DNA from: Cellulophaga algicola DSM 14237
GTDB taxonomy: Bacteria > Bacteroidota > Bacteroidia > Flavobacteriales > Flavobacteriaceae
Length of the DNA: 64,000 bases
Reading direction: 5' to 3'
NCBI RefSeq assembly: GCF_000186265.1
Contig: NC_014934.1
Coordinates: 2,852,001 to 2,916,000, forward strand
The translations under genes were made by a program, and so were the position numbers. Shown piece by piece: positions 1 to 64,000 of the stretch (within the stretch, counting starts at the first letter, position 1; each line of letters begins with the position of its first letter). The notes under the pieces are model-generated. The model was given only the letters and a program-made list of their open reading frames with translations. It searched no databases and was not told the origin of the DNA.

Positions 1-746
1 ATAAATGGCCCGGCACACCAAAAATTAATTGGGATGGAAAAGCATATACAAGAATACAGCCAAACGTAACGGGTGATAAAGGAGTTTATGATACCCACGG
101 TACCATTACTGAAAGTGGTATTCATCATCATATAAATTATTTGGATTATCAGGTGTGGCGTTACATGAATAAAATAAAGGAAATGGGGGTAGCTAATAAT
201 ACTATCTTTATTTTTTGTGCAGATAATGGTACAAGCGGCTATGGAAAGGGGAGTCCCGTTTCTCAAAAAGGGACACATGTACCTTTAATTATTTATGCTC
301 CAGGAATGAACATGACTAAAAAAGGCTTGCAAGATATATTGGTAAATATGTCTGATATGTTACCAACTATAGCAGAGATTGCATCCGTGAAAATACCAGA
401 TAGTTATGAGGTAAATGGAGAGAGTTTACTTCCTTTTTTAACTACAGACAAACCAAAACATCGGGAGTGGATCTATGGCTATCATAAAGAAATGCAAATT
501 ATCAGGGGCGGTTTGGTTTTAAAAGATGGAAAAAATGATTGGTGGGATGTTAGTGAGAATCCTGATGATTTAATTAGTTTTAAGAAGATAAAAGATTGGA
601 GCCAAGTTTCTGAAGCACATAGAAAAGAAAGGGATGAATTAAATAAAGTACTTCCTAATTTTAATTTGCATGAGACGGAGCATGATGCACCAAAAAATGG
701 CCTAGAGAAACCTACGCCCTTGCAATTAATAGAGGACAATAAATAA
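1..746 (+). CDS. Type S1 sulfatase, C-terminal part (5' truncated by window edge)
   Basis: The frame is open from base 3 to the stop at 744-746, so the gene begins outside the window; a TTG at 141 is only an internal codon. The visible part carries the sulfatase C-terminal hallmarks: an FCADNGTSG stretch, then KGTHVPLIIYAPG, which match the late metal-binding and substrate-lysine region of family S1 enzymes. The formylglycine motif would lie upstream and is not visible. The protein presumably removes sulfate esters from algal galactan in the periplasm, in keeping with the seven other sulfatase genes here. It converges on the SusC operon across a shared terminator. Confidence 0.85.
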   Translation, partial: KWPGTPKINWDGKAYTRIQPNVTGDKGVYDTHGTITESGIHHHINYLDYQVWRYMNKIKEMGVANNTIFIFCADNGTSGYGKGSPVSQKGTHVPLIIYAPGMNMTKKGLQDILVNMSDMLPTIAEIASVKIPDSYEVNGESLLPFLTTDKPKHREWIYGYHKEMQIIRGGLVLKDGKNDWWDVSENPDDLISFKKIKDWSQVSEAHRKERDELNKVLPNFNLHETEHDAPKNGLEKPTPLQLIEDNK

Positions 747-784
747 TTAGGAATGCACATTCCCTACATACGTGGAATAGGGAT

Positions 785-831
785 AAGAAAACCAACAATA
801 AGCTACTGCTATAAACTATTGTTGGTTTCTT
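785..831. terminator. Bidirectional rho-independent terminator
   Basis: A long inverted repeat lies between two convergent genes. The arms are 785-800 (AAGAAAACCAACAATA) and 817-831 (TATTGTTGGTTTCTT), complementary apart from one bulged A, with a 16-nt loop. Each arm is flanked by A or T on its outer side, so it can serve the sulfatase (+) and the SusC operon (-). Confidence 0.7.
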
Positions 832-842
832 TAATTCCTCTT

Positions 843-3800
843 CTATTTCCTGATGTTATATATGGCTGCTTTATCATTATTATTGATAACTAGCACCAAT
901 TTTTTATCTTTTGAGGTAACACTTATCATACTCCTAACATCCTTATTTGCAAAAAATCCGGAGACCTTATTTGAAACAGGATTAAAATGACCATTTCCAT
1001 CACCACTTAAAAAACTACCAATACCAGCATCTGCTCTAGTCGTTTCTACTTCAGATTGATAGTTGTTACCTGCCAGTAACAAATCTTTAGTCCCATCACC
1101 ATTAAAGTCTTCATAGAGCATACTATTGATAGGTGACTTCTGCAACGCATTAGCAAGTGGAGTAAAATGGTATCCTTTACTACCATTATTCCTGAAAATT
1201 CCAGATCTAAATTCGTTAGCTGTATAATGCAAAGCTGTATTTATACGAGCTCCAACAATTTCTTCGACATTCTTATTGGCATATTCTATATACGAAGGTA
1301 TTTTTTTTGATAGATGTGGTAATTGCTGGGTCATACAGCTTTTACCACGAACAGGGACTTGTTTGCCTTGATAATCTTTGGCTAGGATAATATCTTCAAT
1401 ACCATTAAAATCAAAGTCATTCGTGTAGATCTCAAAAGGATCTTCCTTTGAGGCATGGAACTTATAATTCAAACCTAAATTACCTGCAATAATATCTTTA
1501 TTACCATCATTATCAATATCTTCAACAAGTAATTTATTCCACCAACCTTTGGCATTTGCAAGGGTAGGGTAGTCAAGACTTCTAATTAATTGGTTGTTTT
1601 TGTTTATAAAAATTTCAATTCCCATCCATTCGCCTGTAACCACAAGATCTATTTTGTTATCGTTATTAATGTCAGACCAAATGGCATCTGTGACCATTCC
1701 TATTTTTTCTAAGTCAGGAGCTAGTTCTGGTGTTTTGATCGTAAAATTACCTTCAGTATTTATTAAAAGATAACTGGTAGGCGCGTAAGGATATTTTCCT
1801 GGAACAACGCGTCCGCCTACAAAAAGATCTAAATCGCCATCATTATCATAGTCAGAAGAAGTTACTACAGAGCCCGATGAAGCCATTTCTGGAAGGTTGT
1901 TTTTCGTACGAGTAAAATCTCCTTGTCCATTATTTAAATATAATCGATCGTAAAGTAATTCTGGAGTTTGGTTAAATTCATAACTACCACTCACGACATA
2001 TAAATCATAGTCCCCATCATTATCGGCATCAAAAAATAACGCCCCTTGGTCTTCAAATGCTTTATCATCATTAAAAGATTTTATATGCTTTTTTTGGAAT
2101 GAATTATTTGGACTCCCATAAAGGAGCTGCCCGGGTTGACCTTTGCCACCACCAATATAGACATCTTCATAACCGTCATTATTTAGATCGATTTTGGTAA
2201 CAAAAGGGCCTGTTTGTGACAATTTATGCGGCAAAAGTATTTGAAGTTCGTAATCATTAAAGTAGGGGTCTTTATGCGTGTAATCTACTTCTTGCTTTTT
2301 GAAAAGAGTTTCAGTCTTTTTGGTATATTCTTTCATACCATCTGCATATCTGTAGTTAAGAAGTAAACTCTGATTGGCTTTTACATCGCGTAGAATTTGA
2401 GTTTTACCATCTGGCCAAACAACTTCCACAGTTGCAATGTTCATATGTTTATTTAATCCGAAGTGAAGTGTGGTAGCAACCGAAGATAAAAACCCTTTAG
2501 TAGGAATAAGTTGCCTCGTTTGGGTAGAACCATCTGCAAAATTTAAGTGTACCGTAGTTCCAATTCCAAACGTATTTTTGCCAGGACCCACTAAATCTAT
2601 TTTAAGATAATAGCGTCGTATTTGATCTAAAGTATTATTTCTAAGAACCGTAGCTTCTTCATTAATATTGTTGACGACAATATCTAGGTCCCCATCATTA
2701 TCTAAATCGGCATAAATGGCTCCATTAGAAAAAGTTGGCTTTTCATCTGTCCATTCTTTTGAAGTATCTTCAAAAGTGTAGTCGCCATTATTTTTAAAAA
2801 AATAATTATTCAATTTTTGCTGTGGTAACATTTTAGCAAACCTGAGGAAATCTTCCTTGGTTGGCTTTCTATTATTAGCCTTTAAAATTTGTAAGATTTC
2901 ACTGTTTTTGTCCCGATCAATTACATCACGATAAACCCCGTTGGTTACATAAATATCATTAAAACCATCAAGATCAAAATCGGCAGAAAGAATAGACCAA
3001 CTCCAATCTGTATTGGCAATGCCAGACATTTTGCTAATCTCACTAAATGCGCCTTCACCATTGTTTAACTGCAGCATATTATGCATATATTGGTAATGAT
3101 AGCCCTTGTCAACCATTTCTTCGAAACTGGAAATAGATGTCATGGCCATGGTTGTTTTTGAACGGATATAATCTTCAGGATTCATATCTAAAGTTAATAC
3201 GTCTAATAATCCATCATTATTTATATCGGCTATGTCACTCCCCATACTATTAAAGGAGATGTGTTTAAATAATAAATCTCTGGATTCTGTAAAAGTGCCA
3301 TCTTTATTATTTAGGTAGGCCAAATCAGGAATATTAAAATCATTACAGACATAGACATCTAACCAGCCATCATTATTTAAATCGCCTACTTGAGGGTTTA
3401 GACCAAAACCAATATCAAACTGTAAGCCTGCTTGTTCTGAAACATCTGTGAAATGGCCAGTGCCATCATTATTATAGAGCCTATCAGACCCTTTTAGTTC
3501 TAATGTTTTTGGATCTTTTTGAATTTTATCTAAATCTAGAATTTGAGTTCTACTGGTTATATCAGGAGTGTTAGATACATAGGCATCAAGATCATTATCA
3601 TTGTCATAATCAAAAAAGGTGGTTTGTATGGTGCGGTTATCATCGGCAATACCTAACACTGCTGCTTTTTCTGTGAAGGTAAGATCGCCATTATTAATGT
3701 ATAGAAGATTTTGAAATTTGCCATCATTATCTTCCCAACCTCCTCGAGAAATATAGATATCTAGAAGTCCGTCATTATTCACATCGGCCATGGTTACGCC

Positions 3801-4193
3801 TGTATTAAATCCAGGAGTATTCAGTATCCCTGCTTCTGTAGATATTTCTTTGAAGGTGAAATTCCCAAGATTTAAGTATAATTTATCGGCGGAAGAGTTA
3901 GAAGTAAAATAAAGATCTATATAACCATCATCATTAATATCACCTGCTGCAACACCACCACCTATATAGGTGTACATATATTGATAATAATTAGAATCTA
4001 AGGTTTCTTCTAACTGGTTAACAAAATCTAATCCAGAATGTTTAGAGGAAACAGCTGTAAATAATTTTTGTTCTTCAGGTATTGGCGCATCTGCTCTTTG
4101 CTCTTTACAGGAATATACTCCTAAGTTTAAAAGAATACAGATAGCAATTGGATACAATTTTTTAATACTGAAATAGGATTTGAATGTGGTCAT
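843..4193 (-). CDS. VCBS/FG-GAP repeat lipoprotein with ASPIC/UnbV domain (CRTAC1-like)
   Basis: An 1116-aa predicted surface or periplasmic lipoprotein; the N-terminus is hydrophobic and ends in a lipobox-like YSC at Cys29. Most of the chain is repeats with the calcium-binding pattern DxNNDGxxD (for example DINDDGYID, DVNNDGLLD, DLDNDGDLD), as in VCBS/FG-GAP beta-propellers. Around residues 540-615 lies an ASPIC/UnbV-type domain (GIGTTVHLNFADG, VEVVWPDGKT). Such proteins are common in marine Bacteroidota PULs beside SusCD and may bind glycan or stabilise surface complexes, but the exact role is unknown. It is third in the SusC operon and is separated from susD by a strong hairpin, so it may be made in lower amount. 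Confidence 0.8.
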   Translation of the reverse strand: MTTFKSYFSIKKLYPIAICILLNLGVYSCKEQRADAPIPEEQKLFTAVSSKHSGLDFVNQLEETLDSNYYQYMYTYIGGGVAAGDINDDGYIDLYFTSNSSADKLYLNLGNFTFKEISTEAGILNTPGFNTGVTMADVNNDGLLDIYISRGGWEDNDGKFQNLLYINNGDLTFTEKAAVLGIADDNRTIQTTFFDYDNDNDLDAYVSNTPDITSRTQILDLDKIQKDPKTLELKGSDRLYNNDGTGHFTDVSEQAGLQFDIGFGLNPQVGDLNNDGWLDVYVCNDFNIPDLAYLNNKDGTFTESRDLLFKHISFNSMGSDIADINNDGLLDVLTLDMNPEDYIRSKTTMAMTSISSFEEMVDKGYHYQYMHNMLQLNNGEGAFSEISKMSGIANTDWSWSILSADFDLDGFNDIYVTNGVYRDVIDRDKNSEILQILKANNRKPTKEDFLRFAKMLPQQKLNNYFFKNNGDYTFEDTSKEWTDEKPTFSNGAIYADLDNDGDLDIVVNNINEEATVLRNNTLDQIRRYYLKIDLVGPGKNTFGIGTTVHLNFADGSTQTRQLIPTKGFLSSVATTLHFGLNKHMNIATVEVVWPDGKTQILRDVKANQSLLLNYRYADGMKEYTKKTETLFKKQEVDYTHKDPYFNDYELQILLPHKLSQTGPFVTKIDLNNDGYEDVYIGGGKGQPGQLLYGSPNNSFQKKHIKSFNDDKAFEDQGALFFDADNDGDYDLYVVSGSYEFNQTPELLYDRLYLNNGQGDFTRTKNNLPEMASSGSVVTSSDYDNDGDLDLFVGGRVVPGKYPYAPTSYLLINTEGNFTIKTPELAPDLEKIGMVTDAIWSDINNDNKIDLVVTGEWMGIEIFINKNNQLIRSLDYPTLANAKGWWNKLLVEDIDNDGNKDIIAGNLGLNYKFHASKEDPFEIYTNDFDFNGIEDIILAKDYQGKQVPVRGKSCMTQQLPHLSKKIPSYIEYANKNVEEIVGARINTALHYTANEFRSGIFRNNGSKGYHFTPLANALQKSPINSMLYEDFNGDGTKDLLLAGNNYQSEVETTRADAGIGSFLSGDGNGHFNPVSNKVSGFFANKDVRSMISVTSKDKKLVLVINNNDKAAIYNIRK

Positions 4194-4273
4194 AAGGCGT
4201 CATATAATGGGTGATGTAGGGCTCTTGTAATTTACATTGGTTTCTAAACTAAAGCAAACATAGTAGGAGCAAA

Positions 4274-4305
4274 AAGCGGTAAGATTTTTTAAAATCTTAC
4301 CGCTT
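4274..4305 (-). terminator. Strong intra-operon hairpin after susD
   Basis: A perfect 15-bp inverted repeat has arms 4274-4288 and 4291-4305 (AAGCGGTAAGATTTT and its complement) with a 2-nt loop. On the - strand it is followed by five T (4275-4271). It lies between susD and the VCBS lipoprotein gene, so it may act as a partial terminator or a 3'-end stabiliser that keeps SusCD transcripts more abundant than the downstream gene. Confidence 0.7.
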
Positions 4306-4331
4306 AATTCTAAAAAAAACTAACTCAATAT

Positions 4332-5903
4332 CTAATTTGCTAGGTTTGGATTTCTATCTACTTCAGTTTGTGGTAGAGGCACAAAATAATTTGATGGCGC
4401 TAGAGAACCAATTATAGCATTTGTTTCTGATGTTATAGGTTCATTGGTAAGTGCGTTTATAGAAACTCTTGGGTTTCTAGCAGAACCACCGAGTGCAGCC
4501 TCAACCTGCTCTTTTCTTACCAGATCATTCCAACGTAAATATTCACCTGCTAATTCCCATTTTCGCTCTGTAAAAGCTAAATCTTGAATTGTTCCATCTG
4601 ACGGACCTACATCTGGCAAGCCAGCTCTATTTCTTACATCATTTAATGCTTTCCATGCTTCTGCGCCTGCAGTACCAGATTCTCCTGAGGCTTCAGCATA
4701 AATAAGTAAAACCTCGGCATATCTCATATAGTAGTCATTTCGGTCGCTTTCAAAACCTCCAAAAGTTCCTTCTTCAAACGGACCAACAATTTTCTTGAAT
4801 AGGGGTTGTTGTTGATCTACAAAGCTAGTCCACTCTAAAAAGCCTCCAACAGGGTCGCCTGCGGTAGCTTTGTCATTTTCATCTAAAGGTACTTGCGTAT
4901 GGTAGGTTGCATCTTTTCTAGCGCCTTCTGGCATATCTTCGAAAAATCTAATTTCTGCAAATGTCTCTTGCCAGCCTTGTGTTTGAGGATCACTTGGAAG
5001 TCCAAGTTTACCAGTTTTCCGGTTAGGAAGACCACAAGATGAACAATAGGCAATGGTAAATATAGATTCTATATTTTCTCTACCAGCTACGGTATATAAG
5101 GTTGAGATATCATCTACAAGGCCAAAACCATGATCACCAGCGTTATCAATGACTTGTTTAGCACTAGAAGCCGCTAAGGCATATTTTGAAGCATCTTTCT
5201 CAGGAAATCCTGCCCAATCTAAATAAAGTCTTGCAAGTATAGCTCTGGCTGTACCTGAGTTAGGATTGGAAGCTCCAATATTTGTTTGTACAGGTAACAT
5301 AGATTCAGCGTTTAATAAATCGCTCTCTATCTGCTGGTACACCTCTGCTTGGGTTGCCAAAGGTCTTTCAAAGTTTATTTCTAAGTCTAAGGGTAATACT
5401 ATTCTTCCGTGTATACGTGCTAAATGATAAAACATTAAACCCCTTAAGAAATAAGTTTGCCCCACTAACTCTTTTTGACGAGCAGCATCAGCAGGAAACG
5501 CTACACCTTCCATATTAATTAAAACAGTATTAGCGGCTTTCACCATAGCATAAATACCTGCCCAATTTGTGGCTGTTCTTCCGTTTGAAGCAGAGATGTC
5601 TCTTTGATCATATTCTCTAAAATCGCCTTTATTACTTTCTCGGTGCGTGGTCATATCATCACCAGACCAACCATTGACATAAAAAGTGGTCATCCAAGCG
5701 GCTTTGTTTAGTTTTCCAAAAATACCGGTTACGGCTAAATCTAATTCCTCAATACTATTGTAGGGTTCTACGGCTAAACTAGATTTACCTGGCGTTTCGT
5801 CTAATTCAAATTGTTCACAGCTATGAAGAAGCATAGCGAAGGCAATGATTACCAAGAGAAATGGTTTTACCTGAAATGAACGGTATGTGTTAATTGTTCT
5901 CAT
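4332..5903 (-). CDS. susD: SusD/RagB-family glycan-binding lipoprotein
   Basis: A 523-aa outer-membrane lipoprotein: the hydrophobic signal ends at LLHSC, with the lipid-anchor Cys near residue 29. The chain has the SusD layout, an alpha-helical TPR-like N-terminal half (TYFLRGLMFYHLARIHG, ARAILARLYLDWAG) and a C-terminal segment with RYAEVLLIYAEA, then a C-terminus NYFVPLPQTEVDRNPNL that is typical of the family. SusD captures the oligosaccharide at the cell surface and caps the SusC channel. It starts 33 bp after the susC stop and shares its transcript. The ligand cannot be read from sequence; the neighbourhood argues for agaro- or porphyran-type oligosaccharide. Confidence 0.93.
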   Translation of the reverse strand: MRTINTYRSFQVKPFLLVIIAFAMLLHSCEQFELDETPGKSSLAVEPYNSIEELDLAVTGIFGKLNKAAWMTTFYVNGWSGDDMTTHRESNKGDFREYDQRDISASNGRTATNWAGIYAMVKAANTVLINMEGVAFPADAARQKELVGQTYFLRGLMFYHLARIHGRIVLPLDLEINFERPLATQAEVYQQIESDLLNAESMLPVQTNIGASNPNSGTARAILARLYLDWAGFPEKDASKYALAASSAKQVIDNAGDHGFGLVDDISTLYTVAGRENIESIFTIAYCSSCGLPNRKTGKLGLPSDPQTQGWQETFAEIRFFEDMPEGARKDATYHTQVPLDENDKATAGDPVGGFLEWTSFVDQQQPLFKKIVGPFEEGTFGGFESDRNDYYMRYAEVLLIYAEASGESGTAGAEAWKALNDVRNRAGLPDVGPSDGTIQDLAFTERKWELAGEYLRWNDLVRKEQVEAALGGSARNPRVSINALTNEPITSETNAIIGSLAPSNYFVPLPQTEVDRNPNLAN

Positions 5904-5936
5904 ATTTTTTATTTTTTGTCTAAATCTTACTTCGAA

Positions 5937-8900
5937 TTAAAATCTAATTTTTGCTCCTAAAGTGTAGGTTCTTGGATTAGGATAAGCACCAACATTAATA
6001 CCTGGCGCAACATCTTCATTTCCTTCCGCACTTCGTCTTGAACTAGATTCAGGGTCATAACCAGAATAATCAGTAATTAAGAATAAATTTTGGCCACCTG
6101 CATATAGCTTAATGGAAACATCATTTAAGGTTTTTATATCTTTTAAAGTATAGCCTATAGTTAAGTTACTTAATCGGATAAAATCACCTTTTTCTACATA
6201 GCGACTAGATTCATACAGGTGGGCGAATGCGGGAATATCTGTTTCATTTGTTGGGGTCCATTGGTTAACTTGGTCTGGAGATAAGAAGCTTCTGGAATCT
6301 CCGGCACCACCAGTGATGGCAGCTTGTTGAATATTATAAATATCAAAACCATGCACTCCTTGAAGGAAGATATTGAAGTCCCAGTTCTTAATAGAAATAG
6401 TGTTGTTAAAGCCCCAAGTTAATTTTGGTGTACCGTTACCAATTGCACCAAATTTTACTTCATTATTTTCGTCTAATACATATTTAGCTTCTCCAGGTTT
6501 TGCAATCGGAATGCCTTCTGAATTTAAGGGAATATCATCTGTAGATTTCCACGTACCTAAAAATGTAGCTCCGTTAAATTGTCCTAAGGGCTGATTAATT
6601 TCTATGAAGTTAAGTATGTTTCCTTGGCCCCCTGGAGCCTGAAATTGTCCAATTATTGTGGTTAAACCATCGTTTAATTGCGTAACCTTGTTTTCTACAT
6701 AGGATAATGAAAAGTTAGAACTCCAATTCGTATTTTCTGTAGTAATAAAATCATATCCTACAGTAAGATCAATACCCTTATTTTCTACTTCACCTACATT
6801 TTTTAAAATCGTATTAGCACCTAATTCACCGCCATCATAATCTGGGATAGTAGCATTTAATAATAAATCTTCGGTAACCTTTTTATACCCATCAATACTT
6901 ATGTTTCCTTTTCCATTTGCAAAGCCTAGGTCAATTCCAACATTTAATTGTGAAGTTGTCTCCCAAGTAGCAAAAGGGTTACCAATACTATTTATAAAAG
7001 TACCCGTAGTAGCGGCAGTACCATTAGCAGCATAGCTATTAAATCCTAAAGTTGTGAATGAAGAGTAGGGGCCAATATTTTGATTTCCTACTTGTCCCCA
7101 GCCTGCTCTTAGTTTTAAACTACTTAGACTATTAGAGTTTTCAATCAAATCATTTAGGCTATACGCTAAGGCAACAGAAGGAAAGAATCCCCATCGTTCT
7201 TTTTCTCTAAAAACAGAACTGGCATCATAACGTCCTGTAGCGGTAAGAAAAAGATTGTTATCTAAAATATATTCTGCTCTCAGCATAAATGAAGATAATT
7301 CTCTTTCATTGAACTCATTGTTTACAGTTTGACCTGAATTAGGAGCTAATTCTGCAAAATAAAATCCACGTCCTTGTAGTGAAAGGTCATTGGCATTCCA
7401 TCCATTGCCCTGAAATTTAGAGTTTGAATATTCTTGGACTCCTGTTAATTTAATATCATGAATATCACCAAACTCTTTTTGCCAAGTGAATATATTACTC
7501 ATTTGGTAACTGGTGTTTTTATTGTTGTTAAAAGAGGTATGAGGTAGTTGATCATCGCCTATTTCAACAGCATATCTTTCCACATTTAAACTAGATATTT
7601 GAGTACCTAATATTAAAGAATAAGTAAAATTGTCTGTGATGTTGTACGTAGTGTTAATCGTGGCATTTAATCTTTCTTCATTATCTCTGATTCTAGTTTC
7701 ATTCAAACTTCTCACAGGGTTGTCATTTAAGGATGCCACAGAAGATCTGATATTGTATTCTCCTGCTGCATTATACACGGGAGTAGTGGGGTCCCATGTT
7801 AAGGCTTTATAAATAAAACTCCCTTGACCATTACCAAAACGATCTGTATTATTTTTATTTTCACTTCTACTACCATAGACGTTAAGGCCAATTTTGAAGT
7901 TGTCTTTTACTTGTGCTTCCACATTAGATCTAATAGACAATTGATTGTAACCAGTGTTAATGACAATTCCTTCTTCATCTCTATAATTCCCCGAAAAATA
8001 ATATCTAATATTACCTTCAGAGCCATTGGCTGAAATAGCTAAATTTTTACTGATTCCTGTGCGTAGAATTTCTTGCTCATAATCCGTACCACCATTAGCA
8101 GCAAATGCCGCTATTTGGCTTTCGGTATAAATAGCTGCTCCACCAGAATTTGTTCTTCTTAGATTTTCTATGATGGCAAAATCTTCAGCACCCAATCGGG
8201 GTACGGAATTAGGACTTGAAGAAAAAGAAGTAAAGTAATTAACGTTTATTTTTCCTTTTCCAGACCCTTTTTTTGTGGTAATAATAATAACACCATTAGA
8301 TCCTCTTACACCATATATTGCTGTAGCTGATGCATCTTTAAGAATATCCATAGCGGCAATATCATCGGGATTTATGGTGCTTAAATCACCACCGAGCACA
8401 CCATCAACTACGACAAGTGGTTGGTTGTTTCCAGTGATAGAATTGACACCTCTAATTCTAACCTTTATGGCGCCACCTGGTTGGCCATTAGCTTTTGCCA
8501 CGGTAACCCCTGCCGCACGACCTTGTAGCGCTTCTTCAACTCGAGTTACCGGCTGATCTTCAAAGGACTTAGAATCTATTCTAGATACGGAACCTGTAAC
8601 GTCACTTTTTTTGACGGTACCATATCCAATAACCACAACGTCATCTAATTGTTGCACATCTGATTGTAGGGTTACGCTTATAGAGGTCTGACTTCCGATA
8701 GCTATTGTTTTAGAAACATGGCCAATATAGGATATTACCAAAACCTCCTCTGCCAATGCTGTAATACTAAAATTGCCATCAAAGTCGGTAACGGCTCCTT
8801 TAGTAGTGCCTTTTATAATAACATTGGCTCCAGGAATAGGAACCCCGGTTTCGTCACTAACAGTACCGGTGACTGTTTTTTGGGCTGCTCCTTGATAAAA

Positions 8901-8975
8901 GCCCATTAAGGAGAGAAAAATCCCCAATAGAAGACATTTCTTCGAATACTTGAAAAAACTGTTTTTCATAATCAT
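5937..8975 (-). CDS. susC: SusC-family TonB-dependent receptor
   Basis: A 1012-aa outer-membrane oligosaccharide importer. In order it has a signal peptide (about residues 1-31, ending QGAAQ), a CarboxypepD_reg-like domain (VTGTVSDETGVPIPGANVII), the SusC signature DDVVVIGYGTVKKSDVTGSV, the plug (LQGRAAGVTV, VRIRGVNSI, ILKDASATAIYG) and a long beta-barrel that ends in TYTLGAKIRF, with a C-terminal aromatic. It is the first gene of an operon with susD and the VCBS lipoprotein. The 5' untranslated stretch is long, about 135 nt from the predicted start site in the 9085-9125 operator/promoter, and leaves room for post-transcriptional control. Confidence 0.95.
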   Translation of the reverse strand: MIMKNSFFKYSKKCLLLGIFLSLMGFYQGAAQKTVTGTVSDETGVPIPGANVIIKGTTKGAVTDFDGNFSITALAEEVLVISYIGHVSKTIAIGSQTSISVTLQSDVQQLDDVVVIGYGTVKKSDVTGSVSRIDSKSFEDQPVTRVEEALQGRAAGVTVAKANGQPGGAIKVRIRGVNSITGNNQPLVVVDGVLGGDLSTINPDDIAAMDILKDASATAIYGVRGSNGVIIITTKKGSGKGKINVNYFTSFSSSPNSVPRLGAEDFAIIENLRRTNSGGAAIYTESQIAAFAANGGTDYEQEILRTGISKNLAISANGSEGNIRYYFSGNYRDEEGIVINTGYNQLSIRSNVEAQVKDNFKIGLNVYGSRSENKNNTDRFGNGQGSFIYKALTWDPTTPVYNAAGEYNIRSSVASLNDNPVRSLNETRIRDNEERLNATINTTYNITDNFTYSLILGTQISSLNVERYAVEIGDDQLPHTSFNNNKNTSYQMSNIFTWQKEFGDIHDIKLTGVQEYSNSKFQGNGWNANDLSLQGRGFYFAELAPNSGQTVNNEFNERELSSFMLRAEYILDNNLFLTATGRYDASSVFREKERWGFFPSVALAYSLNDLIENSNSLSSLKLRAGWGQVGNQNIGPYSSFTTLGFNSYAANGTAATTGTFINSIGNPFATWETTSQLNVGIDLGFANGKGNISIDGYKKVTEDLLLNATIPDYDGGELGANTILKNVGEVENKGIDLTVGYDFITTENTNWSSNFSLSYVENKVTQLNDGLTTIIGQFQAPGGQGNILNFIEINQPLGQFNGATFLGTWKSTDDIPLNSEGIPIAKPGEAKYVLDENNEVKFGAIGNGTPKLTWGFNNTISIKNWDFNIFLQGVHGFDIYNIQQAAITGGAGDSRSFLSPDQVNQWTPTNETDIPAFAHLYESSRYVEKGDFIRLSNLTIGYTLKDIKTLNDVSIKLYAGGQNLFLITDYSGYDPESSSRRSAEGNEDVAPGINVGAYPNPRTYTLGAKIRF

Positions 8976-9084
8976 TTGTTTTACGTGTGTTTAGTTGAGT
9001 ATATGTGTGATTTTAATAGATTATAAGTATGAACAATATTGAAACCAAGCTTAAATGTGTGTGGTGTAGTCAGTTAATTTTTAA

Positions 9085-9125
9085 GTTTCAAATAAGAAAC
9101 TGGTTTCTTATTTGAAACAAATATA
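9085..9125 (-). promoter_or_regulatory. 34-bp palindromic operator with overlapping promoter box (susC operon)
   Basis: Bases 9085-9100 (GTTTCAAATAAGAAAC) and 9103-9118 are perfect 16-bp inverted repeats around a TG centre. On the - strand the Bacteroidota -7 consensus TAnnTTTG appears as TATATTTG at 9125-9118 and overlaps the palindrome edge, so transcription would begin inside the operator; this favours repression. A near-identical copy with the same box lies at 56079-56119 before the L-AHG operon. The centre, AAGAAAC TG GTTTCTT, resembles KdgR-type (IclR family) sites from general knowledge. Apart from this site and the 9305-9342 terminator, I recognise nothing in the 447-bp gap 8976-9422. 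Confidence 0.8.
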
Positions 9126-9304
9126 TACATTTTCACATAACATTAACATGCGTCATTGTTATATTTTCTATTATTTACTTAAATAACTAATAAATTGATA
9201 AGAATGCGCCTAAAAATTTAAGGGTTTGATAAAGCTGATGTTTTTGAAGAAATAATACAGAAGGCAGCAAGACGTAAATGCCATTAGATATTTAGATAAA
9301 CGGC

Positions 9305-9342
9305 AAAAAAACACCCATAAATTTGACTAAATTTATGGGTGT
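9305..9342 (-). terminator. Rho-independent terminator of the sulfatase transcript
   Basis: Perfect 13-bp arms at 9311-9323 (ACACCCATAAATT) and 9330-9342 enclose a 6-nt loop. On the - strand the hairpin is followed by six T (complement of 9310-9305). It follows the sulfatase that stops at 9423 and separates that transcript from the susC promoter. Confidence 0.85.
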
Positions 9343-9422
9343 ATAATTATTGTAATTTTACTTAAACGACGAAACTCATTCGCTTGTATATCATAAAATT
9401 TGATATTATCTATTAAAGTATA

Positions 9423-11066
9423 TTAATGCTTACTATCTGGGTAAAGGTCATTTGTATACCTGTAAACCTCTGCCTTTCCTATGCCTCTAGCATTTGTAAT
9501 TTCTTCTTTCCATTGTTGTCTTAAGTTAGCTAATACCTCTGACTGTTGTGGATTGTTGGCTAAATTAGCCAGCTCATTAGGGTCGTTTTTTAAATTATAT
9601 AATTCTTCATAAACAGGTTGCTCTCCATGTAAAGGTGAATCTATATAATCACGATATATAGCAATCTCAGGATCATGCATATTGTATAACATCTCATTCA
9701 AAGGAATGCCCATTTCCTTAGCGTATTTAATTTCTTTAGCTGCCGAAAAATTGTTATTTTTATAGTATCTTATATATTTCCATTCTTTATTTTGAATAGC
9801 TTCACATCTTGGATTACCGAAATGGGTAGACCATAAGTTTTCCGTGTATACATAATCTCTAACTTCTACTTTTGACCCTATTATTAAATCTGAGATATCT
9901 TTACCTTGAAACGTAATTGGAGGAGTAATGCCGCCCATAGCAAGCATTGTTGGGGCTATATCTATGGTTTGCACTAAGGCATCACTTTTTAATCCTCTTT
10001 GTTTTTTAGGAGCTTTAGGATTAAATACAATAATAGGTACATGCGTAGTTTGTTCATAACAAAGTGCTTTACCTCCTAAACCCTGTTGCCCACCAAACAA
10101 GCCGTGATCAGAGGTGAAAATAATAATCGTATTTTTATCTAGTTTTAAATCTTTCAGTTTTTTTTGAAGGTTTCCCACTAAGCGGTCAATCCCTGTCATG
10201 GCTTCTAGCTCTCTTATGTATCGTTCTTTAACGCCTTCTGGTGTATCTACATAGTTATATCCTTCTTGTCTATCTTCTGCTCTAAGTAAATCTGCTGGAA
10301 GTTTTGGTGTTTTAATAGCTGCTTTAGCGACATAGTTTTTGTGTAATGGAATGTCTAAATCACGATAGAGTGTTTTATAAATAGCATCATCACTTTCTTT
10401 TAATTTCATAGAACGTGTTCCTGCGCCATGTGGTAAATTAAAGTTGATGGAAAGCATAAATGGTTTGTTTGCAGGCCTATTTTCTAAAAAATGTAAAGCA
10501 CCTTTTAATTTTCTAGCATTAGGATCTAAGAACTCATCTACACCTTCATTGATGATTTCGGGTTGGGTAAAAGCAATAGCGTCGTTAAAAATGCTATGAT
10601 TGTCTTTCGGATAAAAACCTAAATGTCCGTGTCCAGCATACCAATAATCAAAACTCTTTTCCATGAGTCCGCTATCATATCCTCCTTTACCAATAGGGGC
10701 ATGGTTCTTACCTACCCAGCCGGTATAATAGCCATTATTCCGCAGTATCACAGGATATGAATTTTCCCATGCAGTATCTGAAACACTTGTGCCAGAATTA
10801 AAATTTACACCGTGTTTCCTTTCGTATTGACTTAATAATATAGATATTCTACTAGGTGTACAAATGGCACTCGTGACATGGGCATTTGTAAATAATATAC
10901 CCTCTTGGGCTATTTTATCAATATTAGGGGTTTGAACTACAGGATTGCCTGTGCACCCTAACAAATCATAAGATTGATCATCCGTTAGAATGAAAACAAT
11001 ATTAGGGCGATCTTGTGCCTTAACGATTGTGGTTAATAAGAAAAGGAATAATAACGTTTTTTTCAT
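9423..11066 (-). CDS. Type S1 sulfatase, secreted
   Basis: A 547-aa sulfatase with a signal peptide (MKKTLLFLFLLTTIVKA) followed by the N-terminal metal-site motif PNIVFILTDDQ. The formylglycine motif is CTPSR with the modified Cys at residue 69. Later metal and active-site stretches are FTSDHGLFGGQQG and GKALCYEQTTHVPIIVF. It would hydrolyse sulfate esters on galactan fragments in the periplasm; the sulfate position cannot be told from sequence. It is the last gene of the run that begins with the GlcG/HbpS-like gene and is followed by a clear terminator. An 85-bp gap to the SDR leaves room for a promoter of its own. Confidence 0.9.
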   Translation of the reverse strand: MKKTLLFLFLLTTIVKAQDRPNIVFILTDDQSYDLLGCTGNPVVQTPNIDKIAQEGILFTNAHVTSAICTPSRISILLSQYERKHGVNFNSGTSVSDTAWENSYPVILRNNGYYTGWVGKNHAPIGKGGYDSGLMEKSFDYWYAGHGHLGFYPKDNHSIFNDAIAFTQPEIINEGVDEFLDPNARKLKGALHFLENRPANKPFMLSINFNLPHGAGTRSMKLKESDDAIYKTLYRDLDIPLHKNYVAKAAIKTPKLPADLLRAEDRQEGYNYVDTPEGVKERYIRELEAMTGIDRLVGNLQKKLKDLKLDKNTIIIFTSDHGLFGGQQGLGGKALCYEQTTHVPIIVFNPKAPKKQRGLKSDALVQTIDIAPTMLAMGGITPPITFQGKDISDLIIGSKVEVRDYVYTENLWSTHFGNPRCEAIQNKEWKYIRYYKNNNFSAAKEIKYAKEMGIPLNEMLYNMHDPEIAIYRDYIDSPLHGEQPVYEELYNLKNDPNELANLANNPQQSEVLANLRQQWKEEITNARGIGKAEVYRYTNDLYPDSKH

Positions 11067-11151
11067 GTTTCATTTTTTTTGATGTTTATTGAATAAAAAT
11101 TGGTTAAGGAATTTAGAGGATTACTTAACCAATATCATGTTGCAATTATTT

Positions 11152-11871
11152 TTAAGGATTTGTAGACCATAAAGAAGCCCCTTTAAGCATAGCTCTTCTA
11201 GGAAGTTTTAAACCGGCAAGAATCAATTCAGCAAAATCTTCGGGTTGCAACACGCTATCTACTGAACCTTTTTCTGCAATACCGGCTTCAATTGACATAT
11301 CCGATTCTATGGTGCTTGGGGTCAATGTAACAACCCTGATATTGTTTTTACGTACTTCCTTCATCAAGGATTCAGACATGCCAATAACTGCAAATTTTGA
11401 TGCTGAATAGGCTGATGTAGTTGCATTTCCATTTAATCCTGCTGTGGAAGACACATTAATAATATCGCCTTCATTTTTAGCAATTAAAGACGGTAAAACT
11501 TCTTTAGTCACATAATACATGCCCATAAGATTGGTTTGTATAATTTGAGTCCATTGTTCAACCGGCATGTCATTAAATGAACCAAAGCCCCCTATACCCG
11601 CGTTATTAACTAAAATATCTACACCGCCTAATGTGTCTATGATTTTTTTAATACTTGTTTTGACGTCCTCATAATTGCCCACATCGAATACCGCATAAGT
11701 AGCGCTTACGCCCAGTGCTTCAATTTCTGAAACGGTTTCTTTTAATGTACTTTCGGTTCTACCAGTAATGGCTACATCAATACCTTCTTTGGCAAAGGCA
11801 ATTGCCGTCGCTTTTCCAAGACCTCTACCACCACCTGTTATAATTGCTTTTTTGTTTTTTAGATTGCTCAT
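11152..11871 (-). CDS. Short-chain dehydrogenase/reductase (FabG-like), substrate unknown
   Basis: A 239-aa cytoplasmic SDR with a Rossmann GGGRGLGKA cofactor motif at about residues 13-21, NNAG near residue 88, the catalytic Ser in INVSSTAGL and the YSASK motif. The best general match in memory is 3-ketoacyl-ACP reductase-like enzymes, but nothing ties it to fatty acids here. It lies 11 bp after the propeller/Dabb gene and is clearly co-transcribed with it. It may act on a small carbonyl compound handled by that cassette; a role in galactan use is possible but unsupported. Confidence 0.75.
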   Translation of the reverse strand: MSNLKNKKAIITGGGRGLGKATAIAFAKEGIDVAITGRTESTLKETVSEIEALGVSATYAVFDVGNYEDVKTSIKKIIDTLGGVDILVNNAGIGGFGSFNDMPVEQWTQIIQTNLMGMYYVTKEVLPSLIAKNEGDIINVSSTAGLNGNATTSAYSASKFAVIGMSESLMKEVRKNNIRVVTLTPSTIESDMSIEAGIAEKGSVDSVLQPEDFAELILAGLKLPRRAMLKGASLWSTNP

Positions 11872-11882
11872 GTTTTTTCGTA

Positions 11883-13412
11883 TTAGTTAACTTTTGTCCA
11901 GTAATCCATAATAAAAGCACCTCCTATTATTGGACCAACTTTACTTACCAAATCTAAATGTGCTTTATGAAAAAGATAAATTTCTCTGGCATGCTCATCA
12001 TTAAATGTTATTGTGAAGGTATGCGTAAAACCTTCACTGTGACCTTCTTCACTATCATTAACACCCCATTCAATATTCACGATTTCTGGAATTTCATTTT
12101 TAAGATTTACAAAAGTTTCAACAGCTTCATTTATTTGAGCTTCGGTAGCTTCTTCTTTATATTTAAGATTTACTATGTGTCTTAAAAATTTGCCTTCTCT
12201 ATTAATTTTCGGTGCAATTTTATAAGTTACCACCTTATTCAAATCAAACTGATTAGAGCCTGCAATAAGAAAATCTTGATTGTCGATTTTATGAGATCTT
12301 AAACCGTAATAGATGGAAAATCCTGTTTCTAAATAATTGATAGGACTAAGAATGCCAGCTTCGTTTAATTTTAATAATTGAATACTCGCATCATCTCTTG
12401 TGCCAACTGCTAAAACAGCTTCGTTATTATCGCTTGAAACAATTTCAATTCGTGTTTGTCCTTGTAGTTTTGTGGTTTCATCATCTTTAAGAACAAAATG
12501 TGGTACTAAAGCTCCCTTTTTATTCACTTTAAATACACTTACACCATCACCATGATAAGTGAATTTTTTTCTTTTTATAAAGTTGGTAGTAGTATCGTAG
12601 TATTTGTGATGTCTATGACCTACTATTACGTACTTATTTTCGCCTAAAGTTACTCCTGTTACTGGGTATGCTCCTGTTAAATATCTATCTGTATTATTAT
12701 CATCAATATTATTTATGTTCTTGAAAGTTCCGTCATCATAAACTCTGAAACTACTAACACCATTGTCTTGAAAACCTCCTGTGTATAAAAAGGTTTTACC
12801 CTTTATTTTGTGAGTAAACATGCCAATAATTCCATCAGTGTGAATGGTTTCATCATCTTTCATAGATTGCACATGTGTTAGCTTTCCATCGTTTTGTATT
12901 TTGAAACTACTCAAGCCAGGTGTTTCTTCTAGGCCACCAATGAAAAGATATGATGCATTTTTCATATGTATCACTTGCAAGGTAATTGCCGTTCCCAAAT
13001 GGGTTTCATTCGTATCTTCAACGAGAGAAACACGATCTAAAGATCCGTTGTCTAAAATTTTAAAGGTTTCAATAACATTGCCATGTTTGTTTGCCACAAA
13101 AAGGAAGTCAGTGCCATTAATATTATCGGCTACCATACCGCGAGAAGGTCCAGTTCCCTTATAAAGTTCGTGGTTGCTAATTGGAGTAAGTATACCGTCT
13201 TTATTTAAACTATATACATCTACATTACCTACGCCACCTGCATAAACAAGATGAATACCGTTTTTTACGTAACTAGTCACCGAAACTGTGTTTTTTCCAG
13301 AGATGCTCTTGAAGTCTTTTCTGTACAGCATCGAATCATCTGAATTTTGAGCAAGGCTAAATTGCGATAATGCCAAGATGATGATGAGTGCAAAATATTT
13401 TATTATTTTCAT
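11883..13412 (-). CDS. Secreted beta-propeller protein with C-terminal Dabb domain
   Basis: A 509-aa exported protein (signal peptide to about residue 21, SQFSLAQ). Residues about 30-395 form repeated beta-strand blades of YncE/lactonase-like character (for example GVSSFRVYDDGTFKNI, GVSVFKVNKKGALVP). Residues about 405-509 look like a stress-responsive A/B-barrel (Dabb) domain: an RHIVNLKYKEEATEAQI start, FTHTFTITFNDEHA and the HKAHLDLVSKVGPI segment. I know of no characterised protein with this pairing. It lies between the GlcG/HbpS-like and SDR genes with gaps of 22 and 11 bp. The function is unknown; binding or turnover of a small ligand outside the cell is a reasonable guess. Confidence 0.65.
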   Translation of the reverse strand: MKIIKYFALIIILALSQFSLAQNSDDSMLYRKDFKSISGKNTVSVTSYVKNGIHLVYAGGVGNVDVYSLNKDGILTPISNHELYKGTGPSRGMVADNINGTDFLFVANKHGNVIETFKILDNGSLDRVSLVEDTNETHLGTAITLQVIHMKNASYLFIGGLEETPGLSSFKIQNDGKLTHVQSMKDDETIHTDGIIGMFTHKIKGKTFLYTGGFQDNGVSSFRVYDDGTFKNINNIDDNNTDRYLTGAYPVTGVTLGENKYVIVGHRHHKYYDTTTNFIKRKKFTYHGDGVSVFKVNKKGALVPHFVLKDDETTKLQGQTRIEIVSSDNNEAVLAVGTRDDASIQLLKLNEAGILSPINYLETGFSIYYGLRSHKIDNQDFLIAGSNQFDLNKVVTYKIAPKINREGKFLRHIVNLKYKEEATEAQINEAVETFVNLKNEIPEIVNIEWGVNDSEEGHSEGFTHTFTITFNDEHAREIYLFHKAHLDLVSKVGPIIGGAFIMDYWTKVN

Positions 13413-13434
13413 GATTAAGGTTCTTTGTAAATAA

Positions 13435-13923
13435 TTAGTCTACTATTGATTTTGCTCCTGCTGTAGCTATTGCTCTATCTTGTTCTATTGTTCCGCCGCT
13501 TACACCTATGGCTCCAATAATTTTACCGTCTTTATTTTTAATAGGTAAGCCGCCGGGAAAAGTAATTAGACCCCCATTAGAAAGCTCAATATTGTAAATG
13601 ATACCACCTGGTTGGGTTAATTCGCCTAATTCACCGGTGTCAATATCAAAATATCTTGCCGTCTTTGCTTTTTTGATAGCTACGTCTATACTTCCTAAAA
13701 ATGAATCATCCATCCGAATGAATGCCTTTAAATTTGCGCCTGCATCGACCACTGCAATGTTGACTAGCACGTTTGAATCTTCAGCGTTTTTCTTCGCGGC
13801 TAAAAGAATTTCAAAGGCTTCTTCATGTGAAATGTCATTTGTAATTTGAGCATATGTTGTAGTAGACATAGGTATTAATGCCAGTCCGATAACGCACACT
13901 TTAATTTGCTTAAATAAGTTCAT
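13435..13923 (-). CDS. GlcG/HbpS-family (DUF336) secreted protein
   Basis: A 162-aa protein with a signal peptide (about residues 1-25, ending TTTYAQ) and a single GlcG/HbpS domain. Family signs are VNIAVVDAGANLKAFIRMD, the AIKKAKTAR helix, the FPGGLPIKN loop and the GAIGVSGGTIEQD ending. Related proteins bind haem or degradation products and are often exported; the ligand here is not known. It opens a tight run (gaps 22 and 11 bp) with the propeller/Dabb protein and the SDR, 79 bp behind a Crp/Fnr regulator gene. The four genes look like a unit that was inserted into, or co-opted by, the polysaccharide locus. Confidence 0.8.
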   Translation of the reverse strand: MNLFKQIKVCVIGLALIPMSTTTYAQITNDISHEEAFEILLAAKKNAEDSNVLVNIAVVDAGANLKAFIRMDDSFLGSIDVAIKKAKTARYFDIDTGELGELTQPGGIIYNIELSNGGLITFPGGLPIKNKDGKIIGAIGVSGGTIEQDRAIATAGAKSIVD

Positions 13924-14002
13924 AATTACGTTTATTAGTTAAGCTTGCAAATATTGAAAATCACTTCTGGAAAATAGTTGAACAAGTTCAACTCGATCAT
14001 GA

Positions 14003-14584
14003 TTATTGCATTTTATCTTGTTTTTTTATTTTACTTAAAAACTCATGCGTAATGCCTAAATAACTCGCCATTTGTCTATCCGTAAGTTTCAAAACAATTT
14101 CAGGATAATGTGTCGTAAAATAATTGTACCGCTCTTTTGCTGTTAAACTGTTGTTTCTAACCACTCTTCGCTGCCAAGCAACAATTGATTTTTGGAACAT
14201 GATTCGAAAAAATTTCTCAGCCATTGGTAATTCATTATAGAGATTGGCTTTTTCTTCTTGAGAGATGATTAACATCTTGCTGTCTTCTAAAGCTTGAATA
14301 TTTAAATCTGATGGTTTGTGGTTCATAAAACTGTCTATATCCATCAGCCACCAGTCTTTGGCGGCAAAGTATAATGTGTTTTCATTCCCTTTTTTGTCTA
14401 GTGAAAAAACTCTAAAACACCCTTCAGTTACAAACGCTTCAAATTTGCAAAACTCTCCTTGCTTGAGTAGAAATTCTTTTTTCGAAATAGTTTTAGCACT
14501 AAAAAAATTACAAAATTTTTCAGCTTCTACCTTCGACACTTCTCTGTTTTTAGTAATGTTTTCTATTAATAAATCGTAAATCAT
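14003..14584 (-). CDS. Crp/Fnr-family transcriptional regulator
   Basis: A 193-aa protein with an N-terminal cyclic-nucleotide-binding-like beta-barrel (FLLKQGEFCKFEAFVTEGCFRVF) and a C-terminal winged helix (TDRQMASYLGITHEFLSKIKK). It is the short Bacteroidota type with no visible Fe-S cysteine set and no evident cAMP Arg-Ser pocket, so the effector is unknown. It sits directly upstream of the GlcG/HbpS, propeller/Dabb and SDR genes on the same strand and is the obvious candidate regulator of that cassette. Confidence 0.85.
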   Translation of the reverse strand: MIYDLLIENITKNREVSKVEAEKFCNFFSAKTISKKEFLLKQGEFCKFEAFVTEGCFRVFSLDKKGNENTLYFAAKDWWLMDIDSFMNHKPSDLNIQALEDSKMLIISQEEKANLYNELPMAEKFFRIMFQKSIVAWQRRVVRNNSLTAKERYNYFTTHYPEIVLKLTDRQMASYLGITHEFLSKIKKQDKMQ

Positions 14585-14691
14585 ATTTTATTCAAATTCC
14601 ACATGTAATACAATAATTATTGAATGTAATAGTACCATTTTAAATATTGTGCTGTCAAATAATTGGCGTAGTAGCATGTACTATTCTCAGT

Positions 14692-16515
14692 TTATATTTT
14701 TTTGATGTAAACGTAATAGGCAATATTTGATTGGTTTTCAGCATCAACAAAATTTGCAAAAAATTTAGTTTTTCCAGCTTTTAAGTCCACCGAGAAATCT
14801 GCTGAACTTGCATCTTTTTCAACTTCAGTTTCTACTTTTAATTGATTTTCAAATTCAATAAAAGCTTTGGTATACTGCATATTTTTTCCTTCAGGAATAG
14901 CTTTTTCTAAACCAGGAATTTCAGTGGTTGTTATTTTTGATGTGCTACTATTAATGCCTAAGTTGGCTTCTATAGGATACCTTCTAAGTGCTACTTCATA
15001 TGTGCCTTCTTCAAGAATATCAACACTCCAATACCCACTGCCAATTTTACCTTCTCTAATTTGAATTTGGTTCCAAGGTTGCATTGTTTCTTTACCATGA
15101 GTGTCATGAGCAGTAAGCGTAATAGGGTTTTCATTTTTTGATCCTATTTTAAAATAAATTTCTTCATTGAAATCTTTAGAAACTTGAGACCACCATTGCT
15201 CATAAAATGCTTTCATTTCATTAACTTTCTCGGGGTTTTCAGGAGCAATATTGGTAGCCTGACCTATATCTTCGGAAATATCATAAAGTTCTTTCCCATT
15301 AATTAAGCGCCAATTAGCTTGCATCACCGCAGAATTTTTCCATTTTCTCGGGTTTTGTACGCGTTGAGAATCGGTCACTAGCATTCTAGTGTTTAAGGTA
15401 TCTTTTCCTCTTAAAAGCGGAACAATACTCTGGCCGTCCAGTGCCAAATGATCTTTTGGTAAAGCTATACCACAAAGGTCTGCAAGAGTGGGCAGAATGT
15501 CAATTTGAGCAGCAAGGGTATTTATATCTTTTGGTGTATTAATTTTTCCGTCTTTCCAGTGTATAAAGAAAGGAACCCTATGTCCGCCTTCATACTCACT
15601 CCCTTTAGTACCGCGCATTTCAGCATTAAACCCCGTAATTTTTCCTTTTTTATTGTAATATCCTGCCGAGGTACCGTTGTCTGTCATAAAAATTAAAATG
15701 GTATTATCAGCGATGTCTAACGCTTTTAATTTGCGCCTTAGGGTTCCAAAATTGTCATCAATATTGGTAATCATCCCATAAAAACGTTTTTGCGTATCTG
15801 CTAAAACAGCATCGTCTAAATCTTTATACAAGTCATAATATTTAGTAGGTACATTATAAGGGCCGTGTGGAGCATTGGGAGCTAGATAGCAGAAAAATGG
15901 CTCATCCTTATTGGTTTCAATAAATTTAATGGCTTCGTCAAAAAAGATATCAGTACAATATCCTTCGTATTTTTCAGGTTTTCCATTATGAAAATAGGTG
16001 TCATTAAAATAGGTGTTATCCCAATAATCTGGAGTTTGTTGTACGCCACCACCTCCATGCATTACCGTTTCTTGAAAACCACGATCTTCTGGTCTAAAGG
16101 GGTAATTATCTCCCAAATGCCATTTTCCAAATCCACCAGTTTTATAGCCAGCTTCAGCAAACATATTGGCCAAAGTTTTCTCATTTTCACGTAATAAAGA
16201 CCACCCACCAACGGTATGCCAAACCCCAGTGCTATTGGCATATCTACCCGTCATTAACCCAGCACGTGTAGGTGCACAAGTAGGGCCTACATGAAAATTG
16301 GTTAAATGCGAACTCTCTGTATAAAAAGAATCTATGTTTGGAGTTTTAATGATGTTGTTGCCATGAACTCCTAAATCTCCATAACCTTGATCATCTGTAA
16401 TTACAATAATTACATTAGGTTTTGAACTCTTGTCCGTGACAACAAGTTCTTTCTTTTTTGATTGGCAACCTATTAGAGTTATAATACTAAATAGTGCTAA
16501 ATATTTCATTTTCAT
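14692..16515 (-). CDS. Type S1 sulfatase with C-terminal beta domain, lipoprotein
   Basis: A 607-aa sulfatase. The N-terminus ends in a lipobox (TLIGC, Cys17), so it is probably membrane-anchored. VIIVITDDQGYGD marks the N-terminal metal site, CAPTR is the formylglycine motif with Cys80, GKWHLGDNYPF follows, and FMTDNGTS with KGSEYEGGHRVPFFIHW closes the active site. Residues about 470-607 form an extra beta-rich region beyond the usual sulfatase length. It is the last gene of the run from the GH2 at 24044, 10 bp after the GH86-like enzyme, so the two are probably co-expressed and act on the same polymer. Confidence 0.9.
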   Translation of the reverse strand: MKMKYLALFSIITLIGCQSKKKELVVTDKSSKPNVIIVITDDQGYGDLGVHGNNIIKTPNIDSFYTESSHLTNFHVGPTCAPTRAGLMTGRYANSTGVWHTVGGWSLLRENEKTLANMFAEAGYKTGGFGKWHLGDNYPFRPEDRGFQETVMHGGGGVQQTPDYWDNTYFNDTYFHNGKPEKYEGYCTDIFFDEAIKFIETNKDEPFFCYLAPNAPHGPYNVPTKYYDLYKDLDDAVLADTQKRFYGMITNIDDNFGTLRRKLKALDIADNTILIFMTDNGTSAGYYNKKGKITGFNAEMRGTKGSEYEGGHRVPFFIHWKDGKINTPKDINTLAAQIDILPTLADLCGIALPKDHLALDGQSIVPLLRGKDTLNTRMLVTDSQRVQNPRKWKNSAVMQANWRLINGKELYDISEDIGQATNIAPENPEKVNEMKAFYEQWWSQVSKDFNEEIYFKIGSKNENPITLTAHDTHGKETMQPWNQIQIREGKIGSGYWSVDILEEGTYEVALRRYPIEANLGINSSTSKITTTEIPGLEKAIPEGKNMQYTKAFIEFENQLKVETEVEKDASSADFSVDLKAGKTKFFANFVDAENQSNIAYYVYIKKI

Positions 16516-16525
16516 AAGATGAATT

Positions 16526-18343
16526 TCAATTTAAATATACTTCAGTGTTTACTATAATAGAACTAACGTATCCTCCAGAATCTGGAAAGGTAAGTTCAAC
16601 AATATTTTCTCCTGTTCTAATATTTTTTAGGGATGTTGGTACGGGAATAACACCAAAAAATTGTTCCCTACCGGCTTGATCATATCCTGCCCAGTTATCT
16701 GGGATAGTTACGGTAGTACCATTGATTTTGAGAATGGGCTTCTTACTTAATTCATGTGTTCTTCCAAGCCCCATTTTTAGTGTCGCTACTCCTTTTTCTC
16801 CGGAAATAACATTATTAATTTTGAAAGTCAAGGTTTTATTGGCTTCAATTTTTTTAAGACATGATTTTGAATAATAGTTACGTTCCGTAATGCTATTTTG
16901 AAATGTATTTTCTTTAAGATCGTAGTCTATAATTACCGTTTCTCCAACCTTTAGCGTAATATTGGTTTTGTCATTGATATCTGTAAAATAGACTAATTTA
17001 GGAAATCCTGATGCGGTAGTATACGATCTTCTAATGGTAATGTTTTCTATAAGGTTTTGACTTCCATTTAAAAAATTTAGAGGAACACTTTGGGGTTCAT
17101 CGGCTAAATTATTCAAAGCAATATAAGCTTTGTTCTTATTTAGAAATGCGTGTGCTTGAATATCAGGATTCATGGATTGTACATGAATACGTTTTCCTTC
17201 AACTCCTTTCCATAGTTCCCAGAACTTTTTTAAATGGGTGTACTCATAGGAACCATCCTCTGTCTTTTTGAGTAAAACCCAAGGATATGGGTGTTTATTT
17301 GGGTTTCTATCATCTTTATAAAACCAAGTAGCTTTACCCGTGATAAAAGGTACTGCCTTTAGAAGACGGTCTGGTTTATCTAAGAGCGACATTAATATTT
17401 TATTATAAGACATTAAGCACACTCCGTTTAGGGTAGGAGAGTAGGGTTCTCCTTGCAGGCCTTTAGCCGTATACCCATATTCTGAAATTAAATGAGGTTT
17501 TATAAGATTCCATTTCTGGTAGCTATAGGATTCTATAAGGTCTAGAATTGCTTCGGAATTACTTCCGGATCTGTAATTGAAATCTCCTTCAACATTTCGC
17601 CCATCGTAAAGATGTGTAGCAAAAAACTTCATGCTTTCACCGGCAGTATCCATAAATACTTTCATGCGGCTATTCCAAATAGCAAAATTATTTTTGTCAT
17701 ATTCAGGCCAAGCAGCGCTGTAGCCACCAACCATAATATTTGGAATTTCGGCATGAACTTTATCAGCCACTAATTTATGAAATTTAGACATTTCAAGAAT
17801 TACTTCGTCTGTTTCATCATAGGTTTTTACATAGTCTTTAGCATGTACAAAAGGTTCATTCATCACCTCATAGTATTTAGGCATTTCAGGATAAGCATTC
17901 TTTAAATAAGCGATAGTAAACGCTGCTGCTTTTTCATAATCTTTTTTTAGTTGAAAAGCATCTCTGGGATGGTTGGTGATAATAAGATCAGTAGTCTTAT
18001 AATCCTTATATAAAGGCGAATTTAAAAACCGCTGTGCATTACTTTTGGCCAGTCTTTCGGCATTTTCAATAGACAGGTCGCCCTTTTTATGGTTCGCATA
18101 AGGGCCTGGACCACCAAAAGTTCTTCCAAATTCAATACCTAAATTATCATATAAATAGTCTGGATCGGCTGCAATTTCATGATCATTATAAGAGGCATGT
18201 ATCGCAAAGTATTTTTCTCTTTGCAATTCGCTTTCTGATCCTATATATTTTTGTGTGGTAAAGTCAATGAATACTTCATTGTTTTGAGCGAAACTCACAC
18301 TAAAAACAAGACCAATTATAAGTTGTGTTATTACCTGTTTCAT
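16526..18343 (-). CDS. GH86-like beta-agarase/beta-porphyranase
   Basis: A 605-aa exported glycoside hydrolase (signal peptide to SFAQ, about residue 20) with an N-terminal (beta/alpha)8 barrel. The likely acid/base is Glu163 in YEVMNEPFVHA and the likely nucleophile Glu288 in LISEYGY. Their spacing of 125 residues is close to what I recall for GH86 porphyranase. The last 200 residues look like two beta-sandwich domains, as in GH86. The enzyme would cut internal beta-1,4 bonds of agar or porphyran and is the only intact endo-hydrolase I see in the window. It lies 4 bp after the unknown secreted protein and 10 bp before a sulfatase. GH39- or GH5-like relatives in the same clan are the main alternatives. 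Confidence 0.7.
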   Translation of the reverse strand: MKQVITQLIIGLVFSVSFAQNNEVFIDFTTQKYIGSESELQREKYFAIHASYNDHEIAADPDYLYDNLGIEFGRTFGGPGPYANHKKGDLSIENAERLAKSNAQRFLNSPLYKDYKTTDLIITNHPRDAFQLKKDYEKAAAFTIAYLKNAYPEMPKYYEVMNEPFVHAKDYVKTYDETDEVILEMSKFHKLVADKVHAEIPNIMVGGYSAAWPEYDKNNFAIWNSRMKVFMDTAGESMKFFATHLYDGRNVEGDFNYRSGSNSEAILDLIESYSYQKWNLIKPHLISEYGYTAKGLQGEPYSPTLNGVCLMSYNKILMSLLDKPDRLLKAVPFITGKATWFYKDDRNPNKHPYPWVLLKKTEDGSYEYTHLKKFWELWKGVEGKRIHVQSMNPDIQAHAFLNKNKAYIALNNLADEPQSVPLNFLNGSQNLIENITIRRSYTTASGFPKLVYFTDINDKTNITLKVGETVIIDYDLKENTFQNSITERNYYSKSCLKKIEANKTLTFKINNVISGEKGVATLKMGLGRTHELSKKPILKINGTTVTIPDNWAGYDQAGREQFFGVIPVPTSLKNIRTGENIVELTFPDSGGYVSSIIVNTEVYLN

Positions 18344-18347
18344 AAGA

Positions 18348-19298
18348 CTAAAATTTTACAAATTTATAATAATCGTTAGTGCTTGTTATTGCAAAATAGG
18401 CTCCCTTTGATAGCGTACTTATGGTGATGTGTTTACTGTTCAGCTCTTCAAGAATAATTTTACCATTTCTGTCAATAATTTTAATAAAATCAAAAGCGGA
18501 AGAACCAGGAAGTGTTAAAATATTGGATGATTTGTTTACAGAAATTTGAATGCTTTTATTATTAATTTCGGCCATAGTAATTTGTGCAGTGGGCTTAAGG
18601 AACTGTACTCCAGATATTTCTTTGGTGATCGTGTTTTTAGCAGTAAAATCTTCCGGCAGCCCAAAAGATAACACTAACCTATAATCTTTACCTACCAGAG
18701 GTTCCTCATAGTTAATAGCTATTTTTTTAGAGCCACTGCCGGCACCAATAGCTATTCTTTTGGAGGATGCTAACCAATTATTTTTTTGCCACAATGCTAT
18801 TTGAACTTGCATGGGTTTGCTAAAAGAATAGTCCACATCAAATTGGTATTTCGCTGTATTTTCAATAATGGTGTTTAGTAAAGGAGAGAATGAAGCATTC
18901 TCAGAAAAGGAAACTGGTTTTTTGATGAATTCAATATTATTAATAATTTGACCAACTCTAGTCGTTTCCCAATTTCCATTTACTGCTCTTAGGCTAAGTA
19001 CTAATTTATATCCTTTTCCCGGTGATGGTTTTTGTGCTGAGGTAATCGTTAATTTTTGAATGCCTTGTCCTTTTTTTATCTTAATTTTTGTAGTGGCATA
19101 ATATTTTGAAGGCCCTCCACTAATGTCTATAGATAAATCTCCATCTGCTAAAGCAATATAACCTATGGTAAAATCATAGGAATCGCTTATCAGAATTTTT
19201 ACGGGTTGTGGTTTTACAAAAAGTACTTTTTCAGTTAGCTCTTGTGCATTTATTTGTAGGCAAAAAAGAAGTATTATTAGGGTAATTAGAACTCTCAT
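18348..19298 (-). CDS. Unrecognised secreted protein: two similar beta domains and T9SS-like tail
   Basis: A 316-aa protein I do not recognise. It has a signal peptide (about residues 1-18, ending INAQ) and then two beta-rich units of about 100 residues that look alike: each has a GK(G/D)Y(K/R)LVLS strand (residues about 95 and 203) and ends in I(E/Q)FIKKP or VQFLKP. The final 70 residues resemble a type IX secretion tail (SAFDFIKIIDRNGKIILEE, then ISTLSKGAYFAI and a basic KFVKF end). It lies between a sulfatase (7 bp) and the GH86-like gene (4 bp). Its place suggests a surface or secreted galactan-binding protein, but that is inference only. Confidence 0.6.
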   Translation of the reverse strand: MRVLITLIILLFCLQINAQELTEKVLFVKPQPVKILISDSYDFTIGYIALADGDLSIDISGGPSKYYATTKIKIKKGQGIQKLTITSAQKPSPGKGYKLVLSLRAVNGNWETTRVGQIINNIEFIKKPVSFSENASFSPLLNTIIENTAKYQFDVDYSFSKPMQVQIALWQKNNWLASSKRIAIGAGSGSKKIAINYEEPLVGKDYRLVLSFGLPEDFTAKNTITKEISGVQFLKPTAQITMAEINNKSIQISVNKSSNILTLPGSSAFDFIKIIDRNGKIILEELNSKHITISTLSKGAYFAITSTNDYYKFVKF

Positions 19299-19305
19299 GG
19301 GTTGT

Positions 19306-21153
19306 TTATTTAGCTTTAGGAATTATATTTTTAGGTATATCAAGATTTCTATCATGTGATCCTTTAGCAAAATTACTCACCTTGTAGTCATTTTTGTTTT
19401 TCCAATTACTTTCAATTCTACCATCGCCTAAAACAATAGCGCCAAGTTTTATTCTAAACCAATCGGCTAAAGCCATATACTTTTTATCATTTGCAATATT
19501 ATTCTGTTCTAAAGGATCATTACGCAGATCGTACAATGCCATTTGTACTTCCTCTCGAGGTGCATCTAATCCCCATTTAATATTCTCGTTGGGTACATAT
19601 CTTCCTCCGGGATTACCATTTAAAGGTCTTGGTCTCATAGAAAATGCAAAATTTTTGGATCGTAAGTAGGTTCTTGGACCAGCTACACTATTTATTTCAC
19701 CGATGATATAATCACGCTCATTTTTTTTATTGATGCATACGTCTGCCAGGTTATACCCATCTAAGAATTTTAATTCTGCTGTTTTTAAATCTATACCCCC
19801 AGCAGCCAAAATGGTGGGCATTATATCTACGTATTCTACTAAGCCTTTATAAATCTTGTGTTCAGGAATTATCTTTTTATCTGAGGCTACTAAAATACCT
19901 GTGGTATGTGTTGCAAATTCCCAGGGAGAAAATTTTGATTCAATGCCTTGTTCACCTAATTGCCAGCCATGATCTCCGCTAGTGTATAAAATAACGTACT
20001 CTTGCTTGTTTTTTTTGCAGTAGGTTTTAAATGCTGTGATAGCCTTGCCGATGAGATAATCACCATAGGCACAAAAGGCATAATAATCTCTGATAGCTTG
20101 TTGTTTTTCTTCATAGGTCAAACCATCAATTTTTAATTTTGTATATAAATCTACTAGTTGTTTAGGCAGTTTACTGAGCTCTTTTTCCTTATTAAAGGAC
20201 GGAATTCTGTATATTTTTTCTGTAAATAGTGCTCTAAACTCTTTTGGAGGCATTACAGGGGTATGTGGAAAGTGAAAACTTAAACTGGTAAAAATGGGCT
20301 TGTTAGTAGTTACGCCTTCCATAGGATACCCTTGCAGTGTTTGATAGGTTTTGTTTTCGTTTTCTAGGTAACTTATATATTCCGTTAAAATGTTAGCATC
20401 TAAAGTTTTATTAGCCGGCATTGGGCTTACACCACCTATGATTAGATCTTTAGACTCTTTTGTGTACGCATATAAAATGTCTAATTCTTTTTCTACCTGT
20501 CTTTTTATCTTTAGTTCTTCTTCTGAAATATTCTTTTGACGACTCCATGATTTTTTTTCACCGTTGGGGTAAAAGAATTCTGTCCTAGCGTCGATCTTCG
20601 CAGGCCTGCCATTTACTTTTCCAAAAATTGAAGGATTGTACCAATCGGTGTGCCCAGCTCTACTTAATTCAGTATCTAAAATGTATTTTTCATAAAAGCC
20701 CTTAAACTCATTTTTTACATTCTTCTTGATGCTTTTGTTCCGATAACCCGCTTTACCAAAAAGGCTAGTTTCATAACCATTTTCGCCCATGACCTGTGGA
20801 AGTGTTTTATCAAAAAAATCAGTTTCAGCATTAAAATATTCAAAACCATAAACGCCACTATGGTGTGGATATTTACCCGAAATTATAGAGGAGCGCGAGG
20901 GAGCACATGCAGGAGAGTTGCAATACATATTGGTAAAAACAATGCCTTCCTTCGCAAGACGATCTAAGTTAGGAGAAGAAACATAACCTAGTGGACTATT
21001 TTTTTCTCCTGTTACTATTTCATTATAAAAGCCATTAGAATCAACCCTTTGGTCATCGGTTATAATCCATAAAATATTAGGTTTCACCTGTGCCTGACTG
21101 CACGCATATATGGATAAACTGAAGATAAAGCTAAGAATAAGGGTGTTTTTCAT
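19306..21153 (-). CDS. Type S1 sulfatase, lipoprotein
   Basis: A 615-aa sulfatase when started at the ATG 21153-21151. A longer reading to 21204 would overlap the GH2 gene and spoil the signal, whereas this start gives a clean lipoprotein signal (SLSIYAC). It shows the metal motif PNILWIITDDQRVD, the formylglycine motif CAPSR with Cys83, YTSGDHGWQLGEQG, and KFSPWEFATHTTGILV near the substrate site. The insert between residues about 150 and 300 is longer than in the neighbouring sulfatases, so the substrate is likely different. It starts 15 bp after the GH2 stop and reads into the unknown protein 7 bp later. Confidence 0.9.
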   Translation of the reverse strand: MKNTLILSFIFSLSIYACSQAQVKPNILWIITDDQRVDSNGFYNEIVTGEKNSPLGYVSSPNLDRLAKEGIVFTNMYCNSPACAPSRSSIISGKYPHHSGVYGFEYFNAETDFFDKTLPQVMGENGYETSLFGKAGYRNKSIKKNVKNEFKGFYEKYILDTELSRAGHTDWYNPSIFGKVNGRPAKIDARTEFFYPNGEKKSWSRQKNISEEELKIKRQVEKELDILYAYTKESKDLIIGGVSPMPANKTLDANILTEYISYLENENKTYQTLQGYPMEGVTTNKPIFTSLSFHFPHTPVMPPKEFRALFTEKIYRIPSFNKEKELSKLPKQLVDLYTKLKIDGLTYEEKQQAIRDYYAFCAYGDYLIGKAITAFKTYCKKNKQEYVILYTSGDHGWQLGEQGIESKFSPWEFATHTTGILVASDKKIIPEHKIYKGLVEYVDIMPTILAAGGIDLKTAELKFLDGYNLADVCINKKNERDYIIGEINSVAGPRTYLRSKNFAFSMRPRPLNGNPGGRYVPNENIKWGLDAPREEVQMALYDLRNDPLEQNNIANDKKYMALADWFRIKLGAIVLGDGRIESNWKNKNDYKVSNFAKGSHDRNLDIPKNIIPKAK

Positions 21154-21167
21154 AATTTTGAAATCAC

Positions 21168-24044
21168 TTATTGAATTCGTTTTAAAATAAATCCGTTTAA
21201 CCAAAGGCTTCCTTTTTCATTTTTACTTTTAAATTTTAGAATAACAGGGTTAGAGCCATCTGATTCTAAGATTGAATGAATAGAAATCGGTTGACGTTCA
21301 CCGGTACTATTATTATCATAATAATTTACAATATGGTCATCTGAAGTTCTAGTGAAGCTACCATCTACATCATCAACAGTAACCTCTATTTCATTTGTTA
21401 TTTTAATATCGGTATTTCTCGCATGATGAAATGTTTCTAGCGCATACTTTCCAGTATTTAAGTTTGATAATTTTAAAGTGAGTTCTCCTTTTTCAATATA
21501 CACACCATCAGTACCTACAAAACTCAAATCGCCCAACATACTAGTGCCATTTCCTAACCAATTTATCTTTTCGTCAGCACTTATTTCTACTTGAGTATCC
21601 GTTTCTTTAATGGTATAGTTTAAATCATTGTCAGTATTTCCTGACCATTCATTCCATTCAAATTGTACCAATTGTTTCTCTCCACCAATATCGACTCTGG
21701 TAATGGGGAAATCATAGATAGGTTTAGCATGGTTTGCAATTTCGTTGGTGTTAAATTTTACGGTATTGATTGTAGCTTTACCAGACTTTAGGCCTGTTGC
21801 TTTTGCCGTAACGGTAATTGTTCCTGTTTCATTCGTTGCTTTTACGTAAATAGCTGCAACTCCATTATAAACAAGGGCAGGGTTTGCATAAATTTTCCCG
21901 TTATCAATGATTTCGCCAGGTCCAGAAATAGAAAACTGAACTTCATTTTTAGTATTGGTTACAACTTCACTATGTTCATCTAAAATAGAAGCGTAAACCA
22001 ATCTTATATCTGATCCTCCAGCATAAAAGGGTTTGTCATTAATATTATATTCAACTTTTATATGATGTGGCTTGCCTTGTTTGTGTCTTGTGAATTCCAT
22101 CACTTTTTCGCCATTGGTATATCCAATAGCTTTTAAGACGCCTTCTTTCCAATTATATTTAAAGGTAAATGAGGGATGGTTTAAATTTATTTTGGTAAGG
22201 TCATTATCGGGTACCTGCCGCGCAATTAGTTTTCCATTATGGTATAAGGCGACTTCTTGACAATTGCTGAATACTCTAATTTTCCCATCTCTAGAAGCGG
22301 TTTCATCAGCTATGTGAACCATAGGCTTAGCTACCAATTCAGATTGGTACCAGTAATACACAGGCTTTGGCACTCTATAAGGGGAAAGTACACCGTAGGT
22401 GGTCATGAAATCTCGGGACCATTGGGCATCTACAATATCAGGTTGCAAGTGATTGTAGTCTGCACCCAACCAGGTAATAGCCGCAAAATTATTTTTATTG
22501 CCTTTATAGCGTGATATATGAAATTGATTTACTTCTGAATTAGGAGAACTACCATGTTCCATAACCATGGTGAAGGCACTTTCTGGGAATTCTGTTCTTC
22601 GATAATCCATAGTGGCATGTACATCTGTAATACCTTCGTTCTTTGGTCCATCCCAAGGGGCAGAGGCAGAGGCCGTTAATCTAAAAGGATCTTCTTCTTT
22701 AGCAACGGTTTGCATTCTTGGAACCGGACCTCTATGATTAATTCCTGCTCCCCAAACAATAATAGACGGGTGATTTCTATGATTACGGATCATAGTTCTG
22801 GTTGCTTTTTCTAAATTTTCAAACCAAGTATCGCCACCCCATTCAATCCATGTAGAGGGTTCTTCATAAATGAGGATGCCCAATTCGTCACAGGCTTTTA
22901 AGAACGCATCGTCTTGTGTGTAGTGCGATGTTCTGATAATATTCATTCCTGCTTTTTTGTACTGTAGCGCTTCATTGTAATGAAATGAGTTGGGAACAGC
23001 ATCTCCAATATTAGGATAACTTTGATGACGGTTGGCGCCAACTAAAAATAAAGGTTCTCCATTTAACACAAAGCCTTTACCTTTTTCTAAAGTAAACTTT
23101 CTAAAACCAAAAGTGTTTTCAACGAAATCTACTGGGGTTTCATGATCATAAATAACGGAATTTACGCGATACAAATAAGGACTGTCTGGTGACCATAGGT
23201 GGTACTCATCTTCAATTACCAAAGACTGTCTAAATGTATAGTTAGCATTCGCGGCGATTGTAGCTTCGGAACTTACCTTTTTGAGTACCATACCATCCTT
23301 ATCAATGATGGTTGTACGTATAGTAGTTTTCTTAGCTGCAGTAGATTCGTTTTTTACAGTTGTTTTGATTGTCACCGTACCATTGTGTTTATTAACCGTA
23401 GGCGTGGTGATATGCACTCCTGCGTCATAATTTTCCCAATTAAAATTTACATGTAATGGGTTTGTAGCAACTAAATAAACGTCTCTATATAATCCGCCAT
23501 ATTTTACATAATCTGTTCTGTGAGGATCCGGAGCTATAGTTTGACTAAAACTATTATCTGCTTTTATCGCGATAGTGTTTTCTTGTCCTAGTATAACAAA
23601 ACCGGTAATATCAAAATGAAACGGTACATAGCCGTTTACAGCGTAATTCCCTACTTTTTTTCCGTTTACCCAGACTTCGGTAGCATTATGAACTGCTTCA
23701 AATTCTAAGAAAATTTTATTGGAGGACTTACTATTAATCTTTATTTTTTTGCGATACCAACTGATATCTCTGAGGTATTTTTCTTGTATCCAAGTTTCTT
23801 TAATACTATCCATCTCATAGGAAACTAATTGTGTGGTGTGAGGAATAGAGACATTTTCCCAAGAGCTATCATCAAAATTTGTAGCAGTAGGAGTGTGCTC
23901 TAAATCTCCCAAATGAAATTTCCATCCAATGTTTAAGTTTGTTTTTGTACGATCGCCTGCTTCAAAACCTTGTGGTAATTTTGTGTTTTGAGCAAATGTT
24001 ACTGTGCTAATTAATAGGCTGATGAATAAATAGTTTAGTTTCAT
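21168..24044 (-). CDS. GH2-family protein lacking the usual acid/base Glu
   Basis: A 958-aa exported protein (signal to VTFAQ). It has the GH2 sugar-binding domain (LNIGWKFHLGD, WYRKKIKI), an Ig-like domain, a TIM barrel with NRHQSYPNIG and MNIIRTSHY, and C-terminal beta domains; the last 190 residues resemble a carbohydrate-binding module. In canonical GH2 enzymes the barrel carries WSxGNE with the acid/base Glu. Here the equivalent stretch is W431-GAGINHRG, with Asn436 where Glu is expected, although HPSIIVW just before it is intact. A nucleophile candidate, Glu496 in MVMEHGSS, remains. It may use another proton donor or another substrate. It is the first gene after the 24212-24246 terminator and heads the run with sulfatase, unknown protein, GH86 and sulfatase. 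Confidence 0.85.
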   Translation of the reverse strand: MKLNYLFISLLISTVTFAQNTKLPQGFEAGDRTKTNLNIGWKFHLGDLEHTPTATNFDDSSWENVSIPHTTQLVSYEMDSIKETWIQEKYLRDISWYRKKIKINSKSSNKIFLEFEAVHNATEVWVNGKKVGNYAVNGYVPFHFDITGFVILGQENTIAIKADNSFSQTIAPDPHRTDYVKYGGLYRDVYLVATNPLHVNFNWENYDAGVHITTPTVNKHNGTVTIKTTVKNESTAAKKTTIRTTIIDKDGMVLKKVSSEATIAANANYTFRQSLVIEDEYHLWSPDSPYLYRVNSVIYDHETPVDFVENTFGFRKFTLEKGKGFVLNGEPLFLVGANRHQSYPNIGDAVPNSFHYNEALQYKKAGMNIIRTSHYTQDDAFLKACDELGILIYEEPSTWIEWGGDTWFENLEKATRTMIRNHRNHPSIIVWGAGINHRGPVPRMQTVAKEEDPFRLTASASAPWDGPKNEGITDVHATMDYRRTEFPESAFTMVMEHGSSPNSEVNQFHISRYKGNKNNFAAITWLGADYNHLQPDIVDAQWSRDFMTTYGVLSPYRVPKPVYYWYQSELVAKPMVHIADETASRDGKIRVFSNCQEVALYHNGKLIARQVPDNDLTKINLNHPSFTFKYNWKEGVLKAIGYTNGEKVMEFTRHKQGKPHHIKVEYNINDKPFYAGGSDIRLVYASILDEHSEVVTNTKNEVQFSISGPGEIIDNGKIYANPALVYNGVAAIYVKATNETGTITVTAKATGLKSGKATINTVKFNTNEIANHAKPIYDFPITRVDIGGEKQLVQFEWNEWSGNTDNDLNYTIKETDTQVEISADEKINWLGNGTSMLGDLSFVGTDGVYIEKGELTLKLSNLNTGKYALETFHHARNTDIKITNEIEVTVDDVDGSFTRTSDDHIVNYYDNNSTGERQPISIHSILESDGSNPVILKFKSKNEKGSLWLNGFILKRIQ

Positions 24045-24211
24045 TTTCAGTGAGTGATATTTGTGGTACTAAAATTATTTATTCTTAGAATGGTAGGTCA
24101 GTAGAAATGTTTGTAAACATACCACATATGGTTTATTGTAGTTAGATACCCAGTAATCTTGGAAACCGAAGTTTGTTTTGATGAAAAAAAAGCGGAATGT
24201 TACCTGAAAAC

Positions 24212-24246
24212 AAAAAAGACTTTGAAATACATTTCAAAGTCTTTTT
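24212..24246. terminator. Bidirectional rho-independent terminator
   Basis: Perfect 11-bp arms, 24218-24228 (GACTTTGAAAT) and 24231-24241, have a 2-nt loop and are flanked by six A on the left and five T on the right. It ends the - strand transcript of the sulfatase/GH2 block that stops at 24269, so the GH2 gene from 24044 should have its own promoter in 24045-24211. Confidence 0.88.
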
Positions 24247-24268
24247 CTATTAGTTGAATTAGATCTAG

Positions 24269-25858
24269 TTATTTTAGTTCTAATTCTTTTATTTCTACAG
24301 TTGTTTCGCCTCTTAATTCTTCATAGGTAGCAACCATCTCTTTTAGCTTTTCTGGATTAGAAGCGGCTAAATTAGTTTCTTGCTTTCTATCTGTTTTAAG
24401 ATTGTAAAGTTGGTACGTATCTGCTATTCCTAATTCTATATTCACCTGTGTGTTTATTGGATTGCCTTTATAAGGCGGAATTAATATCCAGTCGCCACTT
24501 CTCAGTGCTGTTTTTTGACCAGCTTCCAACACTAAATTAGTTCTTCCTATTTTAGATTTACCTAATAATACATCAATTAACTCTTCACTATCGTCTGTAG
24601 TGATGTCACTGTCTGCAAGTTTTGCTAAAGAGTTTAATAAATCTATTTGACAAACAAGCGCATCAGAAACACTAGGTGTAATGGTGCCTTTCCAATAGGT
24701 AATAAAGGGTACGTGTGTGCCTGCATCGAATAGGCTGTATTTTCCTCCTCTTAAGCCGCCAGTAGGAGTATGGCTACCTAGTTTTTCTTCTGCATCATCA
24801 AAATAACCATCATTTAAAACAGGGCCATTATCACTTGTAAATACTATCAATGTGTTTTCTAATATTTTTTCGTCTTCTAAAGTTTTTATAAATTCTCCGA
24901 TAACCCAATCAGCTTCAAGAATTACATCACCACGTGGTCCCATACCAGATGTTCCAACAAAACGAGGATGAGGAGTACGCGGTACGTGTGGTTGTTGTAA
25001 GGCATAATATAAAAAGAAAGGTTCTTTTTTATGATTTTTGACATAGTCTTTTGCTTTTTCTAGAAAGTGATCGGCCATATCAACATCCTTCCATTTAGCA
25101 GCTTCACCACCTTTCATAAATCCAATTCTAGGGATCCCATTAACAATACTATTGTTATGACCATGGTGCCATTTCATTTTTAATAACTCAGGATTATCTT
25201 TTCCTGTGGGTTGCCCTTCATAATTCTTCGCATAATCTACTTCAATAGGATCATTAGGATCTAAACCATCTACATGACCACCTTTAATATACACGGTAGG
25301 AACTCGATCTTGTGTTGCTGCCATAATATAGGAGTAGTCAAAACCAACTTCGTTAGGACCAGGAGATACGCGTTCATTCCAATTAACATGACCTGTTCCT
25401 AAACCAAGATGCCATTTGCCAACAATACCGGTAGTATACCCTTGTTGTTTTAACATTTTAGGAATGGTAGTTTGTTCCGTACTAATGATTAATGGTGCTG
25501 TACCAGGTAATATTTGGGCATCTTTATTTCTCCAAGGATATACCCCTGTTAAAATACCATATCGGCTAGGAGTACAGGTAGCTGAGGTAGCATAACCATT
25601 TGTAAAACGTACTCCGCCATGTGCAAGTTTATCTATATTAGGGGTGCTAATTTCTGTTGCCCCATTAGCACTGATATCACCATAGCCTAAGTCATCTAAG
25701 TAAATTACAACGATGTTAGGTTTCGAAGTGGCTTCTTTTGCTTCCGTAGTGGCCGTTTCCTTTTTCTTATTCTCCTCTTTACAGCTAAAAGTAAAAACGA
25801 TTAAAAGTAATAAATCAAGTTTAAAAAAAGTGTTTTTAGAGATTGGATGTGAAGTCAT
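24269..25858 (-). CDS. Type S1 sulfatase, lipoprotein
   Basis: A 529-aa sulfatase. The hydrophobic N-terminus ends at FTFSC (Cys26) and is followed by a charged Lys/Glu linker, as in Bacteroidota lipoproteins. VIYLDDLGYGDIS carries the first metal ligands, CTPSR the formylglycine Cys95, GKWHLGLGTG follows, and FTSDNGPVLNDGYF with GGKYSLFDAGTHVPFITYW completes the active site. The general layout is that of arylsulfatase A-like S1 enzymes. It is the last gene of the transcript 31283-24269, 7 bp after the sulfatase with a premature stop, and is followed by a strong terminator. Confidence 0.92.
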   Translation of the reverse strand: MTSHPISKNTFFKLDLLLLIVFTFSCKEENKKKETATTEAKEATSKPNIVVIYLDDLGYGDISANGATEISTPNIDKLAHGGVRFTNGYATSATCTPSRYGILTGVYPWRNKDAQILPGTAPLIISTEQTTIPKMLKQQGYTTGIVGKWHLGLGTGHVNWNERVSPGPNEVGFDYSYIMAATQDRVPTVYIKGGHVDGLDPNDPIEVDYAKNYEGQPTGKDNPELLKMKWHHGHNNSIVNGIPRIGFMKGGEAAKWKDVDMADHFLEKAKDYVKNHKKEPFFLYYALQQPHVPRTPHPRFVGTSGMGPRGDVILEADWVIGEFIKTLEDEKILENTLIVFTSDNGPVLNDGYFDDAEEKLGSHTPTGGLRGGKYSLFDAGTHVPFITYWKGTITPSVSDALVCQIDLLNSLAKLADSDITTDDSEELIDVLLGKSKIGRTNLVLEAGQKTALRSGDWILIPPYKGNPINTQVNIELGIADTYQLYNLKTDRKQETNLAASNPEKLKEMVATYEELRGETTVEIKELELK

Positions 25859-25865
25859 AGGCTTG

Positions 25866-27257
25866 TTATTTAATTTTTTTATTTAAGGATTTATTTCTGT
25901 CGCCTTGCCATTTTTCGTCCTCTTTAAGGACATTTTCGGCATGCGGGTCCAACCAACCTGGAGCCATGTTTTTGGCATCCCATTTTTTGTAGGCTTTTTC
26001 TAAGGCGACTATAATTTCAGGGTTTTCATTAGCAATATCATAACGTTCCAGATGATCTTTTTCAAGATCAAAAAGTAAGGTTTTGTTTTTGTAAGCACTT
26101 TTGTAGAGCTTGTAGTTGCCTTTTCTAACGGCATACTCAAAGTTTCCTGATGATCTCCAGAATAAGGTTTCATGAGGAGTTTCTTGTGTTTTCTGCAGAA
26201 TGAAAGGAAGCAAGTCTACTCCGTCTAACTGACGTTCTTTTTTTGCTTTACCACCAGCTGCATTTAAAAATGTAGGAAATAAATCTAAAGAAGATATTGG
26301 TTCATTATACGCGTATTTTTCTTTAATTTTTGTTGGCCAAGTTATAAAGAATGGCACTTTAATTCCGCCTTCAAATAGCATGCCTTTATGGCCTCTATAA
26401 GGTCTATTATCTGCATGTTCTATTCTCCCTCCATTATCACTTAAAAATACAAGAATGGTGTTTTCTTTTAAACCGTTAGCAATTAGTGTAGAATCAATTT
26501 TACCAACATTAGCATCTACAGCATTTACCATGGCAGCATATACACTTCTACCGGCATATTCTATATGTTTGGTTTTCTCAAGGTATTCTTTTGTTGCTTG
26601 ATCTGGGGCATGAGGCGCATTATAGGCAAGGTACATGAAAAAAGGTTTTTCATCTTTTTGGGTGATAAAACGAATGGCTTCAGTTGTAAAATCATCAGTC
26701 AAGTAGGTTAACTCCTCTTCGGGTACTACCTTTCTATTTCTATAGATTGTCTGAATTTCATTTTTAGATTCGCCCCAATAATTCATACCGCCTCCAGGAA
26801 AACCAAACCAGTGGTCAAAACCTTGTGCTGGTGGGTATAAATCTGGATGGTCTCCCAAATGCCATTTTCCAATAGCGCTGGTCCTGTAGCCTTGTTCTTT
26901 CAATGCTTCAGAAATCATTTTTTCTGATAGTGGAGTGCCTACAGAAGCATCATTTTTTCCATCATAAGGCATATTACAGTCATGACCAAAACGTGCTTGG
27001 TAACGACCCGTTAATAACCCAGCTCTCGAAGGACTACAATAGGGATGTGAAACATATCCGTTAGAAAAAATAACACCTTCAGAAGCAAGTCTGTCTAAAT
27101 TTGGTGTAGGTATATCTGTTGCTCCGTTAAAACCAACATCTGCCCATCCTTGATCATCTGTGAGAATCACTATAATATTAGGTTACTCTTGCGCATTGGT
27201 CTTTAAGACTAAACTAAGCAAAGCAAATAGGAATAAGAACTTCTTGTGGGATATCAT
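25866..27257 (-). pseudogene. Type S1 sulfatase interrupted by an in-frame stop after the signal peptide
   Basis: Read from the ATG at 27257, the frame encodes a 23-residue signal peptide (ending TNAQ), one Glu, then TAA at codon 25 (27185-27183), and then continues without a frame change as PNIIVILTDDQGWADV to the stop at 25866. Nothing else is damaged: CSPSR with Cys74 (counted through the stop), GKWHLGDHPDLY, FLSDNGGR and HKGMLFEGGIKVPFF are all intact over about 440 residues. In most relatives a Lys or similar stands before PNI, so a single base change to TAA explains it. Restart at GTG 27170 would give a protein without export signal or first metal ligands. The start is 1 bp from the GH2 stop, so it is in the same operon. 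Confidence 0.85.
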
Positions 27258-27258
27258 T

Positions 27259-29736
27259 CTATTCTGTTTTAATGATTAAGCTTGCTGTAGCTAAATTTTC
27301 TCCGGTTGCCGTAATAGTAACTTCTCCGGTGTTTTCAGTACCTTTGATAATCGCTAAACTTTTACCAAAAAATGACTTGATGTAGTTTTCCTGAAAAGAT
27401 TCTAGCGAGGCAGAATTTCCATTTCCAACCGCTTCTAATACTCCTGCTCCTTCCACTTTAAAATTAATCAAATTAGCTGCATTAGGGCATAAATTGCCGT
27501 CTTTGTCTTCTATGCTTACGGAGACGAAAGAAAGGTCTTTACCATCTGCCTTAATTGTATTTCTATCGGCTACTAACGAAATTTTAGCAGGCTTTCCTGC
27601 CGTTTTTATTTCTTTAGAAGCTACTTGCTTTCCATTCGTATACGCAACCACTTTTAAGCTGCCTGGTTGGTAAGCCACCTGCCATGATAGTCTGTATTTA
27701 GATTTGTAGATACCTTTCTTAAAGCCATTATATTCAGTAAAAACGTCTGTTAGATCTTTGCCTTTTACTTTTTTTCCAAAAGAGGTGCCGTTTACGAATA
27801 ACTCCACTTCATCTGCATTGGTATAAGCGTAAACTGGGATTGTTTGTCCTTCTTTGCCTTCCCAATTCCAATGTGGTAAAACATGAACCATAGGAGCCGA
27901 TGTCCATTGACTTTGGTATAAATAAAAGCGGTCTTTAGGGAAGCCTACTAAATCTACAGGAGCAAAATAAGAGGCGTGAGAAGGCCAATCATCATTCCAA
28001 TAGCCATTCGTGGAATTATCTCTACCACCATAAGGGGTTGGTTCTCCTAAATAATCAAAGCCTGTCCATATAAATTCTCCTAAAGAATGTGGGTTTTTTT
28101 CTTGCGCATCAAATTCAATATCTGGAGCATAGGCCCAAGGCGGACCAACAGTAACATCATAACTAGAAACTTGGTTGGTTTCTTTGTTGACATGGTAGTC
28201 TTGAGGAACTTCATAAAAACCTCTTGTACTTGTTTGTGATGAAGTTTCTGATCCGTAAAAAATCATATCTGGGTTTTGTTCCCTGATTTCTCCATAATAT
28301 GCAGGTTTGTAATTAACCCCAACAACATCTATTTGAGCGGCTAATTGATTTACAAAAGAAGCAGGATAATAATTGAAGCCGGCAGTTGTGGGTCTAGAAT
28401 CATCTTCATCATGGCAAATATCATTCAACATTTTGGCAATTTTCCAACCGTCTTTTTTACCTTGCTCTAAAATCTCATTACCAATACTCCACATAATTAC
28501 AGAGGGATGATTGCGATCTCTCTTAATCATGTCTCGCAAATCTTTTTCTGCCCATTGGTCAAAATAGTTGCTGTAGCCATTAGGAACTTTTGGTTCTTTC
28601 CATTCATCAAAAGCTTCATCAATAACCACAATGCCTAATCTATCACATACTTGTAGCATTTCTGGTGATGGTGGATTATGACTTGTACGTAGCGCATTGG
28701 CACCCATATTTTGCATAATTTGCATTTGACGCTCTGTTGCTCTGTAATTTACGGCAGCACCTAAGGGGCCTAAATCGTGATGCATACAAACGCCATTAAG
28801 TTCTACCGCTTTTCCATTTAAAAAGAAACCTTCTTTTTTAAATTCAATCGTTCTAATTCCAAATTCCGTTTCAAATTCATCTACAATTTGATCTTTTATT
28901 TTTACACGGCTTATTGCTTTATATAAATTAGGCTTGCCAACATCCCAAAGACTTGGATTTACAACCGTCATATGTTGTGTTAATTGCTCCTCTGAATTAT
29001 TTGCTACATCTATGGTCTCCGTAGCTATACCCATAGTTTTATTGGAAGCATCAACAATCGTAGTTTCTAAAAATATCTCTTGAGGTTTATCAGTAGCATT
29101 TTTCAACTTTGTTTTAATCGTTACCGTTGCTTTTTCTGATGTAACTTCTGGAGTTGAAATAAATGTACCCCATTGCGGGATATGTACTTTCTCATTTAAT
29201 TTTAAGCGTACGTTGCGATAAATACCGGCTCCGGGATACCATCTTTCTGATAAAACTTCAGGAGCAAGTTGTACTGCGATAATATTGTCTTCACCAAATT
29301 TTATAAACGGAGTGATGTCAAACTCAAAACCACTATACCCGTAATGACGTTCTCCAACAAAATTTCCGTTTACATATATTTTGGAATTATCCATGACCCC
29401 ATCAAATTCAATAGCAACTTGTTTGTTCTTATTTTTAGCGTCAATGGTAAAGTGTTTTCTGTACCATGCAATTCCATCAATAGGCAACCCGCCATTTCTG
29501 GCATTATTTTTAGAATCAAAAGGACCTTCAATGGCCCAGTCGTGAGGTACATTTAGTTTTCGCCACGTACTATCATCTAAATGTATGGCTTCACCTTGAG
29601 GAACAGTATCTTTAATAAAAAGCCAATCTTTATTAAAATCTTGATCGGCTATAACTTCTACGCCGTTCTCTTGGCAGGAAGATATAAAAATGGAAATGAA
29701 CAAAATGATCAATGGGGTACGTTTTAAAGCTTTCAT
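27259..29736 (-). CDS. GH2 beta-galactosidase-like glycoside hydrolase, lipoprotein
   Basis: An 825-aa lipoprotein (ISSC lipobox near residue 21). Domains in order: GH2 sugar-binding jelly roll (FNKDWLFIKD, LNVPHDWAIEGPF, WYRKHFTI), Ig-like domain, TIM barrel (GVCMHHDLGPLG, LRTSHNPPSPE), and a C-terminal DUF4982/Ig pair that ends with the KADGKDLSFVSV type of repeat. Both catalytic residues are present: acid/base Glu421 in WSIGNE and nucleophile Glu497 in YGSETSS. It would release terminal beta-linked galactose from sulfatase-treated oligosaccharides. It lies 29 bp after a sulfatase and 1 bp before the interrupted sulfatase. A beta-glucuronidase activity cannot be excluded from sequence. Confidence 0.92.
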   Translation of the reverse strand: MKALKRTPLIILFISIFISSCQENGVEVIADQDFNKDWLFIKDTVPQGEAIHLDDSTWRKLNVPHDWAIEGPFDSKNNARNGGLPIDGIAWYRKHFTIDAKNKNKQVAIEFDGVMDNSKIYVNGNFVGERHYGYSGFEFDITPFIKFGEDNIIAVQLAPEVLSERWYPGAGIYRNVRLKLNEKVHIPQWGTFISTPEVTSEKATVTIKTKLKNATDKPQEIFLETTIVDASNKTMGIATETIDVANNSEEQLTQHMTVVNPSLWDVGKPNLYKAISRVKIKDQIVDEFETEFGIRTIEFKKEGFFLNGKAVELNGVCMHHDLGPLGAAVNYRATERQMQIMQNMGANALRTSHNPPSPEMLQVCDRLGIVVIDEAFDEWKEPKVPNGYSNYFDQWAEKDLRDMIKRDRNHPSVIMWSIGNEILEQGKKDGWKIAKMLNDICHDEDDSRPTTAGFNYYPASFVNQLAAQIDVVGVNYKPAYYGEIREQNPDMIFYGSETSSQTSTRGFYEVPQDYHVNKETNQVSSYDVTVGPPWAYAPDIEFDAQEKNPHSLGEFIWTGFDYLGEPTPYGGRDNSTNGYWNDDWPSHASYFAPVDLVGFPKDRFYLYQSQWTSAPMVHVLPHWNWEGKEGQTIPVYAYTNADEVELFVNGTSFGKKVKGKDLTDVFTEYNGFKKGIYKSKYRLSWQVAYQPGSLKVVAYTNGKQVASKEIKTAGKPAKISLVADRNTIKADGKDLSFVSVSIEDKDGNLCPNAANLINFKVEGAGVLEAVGNGNSASLESFQENYIKSFFGKSLAIIKGTENTGEVTITATGENLATASLIIKTE

Positions 29737-29765
29737 GCGTTTTGTTTAGTTTTAGTCGAGTTGTT

Positions 29766-31283
29766 TTAGTTTATGGCGACAATACAGTCACTAATATCAA
29801 GAGGATCGTCCATTTCCTTTTGTAGTTTTTGTAAGTCTAGAAACAGTGTTTTTATTCTTTTTTGTTCCTCTGGAAGTTTTGAAATGTCATTCATCTCCTC
29901 AGGGTCATTCTTTAAATCAAAGAGCAGTATTTTTTTAATTTTCGGAAAAACCATTAGTTTATATCCATCTTTACGAATCATTCGTTGTACATCTAAATAT
30001 GCCCCGTAAATAGCATCATAGCTGCTTTTGGATTCTTTTCCTTTTGCAATGTTTAAGAAGCTGTTGTATTCGATGTATTTTGGTTTGTCTATACCCGCAA
30101 GATCTAATGAGGTAGCCATGGCATCTTGCAAGTATACGTCTACATTCGTTTTTTTGTTTTTAGGAATATCTGGACCTAAAATAATTATTGGGGGTCTAAT
30201 ACTATGGTCAAACAAACTTTGTTTCCCTAATAGGCCGTGTCTGCCCATTGCTATACCATGGTCTGCCGTAAAGATGATATACGTATTATCCATCTTCCCA
30301 GAATTTTTAAGTGCTTCAATGATGTTGCCAATTTGCGCATCTACATGCGTGATGCTCGCGTAATATTCTTTCTTATGTGTTTTTATGGCCAATTCTGTTC
30401 TTGGAAACGGAGCCAGTGCCTCGTCTCTTAAATCATCACCATTAGCAATATCATGTCTGTAGGGGTACTCAGGTAGGAAGCTTTTGGGTACAGATAGATT
30501 TTTTAGCGCATACATGTCTTGATATTCTTGTGGAGCCTGTCTTGGATCATGTGGGGCGTTAAAGGCTAGGTACATGAAAAAAGGCTTTTCACTAGTTTTA
30601 GCCGTATTTATGAATCTAATCGCATCATCTTTTAGAACTTCACTCCAGTGTTGGCCATCTTTCCAGTAACCACCTTTAGTAGTGTCCGTAGGATTCCAGG
30701 TAGTGTCCGTTAAGGATAGTGGACGGTTATAGCCATTAGGCATAATGCTTTCTGATGTAGCATTAGGAATTTTTGAGAGCGAATCAAATTTAGCAACCAT
30801 CGTGGCATGATCCCATGCATCTTTTGGCATGCCCGGTCTAATATGTGTGGTGTGTTCAAAAACTTTATGGGCCGGAGCATCTACATGCCATTTTCCGGTC
30901 ATATAGGTTTCGTAGCCATTACTTTCAAGTAATTTACCCCAAGTTTTATCAATAGAATCGTTTTTAATCCAATTTTGCCTAAACTTATTAGCTCTCCATA
31001 CTGATCTTCCTGAAATTAGCATAGCTCTAGAGGCAGCACACACTGCGCCACTCCAAGAACCCATATTGTAAGCATTCGTAAAGGTGGTGCCTTCATGAAC
31101 CATGGCATCCATATTTGGAGTAATGATTTCCGAATTGCCTAAGGCATGAATGGAAGAATAGGTTTGATCGTCTGTAAAAATAAAAACGATGTTTGGTTTT
31201 TTAGGCTCAAGGTTTTGTTTTGGTTTGCTAGTGCAAGCAAGAAAAAAGCTTGTAGCTACAAATAAGTAAACTTTTGTTTTCAT
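29766..31283 (-). CDS. Type S1 sulfatase with CxAxR motif, lipoprotein
   Basis: A 505-aa sulfatase anchored by a lipobox (SFFLAC, Cys17). NIVFIFTDDQTYSS gives the first metal ligands. The formylglycine motif is CAASR with Cys82, that is Ala in place of the usual Pro; Cys and Arg, which matter most for modification, are kept. Further marks are TGKWHVDAPAHK, FTADHGIAMGRHG and GKQSLFDHSIRPPIIIL, where the late loop differs from the KGxxxEGGxxVP type of its neighbours and resembles choline-sulfatase/iduronate-sulfatase-like S1 branches. It is the first gene of the 31283-24269 transcript, next to the hybrid regulator gene that ends 164 bp upstream. Confidence 0.9.
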   Translation of the reverse strand: MKTKVYLFVATSFFLACTSKPKQNLEPKKPNIVFIFTDDQTYSSIHALGNSEIITPNMDAMVHEGTTFTNAYNMGSWSGAVCAASRAMLISGRSVWRANKFRQNWIKNDSIDKTWGKLLESNGYETYMTGKWHVDAPAHKVFEHTTHIRPGMPKDAWDHATMVAKFDSLSKIPNATSESIMPNGYNRPLSLTDTTWNPTDTTKGGYWKDGQHWSEVLKDDAIRFINTAKTSEKPFFMYLAFNAPHDPRQAPQEYQDMYALKNLSVPKSFLPEYPYRHDIANGDDLRDEALAPFPRTELAIKTHKKEYYASITHVDAQIGNIIEALKNSGKMDNTYIIFTADHGIAMGRHGLLGKQSLFDHSIRPPIIILGPDIPKNKKTNVDVYLQDAMATSLDLAGIDKPKYIEYNSFLNIAKGKESKSSYDAIYGAYLDVQRMIRKDGYKLMVFPKIKKILLFDLKNDPEEMNDISKLPEEQKRIKTLFLDLQKLQKEMDDPLDISDCIVAIN

Positions 31284-31297
31284 GTATAGGTATTCTT

Positions 31298-31330
31298 AAA
31301 AAATAATGCCCACCTGTTAAAGTGAGCATT
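31298..31330 (-). terminator. Probable terminator of the hybrid regulator gene
   Basis: Nine-base arms AATGCCCAC (31305-31313) and GTGAGCATT (31322-31330), with one mismatch, are followed on the - strand by a T-rich stretch (complement of AAAAAA at 31298-31303). It lies after the hybrid regulator stop and close to the start of the next sulfatase, so it may also lie in that gene's leader. Confidence 0.5.
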
Positions 31331-31447
31331 AAATAATTAACTCAATAAATTACTTATGTACTAAAAATCACTATAAAGCAAAATTGAGATTTCTATTCTT
31401 AGTTAAGAATCACAGATGGTTTTTATAATAAAACAAATGTTTTAAGT

Positions 31448-34400
31448 TTACGATTCCTCAGTGGTGTCTTCCTCATTGTTCGTAAGTCTTATGTACTTAC
31501 TAGGAATGACACCAAATTGTTTTTTAAAGCATTTAGAAAAGTAAGATGCGGTATTAAAACCAGTCATGTACATAATTTCTTTTACGGATAAATCACTTTT
31601 TTCAAAGAGCTGTACGGCTCTCTTTAATCTAATATTTCGTATAAATTCACTAGAAGAGAGTCCGGTTAATTCTTTTATTTTTAAGTACAAGTTACTTCTA
31701 CTCATACTCATTTCTTTGACTAACATTTCTACACTAAATTCTGAATTCATCATATGCTTTTCTACAATTTCAATGGCATTTTGTAGGAAGCTCTCATCAG
31801 ATGAGGTTACGGTTACTTCATTTGGTTGTAAGGTAATCTCTCGGTTGAATTTTTTACGTAGCTCATCACGATCTTTTAAAATATTGGAAAGTTTTAGTTC
31901 CAACAACTCCAAATCAAAAGGTTTTCTAATATAGGCATCTGCGCCTGTCTTTAGTCCTTCAATTTCTTTCTCCTGCGATGTTTTCGCTGTTAGCATTACT
32001 ACAGGGATATGACTTGTTTCTTTGGCACTTTTAAGTTTATTACAAAGTTCTATTCCATCCATTACCGGCATCATAAGATCTGTAATTATGATATTAGGCA
32101 TAAATTTATTTGCCAATTCTAAGCCCTTTTCACCATTCTCTGCCTCATAAATATAATAGCTTTCGCCCAAACCTCTTTTTATAAAAGATCTAATATCAGG
32201 ATTGTCGTCTACAATTAATAGTAAGGGTAATTTAGACCTAGACCTTGTCATATTTTGGTCTATAATATCATCCATAAAGCTAATAGCATGAGAGTCAGCG
32301 TCAATTTTACTGATGAAGGTGTTGGGTTCAAAAACCTCATGAAAGTTTATTTCCTTGGTAGCTTCAAAAGTTTCTTTTTCTTTAGGAAGCCATACAAAGA
32401 AGGTAGATCCATTTTCAGAATCACTTTTTACTTTTATTATGCCTTGATGTAATTCTACTAAGTTTTTAGTAAAGGATAGCCCTATACCTGTTCCTTTCGT
32501 ATTTACATGAGTAGTTAATCCGATCTCTGTATAAAAACGCTCAAAAATATGTTGTAATCGATGGGAAGGAATTCCGGGTCCAGAGTCTTTAACTTGTATG
32601 ACAATGTATTTAGATTGATCAATGTCTGTTGCGATGTCATCTGGTTTTTTAAAATCTGTGCCGTCAAAAATGTTTAAAAGAATAGTTCCGTTTTCAGGGG
32701 TGAATTTAAAGGCATTTGATAATAAATTATTGATAATCTTTTCAACGGCATCAGGATCAAACCAAGAAACAATAGCATCCTTAGAGGTTTCAATTTTAAA
32801 ATTGATTTCTTTTTTTCTACTTAAAAACTGAAAAGGTTCACTTACTTCTTTTAAAAAGCCAACAATATCACTCTTACTTAGGTTGAGGTTCATTTTTCCA
32901 TGATCCATTTTTCTAAAGTCTAATAACTGATCTACAAGGCGTAATAGGTAATCTGTGTTTTTACGCATTAAACCATATTGATCCCTTGCTTCTTTGGGAC
33001 TCATTTCTGATCCTTTTTTTATTAAATAATCTAAAGGGCCTTTAATAAGCGTTAATGGGGTTCTGAATTCATGAGAGATATTGGTGAAAAATTCCAGCTT
33101 TAAGCGGTGAATTTCTTCATTTTTGTCATTTTCTAAATGCTCTAATTCTAGCTGATGTTTTTCTGCAGATCTAATAATTGTAAATCTTCTAAAAGCATAC
33201 AGTAACCCAATAGCCATTAATACGTAAAATATTTTAGCAAAAGTAGTACGCCACCAAGGTGGAGTTACATTTATTTTTAATTCTACTGGTGTTTCATCCC
33301 AAATAGTATCATTGTTGGATGCTTTTACGCGTAAAACATAGGGCCCTGGTTCAAGATTGGTATAGGTAGCAAATCTATTATCTGAAGTGGTATAAATCCA
33401 ATCTTTATCAAAACCATCTAGTTTGTAAGCATATTTATTTTTACTAGACGCGGCATAGTGCAATGCTGCAAATTCAAAAGAAAAACTATTCTCACTGTAT
33501 TTCAATTCAATTTCATCCATAGAATTTATAGATTGATCTAGAATTATGCGACCATTAATTTTTGCCCCAATTGCAACGGGTTTATTAAAGATTGAAAAGT
33601 TTATTAAAACAGTTTCTGCTGTAACTTTATTACTAATAATCTCCTCTGGATAAAAAGCAGTAAAACCATTAATGCCGCCAAAAAGCATTAAGCCATCTTT
33701 AGTTTTGAAAGCAGCTAACTCGCTAAATTCATTACTTTGTAAGCCATCATTAACATCATAATTTTGAAATTTTTCTCCTTCAGTATCAAATTTTGATAAA
33801 CCTTTGTTGGTTGATATCCAAAGGTTTCCGTGGTCATCGTCTAGTATGCCTTTGATAACGTTGTTGGGTAGACCATCCTTTTCGGAATAGGTTTTAAAAT
33901 GTTCGGGCTCATCTTTAGTTCCAGGGATTAATTTATTTAATCCACCACCAAATGTTCCAGCCCAAATAACTCCAGATTTACTTTCAAAAACGGTTAAGAT
34001 GTAGTTGTGGCTTATGGTGCTTGTATCATTAGGAATATTCTTATAAACAACAAATTTTGGATTTTTTGAAGTAATTTGATCAGGAGGTAATTTGGCTAAG
34101 CCATTACCCGTCGCAAACCAAATGTTCCCCTTTTTATCCTGATAGATATCTCTGATAATATTGTTGGGTACGCTTGTTTCAATAGTTGTATTATGTTTTA
34201 AGCCATCTTTAGTAAAGGTGTCCCCGTCTTCATTAATTAACCAACGTTGTATACCGCCATTGTATGATCCTAACCAAACGTTGTGATCTTTGTCTTGTAA
34301 AATTGAAAAGACACTACTAGGTACTTCTGAAATTTCTTTAAGGTCTTTATCTGTGATTTTTTTAGGTGTATCTAGTTGTATTTCAAACAATCCGGGTGCA

Positions 34401-35731
34401 TTTTCTCCACCCACAAATAATTTGGTAGAACTCTTTAGCTTTATTTCTTCTATAGCAAATACTTTATTGATTTTTGTAAAATGCTGAAACTCATTAAAAT
34501 CACTAATTGTATTAGTTTTTCCTAGCAAATTTAATCCGCCACCTTCAGTTCCAATCCATAAGTTTTCATTGCTATCTTCAAGTATGGCTCTAATTTTATC
34601 ATTGCTTAAACTGCCTAGTTCTAGATTCTTTTTGATATGTGAAAACTGCTTTCTTTGAGGGTCAAATTTATTAATGCCACCACCATTAACACCAACCCAA
34701 ACAATACCGGTATGATCTATATGAAGTGATTTGACAGCATTCTTGCTTAAGCTATTGGTAGGGTTTTCTGGGTCATACTTATATAAGCCTACTAGTTTAG
34801 GTATTTTGTTTTCTGCTAGATTGGAGAATTCTAACAGTCCGTCATCTGTACCTGCCCATATATGAAAATTATTTATGGAAACGGTATTGTATGAGCCCTT
34901 GTAAATATACTGAAGTTGGTTCTCTTTTTTATTGGGAGCGTAGCGATATAGGCCAGAGCTTGTCGCTAAAATTAAATTGCCATAGCTATCTTCAATAATA
35001 GACTTTACTTGAACATTAGGTAAATTTATTTGCTTATTTACTTCTTGAAAGTACATATCGCCATTATTATCTCTAGATAATTTTGATAGTCCGTTGATGC
35101 CGCCAATCCACACTTGGTGCATACTATCCTCATAAAAAGTACTGGCGTTATTACTATTTCTTGTTGGGGAGTTGCTATTCTGATATAAGTTAAAATGTTC
35201 AAATTTTAATGAATCAGTAGACTTAGATAAATCGGCCATATCAATGCCTTTTGTCGTACCCACCCACAATCTATTATTACTGTCTTTAAAGACTAAGGTA
35301 ATATAATCACTCTTTATGCTAAATTCATTTTTTGGATCGTTCTTAAAGCTCTTGAATTGTTCTGTCTTTTTATCAAAATAATTTAAGCCACCTCCAGTAG
35401 TTCCAATCCATAAGTTGCCTTGGTCATCATCAATTATCTTCCAAATTAAATTACTGCTAATACTATGAGGGTTTTCTGCATTAGGTTTGAAAACAGTAAA
35501 ATTATAACCGTCATATCTATTTAATCCGTCATGAGTACCAAACCACATAAAACCATTGTCATCTTGAAAAATGGTATTTACATCACTTTGTGATAATCCA
35601 TTCTCGGTATTTAAATGCTCAAACTTTAATGAATTTTGCGCATAACAAACAGGAGATATGAATATGAGAAGACTCCATATTAAATAGACAATGCTTTGTT
35701 TTGTGTTTGTAGTATTCAGCGTGTAGCTCAT
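31448..35731 (-). CDS. Hybrid two-component system regulator (sensor kinase, receiver and AraC domain in one chain)
   Basis: A 1427-aa regulator. I take the ATG at 35731, which yields a clean signal peptide (ending CYAQ); a reading from 35776 only adds residues upstream of it. The periplasmic part holds two-component propeller repeats (many xxLWIGTxxGGLN units) to about residue 720 and then a Y_Y_Y domain. A membrane helix (about 812-835) leads to a HisKA domain with His887 in SHEFRTPLTL, an HATPase with GTGIGLSF, a receiver with the phospho-acceptor Asp1218 in TDLMMPVMDG, and a C-terminal AraC helix-turn-helix (FNTASYFSKCFKKQFG). Such proteins bind oligosaccharides in the periplasm and switch on PUL genes. 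It is divergent from the 36044 operon, so the 312-bp spacer probably holds its target. Confidence 0.95.
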   Translation of the reverse strand: MSYTLNTTNTKQSIVYLIWSLLIFISPVCYAQNSLKFEHLNTENGLSQSDVNTIFQDDNGFMWFGTHDGLNRYDGYNFTVFKPNAENPHSISSNLIWKIIDDDQGNLWIGTTGGGLNYFDKKTEQFKSFKNDPKNEFSIKSDYITLVFKDSNNRLWVGTTKGIDMADLSKSTDSLKFEHFNLYQNSNSPTRNSNNASTFYEDSMHQVWIGGINGLSKLSRDNNGDMYFQEVNKQINLPNVQVKSIIEDSYGNLILATSSGLYRYAPNKKENQLQYIYKGSYNTVSINNFHIWAGTDDGLLEFSNLAENKIPKLVGLYKYDPENPTNSLSKNAVKSLHIDHTGIVWVGVNGGGINKFDPQRKQFSHIKKNLELGSLSNDKIRAILEDSNENLWIGTEGGGLNLLGKTNTISDFNEFQHFTKINKVFAIEEIKLKSSTKLFVGGENAPGLFEIQLDTPKKITDKDLKEISEVPSSVFSILQDKDHNVWLGSYNGGIQRWLINEDGDTFTKDGLKHNTTIETSVPNNIIRDIYQDKKGNIWFATGNGLAKLPPDQITSKNPKFVVYKNIPNDTSTISHNYILTVFESKSGVIWAGTFGGGLNKLIPGTKDEPEHFKTYSEKDGLPNNVIKGILDDDHGNLWISTNKGLSKFDTEGEKFQNYDVNDGLQSNEFSELAAFKTKDGLMLFGGINGFTAFYPEEIISNKVTAETVLINFSIFNKPVAIGAKINGRIILDQSINSMDEIELKYSENSFSFEFAALHYAASSKNKYAYKLDGFDKDWIYTTSDNRFATYTNLEPGPYVLRVKASNNDTIWDETPVELKINVTPPWWRTTFAKIFYVLMAIGLLYAFRRFTIIRSAEKHQLELEHLENDKNEEIHRLKLEFFTNISHEFRTPLTLIKGPLDYLIKKGSEMSPKEARDQYGLMRKNTDYLLRLVDQLLDFRKMDHGKMNLNLSKSDIVGFLKEVSEPFQFLSRKKEINFKIETSKDAIVSWFDPDAVEKIINNLLSNAFKFTPENGTILLNIFDGTDFKKPDDIATDIDQSKYIVIQVKDSGPGIPSHRLQHIFERFYTEIGLTTHVNTKGTGIGLSFTKNLVELHQGIIKVKSDSENGSTFFVWLPKEKETFEATKEINFHEVFEPNTFISKIDADSHAISFMDDIIDQNMTRSRSKLPLLLIVDDNPDIRSFIKRGLGESYYIYEAENGEKGLELANKFMPNIIITDLMMPVMDGIELCNKLKSAKETSHIPVVMLTAKTSQEKEIEGLKTGADAYIRKPFDLELLELKLSNILKDRDELRKKFNREITLQPNEVTVTSSDESFLQNAIEIVEKHMMNSEFSVEMLVKEMSMSRSNLYLKIKELTGLSSSEFIRNIRLKRAVQLFEKSDLSVKEIMYMTGFNTASYFSKCFKKQFGVIPSKYIRLTNNEEDTTEES

Positions 35732-35816
35732 ACTAACAAATATATCAAATTGCAGATATATATGTATCCATATCATTTTTGTATGTAGTGAACTCTTTTT
35801 GGTTTTAGACTTAAAT

Positions 35817-35925
35817 AGCTGTTTATTAGTGTTTTAAAATATATTTAATAAGGCAGATCTGTTTCTTTATTCCATATGTTGTAGTCTTTTGAACATATGT
35901 TGTGTCCCTAAAAAATAGTTTGCTA
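35817..35925 (+). promoter_or_regulatory. Shared promoter module upstream of the sugar-acid transporter operon
   Basis: Three elements recur before the operon at 39830. AGCTGYTTATTAGTGTTTTA begins at 35817 (first copy) and 39644 (second), with one difference over 21 bp. CATATGTT lies exactly 56 bp after its start in both places (35873 and 39700). A TTTGCTA box follows (35919, 39723). In this copy CATATGTTGT is repeated in the same direction at 35894, 21 bp or two helical turns later, a layout typical of AraC-type binding. The site lies in the 312-bp spacer 35732-36043 between the hybrid regulator and the transporter gene, which otherwise shows nothing I recognise. Confidence 0.65.
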
Positions 35926-36043
35926 CAAACTAACTATATTTTTTCTTACCTCTGTACTTCAACTTATGAAAATCATTTTTTTAGGCAGCTAATCCATTAC
36001 TTTTTAAAGTTTTAGTGGTTCGCGCAGCAATACAAAATAACAG

Positions 36044-37354
36044 ATGCAAAAAGAACAAAGCAGCAAGAAAACGAATAAGAGATATGGTATTTTAGCCATG
36101 GTCTTTTTAACGGTAGTTATAAATTATTTAGATAGAAGTAACATTTCTGTTGCAGCTTTTGCCTTAAGTGAAGACTTAGATTTATCATCTGTTCAAATGG
36201 GATTTATTTTCTCTGCTTTCGCATGGACGTATGCTATTTTACAAATCCCTGGAGGATTTATGGCAGATAAAATAAAGACTAGAGTCTTGTATTCTGTGAT
36301 TATGGCATTATGGTCTATAGCTACTTTGGTTCAGGGAATGGCTAATTCGTTTGGTAGTTTATTGGGGTTAAGGGCTACCATCGGTATTTTTGAGGCACCT
36401 TCATACCCTACCAATAATGTTATTGTTACGCGTTGGTTTCCTGAAAAAGAGCGCGCATCTGCCATCGCAATTTATACGTCAGGTCAATTTTTAGGGCTTG
36501 CGTTTTTAACACCAGTTTTGACGGCTATTCAGAGTTATCTAGGTTGGCGAGGATTGTTTTATGTTTCAGGAGCTATAGGTTTAGTTTGGGCTGTGCTTTG
36601 GTATGTTCTATACAGAGATCCTAAAGAACATTCAACCATGAATCAAGAAGAAATAGACTATATTGCAGAAGGTGGTGGGTTGATAGACGGAGTGTCTGAT
36701 ACGGATAAAAAAGAGCAAGTAGAAAAATTTAGCTGGTCAGATTTAAGGGAAGTGTTTTCTTATCGAAAACTTTGGGGTTTATATATAGGACAATTTTGCT
36801 TGGGTACTATTATCATATTTTTTTTAACTTGGTTTCCAACGTATTTAGTGAAATATAGAGGGTTAGATTTTCTCGAGTCCGGTTTTTTAGCTTCAATTCC
36901 ATTTCTAGCAGCATTTTTTGGTGTGTTGTTATCAGGGTTTACTTCAGATTTTTTAATAAAAAGAGGCTATACTGTTGAGATAGCGCGCAAGCTACCTATC
37001 ATATGTGGAATGTTGCTTTCTACGGCAATTATAGGGGCAAACTATACAGATGATACATTTCTGGTGATTTTATTTTTATCTATTGCATTTTTTGGAAATG
37101 GTTTGGCGAGTATTGCTTGGGTATTTATTTCATTAATGGCTCCCAAAAAGCTTATAGGCCTTACGGGTGGTGCGTTTAATTTTATAGGTGGTTTATCAGG
37201 TATTGTTGTACCTGTTATTATTGGATACTTGGTTAAGGATGGGGATTTTAAGCCCGCCTTGTTTTTTATCGGAGCTATAGCTTTACTAGGTTTTATAAGT
37301 TACACTTTTATTGTAGGCAAAGTTGAGCGTATTGTTCCTAGATCAAAGAATTAA
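36044..37354 (+). CDS. MFS sugar-acid transporter (anion:cation symporter family)
   Basis: A 436-aa inner-membrane protein with about 12 membrane segments. VVINYLDRSNISVAAFAL at residues 24-41 is the typical start of the hexuronate/galactonate/phthalate group of the major facilitator superfamily. GGFMADKIKTR is the loop motif between helices 2 and 3, and FEAPSYPTNNVIVTRWFP is a further group hallmark. Relatives such as the galactonate or L-galactonate carriers import sugar acids with protons. It is the first gene of a three-gene run with a galactonate-dehydratase-like enzyme 12 bp downstream and a lactonase, which fits a substrate such as galactonate or an oxidised galactan product. Confidence 0.88.
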   Translation: MQKEQSSKKTNKRYGILAMVFLTVVINYLDRSNISVAAFALSEDLDLSSVQMGFIFSAFAWTYAILQIPGGFMADKIKTRVLYSVIMALWSIATLVQGMANSFGSLLGLRATIGIFEAPSYPTNNVIVTRWFPEKERASAIAIYTSGQFLGLAFLTPVLTAIQSYLGWRGLFYVSGAIGLVWAVLWYVLYRDPKEHSTMNQEEIDYIAEGGGLIDGVSDTDKKEQVEKFSWSDLREVFSYRKLWGLYIGQFCLGTIIIFFLTWFPTYLVKYRGLDFLESGFLASIPFLAAFFGVLLSGFTSDFLIKRGYTVEIARKLPIICGMLLSTAIIGANYTDDTFLVILFLSIAFFGNGLASIAWVFISLMAPKKLIGLTGGAFNFIGGLSGIVVPVIIGYLVKDGDFKPALFFIGAIALLGFISYTFIVGKVERIVPRSKN

Positions 37355-37366
37355 GAATTTACAGTT

Positions 37367-38527
37367 ATGAAAATAAAAGATATAAAAACCTATCCTATTA
37401 ATGTAGGATCCGGTAGCCAATTGGTAGTTAAGGTTGAAACAGATTCTGGAATATATGGATGGGGCGCTTCAGGATTATCAGGACGTGAACTTGCTGTTGT
37501 AGGTGCCATTAAACATTTCAAAGCTTTTTTAATTGGTAAGGATGCGAGGCAAATTGGAGCCCTATGGCAAGAAATGTATAGAGGTCAATATTTTGAAGGG
37601 GGGCGCGTACTGGCTGCAGCAATATCTGCAATAGATATTGCTTTGTATGATATTAAAGGTAAAGCCCTAGGGGTCCCTGTTTATGAATTATTAGGAGGAA
37701 AACAACGCGATTATGTAGACTGTTTTGCATCTGTACGTTTTACCACGAAAGAAGAGTTATTTGATTATTCACTTCTTTTGGTCAAAGAAGGATGGACAAT
37801 GCTTCGGTTGGCACCAGCAGAATTTGAATCACAAGAAGATAAAGGTCTCTTTGAATCCAGGAAATCAATAGCCCTATTATCAGAATGGCTCATCGATTTA
37901 AGAAAAGAGATTGGTTCTCAAATTACTTTAGGTATTGATTATCATACACGTTTAAATGCTGCAGAGACGTATTCATTTATCAGCAAGATGCCAGCGGGAA
38001 CAATAGATTTTATAGAAGAACCTATAAGAGATGAGAGCCCAGAGGCCTATGAAAGTCTTCGTAAGCTTGTAACGGTGCCTTTTACTATCGGTGAAGAATT
38101 TTCAAGCAAATGGCAATTTGTACCATTTATAGAGAAGAATATTACGCAATATGTTCGCCTTGATATTTGCAATGTGGGCGGTATTACAGAAGCTATGAAA
38201 GTGGCAGCAATGGCAGAAGCTCATTATATTGATCTAATGCCACATAATCCGTTAGGGCCTATTTGTACGGCGGCATCAATTCATTTGGCTGCAGCTTGCC
38301 CTAACTTTAGTTGGTTAGAAGAGGTGAATACGCCAGCGCAATATATGGGCACAAATGCACCAGAGTATTACCCATTACAACATATTTTAGAAGGGCCTCG
38401 GTATAAAGTTTTAGATACGCCAGGTTTAGGTGTAGAATTCAATGAAGATTTAGCGGCACAATCAGAATTTATTCCTGTAGAAATTCCTAGACTACACCGT
38501 AGTGATGGTTCTTTTACAAATTGGTAA
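37367..38527 (+). CDS. Enolase-superfamily sugar-acid dehydratase (galactonate dehydratase-like)
   Basis: A 386-aa cytoplasmic enzyme of the mandelate racemase group. It has the capping domain (IYGWGASGLSGRE), then a barrel with the GIDYHTR strand, whose His in DxH matches galactonate dehydratase, the metal-ligand stretches FIEEPI and IGEEF, and PHNPLGPICTAASIHLAA, very like the PHCPLGPI segment of DgoD. The KxK base of mandelate racemase is absent (MLRLAP), as it also is in the DgoD branch. The likely reaction is dehydration of a galactonate to 2-keto-3-deoxy-galactonate; D- or L-galactonate cannot be decided. It is followed by an SMP-30 lactonase, which would supply the acid from a lactone. 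Confidence 0.82.
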   Translation: MKIKDIKTYPINVGSGSQLVVKVETDSGIYGWGASGLSGRELAVVGAIKHFKAFLIGKDARQIGALWQEMYRGQYFEGGRVLAAAISAIDIALYDIKGKALGVPVYELLGGKQRDYVDCFASVRFTTKEELFDYSLLLVKEGWTMLRLAPAEFESQEDKGLFESRKSIALLSEWLIDLRKEIGSQITLGIDYHTRLNAAETYSFISKMPAGTIDFIEEPIRDESPEAYESLRKLVTVPFTIGEEFSSKWQFVPFIEKNITQYVRLDICNVGGITEAMKVAAMAEAHYIDLMPHNPLGPICTAASIHLAAACPNFSWLEEVNTPAQYMGTNAPEYYPLQHILEGPRYKVLDTPGLGVEFNEDLAAQSEFIPVEIPRLHRSDGSFTNW

Positions 38528-38556
38528 TGTAATAAGTGTAACTAAAAATAGATCAA

Positions 38557-39585
38557 GTGTTTGCTAAAAGTATAAGTGTCTTTATTGTTGTCCTCATCCT
38601 ATCTAGTTGTAAGAATGGAAAAGAAGCTATAGTTGTTTCTAATAGTGAGTTAACCGCTAAATTCTCTATTGAAATTTTGACCGATGAAGGTAATTTGGTT
38701 ATAGATAAACACAGTAGTATCGAAATTCTGGCAGATGGCTTTACGTGGACGGAGGGGCCACTGTATATAGAAAATGGAGACTATCTTTTGTTTTCTGATA
38801 TACCAAATAGTAAAGTTTTTAAGATTGATGCTCAAGGAAAAACGAGTGTCTATTTGCACCCGTCAGGAAATGATGTAAAGAATTATACAGGAAAGGAAGC
38901 TGGCTCTAATGCTTTGATGTATTATAAAGATCAATTAATTCTGATGCAACAGGGGGAGAGGCGAATTGCTAAAATGAAGGCACCGATAGATTCTCCTAAA
39001 GAAAGCTATGAGATGATTGTAGATACATATGAAGGCAAAAGATTAAATAGTCCAAATGATGGGGTGTTTGATGCGCTTGGCAACCTTTATTTTACGGATC
39101 CTCCTTATGGTTTGCCTAATGGAATAAATGATGTGACAAAAGAGCTAGATTTTCAGGGGGTATATTGTTTGCTGACTTCTGGAGAACTAATACTGCTTGA
39201 CAAAGAAATAAAATACCCTAATGGCATAACGCTATCACCAGATGAGAAAACACTTTATGTAGCTGCCTCTGACCCTGAAAAAGCAGCTTGGTATTCCTAT
39301 AAAATTGCGCAACCAGGAACAGTGAGTGATAAAAGATTGTTTTATGATGTTACGGCTCTAGATCGTGATAAAAAACACAAGGGATTGCCAGACGGGATGA
39401 AAACAAATCATGACGGATATCTATTTGCTACTGGTCCGGATGGTGTATGGGTTTTTAATCCTAATGGAGTTGCAATTGCTAGAATTCATACGGGAGTACT
39501 GACGGCAAATTGCGCTTTATCTACAGATGAATCTCAATTATTCTTAACAGCCGATGATTATATCTTAAAGGTAACTTTAAAATAA
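38557..39585 (+). CDS. SMP-30/gluconolactonase-family lipoprotein
   Basis: A 342-aa six-bladed propeller lactonase. The frame opens with GTG at 38557, which gives an exact lipoprotein signal (LILSSC, Cys18); no better ATG lies upstream. SMP-30 hallmarks are EGPLYIENGDYLLFSDI, LNSPNDGVFDALGNLYFTDPPYG (metal-binding Asn-Asp), PNGITLSPDEKTLYVA and LPDGMKTNHDGYLFATGPDGV. These enzymes open aldonolactones using a divalent metal. The lipid anchor puts it in the periplasm, so it could open lactones before import by the MFS carrier two genes upstream. It lies 29 bp after the dehydratase stop. Confidence 0.87.
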   Translation: MFAKSISVFIVVLILSSCKNGKEAIVVSNSELTAKFSIEILTDEGNLVIDKHSSIEILADGFTWTEGPLYIENGDYLLFSDIPNSKVFKIDAQGKTSVYLHPSGNDVKNYTGKEAGSNALMYYKDQLILMQQGERRIAKMKAPIDSPKESYEMIVDTYEGKRLNSPNDGVFDALGNLYFTDPPYGLPNGINDVTKELDFQGVYCLLTSGELILLDKEIKYPNGITLSPDEKTLYVAASDPEKAAWYSYKIAQPGTVSDKRLFYDVTALDRDKKHKGLPDGMKTNHDGYLFATGPDGVWVFNPNGVAIARIHTGVLTANCALSTDESQLFLTADDYILKVTLK

Positions 39586-39643
39586 AGCACATGTATGCGC
39601 TTTTCGTTATTTTTTGAGCTTATGGATAGCTTTAATTATAAGC

Positions 39644-39729
39644 AGCTGCTTATTAGTGTTTTAAGGTTTAAAGGTCTGGTGTCGGATTAAAAATCTATAC
39701 ATATGTTCTAGCTTTTAAATCATTTGCTA
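39644..39729 (+). promoter_or_regulatory. Shared promoter module upstream of the L-galactose operon
   Basis: This is the second copy of the module at 35817. AGCTGCTTATTAGTGTTTTA lies at 39644-39663, CATATGTTCTAG starts 56 bp after its first base at 39700, and AATCATTTGCTATC (TTTGCTA at 39723) follows where the first copy has AATAGTTTGCTACA. It ends about 100 bp before the ATG at 39830. The direct repeat of CATATGTT seen in the first copy is missing. The matched spacing suggests one regulator for both + strand operons, with the neighbouring hybrid two-component protein as first candidate. Confidence 0.65.
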
Positions 39730-39829
39730 TCTTTAGAAAAACGGATATTATCGAACTTTACACGTGTTAAATCTGTACATAGAATTAACAAACTTTAAAG
39801 TAATTTCAAACACCTATAATACCGCATTA

Positions 39830-40840
39830 ATGAAATATATCGTTTGTGAAAAACCAGGAGAATTTCTTTTAAAAGAAAAAGAGGCACCTGTTAGAAAAGA
39901 GAATGAAGCCTTGCTTAAAATAAAAAAAGTAGGAATTTGTGGTACAGATTTACATGCTTATGGAGGCAATCAAGCTTTTTTTACATATCCTCGAATTTTA
40001 GGTCATGAATTGGCTTCAGAGGTAGTGGAGATTGGTGCCAATGAGCGTGGAATTAAAGCAGGAGATAAGGTGGTGGTAATGCCTTACATAAGCTGTGGAA
40101 AATGTATAGCTTGCCGCAATGGTAAAACAAATTGCTGTACAAATATAAGCGTGTTAGGGGTGCATAGTGACGGAGGGATGCAAGAGATGATTACAGTTCC
40201 TACCAATATTTTGTTACTAGCAAATAATTTATCTGATGATCAGATGGCTATAGTAGAACCTTTGGCTATTGGAGCACATGCCATACGCAGAGCGCAAATA
40301 ACTCCAGGAGAAACAGTGGCTGTAGTTGGTTGTGGACCAATAGGAATAGGAATCATGAAACTCGCACAGATTGCAGGAGCAAAAGTAATTGCCCTAGATA
40401 TGAATGAGCAGCGTTTGCAATATGCTAAAGATAAGATAGGTGTAGATTATGTGGTAAACGTTGCTAATGATCCTGTGGCAAAAATTACTGAAATTACAAA
40501 TGGAGATTTATGTACTGCAGTTTTTGATGCTTCGGGTCATAAAGGCGCTTTAGAAATGTGTCCTTCGTACATGTCTCACGGAGGTAGGTTTATTCTAGTG
40601 GGTTTATCTAAAGGAGAACTTACGTATACACATCCTGCCATACATGCAAAAGAAATGACCTTAATGTGTAGTAGAAATGCTACAACCGAAGATTTTGAGC
40701 ATGTTATTAATGTTTTAGATCAATTTCCAACGGCATCATTTATTACACATTCTGTTCCGTTTACAGCAATGATTGAAAATTTTGATAGTTGGTTAAAACC
40801 AGAAACAGGCGTAATTAAAGCCACTGTAAATTTTAGTTAA
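39830..40840 (+). CDS. Zinc-dependent alcohol dehydrogenase, probable L-galactonate 5-dehydrogenase
   Basis: A 336-aa cytoplasmic MDR enzyme. I use the ATG at 39830 (MKYIVCEKPGEF); the frame is open further up to a GTG at 39764, but that adds unrelated residues. The catalytic zinc site is GICGTDLHAYGG and LGHELASEV, and the structural zinc lobe is complete (CGKCIACRNGKTNCC). The Rossmann motif is VVGCGPIGIG. Relatives include sorbitol/idonate dehydrogenases and E. coli LgoD, which makes tagaturonate from L-galactonate. The next two genes, altronate dehydratase (4 bp away) and tagaturonate reductase, are exactly the enzymes needed after that step, so I infer the LgoD reaction. Confidence 0.82.
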   Translation: MKYIVCEKPGEFLLKEKEAPVRKENEALLKIKKVGICGTDLHAYGGNQAFFTYPRILGHELASEVVEIGANERGIKAGDKVVVMPYISCGKCIACRNGKTNCCTNISVLGVHSDGGMQEMITVPTNILLLANNLSDDQMAIVEPLAIGAHAIRRAQITPGETVAVVGCGPIGIGIMKLAQIAGAKVIALDMNEQRLQYAKDKIGVDYVVNVANDPVAKITEITNGDLCTAVFDASGHKGALEMCPSYMSHGGRFILVGLSKGELTYTHPAIHAKEMTLMCSRNATTEDFEHVINVLDQFPTASFITHSVPFTAMIENFDSWLKPETGVIKATVNFS

Positions 40841-40844
40841 ATAG

Positions 40845-42497
40845 ATGCAAAAAAGCTATGTTCAAATAGACTTGAAAGACAACATTATTGTTGCGATTAC
40901 GAACCTAGAAAAAGGGCTAGTAACTTCCGTTGCAGGAACAGAAGTCACTTTAAAAGAACCTATAAAGCAGAAACATAAATTTGCACTTTATGATTTTAGC
41001 GTAGGAGATGAGCTATTCATGTACGGCGTTTTAATAGGTAAAGCAACCAAAGAAATTCTTTCGGGTACCGCTATTACCGTTGATAATGTCAAACATGCAT
41101 CGGCAACATTTAGTGCTGCCAAAGAGCAGTTTGTTTGGCAAGCACCAGATGTTACTAAATTTAAGAATAGCACGTTTAAGGGGTACCATAGAAAAGATAC
41201 TAAAGTAGGTACCGCAAACTACTGGTTAGTAATACCGTTAACTTTTTGTGAAAATAGAAATATAGATGTTCTCGAGGCAGCGCTTTCTGAGAAACTAGGA
41301 TATCAAACTAAAAAAGATTTTGCCGTAGATACTGATGCCTTAATCCGCAATTACAAGGCCGGTGCTTCTAAAGAAAAGCTTTTAAATACTCCTATAATTG
41401 CTACCCATGAAGAAATGGCAAAAAAAAGGGTGTTCCCGAATGTCGACGGAATTAAGTTTTTAAAACATGACGGTGGTTGTGGAGGTATTAGACAAGATTC
41501 TGAAACGCTTTGCAAGCTATTAGCGGGGTATATTGCTAACCCGAATGTTGCGGGAGCTACAATTTTAAGTCTTGGATGCCAAAATGCCCAAATATCCATG
41601 TTGCATAATGCATTAAAATCGTTAAATATAGATGGTGATAAGCCTGTACATTATTTAGAACAACAAGGAAGTTTAAGTGAAAGACATTTTATAGAAGAAG
41701 CTGTAAAAGTTACTTTTTTAGGCTTGATAGAGGCCAATGAGATAGAACGAAAACCAGCACCATTAAGTAAGTTGGTGCTAGGATTAGAGTGTGGTGGTTC
41801 TGATGGTTTTTCAGGAATATCTGCAAATCCAGCGTTGGGGTATGCTTCAGATTTATTGGTAGCCTTAGGCGGTAGTCCTGTGTTAGCAGAGTTCCCAGAA
41901 TTAAACGGGGTAGAGCAAGAAATGATTAACCGCTGCGCGACAGAAAAAGACGCGAAAAAGTTTTATAACTTAATGCGTGCCTATTCGGCTGCCGCTGTGG
42001 CTGTTGGTTCTGGTTTTGAAAATAATCCATCACCAGGAAATATAAAAGATGGCTTGATAACAGATGCCATGAAATCTGCCGGTGCAGCTAAAAAAGGAGG
42101 AACTTCTCCTGTTGTTGCAGTTTTAGATTATACGGAACAGGTGACCAAACCCGGATTAAATTTACTGTGTACCCCAGGTAATGATGTAGAGTCTACAACA
42201 GGTCTAGTAGGGTCTGGATGCAATATTGTTGTCTTTACAACAGGTTTAGGGACACCTACAGGAAACCCCGTAGCTCCTGTTTTGAAAATGTCTAGTAATA
42301 CAAATTTATACGAACGTATGAATGATATTATTGATATCAACGCAGGTACTGTAATTAGCGGAGAAGATACCATAGCGACTATGGGTGAAAAAATATTAGA
42401 ACATATTATAAAAGTAGCAAGCGGTGAGTTTGCGTCAAAAGCCGTACTACATGGGAATAACGACTTTATTCCTTGGAAAAGAGGAGTCTCTTTATAA
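40845..42497 (+). CDS. uxaA: Altronate dehydratase
   Basis: A 550-aa enzyme with the two parts of UxaA fused: an N-terminal SAF domain (residues about 10-95, FALYDFSVGDELFMYG) and a C-terminal dehydratase domain. Family marks are the HDGGCGG segment, SLGCQNAQ, LECGGSDGFSGISANPALG, and STTGLVGSGCNIVVFTTGLGTPTGNPVAPVLKMSSN near the end. It removes water from D-altronate to give 2-keto-3-deoxy-D-gluconate in the cytoplasm and needs a metal. It lies between the L-galactonate dehydrogenase-like gene and tagaturonate reductase. No uronate isomerase (UxaC) is nearby, so galacturonate is not the obvious source of tagaturonate here. Confidence 0.93.
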   Translation: MQKSYVQIDLKDNIIVAITNLEKGLVTSVAGTEVTLKEPIKQKHKFALYDFSVGDELFMYGVLIGKATKEILSGTAITVDNVKHASATFSAAKEQFVWQAPDVTKFKNSTFKGYHRKDTKVGTANYWLVIPLTFCENRNIDVLEAALSEKLGYQTKKDFAVDTDALIRNYKAGASKEKLLNTPIIATHEEMAKKRVFPNVDGIKFLKHDGGCGGIRQDSETLCKLLAGYIANPNVAGATILSLGCQNAQISMLHNALKSLNIDGDKPVHYLEQQGSLSERHFIEEAVKVTFLGLIEANEIERKPAPLSKLVLGLECGGSDGFSGISANPALGYASDLLVALGGSPVLAEFPELNGVEQEMINRCATEKDAKKFYNLMRAYSAAAVAVGSGFENNPSPGNIKDGLITDAMKSAGAAKKGGTSPVVAVLDYTEQVTKPGLNLLCTPGNDVESTTGLVGSGCNIVVFTTGLGTPTGNPVAPVLKMSSNTNLYERMNDIIDINAGTVISGEDTIATMGEKILEHIIKVASGEFASKAVLHGNNDFIPWKRGVSL

Positions 42498-42531
42498 ATT
42501 ATTTTTCAGTTTAAAGAAAAGTAAACGCACG

Positions 42532-44010
42532 ATGATAGTAGAAAAAAAGGCAGTGAAAATGAAAATATTAGATAGAACTACAGCAAATAAACCAATTACT
42601 CACCCAGTGAAAGTACTACAATTTGGAGGAGGAAATTTTTTAAGAGCCTTTTGTGATTGGATGTTTGATGTTTTAAATAAAACTACTGATTTTAATGGAA
42701 GTGTTGTGGTGGTTAAACCCACAGAACGTGGTGATTATAAGGCGTTAAGAGCTCAGGATGGTTTGTTTCATGTTGCGCTAGATGGGGTCCGTAATGGAAC
42801 GTTAGTTTCAGAAGTAAGCTTAGTAGAATCTGTGAGTGATGTTATCCAACCTTATACAGAATGGGATAAATACCTACAATTAGCTGAGCAACCAGAAATG
42901 CGGTTTATTGTTTCTAATACCACAGAGGCAGGAATAAAATTTTCGGAGAATGATAAACAAACAGATTTTCCTCCGCATGAGTTTCCTGCAAAATTAACAC
43001 TATGGTTATACCACCGATTTAATTTTTTTAACGGCGCGGTAGATAAAGGCTGTATTTTATTGCCCTGTGAACTTATAGAAAACAATGGAGAGGCTTTGAA
43101 AAGTACAGTTCTCCAATATTCAAAACATTGGAATTTAGAAAAAGAGTTTGCGGCTTGGATAGAAAAACATAACTATTTCTGTAGTACTTTGGTAGATAGG
43201 ATCGTTTCAGGTTTTCCTGAGGATCGTAAAGAAGCTATTGAAAACCAACTAGGTTTTAAAGATGAATTACTGGTAGCTGGTGAAGATTATCATAGTTGGG
43301 TCATTAAAGCACCATCTATAGTAAAAGCAGAACTACCTTTTGCACAAACAAATCTAAACGTACAGTTTGTAGAAGATTTATCGGCATATAGAGAAATGAA
43401 GGTCCGTATTTTAAACGGAGCACATACTTCTTTGGTGCCTGTTGGCTATTTAGCAGGCTTACGCACGGTAAAAGAAAGTATGGACGATTCTGTAGTTTGT
43501 AATCATGTGATGAAAGTACTTTCTACCGAAATAAAACCTACACTTAGCAATTTTTCTACAGCAGAAATAGATGCATTTATAAATTCGGTCATAGATCGTT
43601 TTAAGAACCCAACATTAAAACATTTCCTAATTGCAATTTCGCTGAATAGTACCTCTAAATTTCAAGCACGTTTGCTACCTGCTTTTATAGAGTATACGCA
43701 ACTGAAGGGCGTTTTTCCAAAAAGAATAGCCTTTTCTTTAGCGTGTATGATACGCTTTTATAAAGGAGATTTTAAGGGCGATAAAATAGCAGTGAATGAT
43801 GATGTAAAGGTTCTAGACTTCTTTAGCCAAGAATGGGGAAAGGTGACCAAAGAGGAGCAAACTATAGATGATTTAGTGCAGAATGTACTTTCTAATAGTG
43901 CTATTGTGGGAACAGATCTGAGCCAGTATCCTGGTTTGGTAAAGTATATTTCAGAAGCCTTATTAGCAATAGATAAAATAGGAGTAAAAGCGTATTTAAA
44001 CACCTTGTAA
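42532..44010 (+). CDS. uxaB: Tagaturonate reductase
   Basis: About 492 aa, a mannitol dehydrogenase-family oxidoreductase. The frame is open back to 42424 inside uxaA, but ATG 42532 (or 42559) lies just before the conserved KVLQFGGGNFLRAFCDWMFD cofactor-binding start, so the overlap is probably not translated. Further signs are RFIVSNTTEAGIKF, LPCELIENNGEAL, STLVDRIVSGFP and the catalytic region KVRILNGAHTSLVPVGYLAG with its Lys and Asn. It reduces D-tagaturonate to D-altronate with NADH. It lies directly after altronate dehydratase and 9 bp before the lactonase. Confidence 0.92.
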   Translation: MIVEKKAVKMKILDRTTANKPITHPVKVLQFGGGNFLRAFCDWMFDVLNKTTDFNGSVVVVKPTERGDYKALRAQDGLFHVALDGVRNGTLVSEVSLVESVSDVIQPYTEWDKYLQLAEQPEMRFIVSNTTEAGIKFSENDKQTDFPPHEFPAKLTLWLYHRFNFFNGAVDKGCILLPCELIENNGEALKSTVLQYSKHWNLEKEFAAWIEKHNYFCSTLVDRIVSGFPEDRKEAIENQLGFKDELLVAGEDYHSWVIKAPSIVKAELPFAQTNLNVQFVEDLSAYREMKVRILNGAHTSLVPVGYLAGLRTVKESMDDSVVCNHVMKVLSTEIKPTLSNFSTAEIDAFINSVIDRFKNPTLKHFLIAISLNSTSKFQARLLPAFIEYTQLKGVFPKRIAFSLACMIRFYKGDFKGDKIAVNDDVKVLDFFSQEWGKVTKEEQTIDDLVQNVLSNSAIVGTDLSQYPGLVKYISEALLAIDKIGVKAYLNTL

Positions 44011-44019
44011 GAAAGCGAT

Positions 44020-44847
44020 ATGATTATAGATTCACATCAACATTTTTGGAAATACGAACCAAAAAAACATAGTTGGATAGACGATGACATGGCCGTAATC
44101 AGAAAAGATTTTATGCCAGCAAGTCTTAAGAAAACCTATTTTGAAAACGGTATAGATGGGTGCGTGGCAGTTGAAGCAAACCAAAGTACACTAGAGACCG
44201 ATTTTTTAATGGATTTGGCTTCTAAGAACGATTTTATAAAAGGAATTGTGGGTTGGGTAGACTTTAGAGCCGATGATATTGAAGAGGTATTAAAACATTA
44301 CCATCAGTTTCCTATTGTTAAAGGTTTTCGCCATGTAGTTCAAGGAGAGGCAGATCATAATTTTTTATTGAGACCCGATTTTTTAAACGGAATTTTAAAA
44401 TTAGAGCAGTATAATTTTACGTATGATATTCTTGTATTTCCTCATCAATTAGGAGCTGTTTTAGAATTTGTGAAAAAGTTTCCGAAAATCAATTTTGTTA
44501 TAGATCATATTGCAAAGCCCTATATCAAAGATGGTTTTTTTGAAGGTTGGGCAGTGCTTATGGAGGCTATCGGAAAAGAGCCTAATGTGTTTTGTAAACT
44601 CTCAGGGATGATTACCGAAGCAGATTATAACACTTGGAAACCAGAACAATTACAACCCTATATGCAATGGGTGTTAGATGCTTTTGGAGCTGATAAATTA
44701 CTGTTTGGTTCTGATTGGCCCGTATGTTTAGTGGCAGGAAATTATCAAAAGGTAAAAGAAATAGTGACCAATTTTATTGCGCAGTTGCCAGAGGAAGATC
44801 AGGTCAAAATTATGGGCTTGAATGCCATAAAGTTTTACAATTTATAA
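44020..44847 (+). CDS. Amidohydrolase-family sugar lactonase (L-fucono/L-galactono-lactonase type)
   Basis: A 275-aa TIM-barrel hydrolase of the COG3618 group. MIIDSHQHFWKYEPKKHSW at the start carries the HxH metal pair, VKGFRHVVQGE and FVIDHIAKP supply further ligands, and LFGSDWPVCLVAG holds the conserved Asp. Members of this group open L-fucono- and L-galactono-1,5-lactones or related lactones. It sits 10 bp before an L-fucose-dehydrogenase-like SDR, the same pair found in the oxidative L-fucose pathway. With LgoD-, UxaB- and UxaA-like enzymes upstream, L-galactono-1,5-lactone is the substrate I favour. Confidence 0.88.
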   Translation: MIIDSHQHFWKYEPKKHSWIDDDMAVIRKDFMPASLKKTYFENGIDGCVAVEANQSTLETDFLMDLASKNDFIKGIVGWVDFRADDIEEVLKHYHQFPIVKGFRHVVQGEADHNFLLRPDFLNGILKLEQYNFTYDILVFPHQLGAVLEFVKKFPKINFVIDHIAKPYIKDGFFEGWAVLMEAIGKEPNVFCKLSGMITEADYNTWKPEQLQPYMQWVLDAFGADKLLFGSDWPVCLVAGNYQKVKEIVTNFIAQLPEEDQVKIMGLNAIKFYNL

Positions 44848-44857
44848 AATATAGCAG

Positions 44858-45649
44858 ATGGATTTGAAGTTAAAAGATAAAATCATTGTAGTCACTGGTG
44901 CTGCAGGTATAAAAGGAAGCATAGGAGAAACTATAGTTCAACATTTGGCTGCAGAAGGTGCAATTCCGGTAATTGTTTGTCGTAATGATAGAGGGTTTGG
45001 ATACGAGAAAGAATTACAAGAAAAGGGGATTGATGCGTTGTTTGTAAAAACAGATTTATCGGATGCTGTTCAGATTGAAGCAGCAGTTAAAAAAATAGAA
45101 AATAAATACGGTAAAATCGATGCGCTAATTAATAATGTAGGCGTAAATGATGGTGCAGGTTTAGATGCTTCTATTGATGATTTTATGTACTCTTTAAAGC
45201 TAAATATGGTAAGTTATTTTGCAATGACTAAATACTGCCTTCCGATGTTGAAAAAAACAAAAGGAAATATTCTAAATATAGGTTCTAAAGTTGCGCTTAC
45301 GGGGCAAGGAGGAACATCTGGCTATGCCGCTTCTAAAGGAGGTGTTTTTGGTCTAACTCGTGAATGGGCTGTGGATTTAATAAAATTCGGAATTCGTTCT
45401 AATGCTATAGTTATTGCAGAAAGTTGGACACCTGCCTATGATGCTTGGATAAAAACCTTAGAAAACGGCGAAGAGAAATTGAATGCTATTGTAAAGAAAA
45501 TTCCTTTAGAAAATAGAATGACCATGCCTGCGGAAATCGCAGATCAATGTTTGTTTACCATCTCAGAGAAATCATCACATACTACTGGGCAATTTATTAC
45601 CGTAGATGGCGGATACGTGCATTTGGATAGATCACTACTCACAGAATAA
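44858..45649 (+). CDS. SDR dehydrogenase, L-fucose/L-galactose dehydrogenase type
   Basis: A 263-aa short-chain dehydrogenase. VVTGAAGIKGSIGE is the nucleotide-binding turn, NNVGVND the inner motif, and ISK-region residues are Ser in LNIGSKVAL with the catalytic pair in GYAASKGG. The C-terminal part (AESWTPAYDAWI, IPLENRMTMPAEIADQ, SHTTGQFITVDGGYVHLDRSL) closely follows bacterial L-fucose dehydrogenases, which also oxidise L-galactose and D-arabinose at C1. The expected product is the 1,5-lactone, the substrate of the lactonase 10 bp upstream. Because no fuconate dehydratase follows, L-galactose fits better than L-fucose. Confidence 0.85.
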   Translation: MDLKLKDKIIVVTGAAGIKGSIGETIVQHLAAEGAIPVIVCRNDRGFGYEKELQEKGIDALFVKTDLSDAVQIEAAVKKIENKYGKIDALINNVGVNDGAGLDASIDDFMYSLKLNMVSYFAMTKYCLPMLKKTKGNILNIGSKVALTGQGGTSGYAASKGGVFGLTREWAVDLIKFGIRSNAIVIAESWTPAYDAWIKTLENGEEKLNAIVKKIPLENRMTMPAEIADQCLFTISEKSSHTTGQFITVDGGYVHLDRSLLTE

Positions 45650-45744
45650 GATTAAAAGACATTTGTGTTATGATTTAAGACGCTTATCGCCTTGAAGCAC
45701 CCCTGTCATTTCTATTTTTGATTTTAAAATTAATCAACCCACAT

Positions 45745-47082
45745 ATGAGTCAGTCTAAAAATACGCCAGTTGTAAAACGAGAGTTATTATTTCCTTTTAT
45801 TATCATTACTTCTTTATTTGCATTATGGGGTATTGCCAATGATTTAACGAATCCTATGGTTTCTGCATTTAAAAAAGTGATGCCCGAACTATCTAATATG
45901 CAAGCTTCTTTGGTACAATTTGCATTTTATTTTGGATACTTTTTTATGGCCTTACCAGCAGCGTTATTTATCAGAAAATACAGTTATAAAGCCGGAATAA
46001 TTTTAGGTTTAACACTATATGCTATTGGCGCTTTCTTATTTTATCCGGCAGCAGCTCTTCAAGAATTTAATTATTTTTTAATATCGCTTTGGGTAATTAC
46101 CTGCGGTTTGGCATTTTTAGAAACCACTTCTAATCCCTTAATTTTATCCTTAGGAGATAAAGAAACAGCAACGCAACGTTTAAATTTAGCCCAGGCTTTT
46201 AATCCTATAGGTTCTTTAATAGGGATGATTGTTGCGCAACAGTTTGTTATTTCTGCATTGCGTTCCGATGATAAAAATGAAGCAGGAGAATTGGTGTACG
46301 ATACTCTATCTACCAGTGCAAAAGCTGTGGTGAGAGAAAATGACTTAAGTGTAATTAGTGTTCCTTATATTATTTTAGGTTTAGTGGTGTTGGTTATTAT
46401 GGGAGTCATTTTATGTACTAAAATACCTAAAACAGTAGATGCAGATAAAATGTCACTTTCAGCATCGTTTCAAAAATTGTTTGCCAATAAAAATTACATT
46501 TTTGGGGTAGTGGCACAAGCATTTTATGTAGGGGCTCAAATTATGTGTTGGACTTATATTTTTCAATATGTAGATAATATCAATGAAAGTTTACCAGAAG
46601 ATCAGGCATTAACGGCAACGTGGTATAATGTAGCCGCTATGATTATATTTTTATCAGGAAGATGGATAGGTACTGGATTAATGAAAACCATGAATCCGTC
46701 TAAGGTTCTAATGTTATTTGGACTTGGAGGGGTTGTTTTTTCTGCGGGAGCTATTTTATTGCCAGGAGAAATTGGGCTGTATTCTTTAGTAGGTATTTCA
46801 TTATTTATGTCCATTATGTTTCCAACCATTTATGGTATCGCCTTAAAGGATATGGCCGACGAAGCAAAGATTGGTTCCGCAGGTTTAGTTATGGCTATTG
46901 TAGGAGGTGCATTAATGCCCGTTTTACAAGGGGGTATATTAGATTGGGGCGGTCCTGGTTTTTCAGACGTTCAAGTTTTAGGTTTTATTCCTGAAGTTAA
47001 TTTTTCTTTTATTCTACCACTCATCTGTTTGGTTGTTGTGACCATCTACGGTTATGTAACTTTTAATGCATCAAAAAAATAG
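45745..47082 (+). CDS. fucP: L-fucose:proton symporter family permease
   Basis: A 445-aa inner-membrane MFS protein with about 12 helices. I take the ATG at 45745; the open frame reaches 45718 only with a TTG start. FucP traits: LFALWGIANDLTNPMVSAFKK, FAFYFGYFFMALPAA, AFLETTSNPLILSLGD with the motif seen in FucP for the sugar-binding Glu, and LNLAQAFNPIGSLIG. FucP carries L-fucose, L-galactose and D-arabinose with a proton. Placed after the L-galactose dehydrogenase-like gene and 5 bp before a mutarotase, it most likely brings L-galactose into the cell. A 95-bp gap before it could hold an internal promoter. Confidence 0.9.
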   Translation: MSQSKNTPVVKRELLFPFIIITSLFALWGIANDLTNPMVSAFKKVMPELSNMQASLVQFAFYFGYFFMALPAALFIRKYSYKAGIILGLTLYAIGAFLFYPAAALQEFNYFLISLWVITCGLAFLETTSNPLILSLGDKETATQRLNLAQAFNPIGSLIGMIVAQQFVISALRSDDKNEAGELVYDTLSTSAKAVVRENDLSVISVPYIILGLVVLVIMGVILCTKIPKTVDADKMSLSASFQKLFANKNYIFGVVAQAFYVGAQIMCWTYIFQYVDNINESLPEDQALTATWYNVAAMIIFLSGRWIGTGLMKTMNPSKVLMLFGLGGVVFSAGAILLPGEIGLYSLVGISLFMSIMFPTIYGIALKDMADEAKIGSAGLVMAIVGGALMPVLQGGILDWGGPGFSDVQVLGFIPEVNFSFILPLICLVVVTIYGYVTFNASKK

Positions 47083-47087
47083 AACTT

Positions 47088-47429
47088 ATGAGTGTAAAGA
47101 GATATTGTTATTCTTGCGATTTAAAAGATGATTCTAAATTAATAGCGGAATATAAAGCCTACCATGCGGAAGGAAAAGCTTGGCCTGAAATTACAAAAAG
47201 CATTAAGGACGCGGGTATTGTAGACATGCAAATCTATTTAACAGGCAATAGAATGTTTATGATTATGGAAGTGAATGAAACTTTTAATCCTGATAAAAAA
47301 GCGGCAATGGATGCTCAAAACCCAAAAGTACAAGAATGGGAAAATCTCATGTGGGATTATCAGCAAGAATTGCCATGGGCAGAAAAAGGCGAAAAATGGA
47401 TGGCTTTAGATAAGATATTCCAATTATAA
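47088..47429 (+). CDS. rhaM: L-rhamnose/L-fucose mutarotase family protein (RhaM-like)
   Basis: A 113-aa ferredoxin-like small protein of the COG3254 family. YCYSCDLKDDSKLIAEYKAYH at the start carries the conserved His-region, IVDMQIYLTGNRMFMIMEV is the core strand pair, and QEWENLMWDYQQELPWA with a final WMALDKIFQL is typical. It interconverts anomers of L-sugars so that the dehydrogenase sees its preferred form. It ends the seven-gene L-galactose operon and is followed within 35 bp by a terminator. Confidence 0.9.
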   Translation: MSVKRYCYSCDLKDDSKLIAEYKAYHAEGKAWPEITKSIKDAGIVDMQIYLTGNRMFMIMEVNETFNPDKKAAMDAQNPKVQEWENLMWDYQQELPWAEKGEKWMALDKIFQL

Positions 47430-47460
47430 GATATAGTTAGTTTTAGTGTTAGATAGTTTA

Positions 47461-47502
47461 GAGTTTAGGAGTTTTATATAAAACGACTAAACTCTTTTTT
47501 TT
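47461..47502 (+). terminator. Rho-independent terminator of the L-galactose operon
   Basis: A nearly continuous palindrome has outer arms GAGTTTAG (47461-47468) and CTAAACTC (47487-47494) and an inner AGTTTTATATAAAAC stem, followed by eight T (47495-47502). It cleanly ends the + strand operon after the mutarotase gene. Confidence 0.9.
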
Positions 47503-47508
47503 AGTTCT

Positions 47509-47521
47509 GTTTTTGTCTAGT
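47509..47521 (+). promoter_or_regulatory. Copy of the GTTTTTGTCTAGT motif before the GH16 remnant
   Basis: Thirteen bases match the motif at 63179-63192 (before the second susC) and, inverted, at 61253-61266 (before the TPR/LuxR regulator). Here it lies just after the operon terminator and before the decayed GH16 gene, so it may be what is left of that gene's promoter. Confidence 0.35.
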
Positions 47522-47599
47522 AGAGTCGTTCACGGTATGATTTAATTTTTAAGATCTTCAGTTGTTATAAAACTTAAGATGAAAAATAAAAATATCACG

Positions 47600-48090
47600 A
47601 TGGGCAATGCTTTTAGGGTTTTGATAATAAGTATACGATACTTCTACGGAGGAGATAGATTATTTAGAAGCCTTCAGGACTAAAAGCAATGATTATTTCT
47701 AAAAACGCTTTCATTTGAGTCATCATGTTTTTATTCGAGAACCGTTTTAAGTTTATCAACCAACGTGTCCTGAAACTTGGTATGCCGACAGTAATAATAC
47801 TATTTGGTCAGAAGATTATCATAAGTATGGAGTATTATGGGAGGACCCTTGGAATTTATTTTATTATGTAGATGGCGTTCAAGTACGTAAAACACCCATT
47901 GCAGAAATAGATCCTGAAAACTATACTAATGGAGCAGGTTTTACTAAGCCGATGCATATGATTATTAGCGCTGCAGCACAGTCTTGGAGAGAAACTCAAG
48001 GAATAAATTTTTTAACAGACCCTACGGTGACTAATGAAGAAAATACAATTATGCGTGTAGATTGGATTCGGGTTTATAAACCGGAATAAT
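47600..48090 (+). pseudogene. Decayed GH16 beta-agarase/beta-porphyranase gene
   Basis: Reading the frame from 47631 gives YDTSTEEIDYLEAF, with the GH16 catalytic ExDxxE motif at 47652-47669, then after a TAA at 47700 LSHHVFIREPF, a second TAA at 47748, and VYQPTCPETWYAD. From there an intact run of about 110 codons leads to DWIRVYKPE and a stop at 48088-48090. The order matches the C-terminal half of marine GH16 agarases and porphyranases (SHHVFIR, YGVLWEDPWNLFYYVDG, MHMIISAAAQSW). The N-terminal half and signal peptide are missing or scrambled: two stops lie just before 47631. It was therefore a secreted endo-galactanase that is no longer made. The rest of the gap 47430-48155 holds two terminators and one motif copy. 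Confidence 0.85.
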
Positions 48091-48100
48091 AAGTAATAAG

Positions 48101-48130
48101 AAAGCCAAATCAAAAATGATTTGGCTTTCT
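48101..48130. terminator. Rho-independent terminator at the end of the L-AHG operon
   Basis: Perfect 13-bp arms GAAAGCCAAATCA (48101-48113) and 48118-48130 have a 4-nt loop. It lies 25 bp past the stop of the - strand operon and 10 bp past the GH16 remnant, with T/A-rich flanks on both sides, so it can serve either direction. Confidence 0.85.
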
Positions 48131-48155
48131 TTAAATAATGTTTTTTAAGGTAGGA

Positions 48156-49169
48156 TTATGCTAAGCTATTGCTGTAAGCAACAATGACGATACCTATTAC
48201 CATACAGCTTAAACCAACATATAAGAATTTCCGTGCCTTCGGCGAAGCTTTAACCCATTCCTTGGTGATAATACCACTGATAATAGCTGTTACCACACAA
48301 GAGGTATTAAATATGGCGTAACCAACGGTATTTCCTGATGCACCTAATTTATAGGCTGCAAATGCAAATAGGGCAGAAGCGGCATAATGAAAGAAGGCCA
48401 TGACGAGTATAAGTACAAAGTTTTTGCCAAAAGCAGGTGTTTTAAAATCTCCCCATGCTTTTTTGGTCGTCAGTTGCCAAAGAAAATAGGCGGTCATTAC
48501 TAAACCACCACTTATAAATATAGGAAACATTACGGCAACTGCGGTTACCCATTCTGCATTTCCTGCAGCCTGACTAGCTTCATGCAAATAAGGTCTACCC
48601 GCTGCGTTGGCATAACTGAATCCAGTGGCGAGTAAACCTCCAATAACTGCAATTAAAATACCAGTAGCCATGGAGCCTTTTTGTGAGCTATTCTCTTGGT
48701 TATCTTTTTCTACCTTTTCTCTAATAAAACCTGCTTTACCATTAGCAAATATTCCTATTAATACAACGAAGAGCCCTAATAGTATAGTTGTTAATTTGTT
48801 GGTAGGAGGCAAACCATCTTCAATAAATGGTAATACAGAGCCAACTAAAATAATAGTACCGATAAAAAGGGAGAAACCTAAAGAAAGACCAATATGATTA
48901 ATGGCTTTACTCCACATCATAACCCCTACACCCCATAGAAAACTAGTAAGGCCCATTTTTATCCAGATGTCTGTAGGCATATTACTGAATATGGAAACAA
49001 AGCCATCAATTAAAGTAACCGATGCAATGATGGGTACCACAAACATGGTGAGTAAAAAGAATAAACTCCATGTGTTTTCATACTTAAAGCCCTTTGTAAA
49101 CTTTTCAGGTAAGGCATAAAGCCCAAGCATTAGTCCGGCAAAAATTGCCAGTAAAACTCCTTCTGTCAT
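48156..49169 (-). CDS. RhaT-family (L-rhamnose:H+ symporter-like) sugar permease
   Basis: A 337-aa protein with about ten membrane helices. ILLGLFVVLIGIFANGKAGFIREK, TGILIAVIGGLLATGFSYANAAG and GNTVGYAIFNTSCVVTAIISGIITKEW resemble the RhaT group within the drug/metabolite transporter superfamily. It is the last gene of the L-AHG operon, 32 bp after the mutarotase. Because RhaT handles a deoxy L-sugar, uptake of 3,6-anhydro-L-galactose (or a galactose stereoisomer) is a reasonable inference. I see nothing that would fix the substrate. Confidence 0.82.
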   Translation of the reverse strand: MTEGVLLAIFAGLMLGLYALPEKFTKGFKYENTWSLFFLLTMFVVPIIASVTLIDGFVSIFSNMPTDIWIKMGLTSFLWGVGVMMWSKAINHIGLSLGFSLFIGTIILVGSVLPFIEDGLPPTNKLTTILLGLFVVLIGIFANGKAGFIREKVEKDNQENSSQKGSMATGILIAVIGGLLATGFSYANAAGRPYLHEASQAAGNAEWVTAVAVMFPIFISGGLVMTAYFLWQLTTKKAWGDFKTPAFGKNFVLILVMAFFHYAASALFAFAAYKLGASGNTVGYAIFNTSCVVTAIISGIITKEWVKASPKARKFLYVGLSCMVIGIVIVAYSNSLA

Positions 49170-49201
49170 AATTGGTTATTTTTTGAGTTAATTAGTTATC
49201 A

Positions 49202-50242
49202 TTAAAATGAAAATTTGAATACCGTCGTGCTCGTGAAATTTTCGCCAGCTTTGGTAATCGATTTAGGAGAACCTTCAATATTAGGCCCATTAGGATATCG
49301 ATGCGTTTCGCAACAGAATCCTCTATATTTTCCATATTGAATTCCATTTTCTCTTTTCAAATCATCTGAGGTGTATTTTCCCGTATACAAAAGCATACAA
49401 GGCTCTGTAGAATAAACATCTAAACGTACTAGTTTCTGACTATCAACAATTGAAGCTACTTTCTTTAGGGCTTCTTCTTCATCAAAAACATAAAAATGTT
49501 CAAAGCCATCATTTATGGCTTCGTGAACAGCTCCAATACGTTTTTCTTCTCGTAAATCATCAGGTTGCCCTTCTACATTGACTATTTTTCCCATAGCGGC
49601 ACCAGTTTCATCCAACGCTAAACGCTTGTTGGTATACACTTGCGCGGTATGACTTTCTACGCTCTCAGAAAAGCCGGATAAATTAAAATAGGTATGATTA
49701 GTGAGCGATAACGGAGTATCTTCATCAGGTGTGGCCAAGTATTTAATTTTTAGCTCATTATGGTCTGTCAATGTAAACGAAACACTTATGTTTACGTTTC
49801 CTGGAAAACCTTCTTCCATAGTTTTACTCTGTAAAGACATCGTAATAGAAGCTGCATCGGCATCCTTGGTGGTGACACTCCAAATTCTTTTATCAAAACC
49901 AACAACGCCACCATGTAAATTGTTAGGTCCACAATTATCTGCTAAATCATATGTTTTACCATTTAGACTAAATTTAGCATCTTTTATTTGAGAGCAATAT
50001 CGGCCCACAGTAGCTCCAAAATAAGGGGAGTTATTTTTATATGCTTCAGAAAAATAGCCTTCTAAGGAATCAAAACCACAAACAATTTCTTTCAGTGCTC
50101 CATGAGGATCTGGTAGCTGTATGGAGGTAATAGTAGCCCCGTAGTTGGTTATTTTGACTACCATACCTTTAGCATTTTTTAAAGTAAATAATGCTATTTT
50201 CTTATCTTCTATAACTCCAAAATCACTTTTTATCACTTTCAT
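49202..50242 (-). CDS. galM: Aldose 1-epimerase (galactose mutarotase)
   Basis: A 346-aa GalM-fold enzyme. It has the start motif NYGATITSIQLPD, YFGATVGRYCSQI, the catalytic-His stretches NLHGGVVGFDKRIW and LTNHTYFNLSG, DDGFEHF-type residues, and the late YGKYRGFCCETHRYPNGPN with the catalytic Glu. It interconverts alpha and beta anomers of galactose or glucose. No signal peptide is visible, so it acts in the cytoplasm. Spacing is 9 bp after the cycloisomerase and 32 bp before the permease. It would help with D-galactose or other hexoses released together with L-AHG. Confidence 0.92.
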   Translation of the reverse strand: MKVIKSDFGVIEDKKIALFTLKNAKGMVVKITNYGATITSIQLPDPHGALKEIVCGFDSLEGYFSEAYKNNSPYFGATVGRYCSQIKDAKFSLNGKTYDLADNCGPNNLHGGVVGFDKRIWSVTTKDADAASITMSLQSKTMEEGFPGNVNISVSFTLTDHNELKIKYLATPDEDTPLSLTNHTYFNLSGFSESVESHTAQVYTNKRLALDETGAAMGKIVNVEGQPDDLREEKRIGAVHEAINDGFEHFYVFDEEEALKKVASIVDSQKLVRLDVYSTEPCMLLYTGKYTSDDLKRENGIQYGKYRGFCCETHRYPNGPNIEGSPKSITKAGENFTSTTVFKFSF

Positions 50243-50251
50243 ACGATTATT

Positions 50252-51343
50252 TTATTGTTGATATGGTGCTAGTTTTTCCCAATTAAAAACCACCCCTGTT
50301 CCAGGCTCGTTAGAGGCTACTGCACGGTAATTTTCTACTACGAGTGGTCTGGTGGTATATGCATCAATAGGGAAACTATGAACTTCCAACCATCCCGCGT
50401 TTGGTTGTGCAGAAACTAAACTTACATGTAGTTCTTGCATACCATGAGAGCAAGCAGGAATACCATGTTGGTCTGCCAAACGTGCGGCTTTAAGCCAACC
50501 CGTAACTCCACCACAATTAGAAGCATCTGGCTGAATAAAGGATAATTTTGCTTGATCAAAAGCATATTCAAATTCATGAATAGTATGCAGATTTTCTCCC
50601 ATGGCTAATGGGAATCCCGTTTTCTCGGCTATTTCAGCAAACCCTTTATAGTCATCAGGAATAATGGGTTCTTCAAACCAAGTGATATTATATTTTTTAA
50701 AACCTTCAATAGCTTTAATTGCTTTTTCAATAGACATAGAATAATTGGCATCTACCATGAACGTTACGTCTGGACCAATAAATTCTCGTACCGCTTTAAT
50801 ACGTTCTAAATCTTCTTCTAAATTTTCCCTTCCTATTTTTATTTTAACAGCATTAAAGCCATTTGCCAAATAGGTTTTCATATTATTTAAAAGCTTAGGT
50901 ATGGGAAATTGTAAATCTATTCCTCCACAATACGCTTTACACGTATTATCTGCGCCACCAGCCATTTTCCATAGCGGAAGTCCTGCTTTTTTACATTTGA
51001 TATCCCAGAGTGCAATATCAATAGTAGCTATGGCAAAAGAAGCTATCCCTCCACGACCAACGTAGTGAATATGCCACTCCATAAAATCATAGATGCCATC
51101 TATATCTGTACCATCTTTACCTAAAATGGCCGCTGCGAAATCATGATCTATCATTGCTTTAATAGCATGGCCACCTTTTCCTCCGGTATACGTATAGCCG
51201 GTTCCTTCACTACCATCTTCCAAAGTAATGGTGGTGGTTATTAATTCAAAATGGGTATGGTCACCATGTTTTGCATCATTCAATACTTCTGGTAAGGGTA
51301 CCTTAAATATTTTTGATATAATACTCTTAATTGCTGTGCTCAT
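50252..51343 (-). CDS. Enolase-superfamily enzyme, probable 3,6-anhydro-L-galactonate cycloisomerase
   Basis: A 363-aa mandelate-racemase-type enzyme: capping domain ([16 protein letters not shown]), then barrel with the KxK base in AVKIKIG, metal ligands in [14 protein letters not shown] and MGENLHT, and a late [24 protein letters not shown] strand. The last segment resembles the anhydro-galactonate cycloisomerases known from agarolytic Vibrio and Pseudoalteromonas, which open the 3,6-anhydro ring to give 2-keto-3-deoxy-L-galactonate. The gene lies 31 bp after an aldehyde dehydrogenase that fits the preceding step, in an operon that also has the two following dehydrogenases. General sugar-acid dehydratase activity is the alternative. 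Confidence 0.82.
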
Positions 51344-51374
51344 TTTTAGGTCTATAAATACAATTGATTATTAG

Positions 51375-52829
51375 CTAAGCTTTGTGTCTGATGTAAAATG
51401 TTTTCTTCTCCATATATTGTTCAAAGCCATACTTGCCATCTTCACCACCAGAACCAGATAATTTGTAGCCATTATGGAACCCTTGGTGCTGCTCACCATG
51501 ACCACGATTTACATATATTTCACCGTATTCTAATTCATCATTACATTTCATAATGGTATTCATGTCATTAGTAAAAACCATTGCAGCCAAACCATATTCA
51601 GAATCGTTCGCATACCCAATAACTTCGTCAAAAGTTTTAAATTTTAATACGGGTAGAATAGGACCAAAAGATTCTTCATGAACAATGGTCATATCTTGGG
51701 TTACATTGGTTAAGACCGTTGGCTCAAACCAATATCCCTTTTCAAATTGAGTACCTACTGGTTTTTTTCCACCTGCAGCAATTGTTGCGCCTTCTTGTAC
51801 ACTAACGGCAACCAAATGCTCCATAGCTTTAAGCTCTGCGGCATTTACTTTAGGTCCCATATCAGTATCTTCTAACATTGGGTCACCCACTTTTATTTCA
51901 CTGACTTTTTTAAGGAATTTCTCCATAAATACATCATAGATAGATTCCTGTAAATACATGCGTTCATTACAAGTACATACTTGGCCGCAATTATCAAAAC
52001 GAGAATGCAAAGCCGCGTCTACAGCAGCATCAATATCGGCATCCTCAAATACAATAAAGGGCGCTTTACCACCTAATTCTAATTGAACATGGGTTAAATT
52101 TTGAGCGGCATTCCTAGCAATTTGTTGTCCTACAGGAGTAGAGCCAGTCATGGTGACCATTTTGGTAATAGGGCTTTCAACTAACGCATTACCCATAGCT
52201 CTACCTGGTCCTGTAAGAATGTTGATAACTCCTGCAGGGATACCTACTTTATTGGCAATAGTTCCTAACTCAAGTGTGGCTAATGGTGTTTCTGAAGTTG
52301 GTTTTATAACGATACTATTTCCTGCAATTAATGCTGGACCCAATTTTCTAGCAGCTAAGGCCAATGGAAAATTCCACGCGGTAATAGCAACAATAACTCC
52401 TCTAGGTATTTTTTGAATCCAAATTTGTTCGTTAGGATTATCAGAAGGAATAATATCACCTTCAATTCTACGAGCACCTTCACAAGCATATTCTATAAAA
52501 GAAGAGGCTACTGCAACTTCAAATCTCGCTACTTTAAGTAGTTTTCCCTGTTCTTTAACCAGTAATTGCGCTAAATATTCAGAATTAGCTTTAATCTCAT
52601 TAGAAAACTTATATAGAAGATCTGCTCTTTCTTTTGCCGGTAATTTTTTCCATTCTTTTTGCGCTTTTTCAGCGGCTTGCAATGCTTCGATAGCTTCTTC
52701 TGTAGTTCCATTTTGAACGCGTGCCACGATTTCTTCTGTAGAAGGGTTTACAATAGCAATAGTTTCTCCTGATGTTGAGGTTCTCCATTCTCCATTAATG
52801 AAGAGCTTATATTCTTGTATTGATGACAT
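51375..52829 (-). CDS. Aldehyde dehydrogenase, probable 3,6-anhydro-L-galactose dehydrogenase
   Basis: A 484-aa NAD(P)-dependent aldehyde dehydrogenase of the lactaldehyde/succinate-semialdehyde group. It shows AITAWNFPLALAARKLGPAL, the cofactor loop MTGSTPVGQQIA, the general base in VQLELGGKAPF and the catalytic Cys in DNCGQVCTCNERM. In agar-degrading bacteria a member of this group oxidises 3,6-anhydro-L-galactose at C1. Here it sits 31 bp before the cycloisomerase-like gene and 11 bp after a sulfatase, in an operon that carries the remaining steps. The assignment rests on this context as much as on sequence. Confidence 0.85.
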   Translation of the reverse strand: MSSIQEYKLFINGEWRTSTSGETIAIVNPSTEEIVARVQNGTTEEAIEALQAAEKAQKEWKKLPAKERADLLYKFSNEIKANSEYLAQLLVKEQGKLLKVARFEVAVASSFIEYACEGARRIEGDIIPSDNPNEQIWIQKIPRGVIVAITAWNFPLALAARKLGPALIAGNSIVIKPTSETPLATLELGTIANKVGIPAGVINILTGPGRAMGNALVESPITKMVTMTGSTPVGQQIARNAAQNLTHVQLELGGKAPFIVFEDADIDAAVDAALHSRFDNCGQVCTCNERMYLQESIYDVFMEKFLKKVSEIKVGDPMLEDTDMGPKVNAAELKAMEHLVAVSVQEGATIAAGGKKPVGTQFEKGYWFEPTVLTNVTQDMTIVHEESFGPILPVLKFKTFDEVIGYANDSEYGLAAMVFTNDMNTIMKCNDELEYGEIYVNRGHGEQHQGFHNGYKLSGSGGEDGKYGFEQYMEKKTFYIRHKA

Positions 52830-52840
52830 AGTGTATGGTA

Positions 52841-54244
52841 TTATTGTTTTGTATTCGTTTTTCTAAAAGCATCCATTCGTTTCGCAGCTTTTCCTTCAAA
52901 TTCTCGGCGTAACTGCCAAAGAGGGCGCTCCAATGTTAATTCCCAGGTGAATAGTTGTTTGTAAAGTTCTCTGACTTTTTCCGGATGTGCCGCAGCTACA
53001 TTATTAGTTTCAGAAATATCTTCCTGTATATTGTAAAGTTCAGCAGGCCGATCAGGAAACCGAATTAATTTCCAATCCTGATTTCTAATAGCAGCTCTGT
53101 TTTCTTTTTTCCAGTAAAGTAGCTCATGTGGTCTTTCGGTATTTTCTTCTTTTAAATAGGGCAAAAGGTTAACACCGTCCAATTCTTCCATCGCAGAACT
53201 ATTTCCGCTTGCAGCGGATAAAAAAGTAGGGAAAAGATCTAAGGTGCTAATAGGGTAGTTGTAATTTTTATTTTTTTGTAATTGTTTGGGCCAAGACATT
53301 AAAAAAGGCACTCTAATACCGCCTTCTAAATGATTTGCTTTGGTACCACTTAACGGACTATTGTCAGAATCATTAGCGTCTGATGGTCCGCCATTGTCAT
53401 TTGTAAAAACAATTAATGTGTTATTTGAAAGCCCTTGAGTTTCAAGTTCTTTTAAAACTGTACCAATAGCACGGTCCATGGCTAAGGTCATTGCTGCCAA
53501 TGTTTTTCGTTTTCCTTTTAAATGAGGAAACTGCTCTAAATCTTCAGCAGTAGCTTCCATAGGAGTATGTACTGCATTAAAAGATAAATAGATAAAAAAT
53601 GGATGTTTTTTATTTCTGTTGATGAATGAAATAGCTTCATGAGCCAGTTCATCGGTAAGATACCCTTCATGTTCTAAGAAGTTACCAAACCCTCTTTCTA
53701 ATCGGTCTTCGTTTTTGCTCAATGGATTAGAATCATCGTAAGGCATATAACTACGGGCACCACCTCTAAATCCATAGAATTCATCAAAACCACGTTTTGT
53801 GGGATGAAAACGATCTGCATTTCCCTGATGCCATTTTCCGAAAAGTGCTGTTTTATAACCTAGATCTTGCAAATAATTTGCAATCGTAATTTGGTCTAAA
53901 GGCAAACCCATTTCATCGCCTACTAGACCGGATGTACTCATGTAACCAGGAACATTATTTTCTTCAAAGCCGAATTTTTGTTGGTATTTTCCAGTTAAGA
54001 TGCCTGCTCTAGAAGGGCCGCAAACGGCAGCACTTACATACGCTTGAGAAAATTTGATGCTTTTTTTAGCAAGCTTGTCTAATTCAGGAGTTTTAAATTC
54101 TTTACTTCCTTGAAAGCCAAAATCAGCATAGCCCGCATCATCGGATAAGATAAACACAATATTTGGTTGCTGCTGAGCAGTCAAAAAACTCACCTTAAAA
54201 AAGCCTAGCAGAATTAGTATTATTTTTATGTACCGATGATGCAC
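52841..54244 (-). CDS. Type S1 sulfatase, secreted, inside the sugar-catabolic operon
   Basis: A 467-aa sulfatase with a signal peptide (ending SFLTAQ). [22 protein letters not shown] with Cys75, [23 protein letters not shown] and [19 protein letters not shown] are all intact. It resembles the interrupted sulfatase at 25866 in length and motifs. It is unusual in that it lies between two cytoplasmic enzymes, KduD-like (26 bp before) and the L-AHG dehydrogenase-like (11 bp after). Co-transcription suggests its sulfate-free product feeds that pathway; a sulfate on the L-galactose or anhydro-galactose side of the repeat is possible. Confidence 0.92.
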
Positions 54245-54270
54245 TGTATACCTTTTTTTTTAAATTAAAT

Positions 54271-55041
54271 TTATCTTCCCATCCAACCCCCGTCTACAAG
54301 GGTAATAGATCCATGCATGTAGTCTGATGCTTTAGAGCACAAGAAAACAATAGGTCCTGCAAAATCTTTAGGTTCTCCCCATCTACCCGCAGGAATACGA
54401 GATAAGATAGATTTAGCGCGTTCAGGGTCATTACGTAAAGCTTCAGTGTTGTCTGTGGAAATATATCCTGGAGCAATACCATTTACATTAACACCTTTGC
54501 TAGCCCATTCATTAGCAAATGCCATAATCATTTGGCCAATTGCTCCTTTACTAGCTGCATAACCTGGTACCGTAATTCCACCTTGATAGGTTAATAATGA
54601 GGCTGTAAAAACTATTTTTCCAGATCCACGAGCAATCATGTCTTTGCCTATTTCTCGGGTTAAAATAAATTGGGCGTTCTGGTTAACTTCGATAACTTTA
54701 TCCCACATATCATCTGGGTGTTCTGCGGCAGGAGTTCTTAAAATAGTACCTGCATTGTTGACCAGAATGTCTATGGTAGGATGGTTTTCTTTCACCTTCG
54801 CTATAAAATTATAAAGGGCTTTTCTATCTGAAAAATCACATTGGTAGGCGCTAAATTTTTGACCAAGTGCAGTAACTTCTTTTTCTACAGCACTACCACT
54901 AGCTTCTAATGTAGCAGAAACACCAATAATATCTGCACCCGCTTCAGCTAATGCTAAAGCCATTCCTTTTCCTATTCCTCTCTTACAACCCGTTACAAGG
55001 GCTACTTTGCCATTAAGGCTAAAACTCTCTAATATGCTCAT
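54271..55041 (-). CDS. kduD: KduD-like SDR (2-keto-3-deoxy-gluconate 5-dehydrogenase / diketo-acid reductase)
   Basis: A 256-aa short-chain dehydrogenase very like KduD: FSLNGKVALVTGCKRGIGKGMALALAEAGADI at the start, NNAGTILRTPAAEH, YAASKGAIGQMIMAFANEWA, VNGIAPGYISTDNTEALRNDPER, IPAGRWGEP and HGSITLVDGGWMGR at the end. KduD interconverts 2,5-diketo-3-deoxy-gluconate and KDG. In L-AHG catabolism this reduction is the last step before KDG. It starts 10 bp after the zinc dehydrogenase stop, which would make the diketo-acid. In some annotations this family is called 2-deoxy-D-gluconate 3-dehydrogenase. Confidence 0.9.
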   Translation of the reverse strand: MSILESFSLNGKVALVTGCKRGIGKGMALALAEAGADIIGVSATLEASGSAVEKEVTALGQKFSAYQCDFSDRKALYNFIAKVKENHPTIDILVNNAGTILRTPAAEHPDDMWDKVIEVNQNAQFILTREIGKDMIARGSGKIVFTASLLTYQGGITVPGYAASKGAIGQMIMAFANEWASKGVNVNGIAPGYISTDNTEALRNDPERAKSILSRIPAGRWGEPKDFAGPIVFLCSKASDYMHGSITLVDGGWMGR

Positions 55042-55051
55042 TGTTTGTGTG

Positions 55052-56068
55052 TTATAATTGACAATCCATTAATACTTTTAAACCGTCAGGATTGTTATCT
55101 ATATTTTCAAAAACTTGTTGAATGTTTGTTAATGGCTGCACATCAGTAATCATTTGTTCAAATGGCAGTTCATTTGCAGTGATGAGTTCAATGGCTTTTT
55201 CATAATCTTCTTTTTCGTATACTCGAGCGCCTATTAAGCTTAGTTCTTTCCAGAAAAACTTAAAGAGATCTACTGGTTTTTTCTCTCCATGGATGGCCAC
55301 CATTAAAATTCTTCCTCTTATACCCGCTACTTCACACATGACATCTAAAGCAGGCTGCACGCCAGCTACTTCAAAAACCACATCTGCACGTCTGTTTTCT
55401 GTCTTGCTTTTTACGTATTCGACTAAATCTAATTCAAGAGGATTCACAGCATCAAACCCCAATTCTTTTGCTTTTGCAATACGTTTAGGGTTTACTTCAG
55501 ATATAATTACTTGTGCACCTACTTCTTTAGCGACCATGGCTACTAATAAGCCAATAGGACCGCCACCTAAAACTACGGCAGTTTCTCCTTTGACTAAACC
55601 ACTTCTGCGCACATCATGTGTGGCAACAGATAGGGGTTCTATTAAGGCTGCTAATTTTAAATCGGTCTCCGCTTTTAATTTATGAAGTACAAAAGCAGGA
55701 ACGTTCCAATACTGTTGCATTGATCCCGGGCTGTCTATTCCAATAAATTTTAATTCTTCACAGATGTGATTAAATCCTTTATCAGATGCTTTTACTTTTC
55801 TATCATCTAAGGGGCGTACAACTACTTTTTCTCCAATAGAAAAGCCAGTAACATCTGCACCTACGGCATCAATAGTTCCAGACATCTCATGTCCAATAGT
55901 CTGTGGCATAGCAACGCGCTTATCCATCATACCATGGTAAATGTGCACATCTGTGCCGCAAACGCCTGAATACGCTACTTTAATTCGAACTTCATCATTG
56001 CTAGGTTGTTCAATTTCTTTGTCAATAACTGTAAAGGTTTTATTGCCTTCGTATATGGTTGCTTTCAT
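55052..56068 (-). CDS. MDR dehydrogenase, probable 2-keto-3-deoxy-L-galactonate 5-dehydrogenase
   Basis: A 338-aa medium-chain dehydrogenase. I take the ATG at 56068 (MKATIYEGNKTF); the frame runs on to 56122, but that would place the start inside the operator. Catalytic zinc residues are in GVCGTDVHIYHG and IGHEMSGTI, and the Rossmann turn is VVLGGGPIGLLVA. The structural zinc lobe is lost: between GEKVVVRPLDD and FIGIDSPGSMQQYW only one Cys remains, where the paralogue at 39830 has four. A zinc dehydrogenase oxidises 2-keto-3-deoxy-L-galactonate at C5 in agarolytic bacteria, which fits its place before kduD (10 bp) and with the cycloisomerase. It is the first gene of the operon, 11 bp after the palindromic operator. 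Confidence 0.82.
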   Translation of the reverse strand: MKATIYEGNKTFTVIDKEIEQPSNDEVRIKVAYSGVCGTDVHIYHGMMDKRVAMPQTIGHEMSGTIDAVGADVTGFSIGEKVVVRPLDDRKVKASDKGFNHICEELKFIGIDSPGSMQQYWNVPAFVLHKLKAETDLKLAALIEPLSVATHDVRRSGLVKGETAVVLGGGPIGLLVAMVAKEVGAQVIISEVNPKRIAKAKELGFDAVNPLELDLVEYVKSKTENRRADVVFEVAGVQPALDVMCEVAGIRGRILMVAIHGEKKPVDLFKFFWKELSLIGARVYEKEDYEKAIELITANELPFEQMITDVQPLTNIQQVFENIDNNPDGLKVLMDCQL

Positions 56069-56078
56069 TAAATTTATT

Positions 56079-56119
56079 GTTTCAAATAATAAACTAGTTT
56101 CATATTTGAAACAAATATA
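56079..56119 (-). promoter_or_regulatory. 34-bp palindromic operator with overlapping promoter box (L-AHG operon)
   Basis: Arms 56079-56094 (GTTTCAAATAATAAAC) and 56097-56112 (GTTTCATATTTGAAAC) pair at 14 of 16 positions around a TA centre. The site matches the one at 9085-9118 over most of its length and carries the same TATATTTG on the - strand at 56119-56112. The predicted start of transcription falls inside the palindrome and the first ATG is 11 bp beyond it, so a bound protein should block the promoter. The IclR gene ends about 170 bp upstream on the same strand. Confidence 0.8.
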
Positions 56120-56286
56120 CAATTATTTATAAAACAACAAGCTTATAAAAATGCATAGATCGTAGCTAAATTGTTAAAATTTTGGACGATGCTGTTTAGC
56201 CTTTCAAAACAGTTTAAAGAAAAGACTGATTTAAAAAGAAGTGTTTTTTAAAATAAGAGCCAAAGGGTTTGGCTTATGGAGTTTGC

Positions 56287-57078
56287 TTATTGAGAGATAT
56301 AGCCCAATTTTATAGAGATATCTAGGGCATATTGCGCTATGATTTTTCCTTTTGAGTCAAATTCTTCATGCGGTAATCTCCCATGGGGAGCAGTAATCCA
56401 AAGTGCAGCAACAGGGTAACCAGATTCATTATAAATGGGGGCGCCAATACAATGAATACCTTGAATGTCTTCGCCATTATCAATAGCGTAGCCTTTTTGT
56501 TTTACCTCAAGTAAGGTACTTTTAAATTCTTTTTTTGAGGTAATAGTGTTTTTAGTAAATTTTGTCAGTGTTAGTTTCTTGAGAATTGCATTACAATCTT
56601 CTTGCGGCATATTGGCTAATATAGATTTACCGCCAACAGAACTATGTAGACTAAACTGGGTGCCTTGTTCTACAAATAGTTTTACAGGATAAGATGAAGA
56701 GACTTGTTCCAAAATAGTGCCTTTATCGCCTAGTAGTATCCCTAGCATTACGGACTCTTTTAATTCATCTCTTAGGGCGCGCATTACATCTATAGACATT
56801 TCAACGATGCTTTGCTCTGTCATTGCGGAAATACCCATAGTAAGCATTTTCCGAGACAAGGTAATTTTTTTTGTGGTCTCGTTTTTCTGGAGGTAATTTT
56901 TAAAGATAAGCGTACTTACCACTCTAAATGCAGATGTTTTGGTAAGCGCTAGCGTTTCTGTAATCTCAGCTAAGGTTAATCCGTTTTTTTTAGTGGCTAG
57001 TAATTCAATGACGAGTAATCCTCGTTCTAAATTAGGAACATTGTATTCAGATTTTAAATCGGCCTTAGGTTTAATCAT
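56287..57078 (-). CDS. IclR-family transcriptional regulator (KdgR-like)
   Basis: A 263-aa regulator. Residues about 18-75 form the winged helix (RGLLVIELLATKKNGLTLAEIT, then KTSAFRVVSTLIFKNYLQK); residues about 90-260 form the IclR effector domain (VMLGILLGDKGTILEQV, FSLHSSVGGKSILANMP, KQKGYAIDNGEDIQGIHCIGAPIY, PVAALWITAP). IclR members often sense sugar acids such as KDG and repress catabolic genes. It lies just upstream of the L-AHG operon with the palindromic operator between them, and both sugar routes here make KDG. It is therefore the leading candidate for the protein that binds the 9085 and 56079 sites; this is inference. Confidence 0.9.
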   Translation of the reverse strand: MIKPKADLKSEYNVPNLERGLLVIELLATKKNGLTLAEITETLALTKTSAFRVVSTLIFKNYLQKNETTKKITLSRKMLTMGISAMTEQSIVEMSIDVMRALRDELKESVMLGILLGDKGTILEQVSSSYPVKLFVEQGTQFSLHSSVGGKSILANMPQEDCNAILKKLTLTKFTKNTITSKKEFKSTLLEVKQKGYAIDNGEDIQGIHCIGAPIYNESGYPVAALWITAPHGRLPHEEFDSKGKIIAQYALDISIKLGYISQ

Positions 57079-57129
57079 CGAGAAACATTTGAATACAAAG
57101 CTACTATTATTTCGTTAATTATAAGGGGT

Positions 57130-57166
57130 AAAAAAAAAGAGGAACATTGTTAAATATGTTCCTCTT
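57130..57166 (-). terminator. Rho-independent terminator of the GH2-GH117 transcript
   Basis: Perfect 11-bp arms AAGAGGAACAT (57137-57147) and ATGTTCCTCTT (57156-57166) with an 8-nt loop are followed on the - strand by eight or nine T (complement of the A run at 57130-57138). It ends the transcript 20 bp past the GH117 stop. Confidence 0.88.
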
Positions 57167-57185
57167 CATTTATAAATAATTGATA

Positions 57186-58412
57186 TTATTTAGATTTCTC
57201 TCCTTTTGCTGCATGCGTAGTTTTTCTAGCAGACGTAAAACTCATGATGCTTTGGTAATCACTATTGTTATACACATGCGATAATCCCCATCGTAAGATT
57301 TCTGTAGGTTCTTTTTCGTTATCTGCCGTTCTATCTAAACCAATGGCATGCGCAGAAACACTTGGAATGACTGACATAATTTCAAAATTTATACCATCTG
57401 GTGCCCATTGTATGGTGTTTTTCTCAGGACCGTCTGTTGTAATTAAGGCAGCAATACCATCATTATACGGCCATACACAAATTTCATGACCACTATTGCT
57501 AATAGGGTTATAAGGAGATTTTACATAAGGACCTAACGGGTTATCTGCAATAGCGACACCATGGCGAATTTGTCTTCCTCCGAAAGTGATTTTTTCTCCC
57601 ATTTGCTCTCCTTTGTAGTATAAGTAGAATTTTCCTTTGTAAGGAATAATGCATGGATCATGTACTTTATGACTATCAAAATCTCCTTTTTTCTCTACTA
57701 AGAATCTATTTTGTTCTTCCCCTTTCCAAATGCCATTATCTGCCGGACTCAAGATAGGTTCCTCGCTTTTTATCCAAGGGCCATTTGGCGATTCTGACCA
57801 AGCTAAACCAACTTGATTTTTAACTCGTACGTTGTAAGGCGATTTTACGGTTTGATAACATAAGTAATATTTGTTCTCATACTTCATGATTTCAACAGTA
57901 AATACAGAACGGTCATCATAAGCTCCTTTTTCTCCTCTAGGTACTGCTAAACCTTCTTCCTTCCAAGTTTCTCCGTCTTCAGAAGTGGCATACCAGATGT
58001 CACAACGATCCCAAGGGAAAACCTTATCGTTCTCTATATCTCCAGAAAAGCCTTGAGAAGGTCCTGTACTCTTACTATACCAAACATAGAATTTACCATC
58101 TTCTTTAATTACAGCGCTAGGGTCTCTTCTAACCACACCTTCTTCATAGGCCAAATCTCCTTTTAATGGCTTTAGATTAGAAAATTCTATAAACCATTCA
58201 TTTCCAAGGTCTTTTGGCCATTGTAAAGCGCGTTTAGAGGCTGCACTTAGGAAGTCTTTGTTGGTGATTCCTAACTCGTCTATCTGTTCTTCTGTGATTG
58301 TGATTTCTTGTTCCTTCATGTCTGTTTGGGTTTCAGATTTTTTAGCATCTTCACATGCTGTGAATGCTAAACTACAGAATATTGATACTAAAAAAAAGGT
58401 GTTTTTTTTCAT
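57186..58412 (-). CDS. ahgA: GH117 alpha-1,3-(3,6-anhydro)-L-galactosidase (neoagarooligosaccharide hydrolase), lipoprotein
   Basis: A 408-aa five-bladed beta-propeller enzyme. The signal ends in a lipobox-like LAFTAC (Cys20). It continues with the N-terminal helical extension used for dimer swapping ([19 protein letters not shown]). Catalytic residues lie at Asp97 (RRDPSAVI), Asp252 (KVHDPCII) and Glu310 (SGHEICVW), the same numbers I recall for the Zobellia enzyme AhgA (Zg4663), which suggests near colinearity with the active clade. The enzyme removes terminal 3,6-anhydro-L-galactose from neoagaro-oligosaccharides and so supplies the L-AHG operon next door. It follows a GH2 enzyme by 72 bp in the same transcript. 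Other GH117 clades have different or unknown activities. Confidence 0.9.
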
Positions 58413-58484
58413 TTTATTGTTTGTTGTTAGATTGGATAGTTATTGTTATTTCGTTGCTCTCTAGTGCGCTAGAACTTGCTTTAA

Positions 58485-60944
58485 TTAAAATATAGGTACG
58501 GTACTATTTTTTATAGATTGGATAATTAGTAGCGCGCGGCCTTTATCTGTTGTGATTTCGGTACCATTAAAATCTTGAGTACTGGTCATAGCGCCATTAT
58601 CTACACCTAACACTTTTGCACCACCAGAGACGGTGAAACTAATTTTTTGATTTTCTGTTTTAATAGCGTTTCCGTCTTTGTCTGTAATTTGTAGTACAAT
58701 ATGGGCAGTATCATAGCCATCTGCCTTTAATTGGTGCTTATCTCCAACTAAAGTTAATGCTTCAGGTTTTGATGTTGTTCTTATAAAAGTTTCAACTTTT
58801 TGTCCATTTTTTAGACCAACAGCTTTTAAAGTGCCTTCTTTAAAGGGTACTGCCCATTTATATATGTGATCTTCAAATTCCGTTAGCTTCTTTATTCCTA
58901 AAGAGTCTTCGTTTAAGAAAAGTTCTACCTCTTCACAATTAGAGTAGATTTCTACAATGGTGGCTTGACCATTCTCGTAGTTCCAATGTTCATTTACTTC
59001 TTGCCATACCCAAAGTGCTTTCTTCCAAGCATCCTTTTTCTTTTCTATAGGATTCGCATTAGGTATAGTTTTATAGTTAGATTTTTCTTCTGTTTGTGTT
59101 GCAATGTAGATGGAAGGGGTGTCATTCCATAAAGATTTAAACATATAGTAAGAAGGTTTCTCAAAACCTGCAATATCTAAGAGTCCGCTTGGTGTTCCTT
59201 TTTTAGGCCATCCGCCATTAGATTCTCCCAAGTAATCAATTCCTGTCCATAAGAAAGTGCCAGAAATAAACGGCCTATCTAATACTGCTTTCCACTCATG
59301 CCATTGTCCCAAATTCTCAGTTCCCATAATGGGTTTGTTAGGATAGTTTTCGTGGCCATAATCATAAATAACCCTACGATAGCTGAATCCAATTATATCT
59401 AATGCATCAGCATAACCAGATTCATAACTAGAAGAAGGTAAAATACAATTTGCAATCACATAACGCGTAGTGTCTAATTCTTTGGTCCATTTTGCTAGTT
59501 TTTGTGCCGTAGCGCCAATATCATACTGCTCTTTAGGAAGGGTTTTTATTTTTTCTTTTATGACATCAATAGTGTTAGGAGGTACAGACCAAAAATAATT
59601 TCCACTCCAGTCCATATTGTTAAAGAAACCTGTTGCTTTTGCATTTCTAGGATAGGTCCATTCTATTTCATTCCCTATACTCCATTGAAAGATAGAAGGA
59701 TGATTTCGGTGCGAAAGGATTGTATTTTTTAAATCTCTTTCTGCCCATTCTTGAAAATGCTCAGCATTACCTCGCGTAATGTAATCAACACTACGCTCAT
59801 TCATGTTTTTTCTTTTATCCTTTGGGTTATCCCATTCGTCAAAGAATTCATCTTGAACCAAAAAGCCCATTTCATCACATAAATCTAAGAATTCATTAGA
59901 CGCAGGGTTATGTGAAATTCTTATCGCATTACAACCTGTTTCTTTTAATTTTTCTAAGCGCCTTCTCCACACTTCTTTTGGTACTGCAGCACCTACCAAT
60001 CCGCCATCGTGGTGTAAACAAACTCCCTTTATTTTTCTGTTTTTTCCATTTAAATAAAAACCAGTTTGTGCATCAAATTTTATACTACGTATACCAAATA
60101 CAGTTTCTTCTGTTTCAATAATTTTACCATTTTCTATCACTTTAGTAACGGCTGTATATAGATGAGGTTGGTCTACATCCCATAACATAGGCTGGTCTAT
60201 TTTTAAAGTAGCTGCATTTTTTTTAGTGCTTGATTTTCCGACATCCAGAGTGGAAGTTATGCTGCCAACTTTAGTTTGATTGGCATCTATTATTTCAGTA
60301 GTAACTATTATGTTTTTTGACTCCTCATAATTGTTTTTAATACTGGTTTCAATCTGTATAGTGGCAGATTCTTTTGTAGCATTAGGGGTGGTAATAAAGG
60401 TTCCCCAAACCGGAATATGCAATTTGTTTTTGGTTATTAATGCTACATTTCTGTAGATTCCAGAACCTGTATACCATCTACTATCTGCATATCTGGTGCG
60501 ATCTACAGTTACATTTATAGTATTCATTTCTTTTTTTAGAGATGAAGTAATATCATAATAAAAAGGGGAGTATCCATAAGGATGATCGCCAAGCTCAGTA
60601 TTGTTTAAGCTAATTGTAGCATTATTATAAACACCATCAAATACGATATAGGCTACTTGATCATCATTTAGATTCAGCGTAAAATCTTTTTTATAATGCC
60701 CTATGCCTCCTAAGAGATATCCAGTTGCTCCTTCACCATGTATAGAATCAAGAGAATTCTCAATACTCCAATCATGTGGTAAATTAATTTTTTGCCAATC
60801 TGTATCATAGGTGTTGGATACAGAATCTTCTAATTTAAATTGCCAATCAAAATTAAAATCTGCGGTAAGATTTTGAGCAACTTTGGTTGTACAACTTGTT
60901 GCTAATATTGAGAAAAAGGCAAGAATGATTATGATGTATTTCAT
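58485..60944 (-). CDS. GH2 beta-galactosidase-like glycoside hydrolase, lipoprotein
   Basis: An 819-aa lipoprotein (lipobox LATSC, Cys18). Domains: GH2 sugar-binding domain ([32 protein letters not shown]), Ig-like, TIM barrel ([25 protein letters not shown]), then C-terminal Ig-like domains. Acid/base Glu426 in WSIGNE and nucleophile Glu543 in GTENLGQW are present. It shares layout with the GH2 at 27259 but has extra residues between the two catalytic Glu. It would release beta-linked galactose from odd-numbered or GH117-trimmed agaro-oligosaccharides, alternating with the GH117 enzyme encoded 72 bp downstream. Its promoter must lie in 60945-61250. Confidence 0.92.
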
Positions 60945-61387
60945 AGGGATGGTATGCGTTACTAATAGTTGTTTTTTTTAACTGATTTCTATTTTGAGTG
61001 ATGTCATCGAACTAAACATGAGATTTTAAACTGGTTCTGCACAATTTCCTTTTTTTTAGTTCTAAAATTGATTATGAACTTTTCTCTACATCTTTAGGGA
61101 AGTAGTATATAGTTCTCAATTTCCTTTAAATGTTACTATTTCATAATTTTGTACGTTTAAAATTTATGATATCTTAAAAAATAGCGACAATCTATGTTTC
61201 ATTGATAATCACACAAATATCAAGTTATTAAAGGATTTAAAGATATCATCTAACTAGACAAAAACTCAACAGACATTAATTTGTGCTAGTTTTAAAAACA
61301 TTTGAACTAGACATTGCATATATTCAATCAATTTTTGAATCTAAAATTTCTATCAGCAGGTATATTATGATGAATTATCTCCTCAAA
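60945..61387. other. Divergent intergenic region with one inverted motif copy
   Basis: This 443-bp AT-rich spacer separates the GH2-GH117 transcript (-) from the TPR/LuxR regulator (+). The only repeated element I find is ACTAGACAAAAACT at 61253-61266, the exact complement of the motif at 63179-63192. No complete copy of the 34-bp palindrome is present; AAACTGGTT at 61029 is at best a half-match. A short open stretch from GTG 61283 is in frame with the regulator but looks untranslated. Confidence 0.5.
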
Positions 61388-63001
61388 ATGAAGAAAAGCT
61401 ATTTTAAAATACTGATAATTACATGTGTTTTAAACGGTTTTGGTTTTGTTCTTAACGCTCAAGAAGTTGTTAAGTCCGATTCATATTTTGAAAAAGCAGA
61501 ACTATTAAAGGACACAGATACAGATAGCGCTATTCTTTTGTATAAGAAAAGTATATCTTATAATAGGAGTACAAATGATACTACCAATTTAATAAAAAGT
61601 TTATACGAATTATCTAATCTTTATGCGCATAGTTTAGATTATGGAAATGCCTATGATGGGTATTGGGATGCTTTATTATTATCCGAAAAAAAAGGAGATA
61701 ATTTTGCACGCGCAGAAATTTATCAAGCTTTGGGTTGGTTGTATTTATTTTATAGGAGAGACAATGAAGCGATAAAAGACTTTAATCATTCCATACAGCT
61801 TAAAAAAACACTCATTGAAAAAAACGAGCTTAAAGAATACTATCTCCTCTCAGATTATTTCTCATTAATTAATTTGTTTAGAACCAATGGTAATAATGTA
61901 ATGGCACGAAAATACATTGATAGTAGTATCATTATCCAGAAAAAATTTCAAACAAAATCTAGTTATTTAGATGCTGAAATTGGATATCAAGATGCCGTTG
62001 ATAAAAAGTATGATTTAGCTATTGATCGACTACATAAAGCAAGAACAGTTTTTGAAAAGGAAAACCCATCTTACCTTATTATTATAAATTATTTATTGGG
62101 TGAGGTTTATTACATGATGGGAGATATGACCACTAGTAAAAAGTATTTTAAAACCTCATTGGCACTGACGGAAGTGCATACCAATCACTCCAACTACAAA
62201 TTAGTGGACCAGGAAGCTTTGGCGTTAATAAGTAAGAATGCAAAAGATTATAAAAGTGCATTTCTTCATTTAGAGGCAGCAAACCAATTGGACAAATCTA
62301 TTTTTGGTAGGCAAAGTAAAAACAATCAACATCTTTTTGAAATTAATGACCGCTACAGAATTCAAAAAGAAAAAGAAAAAGAGCTTATAAAAGAACAGCA
62401 TATAACCAACTTAGAAAATGAAGAAAAGCTTTGGGTGCTAAAGTCATGGCTTATGGTTGTGGTAATTTTTTCAATTTTAATTCTGAGTTTTCTTTTGATT
62501 AGAAATATCAGGCGTAAACATACCTTAGAGAAACAATCGTTGGAAGAAAAAAGAGCGGTTGAACTGCAAAAAGCGAATGAAATTTTAGAGCTAAAAAATA
62601 ATGAGTTAACATCTTCTGCTTTGCAATTAATAGAGAAAGAAGAGTTTATTAAAAAGATGAAGGATACTATAGGGAAGAGTAAAGAAAACCTAGATGTGCC
62701 AGCAATCAATAGAATCATTAGTTCTGCTCAGGGGAGTCCAACTAGTAACTGGAAAGAATTTGAAGCTAGGTTTACAGCTATCAACCAAAGTTTTTATAAA
62801 AATTTAAAGGACAACTACCCCTCTTTGAGTCAGACAGATCTTAAATTGTGCGCATTAGTAAAGCTTAATTTCTCCAGTAAGGAAATGTCTTCCTTATTAG
62901 GGATCTCTATAGAAAGTGTCCATACTTCACGTTATCGTCTAAGAAAAAAACTAAACCTAGAACGCAATGACAACCTTACTGAGTTTATTGCTGAAATTTA
63001 A
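61388..63001 (+). CDS. TPR-repeat membrane regulator with C-terminal LuxR-type helix-turn-helix
   Basis: A 537-aa protein. The ATG at 61388 gives a signal peptide (MKKSYFKILI to VLNAQ); the open frame reaches a GTG at 61283 but that extension has no signal character. Residues about 30-330 are TPR-like repeats (YELSNLYAHSLDYGNAYDGY, AEIYQALGWLYLFY, GEVYYMMGDMTTSKKYF). A membrane helix near 390-410 (WLMVVVIFSILILSFLLI) and a coiled coil rich in Glu and Lys lead to a C-terminal helix-turn-helix (SQTDLKLCALVKLNFSSKEMSSLLGIS, then VHTSRYRLRKKL). This type is frequent beside SusC genes in Flavobacteriia, and it precedes a susC start by 335 bp. Its DNA site may be the 14-bp motif found on both sides of the gene. 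Confidence 0.85.
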   Translation: MKKSYFKILIITCVLNGFGFVLNAQEVVKSDSYFEKAELLKDTDTDSAILLYKKSISYNRSTNDTTNLIKSLYELSNLYAHSLDYGNAYDGYWDALLLSEKKGDNFARAEIYQALGWLYLFYRRDNEAIKDFNHSIQLKKTLIEKNELKEYYLLSDYFSLINLFRTNGNNVMARKYIDSSIIIQKKFQTKSSYLDAEIGYQDAVDKKYDLAIDRLHKARTVFEKENPSYLIIINYLLGEVYYMMGDMTTSKKYFKTSLALTEVHTNHSNYKLVDQEALALISKNAKDYKSAFLHLEAANQLDKSIFGRQSKNNQHLFEINDRYRIQKEKEKELIKEQHITNLENEEKLWVLKSWLMVVVIFSILILSFLLIRNIRRKHTLEKQSLEEKRAVELQKANEILELKNNELTSSALQLIEKEEFIKKMKDTIGKSKENLDVPAINRIISSAQGSPTSNWKEFEARFTAINQSFYKNLKDNYPSLSQTDLKLCALVKLNFSSKEMSSLLGISIESVHTSRYRLRKKLNLERNDNLTEFIAEI

Positions 63002-63178
63002 GCTTCCAGCATTGTAAAATGTCCTACAAAGAAGTTTTTTTTAAAATGCTGATTTCATTCTTTAAACACGAAATTCATAAATAGTATTCTTCTATTGAAT
63101 TTTTAATAAAATATTGTCTAGTTGTGTTTGATTTCGCTTGAAACACTATTAAATAGCTTCTTTTTTTTGGTTTTGTTC

Positions 63179-63192
63179 AGTTTTTGTCTAGT
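63179..63192 (+). promoter_or_regulatory. AGTTTTTGTCTAGT motif in the leader of the second susC
   Basis: Fourteen bases identical, in inverted orientation, to 61253-61266 and sharing 13 with 47509-47521. A related TTGTCTAGT lies at 63114. It is placed about 145 bp before the susC ATG in the 334-bp gap 63002-63335, where I see no other element. It could be a regulator site or a promoter element of the TTG (-33) kind. Confidence 0.4.
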
Positions 63193-63335
63193 CTATTTAG
63201 TGTGGGTAACTATATTAAATTGATAATTTAGTGCCGATAAAATTATTGTTTATCTAATATATCTATTTGTAAATAAGAATTTATTAAAAATAACTCACCA
63301 AAACTTGTTTAATACTAATTAACTCAAACAAATTT

Positions 63336-64000
63336 ATGAAGAAAAAAGACAAACTATGGAGACGAATACTTTCAGTATTCTCTCTATTAATGATCTTGGT
63401 GGTACAGCAAGGTTACGCCCAAGGTGCTATTACGGGAACGGTAATAGATGAGCAAGGAACTCCAGTGCCAGGAGTATCTATTCTTAAACAAGGAACTAAA
63501 GAAGGTTCTGTGGCAGATTTTGACGGAAATTTTGCAATTAATGCATCTAAAGGTGAGGTTTTAGTGTTTTCTTCCATTGGTTTTAAGTCACAAAAAGTGA
63601 CGGTTGGAGCTGCCTCAAATTTAAGAATAGTATTAATTGAAGATACAGAACTCTTAAATGAAGTGGTAGTTGTAGGGTATGGAACACAGAAAAAGAAAGA
63701 GATTACGGGTTCTGTAGCCAATGTTAGTTCTGAGACTATTGTAAAAACGGCAACATCAGATTTAGGAACGGCGCTACAAGGAAAAGTTGCAGGGGTAAAT
63801 ATCCAGGCAGGAAGTGGTAGACCAGGAGAATCAGCCAACGTACAAATTAGGGGTTTAGGTTCTATTAGTTCTGGTGGTTTAGGTCCATTATATGTTGTAG
63901 ATGGTATTCCTTTTGATGGTAACCCTAATATAGCACCGGAACAAATTGAATCTATAGACATTTTAAAAGATGGTGCATCGGCAGCAGTTTATGGGGTGAG
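63336..64000 (+). CDS. susC: Second SusC-family TonB-dependent receptor, N-terminal part (cut by window end)
   Basis: The frame is open from the ATG at 63336 to the window end, 221 codons. It starts with a signal peptide (MKKKDKLWRR to QQGYAQ), then a CarboxypepD_reg-like domain (ITGTVIDEQGTPVPGVSILK, GSVADFDGNFAI), the SusC signature LNEVVVVGYGTQKKKEITGSV and the start of the plug (LQGKVAGVNIQAGSGRPGES, VQIRGLGSI, LYVVDGIPFDG, ILKDGASAAVYG). It is a different paralogue from the receptor at 5937 and most likely opens a second SusCD pair controlled by the TPR/LuxR-type protein upstream. Confidence 0.95.
   Translation, partial: MKKKDKLWRRILSVFSLLMILVVQQGYAQGAITGTVIDEQGTPVPGVSILKQGTKEGSVADFDGNFAINASKGEVLVFSSIGFKSQKVTVGAASNLRIVLIEDTELLNEVVVVGYGTQKKKEITGSVANVSSETIVKTATSDLGTALQGKVAGVNIQAGSGRPGESANVQIRGLGSISSGGLGPLYVVDGIPFDGNPNIAPEQIESIDILKDGASAAVYGV

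Follow-up and report, generated by a model that had tools for sequence, protein, structure and literature searches.

A seven-gene operon in a porphyran island of Cellulophaga algicola, most likely for the import and conversion of L-galactose

In the window, meaning the whole 64-kb stretch of C. algicola DNA analysed here, seven open reading frames on the + strand encode an MDR dehydrogenase, UxaA-type and UxaB-type enzymes, a COG3618 lactonase, an SDR, a FucP permease and a RhaM-like protein, followed by a hairpin:

39830-40840, + strand: Zn-dependent MDR dehydrogenase (ADH_N, ADH_zinc_N), predicted L-galactonate 5-dehydrogenase (to D-tagaturonate)
40845-42497, + strand: UxaA-type D-altronate dehydratase, to KDG (PF20629, PF04295 (GD_AH), SAF)
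42532 or 42559 to 44010, + strand: UxaB-type D-tagaturonate reductase (NF002969)
44020-44847, + strand: COG3618-type amidohydrolase (PF04909, Amidohydro_2), predicted L-galactono-1,5-lactonase
44858-45649, + strand: SDR (NF052481; PF13561/PF00106), predicted L-galactose 1-dehydrogenase
45745-47082, + strand: FucP-type MFS permease (TIGR00885), predicted L-galactose:H+ symporter
47088-47429, + strand: RhaM-fold protein (PF05336), predicted L-galactose mutarotase
47460-47502, + strand: terminator-like hairpin with a T run (fold MFE -15.3 kcal/mol, z -3.4)

The intergenic gaps are, in gene order, 4, 34 (or 61), 9, 10, 95 and 5 bp, and the mechanical reading frames of the MDR and FucP genes start upstream of the positions given, at a GTG (39764) and a TTG (45718), respectively. 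The first-pass annotation had listed the same seven genes, in the same order and families and with gaps of 4-95 bp, and all of this was recovered. Its single terminator was also found, as an A+T-rich stem region (47460-47495) after the RhaM-like gene, followed by eight T up to 47502; this hairpin is not in the list of the automatic terminator scan of the window. The operon lies within a porphyran/agar (red-seaweed) island with a GH86 porphyranase, sulfatases, GH2 and GH117. Directly 5' of it, at 36044-39585, are a D-galactonate-dehydratase-like enolase, an SMP-30 lactonase and a transporter, absent from the earlier description, which look like D-galactonate/gluconate genes rather than fuconate genes. 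A further MDR gene is present in the window at 55052-56122.

Family assignments differ in strength from one protein to the next. The tagaturonate reductase (NF002969, 640 bits, cut-off 359), the permease (TIGR00885, 514 bits, cut-off 280) and the SDR (NF052481 L-fucose dehydrogenase, 360.7 bits, cut-off 300) all scored over the cut-offs of their models. The lactonase (254.6 bits on the fuconolactonase model NF052480, cut-off 400) and the RhaM-like protein (21.6 bits on TIGR02625, cut-off 99.6) scored under theirs, and the only solved matches of the latter were the L-fucose mutarotase structures 7BYW/7BYU (E about 2e-4). No match of the MDR protein exceeded its own NCBIfam cut-off among the 25 of 28 listed, nor did any match of the UxaA-type dehydratase. 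In the MDR enzyme, whose closest solved structure is RspB (4ILK), the Zn-ligand-type residues C37, H59 and E60 are invariant in an alignment of 81 rows; in the dehydratase, C135, C212, C245, C316 and two further cysteines are invariant over 61 rows. The closest solved structures of the SDR and the lactonase are 4GKB and 4DLF, which we take to be the L-fucose enzymes of Burkholderia multivorans. From the families, the gene order, its conservation, the context and the genomic absences we infer the substrate of each enzyme, the source of the sugar and co-transcription.

The set most likely imports L-galactose and converts it to an ordinary sugar-acid intermediate. We put at about 85% the probability that it is a single-transcript L-galactose catabolic operon completing the breakdown of porphyran, a polysaccharide in which, for the most part, units of L-galactose-6-sulfate alternate with units of either D-galactose or anhydro-L-galactose (PMC10033563). 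Such a route gives a role to each of the seven genes. An exo-alpha-L-galactosidase of family GH29 would free L-galactose from desulfated porphyran oligosaccharides, the FucP-type symporter would import it and the RhaM-fold protein would equilibrate its anomers. The SDR would then oxidise C1 to give L-galactono-1,5-lactone, which the COG3618 lactonase would open to L-galactonate. Oxidation at C5 by the MDR enzyme would yield D-tagaturonate, and its reduction to D-altronate by the UxaB-type enzyme would result in a net inversion of C5, before the UxaA-type enzyme dehydrates D-altronate to KDG. A KDG kinase and a KDPG aldolase encoded elsewhere in the genome would finally phosphorylate and cleave KDG. 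Several points count against this reading: the SDR passes a model for L-fucose dehydrogenase, Campylobacter FucX is described as weak on L-galactose (PMC6946681), and E. coli FucP is reported to transport L-galactose at much lower efficiency (PMC13406643).

The arrangement of the seven genes goes beyond chance, since the same order, insertions allowed, was kept in 45 of 80 named loci. The loci were drawn from 246 relatives retrieved with the MDR protein, of which they are the best 80, so that an MDR gene is present in all of them by construction; 13 are below full length, at a contig end, and genes were named by their best BLAST match to window or locus proteins above set thresholds. In another 8 loci the SDR slot was filled by an aldo-keto reductase (AKR) related to L-galactose dehydrogenases, and an AKR lay between the lactonase and FucP, replacing the SDR, in 9/80. 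For the AKR of one such relative, L040, five of ten solved matches were L-galactose dehydrogenases. This exchange is suggestive rather than specific, because L-galactose dehydrogenase and IolS scored nearly equally (78 vs 74 bits), no NCBIfam model matched that AKR at E 1e-30, and known AKRs act on D-arabinose, L-fucose and L-galactose (PMC6336799). A KDG kinase was found in 26 and a KDPG aldolase homologue in 25 of the 80 loci, both of them between MDR and UxaA in 21. In the C. algicola genome, the aldolase homologue scores over its NCBIfam cut-off and shares 80% identity with the L040 copy inside the operon; the kinase homologue shows 51% and scores under the NCBIfam cut-offs. In 24/80 loci a GH29 gene stood at most two genes upstream; its product shows 60% identity or more to the GH29 of L040, for which exo-alpha-L-galactosidase gave the top solved matches. 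As a point against the reading, C. algicola has no GH29 gene inside the window, the five of its genome being 17-43 kb before it; one of these is 68% identical to the L040 protein.

Those five GH29 genes, together with the SDR and FucP scores above the L-fucose dehydrogenase and TIGR00885 cut-offs, would also suit an operon for L-fucose, which we consider unlikely. The SDR, lactonase, permease and mutarotase would then serve L-fucose and the UxaA-type dehydratase, able to accept acids that share its C2-C4 configuration, would act on L-fuconate. A UxaA/GarD-family enzyme with minor activity on L-fuconate and D-altronate has been described (PMC6336799), and one locus, L146, pairs a UxaA relative (55%) with a lactonase, an SDR, a KDF-dehydrogenase-like gene and a FAH gene, without MDR or UxaB. 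We do not put forward this use of L-fuconate by a UxaA-type dehydratase as a new idea, as a 2019 paper by Watanabe et al. (Mol Microbiol 112:147), by its title, and PMC6336799 both anticipate it in print. Such an operon would, however, leave MDR and UxaB without a role, and FAH/KDF-dehydrogenase-like genes occurred in just one of the 80 loci. Against the L-galactose reading, L034 has such genes near an MDR gene 85% identical to that of the operon. Loci with relatives of these L034 FAH and SDR genes were labelled fucose-type. Some of them may serve L-rhamnose, since NCBIfam gave the L034 FAH protein the best name 2,4-didehydro-3-deoxy-L-rhamnonate hydrolase (365, below the cut-off of 500) and the SDR no KDF-dehydrogenase name. 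The lactonase tree (midpoint root) argues against L-fucose, with 54 UxaA/UxaB-context, 10 unlabelled and two fucose-type rows among the 66 of the window's group, and 12 of the 14 fucose-type rows in the other group (25 rows). That other group, however, also contains eight UxaA/UxaB-context rows, and the SDR tree gives no separation of contexts: the fucose-type clusters L127, L130, L132, L137, L138 and L034 fall within the window's SDR group.

Genome content weighs on the same question. No fucose isomerase FucI (PF02952) was matched in the genome, and its best match to the L034 FAH hydrolase was just 36% identical over 187 residues; L-fucose was set aside on these grounds together with those above. 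The lack of the uronate isomerase UxaC (PF02614) extends to the complete 4.89 Mb genome, in a search that matched 7 of 14 control genomes. The operon holds no fuconate dehydratase, KDF dehydrogenase or 2,4-diketo hydrolase, but a fuconate dehydratase may lie elsewhere, as the genome has eight MR_MLE_C matches, four of them with an identity assigned. A broader L-hexose operon in the style of Luteolibacter LG18 (L-glucose/L-galactose), with L-galactose as one substrate among others, appears very unlikely. LguA and LguD are each active on both sugars or acids, yet L-glucose use by LG18 requires a C4-epimerase from outside the cluster (PMC12632266), and the porphyran context would supply L-galactose, not L-glucose. 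An Ashwell-type galacturonate (pectin) operon, in which dehydrogenase and lactonase would be passengers, was set aside as scarcely credible, for UxaA and UxaB are galacturonate-branch enzymes but UxaC is absent and the only UxaA of the genome sits in the operon. Galacturonate and L-fucose thus both fit poorly, given this single UxaA and the missing UxaC, FucI and close fucose-type hydrolase.

A link between L-galactose use and porphyran is suggested by the distribution of the genes across 397 Flavobacteriaceae genomes. Other porphyran degraders were looked at, as the first-pass annotation had proposed, and an adjacent MDR-UxaA pair (within 5 kb, either order, read by eye) occurred in at least 44 genomes: at least 16 of the 21 with a GH86 porphyranase vs at least 28 of the 376 without (Fisher p 4e-13, ignoring relatedness and with no control enzyme). 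The pair and GH86 counts are taken, from their equal numbers and genome handles, to cover the same 397 genomes. Counting against the link, among the matches listed, the pair was missing from 5 of the 21 porphyranase genomes, and 28 genomes with the pair were without GH86. This association, the genome-wide absences, the SDR/AKR exchange and the GH29 neighbour all favour the route from L-galactose to KDG that had been predicted earlier.

This route has counterparts in other bacteria. In Phocaeicola (Bacteroides) vulgatus, Hobbs et al. in 2014 are said to have placed a COG3618-type lactonase, BVU_0220, between BVU_0219 and BVU_0222, with later steps reportedly proceeding via uronate pathway genes. 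The Cellulophaga operon differs in carrying UxaB and UxaA itself, in a genome without UxaC. An L-galactose pathway is indeed published for P. vulgatus (BVU_0219/BVU_0222), where BVU_0219 groups with the plant L-galactose dehydrogenase GALDH_ARATH, of aldo-keto reductase type (PMC12632266); compared by description, the first enzyme is thus an AKR there and an SDR here. In the verrucomicrobiotal strain Luteolibacter LG18, L-galactose use through lguABCDEF was shown by kinetics and gene disruption (PMC12632266). As described, that cluster, like the set predicted for Cellulophaga, has a dehydrogenase along with an altronate dehydratase, a tagaturonate reductase and an L-galactonate dehydrogenase, but LguA groups with BVU_0219/GALDH_ARATH, unlike the Cellulophaga SDR; the cluster also holds a KDPG aldolase and a fructokinase, and its available description names no lactonase, FucP or mutarotase. 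E. coli LgoD, UxaB and UxaA convert L-galactonate to KDG (PMC12632266), steps also predicted for the Cellulophaga operon, which would add uptake, C1 oxidation and lactone opening to a route that in E. coli begins at L-galactonate. The SDR and lactonase find their closest solved relatives (4GKB, 4DLF) in the oxidative L-fucose pathway; the operon has no counterpart to the fuconate dehydratase, the KDF dehydrogenase or the hydrolase of that pathway.

The pathway itself is therefore known, which the first-pass annotation had missed in noting that it was not aware of a description of this exact operon. For the flavobacterial set, among open-licence papers we found no published gene set for freed L-galactose in marine Flavobacteriia, and the available text of a Zobellia expression study (PMC5613140) does not name the operon. 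What makes this a new version is that its predicted first enzyme is an SDR, that the operon is self-contained and that it has spread among marine Flavobacteriia. We think it reasonably probable that dedicated L-galactose 1-dehydrogenases of bacteria come in a second, non-orthologous class, to which this SDR belongs and which can trade places with the plant-type AKR in the same slot, and that the self-contained operon, often next to a GH29 gene of the exo-alpha-L-galactosidase type, is how porphyran use usually ends in these bacteria. The conserved operon offers a direct target for knockout and assay, a source of L-galactose dehydrogenases and a possible metagenome marker of L-galactose use. 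Genes labelled L-fucose dehydrogenase or FucP in marine genomes may act for L-galactose instead.

The seven genes of the operon were indeed found on the plus strand at the positions named by the first-pass annotation, and the ORF list, Pfam and NCBIfam bore out the families and the intergenic gaps of 4 to 95 bp that it had described. A terminator-like hairpin, then a T run, likewise lies directly past the last gene, a hairpin that the automatic scan does not list. The features are as follows.

39830-47429, plus strand, the operon, composed of:
MDR, plus strand, Zn-dependent MDR dehydrogenase (Pfam/NCBIfam), putative L-galactonate 5-dehydrogenase
UxaA, plus strand, altronate/galactarate-type dehydratase (Pfam/NCBIfam)
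UxaB, plus strand, tagaturonate reductase, 640 bits (cut-off 359)
LAC, plus strand, Amidohydro_2 lactonase (COG3618)
SDR, plus strand, above the NCBIfam L-fucose dehydrogenase cut-off, putative L-galactose 1-dehydrogenase
FucP, plus strand, permease, 514 bits (cut-off 280)
RhaM, plus strand, mutarotase of the rhaM family
36044-39585, plus strand, trio directly upstream of the operon: transporter, enolase and SMP-30 protein
Before the operon, minus strand, SusD-type protein, six sulfatases, two GH2 enzymes, GH86 porphyranase (PF18206, PF18040) and hybrid two-component regulator
After the operon, minus strand, RhaT-like, mutarotase-like, enolase-type, aldehyde-dehydrogenase, sulfatase, KduD-like SDR, MDR and IclR-type genes, and GH117

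From a mechanistic point of view, L-galactonate differs from D-altronate only in its configuration at C5 (PMC12632266). Altronate dehydratase must therefore be preceded by an L-galactonate 5-dehydrogenase as well as a tagaturonate reductase, a pair of enzymes for which a fucose route would presumably have no need. The same C5-inversion chemistry was established for the enzymes of Luteolibacter LG18, by kinetics and gene disruptions (PMC12632266); an SDR of B. multivorans, BmulJ_04919, is cited alongside. PMC12632266 also describes the lgu cluster of LG18, a published version of the pathway, and, in P. vulgatus, the L-galactose dehydrogenase BVU_0219 and the L-galactonate dehydrogenase BVU_0222; it places LguA and BVU_0219 with plant L-galactose dehydrogenase (PMC12632266). 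In the operon, by contrast, the first enzyme is an SDR, which sets it apart from that version. The pathway steps were thus already in print, but we found no publication on this operon in Flavobacteriia in the open-licence literature, which misses most subscription papers. A different version of a known pathway is well supported.

The genome is a single contig of 4.89 Mb, of which the window takes up bases 2852001-2916000 and in which the operon's UxaA is the sole copy and in which neither UxaC, in line with the initial statement that a uronate isomerase is lacking, nor FucI gave any match. A KDPG aldolase at 3544 kb, above the NCBIfam cut-off, is 80% identical to that inside the Wenyingzhuangia operon (L040), a KDG kinase homologue at 4801 kb is 51% identical and below the cut-off, and of five GH29 genes at 2808-2835 kb, one shares 68% identity with the GH29 that adjoins the L040 operon. 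The minus-strand block past the operon would correspond to the 3,6-anhydro-L-galactose side of agar or porphyran use. In the upstream trio, the transporter is of the D-galactonate type (401.7 bits, cut-off 395) and the enolase is D-galactonate-dehydratase-like (267 bits, under the cut-off of 311); a comparable trio, ZGAL_587-589 of Zobellia, is given as gluconolactonase, gluconate transporter and galactonate dehydratase (PMC5613140). Among the best 80 of 246 MDR relatives, the trio is complete only in the locus of Cellulophaga baltica DSM 24729 (L001), while L026 has the enolase and SMP-30 protein downstream; second copies of its transporter (69%) and dehydratase (73%) lie at 0.48 Mb of the genome. 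A C-terminal GH16 coding remnant (47769-48086, plus strand; PF00722, E 1e-5) separates the operon from the RhaT-like gene, at a place where the window's ORF list holds no plus-strand ORF of at least 90 aa. A 316-aa protein adjoining the GH86 porphyranase (18348-19298, minus strand) has no Pfam match (E 1e-5) and no solved-structure match; relatives 35-42% identical stand beside GH86 genes in three relative loci (L041, L045, L063), with a piece in L061.

L-fucose use was considered through a lactonase search across the phylum, which gave a match in 56 of 395 genomes. Twenty regions were read, and 13 were labelled fucose-type, meaning that FAH and/or KDF-dehydrogenase relatives are present, a label which may take in L-rhamnose clusters. 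Eight of the 13 carry an MDR 44-54% identical to the window's, two an enolase of about 440 aa and one a UxaA relative; in the stretches read, L134 and L141 have no MDR, enolase or UxaA relative. The UxaA-type dehydratase, 55% identical, lies at L146:14187-15839 (minus strand) in a fucose-type cluster with no MDR, UxaB or enolase dehydratase in the stretch read, and is a candidate L-fuconate dehydratase. A further region, L133:5480-16491 (plus strand), holds both sets in one gene run: the fucose-type KDF-dehydrogenase-like and FAH genes on the one hand, the L-galactose-type MDR, KDG kinase, KDPG aldolase, UxaB and UxaA on the other, with a single SDR and lactonase common to both. The FAH hydrolase of the fucose-type locus L034 has a best match of 36% over 187 residues in the C. 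algicola genome; with the same query, 14 of the 20 regions read gave 60-70% and a fifteenth gave 26%. Of the eight enolase-superfamily matches in the genome, two are in the window, two at 0.48 Mb (L092) and four elsewhere, so that one of these four might conceivably be a fuconate dehydratase. In the midpoint-rooted lactonase tree (91 rows), the window's group of 66 rows comprises 54 with UxaA/UxaB context, 10 unlabelled and two fucose-type, and the other 25 comprise 12 fucose-type, eight with UxaA/UxaB context, four unlabelled and one mixed; given this make-up, lineage and gene context agree well, though imperfectly. Contexts are not cleanly separated in the SDR tree.

The L-galactose reading was also set against porphyran use, as the first-pass annotation had proposed, in 397 Flavobacteriaceae genomes. 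MDR and UxaA orthologues sit next to each other in at least 44, a GH86 porphyranase over the cut-off in 21, and both in at least 16 (one-sided Fisher p = 4e-13, or 3e-12 without the genome itself, genomes being counted irrespective of kinship). An MDR orthologue anywhere is found in 17 of 21 genomes with GH86 versus 59 of 376 without. This association supports the link but is not proof of specificity, because relatedness is left in and GH86 is the sole polysaccharide enzyme compared. One genome of the same genus has the pair and no GH86 match. For the 28 genomes that have the pair and lack GH86, other glycans may be the source of L-galactose, or GH16 porphyranases may be employed instead.

Gene order was compared in the best 80 of the 246 relatives from the MDR protein scan, mostly Flavobacteriaceae, to which all following counts refer. 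The order MDR-UxaA-UxaB-LAC-SDR-FucP-RhaM, insertions allowed, occurs in 45, and eight more have an aldo-keto reductase (AKR) in the SDR slot; a ninth AKR locus, L033, is without a recognised UxaA, and the other 26 loci show a shortened or truncated order. SDR is present in 61 loci, AKR in nine, neither in 10 and both together in none, the AKR lying directly between lactonase and FucP in all nine. Among the ten solved sequences related to the AKR of L040, five are L-galactose dehydrogenases (best E 6e-21), with IolS near at 1e-19. Nine Flavobacterium-type loci have MDR, LAC and SDR, with or without FucP, and neither UxaA nor UxaB; five others (L043, L049, L069, L073, L076) have only MDR and UxaB, without lactonase or SDR, possibly a stand-alone unit interconverting L-galactonate and altronate. 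Identity to the UxaB of the window falls into two classes, about 45-50% and 58-76% (95% in C. baltica), while MDR and UxaA identities remain high, which suggests that UxaB may have been exchanged between lineages.

FAH/KDF-dehydrogenase-like genes occur in one locus (L034). The hybrid regulator stands divergently, no more than two genes away, in 13, and a LacI-type regulator in 35. Upstream, on the same strand and at most two genes away, 24 loci carry a GH29 that shares 60% identity or more with the one in L040; for the L040 protein, representative of these, the two best solved relatives are 7SNK and 7LJJ, both of them BpGH29, an exo-alpha-L-galactosidase from the porphyran locus of B. plebeius (PMC12316285). 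Finally, KDG kinase homologues are present in 26 loci and KDPG aldolase homologues in 25, and 21 loci have the two inserted between MDR and UxaA, making the route complete to pyruvate and glyceraldehyde-3-phosphate.
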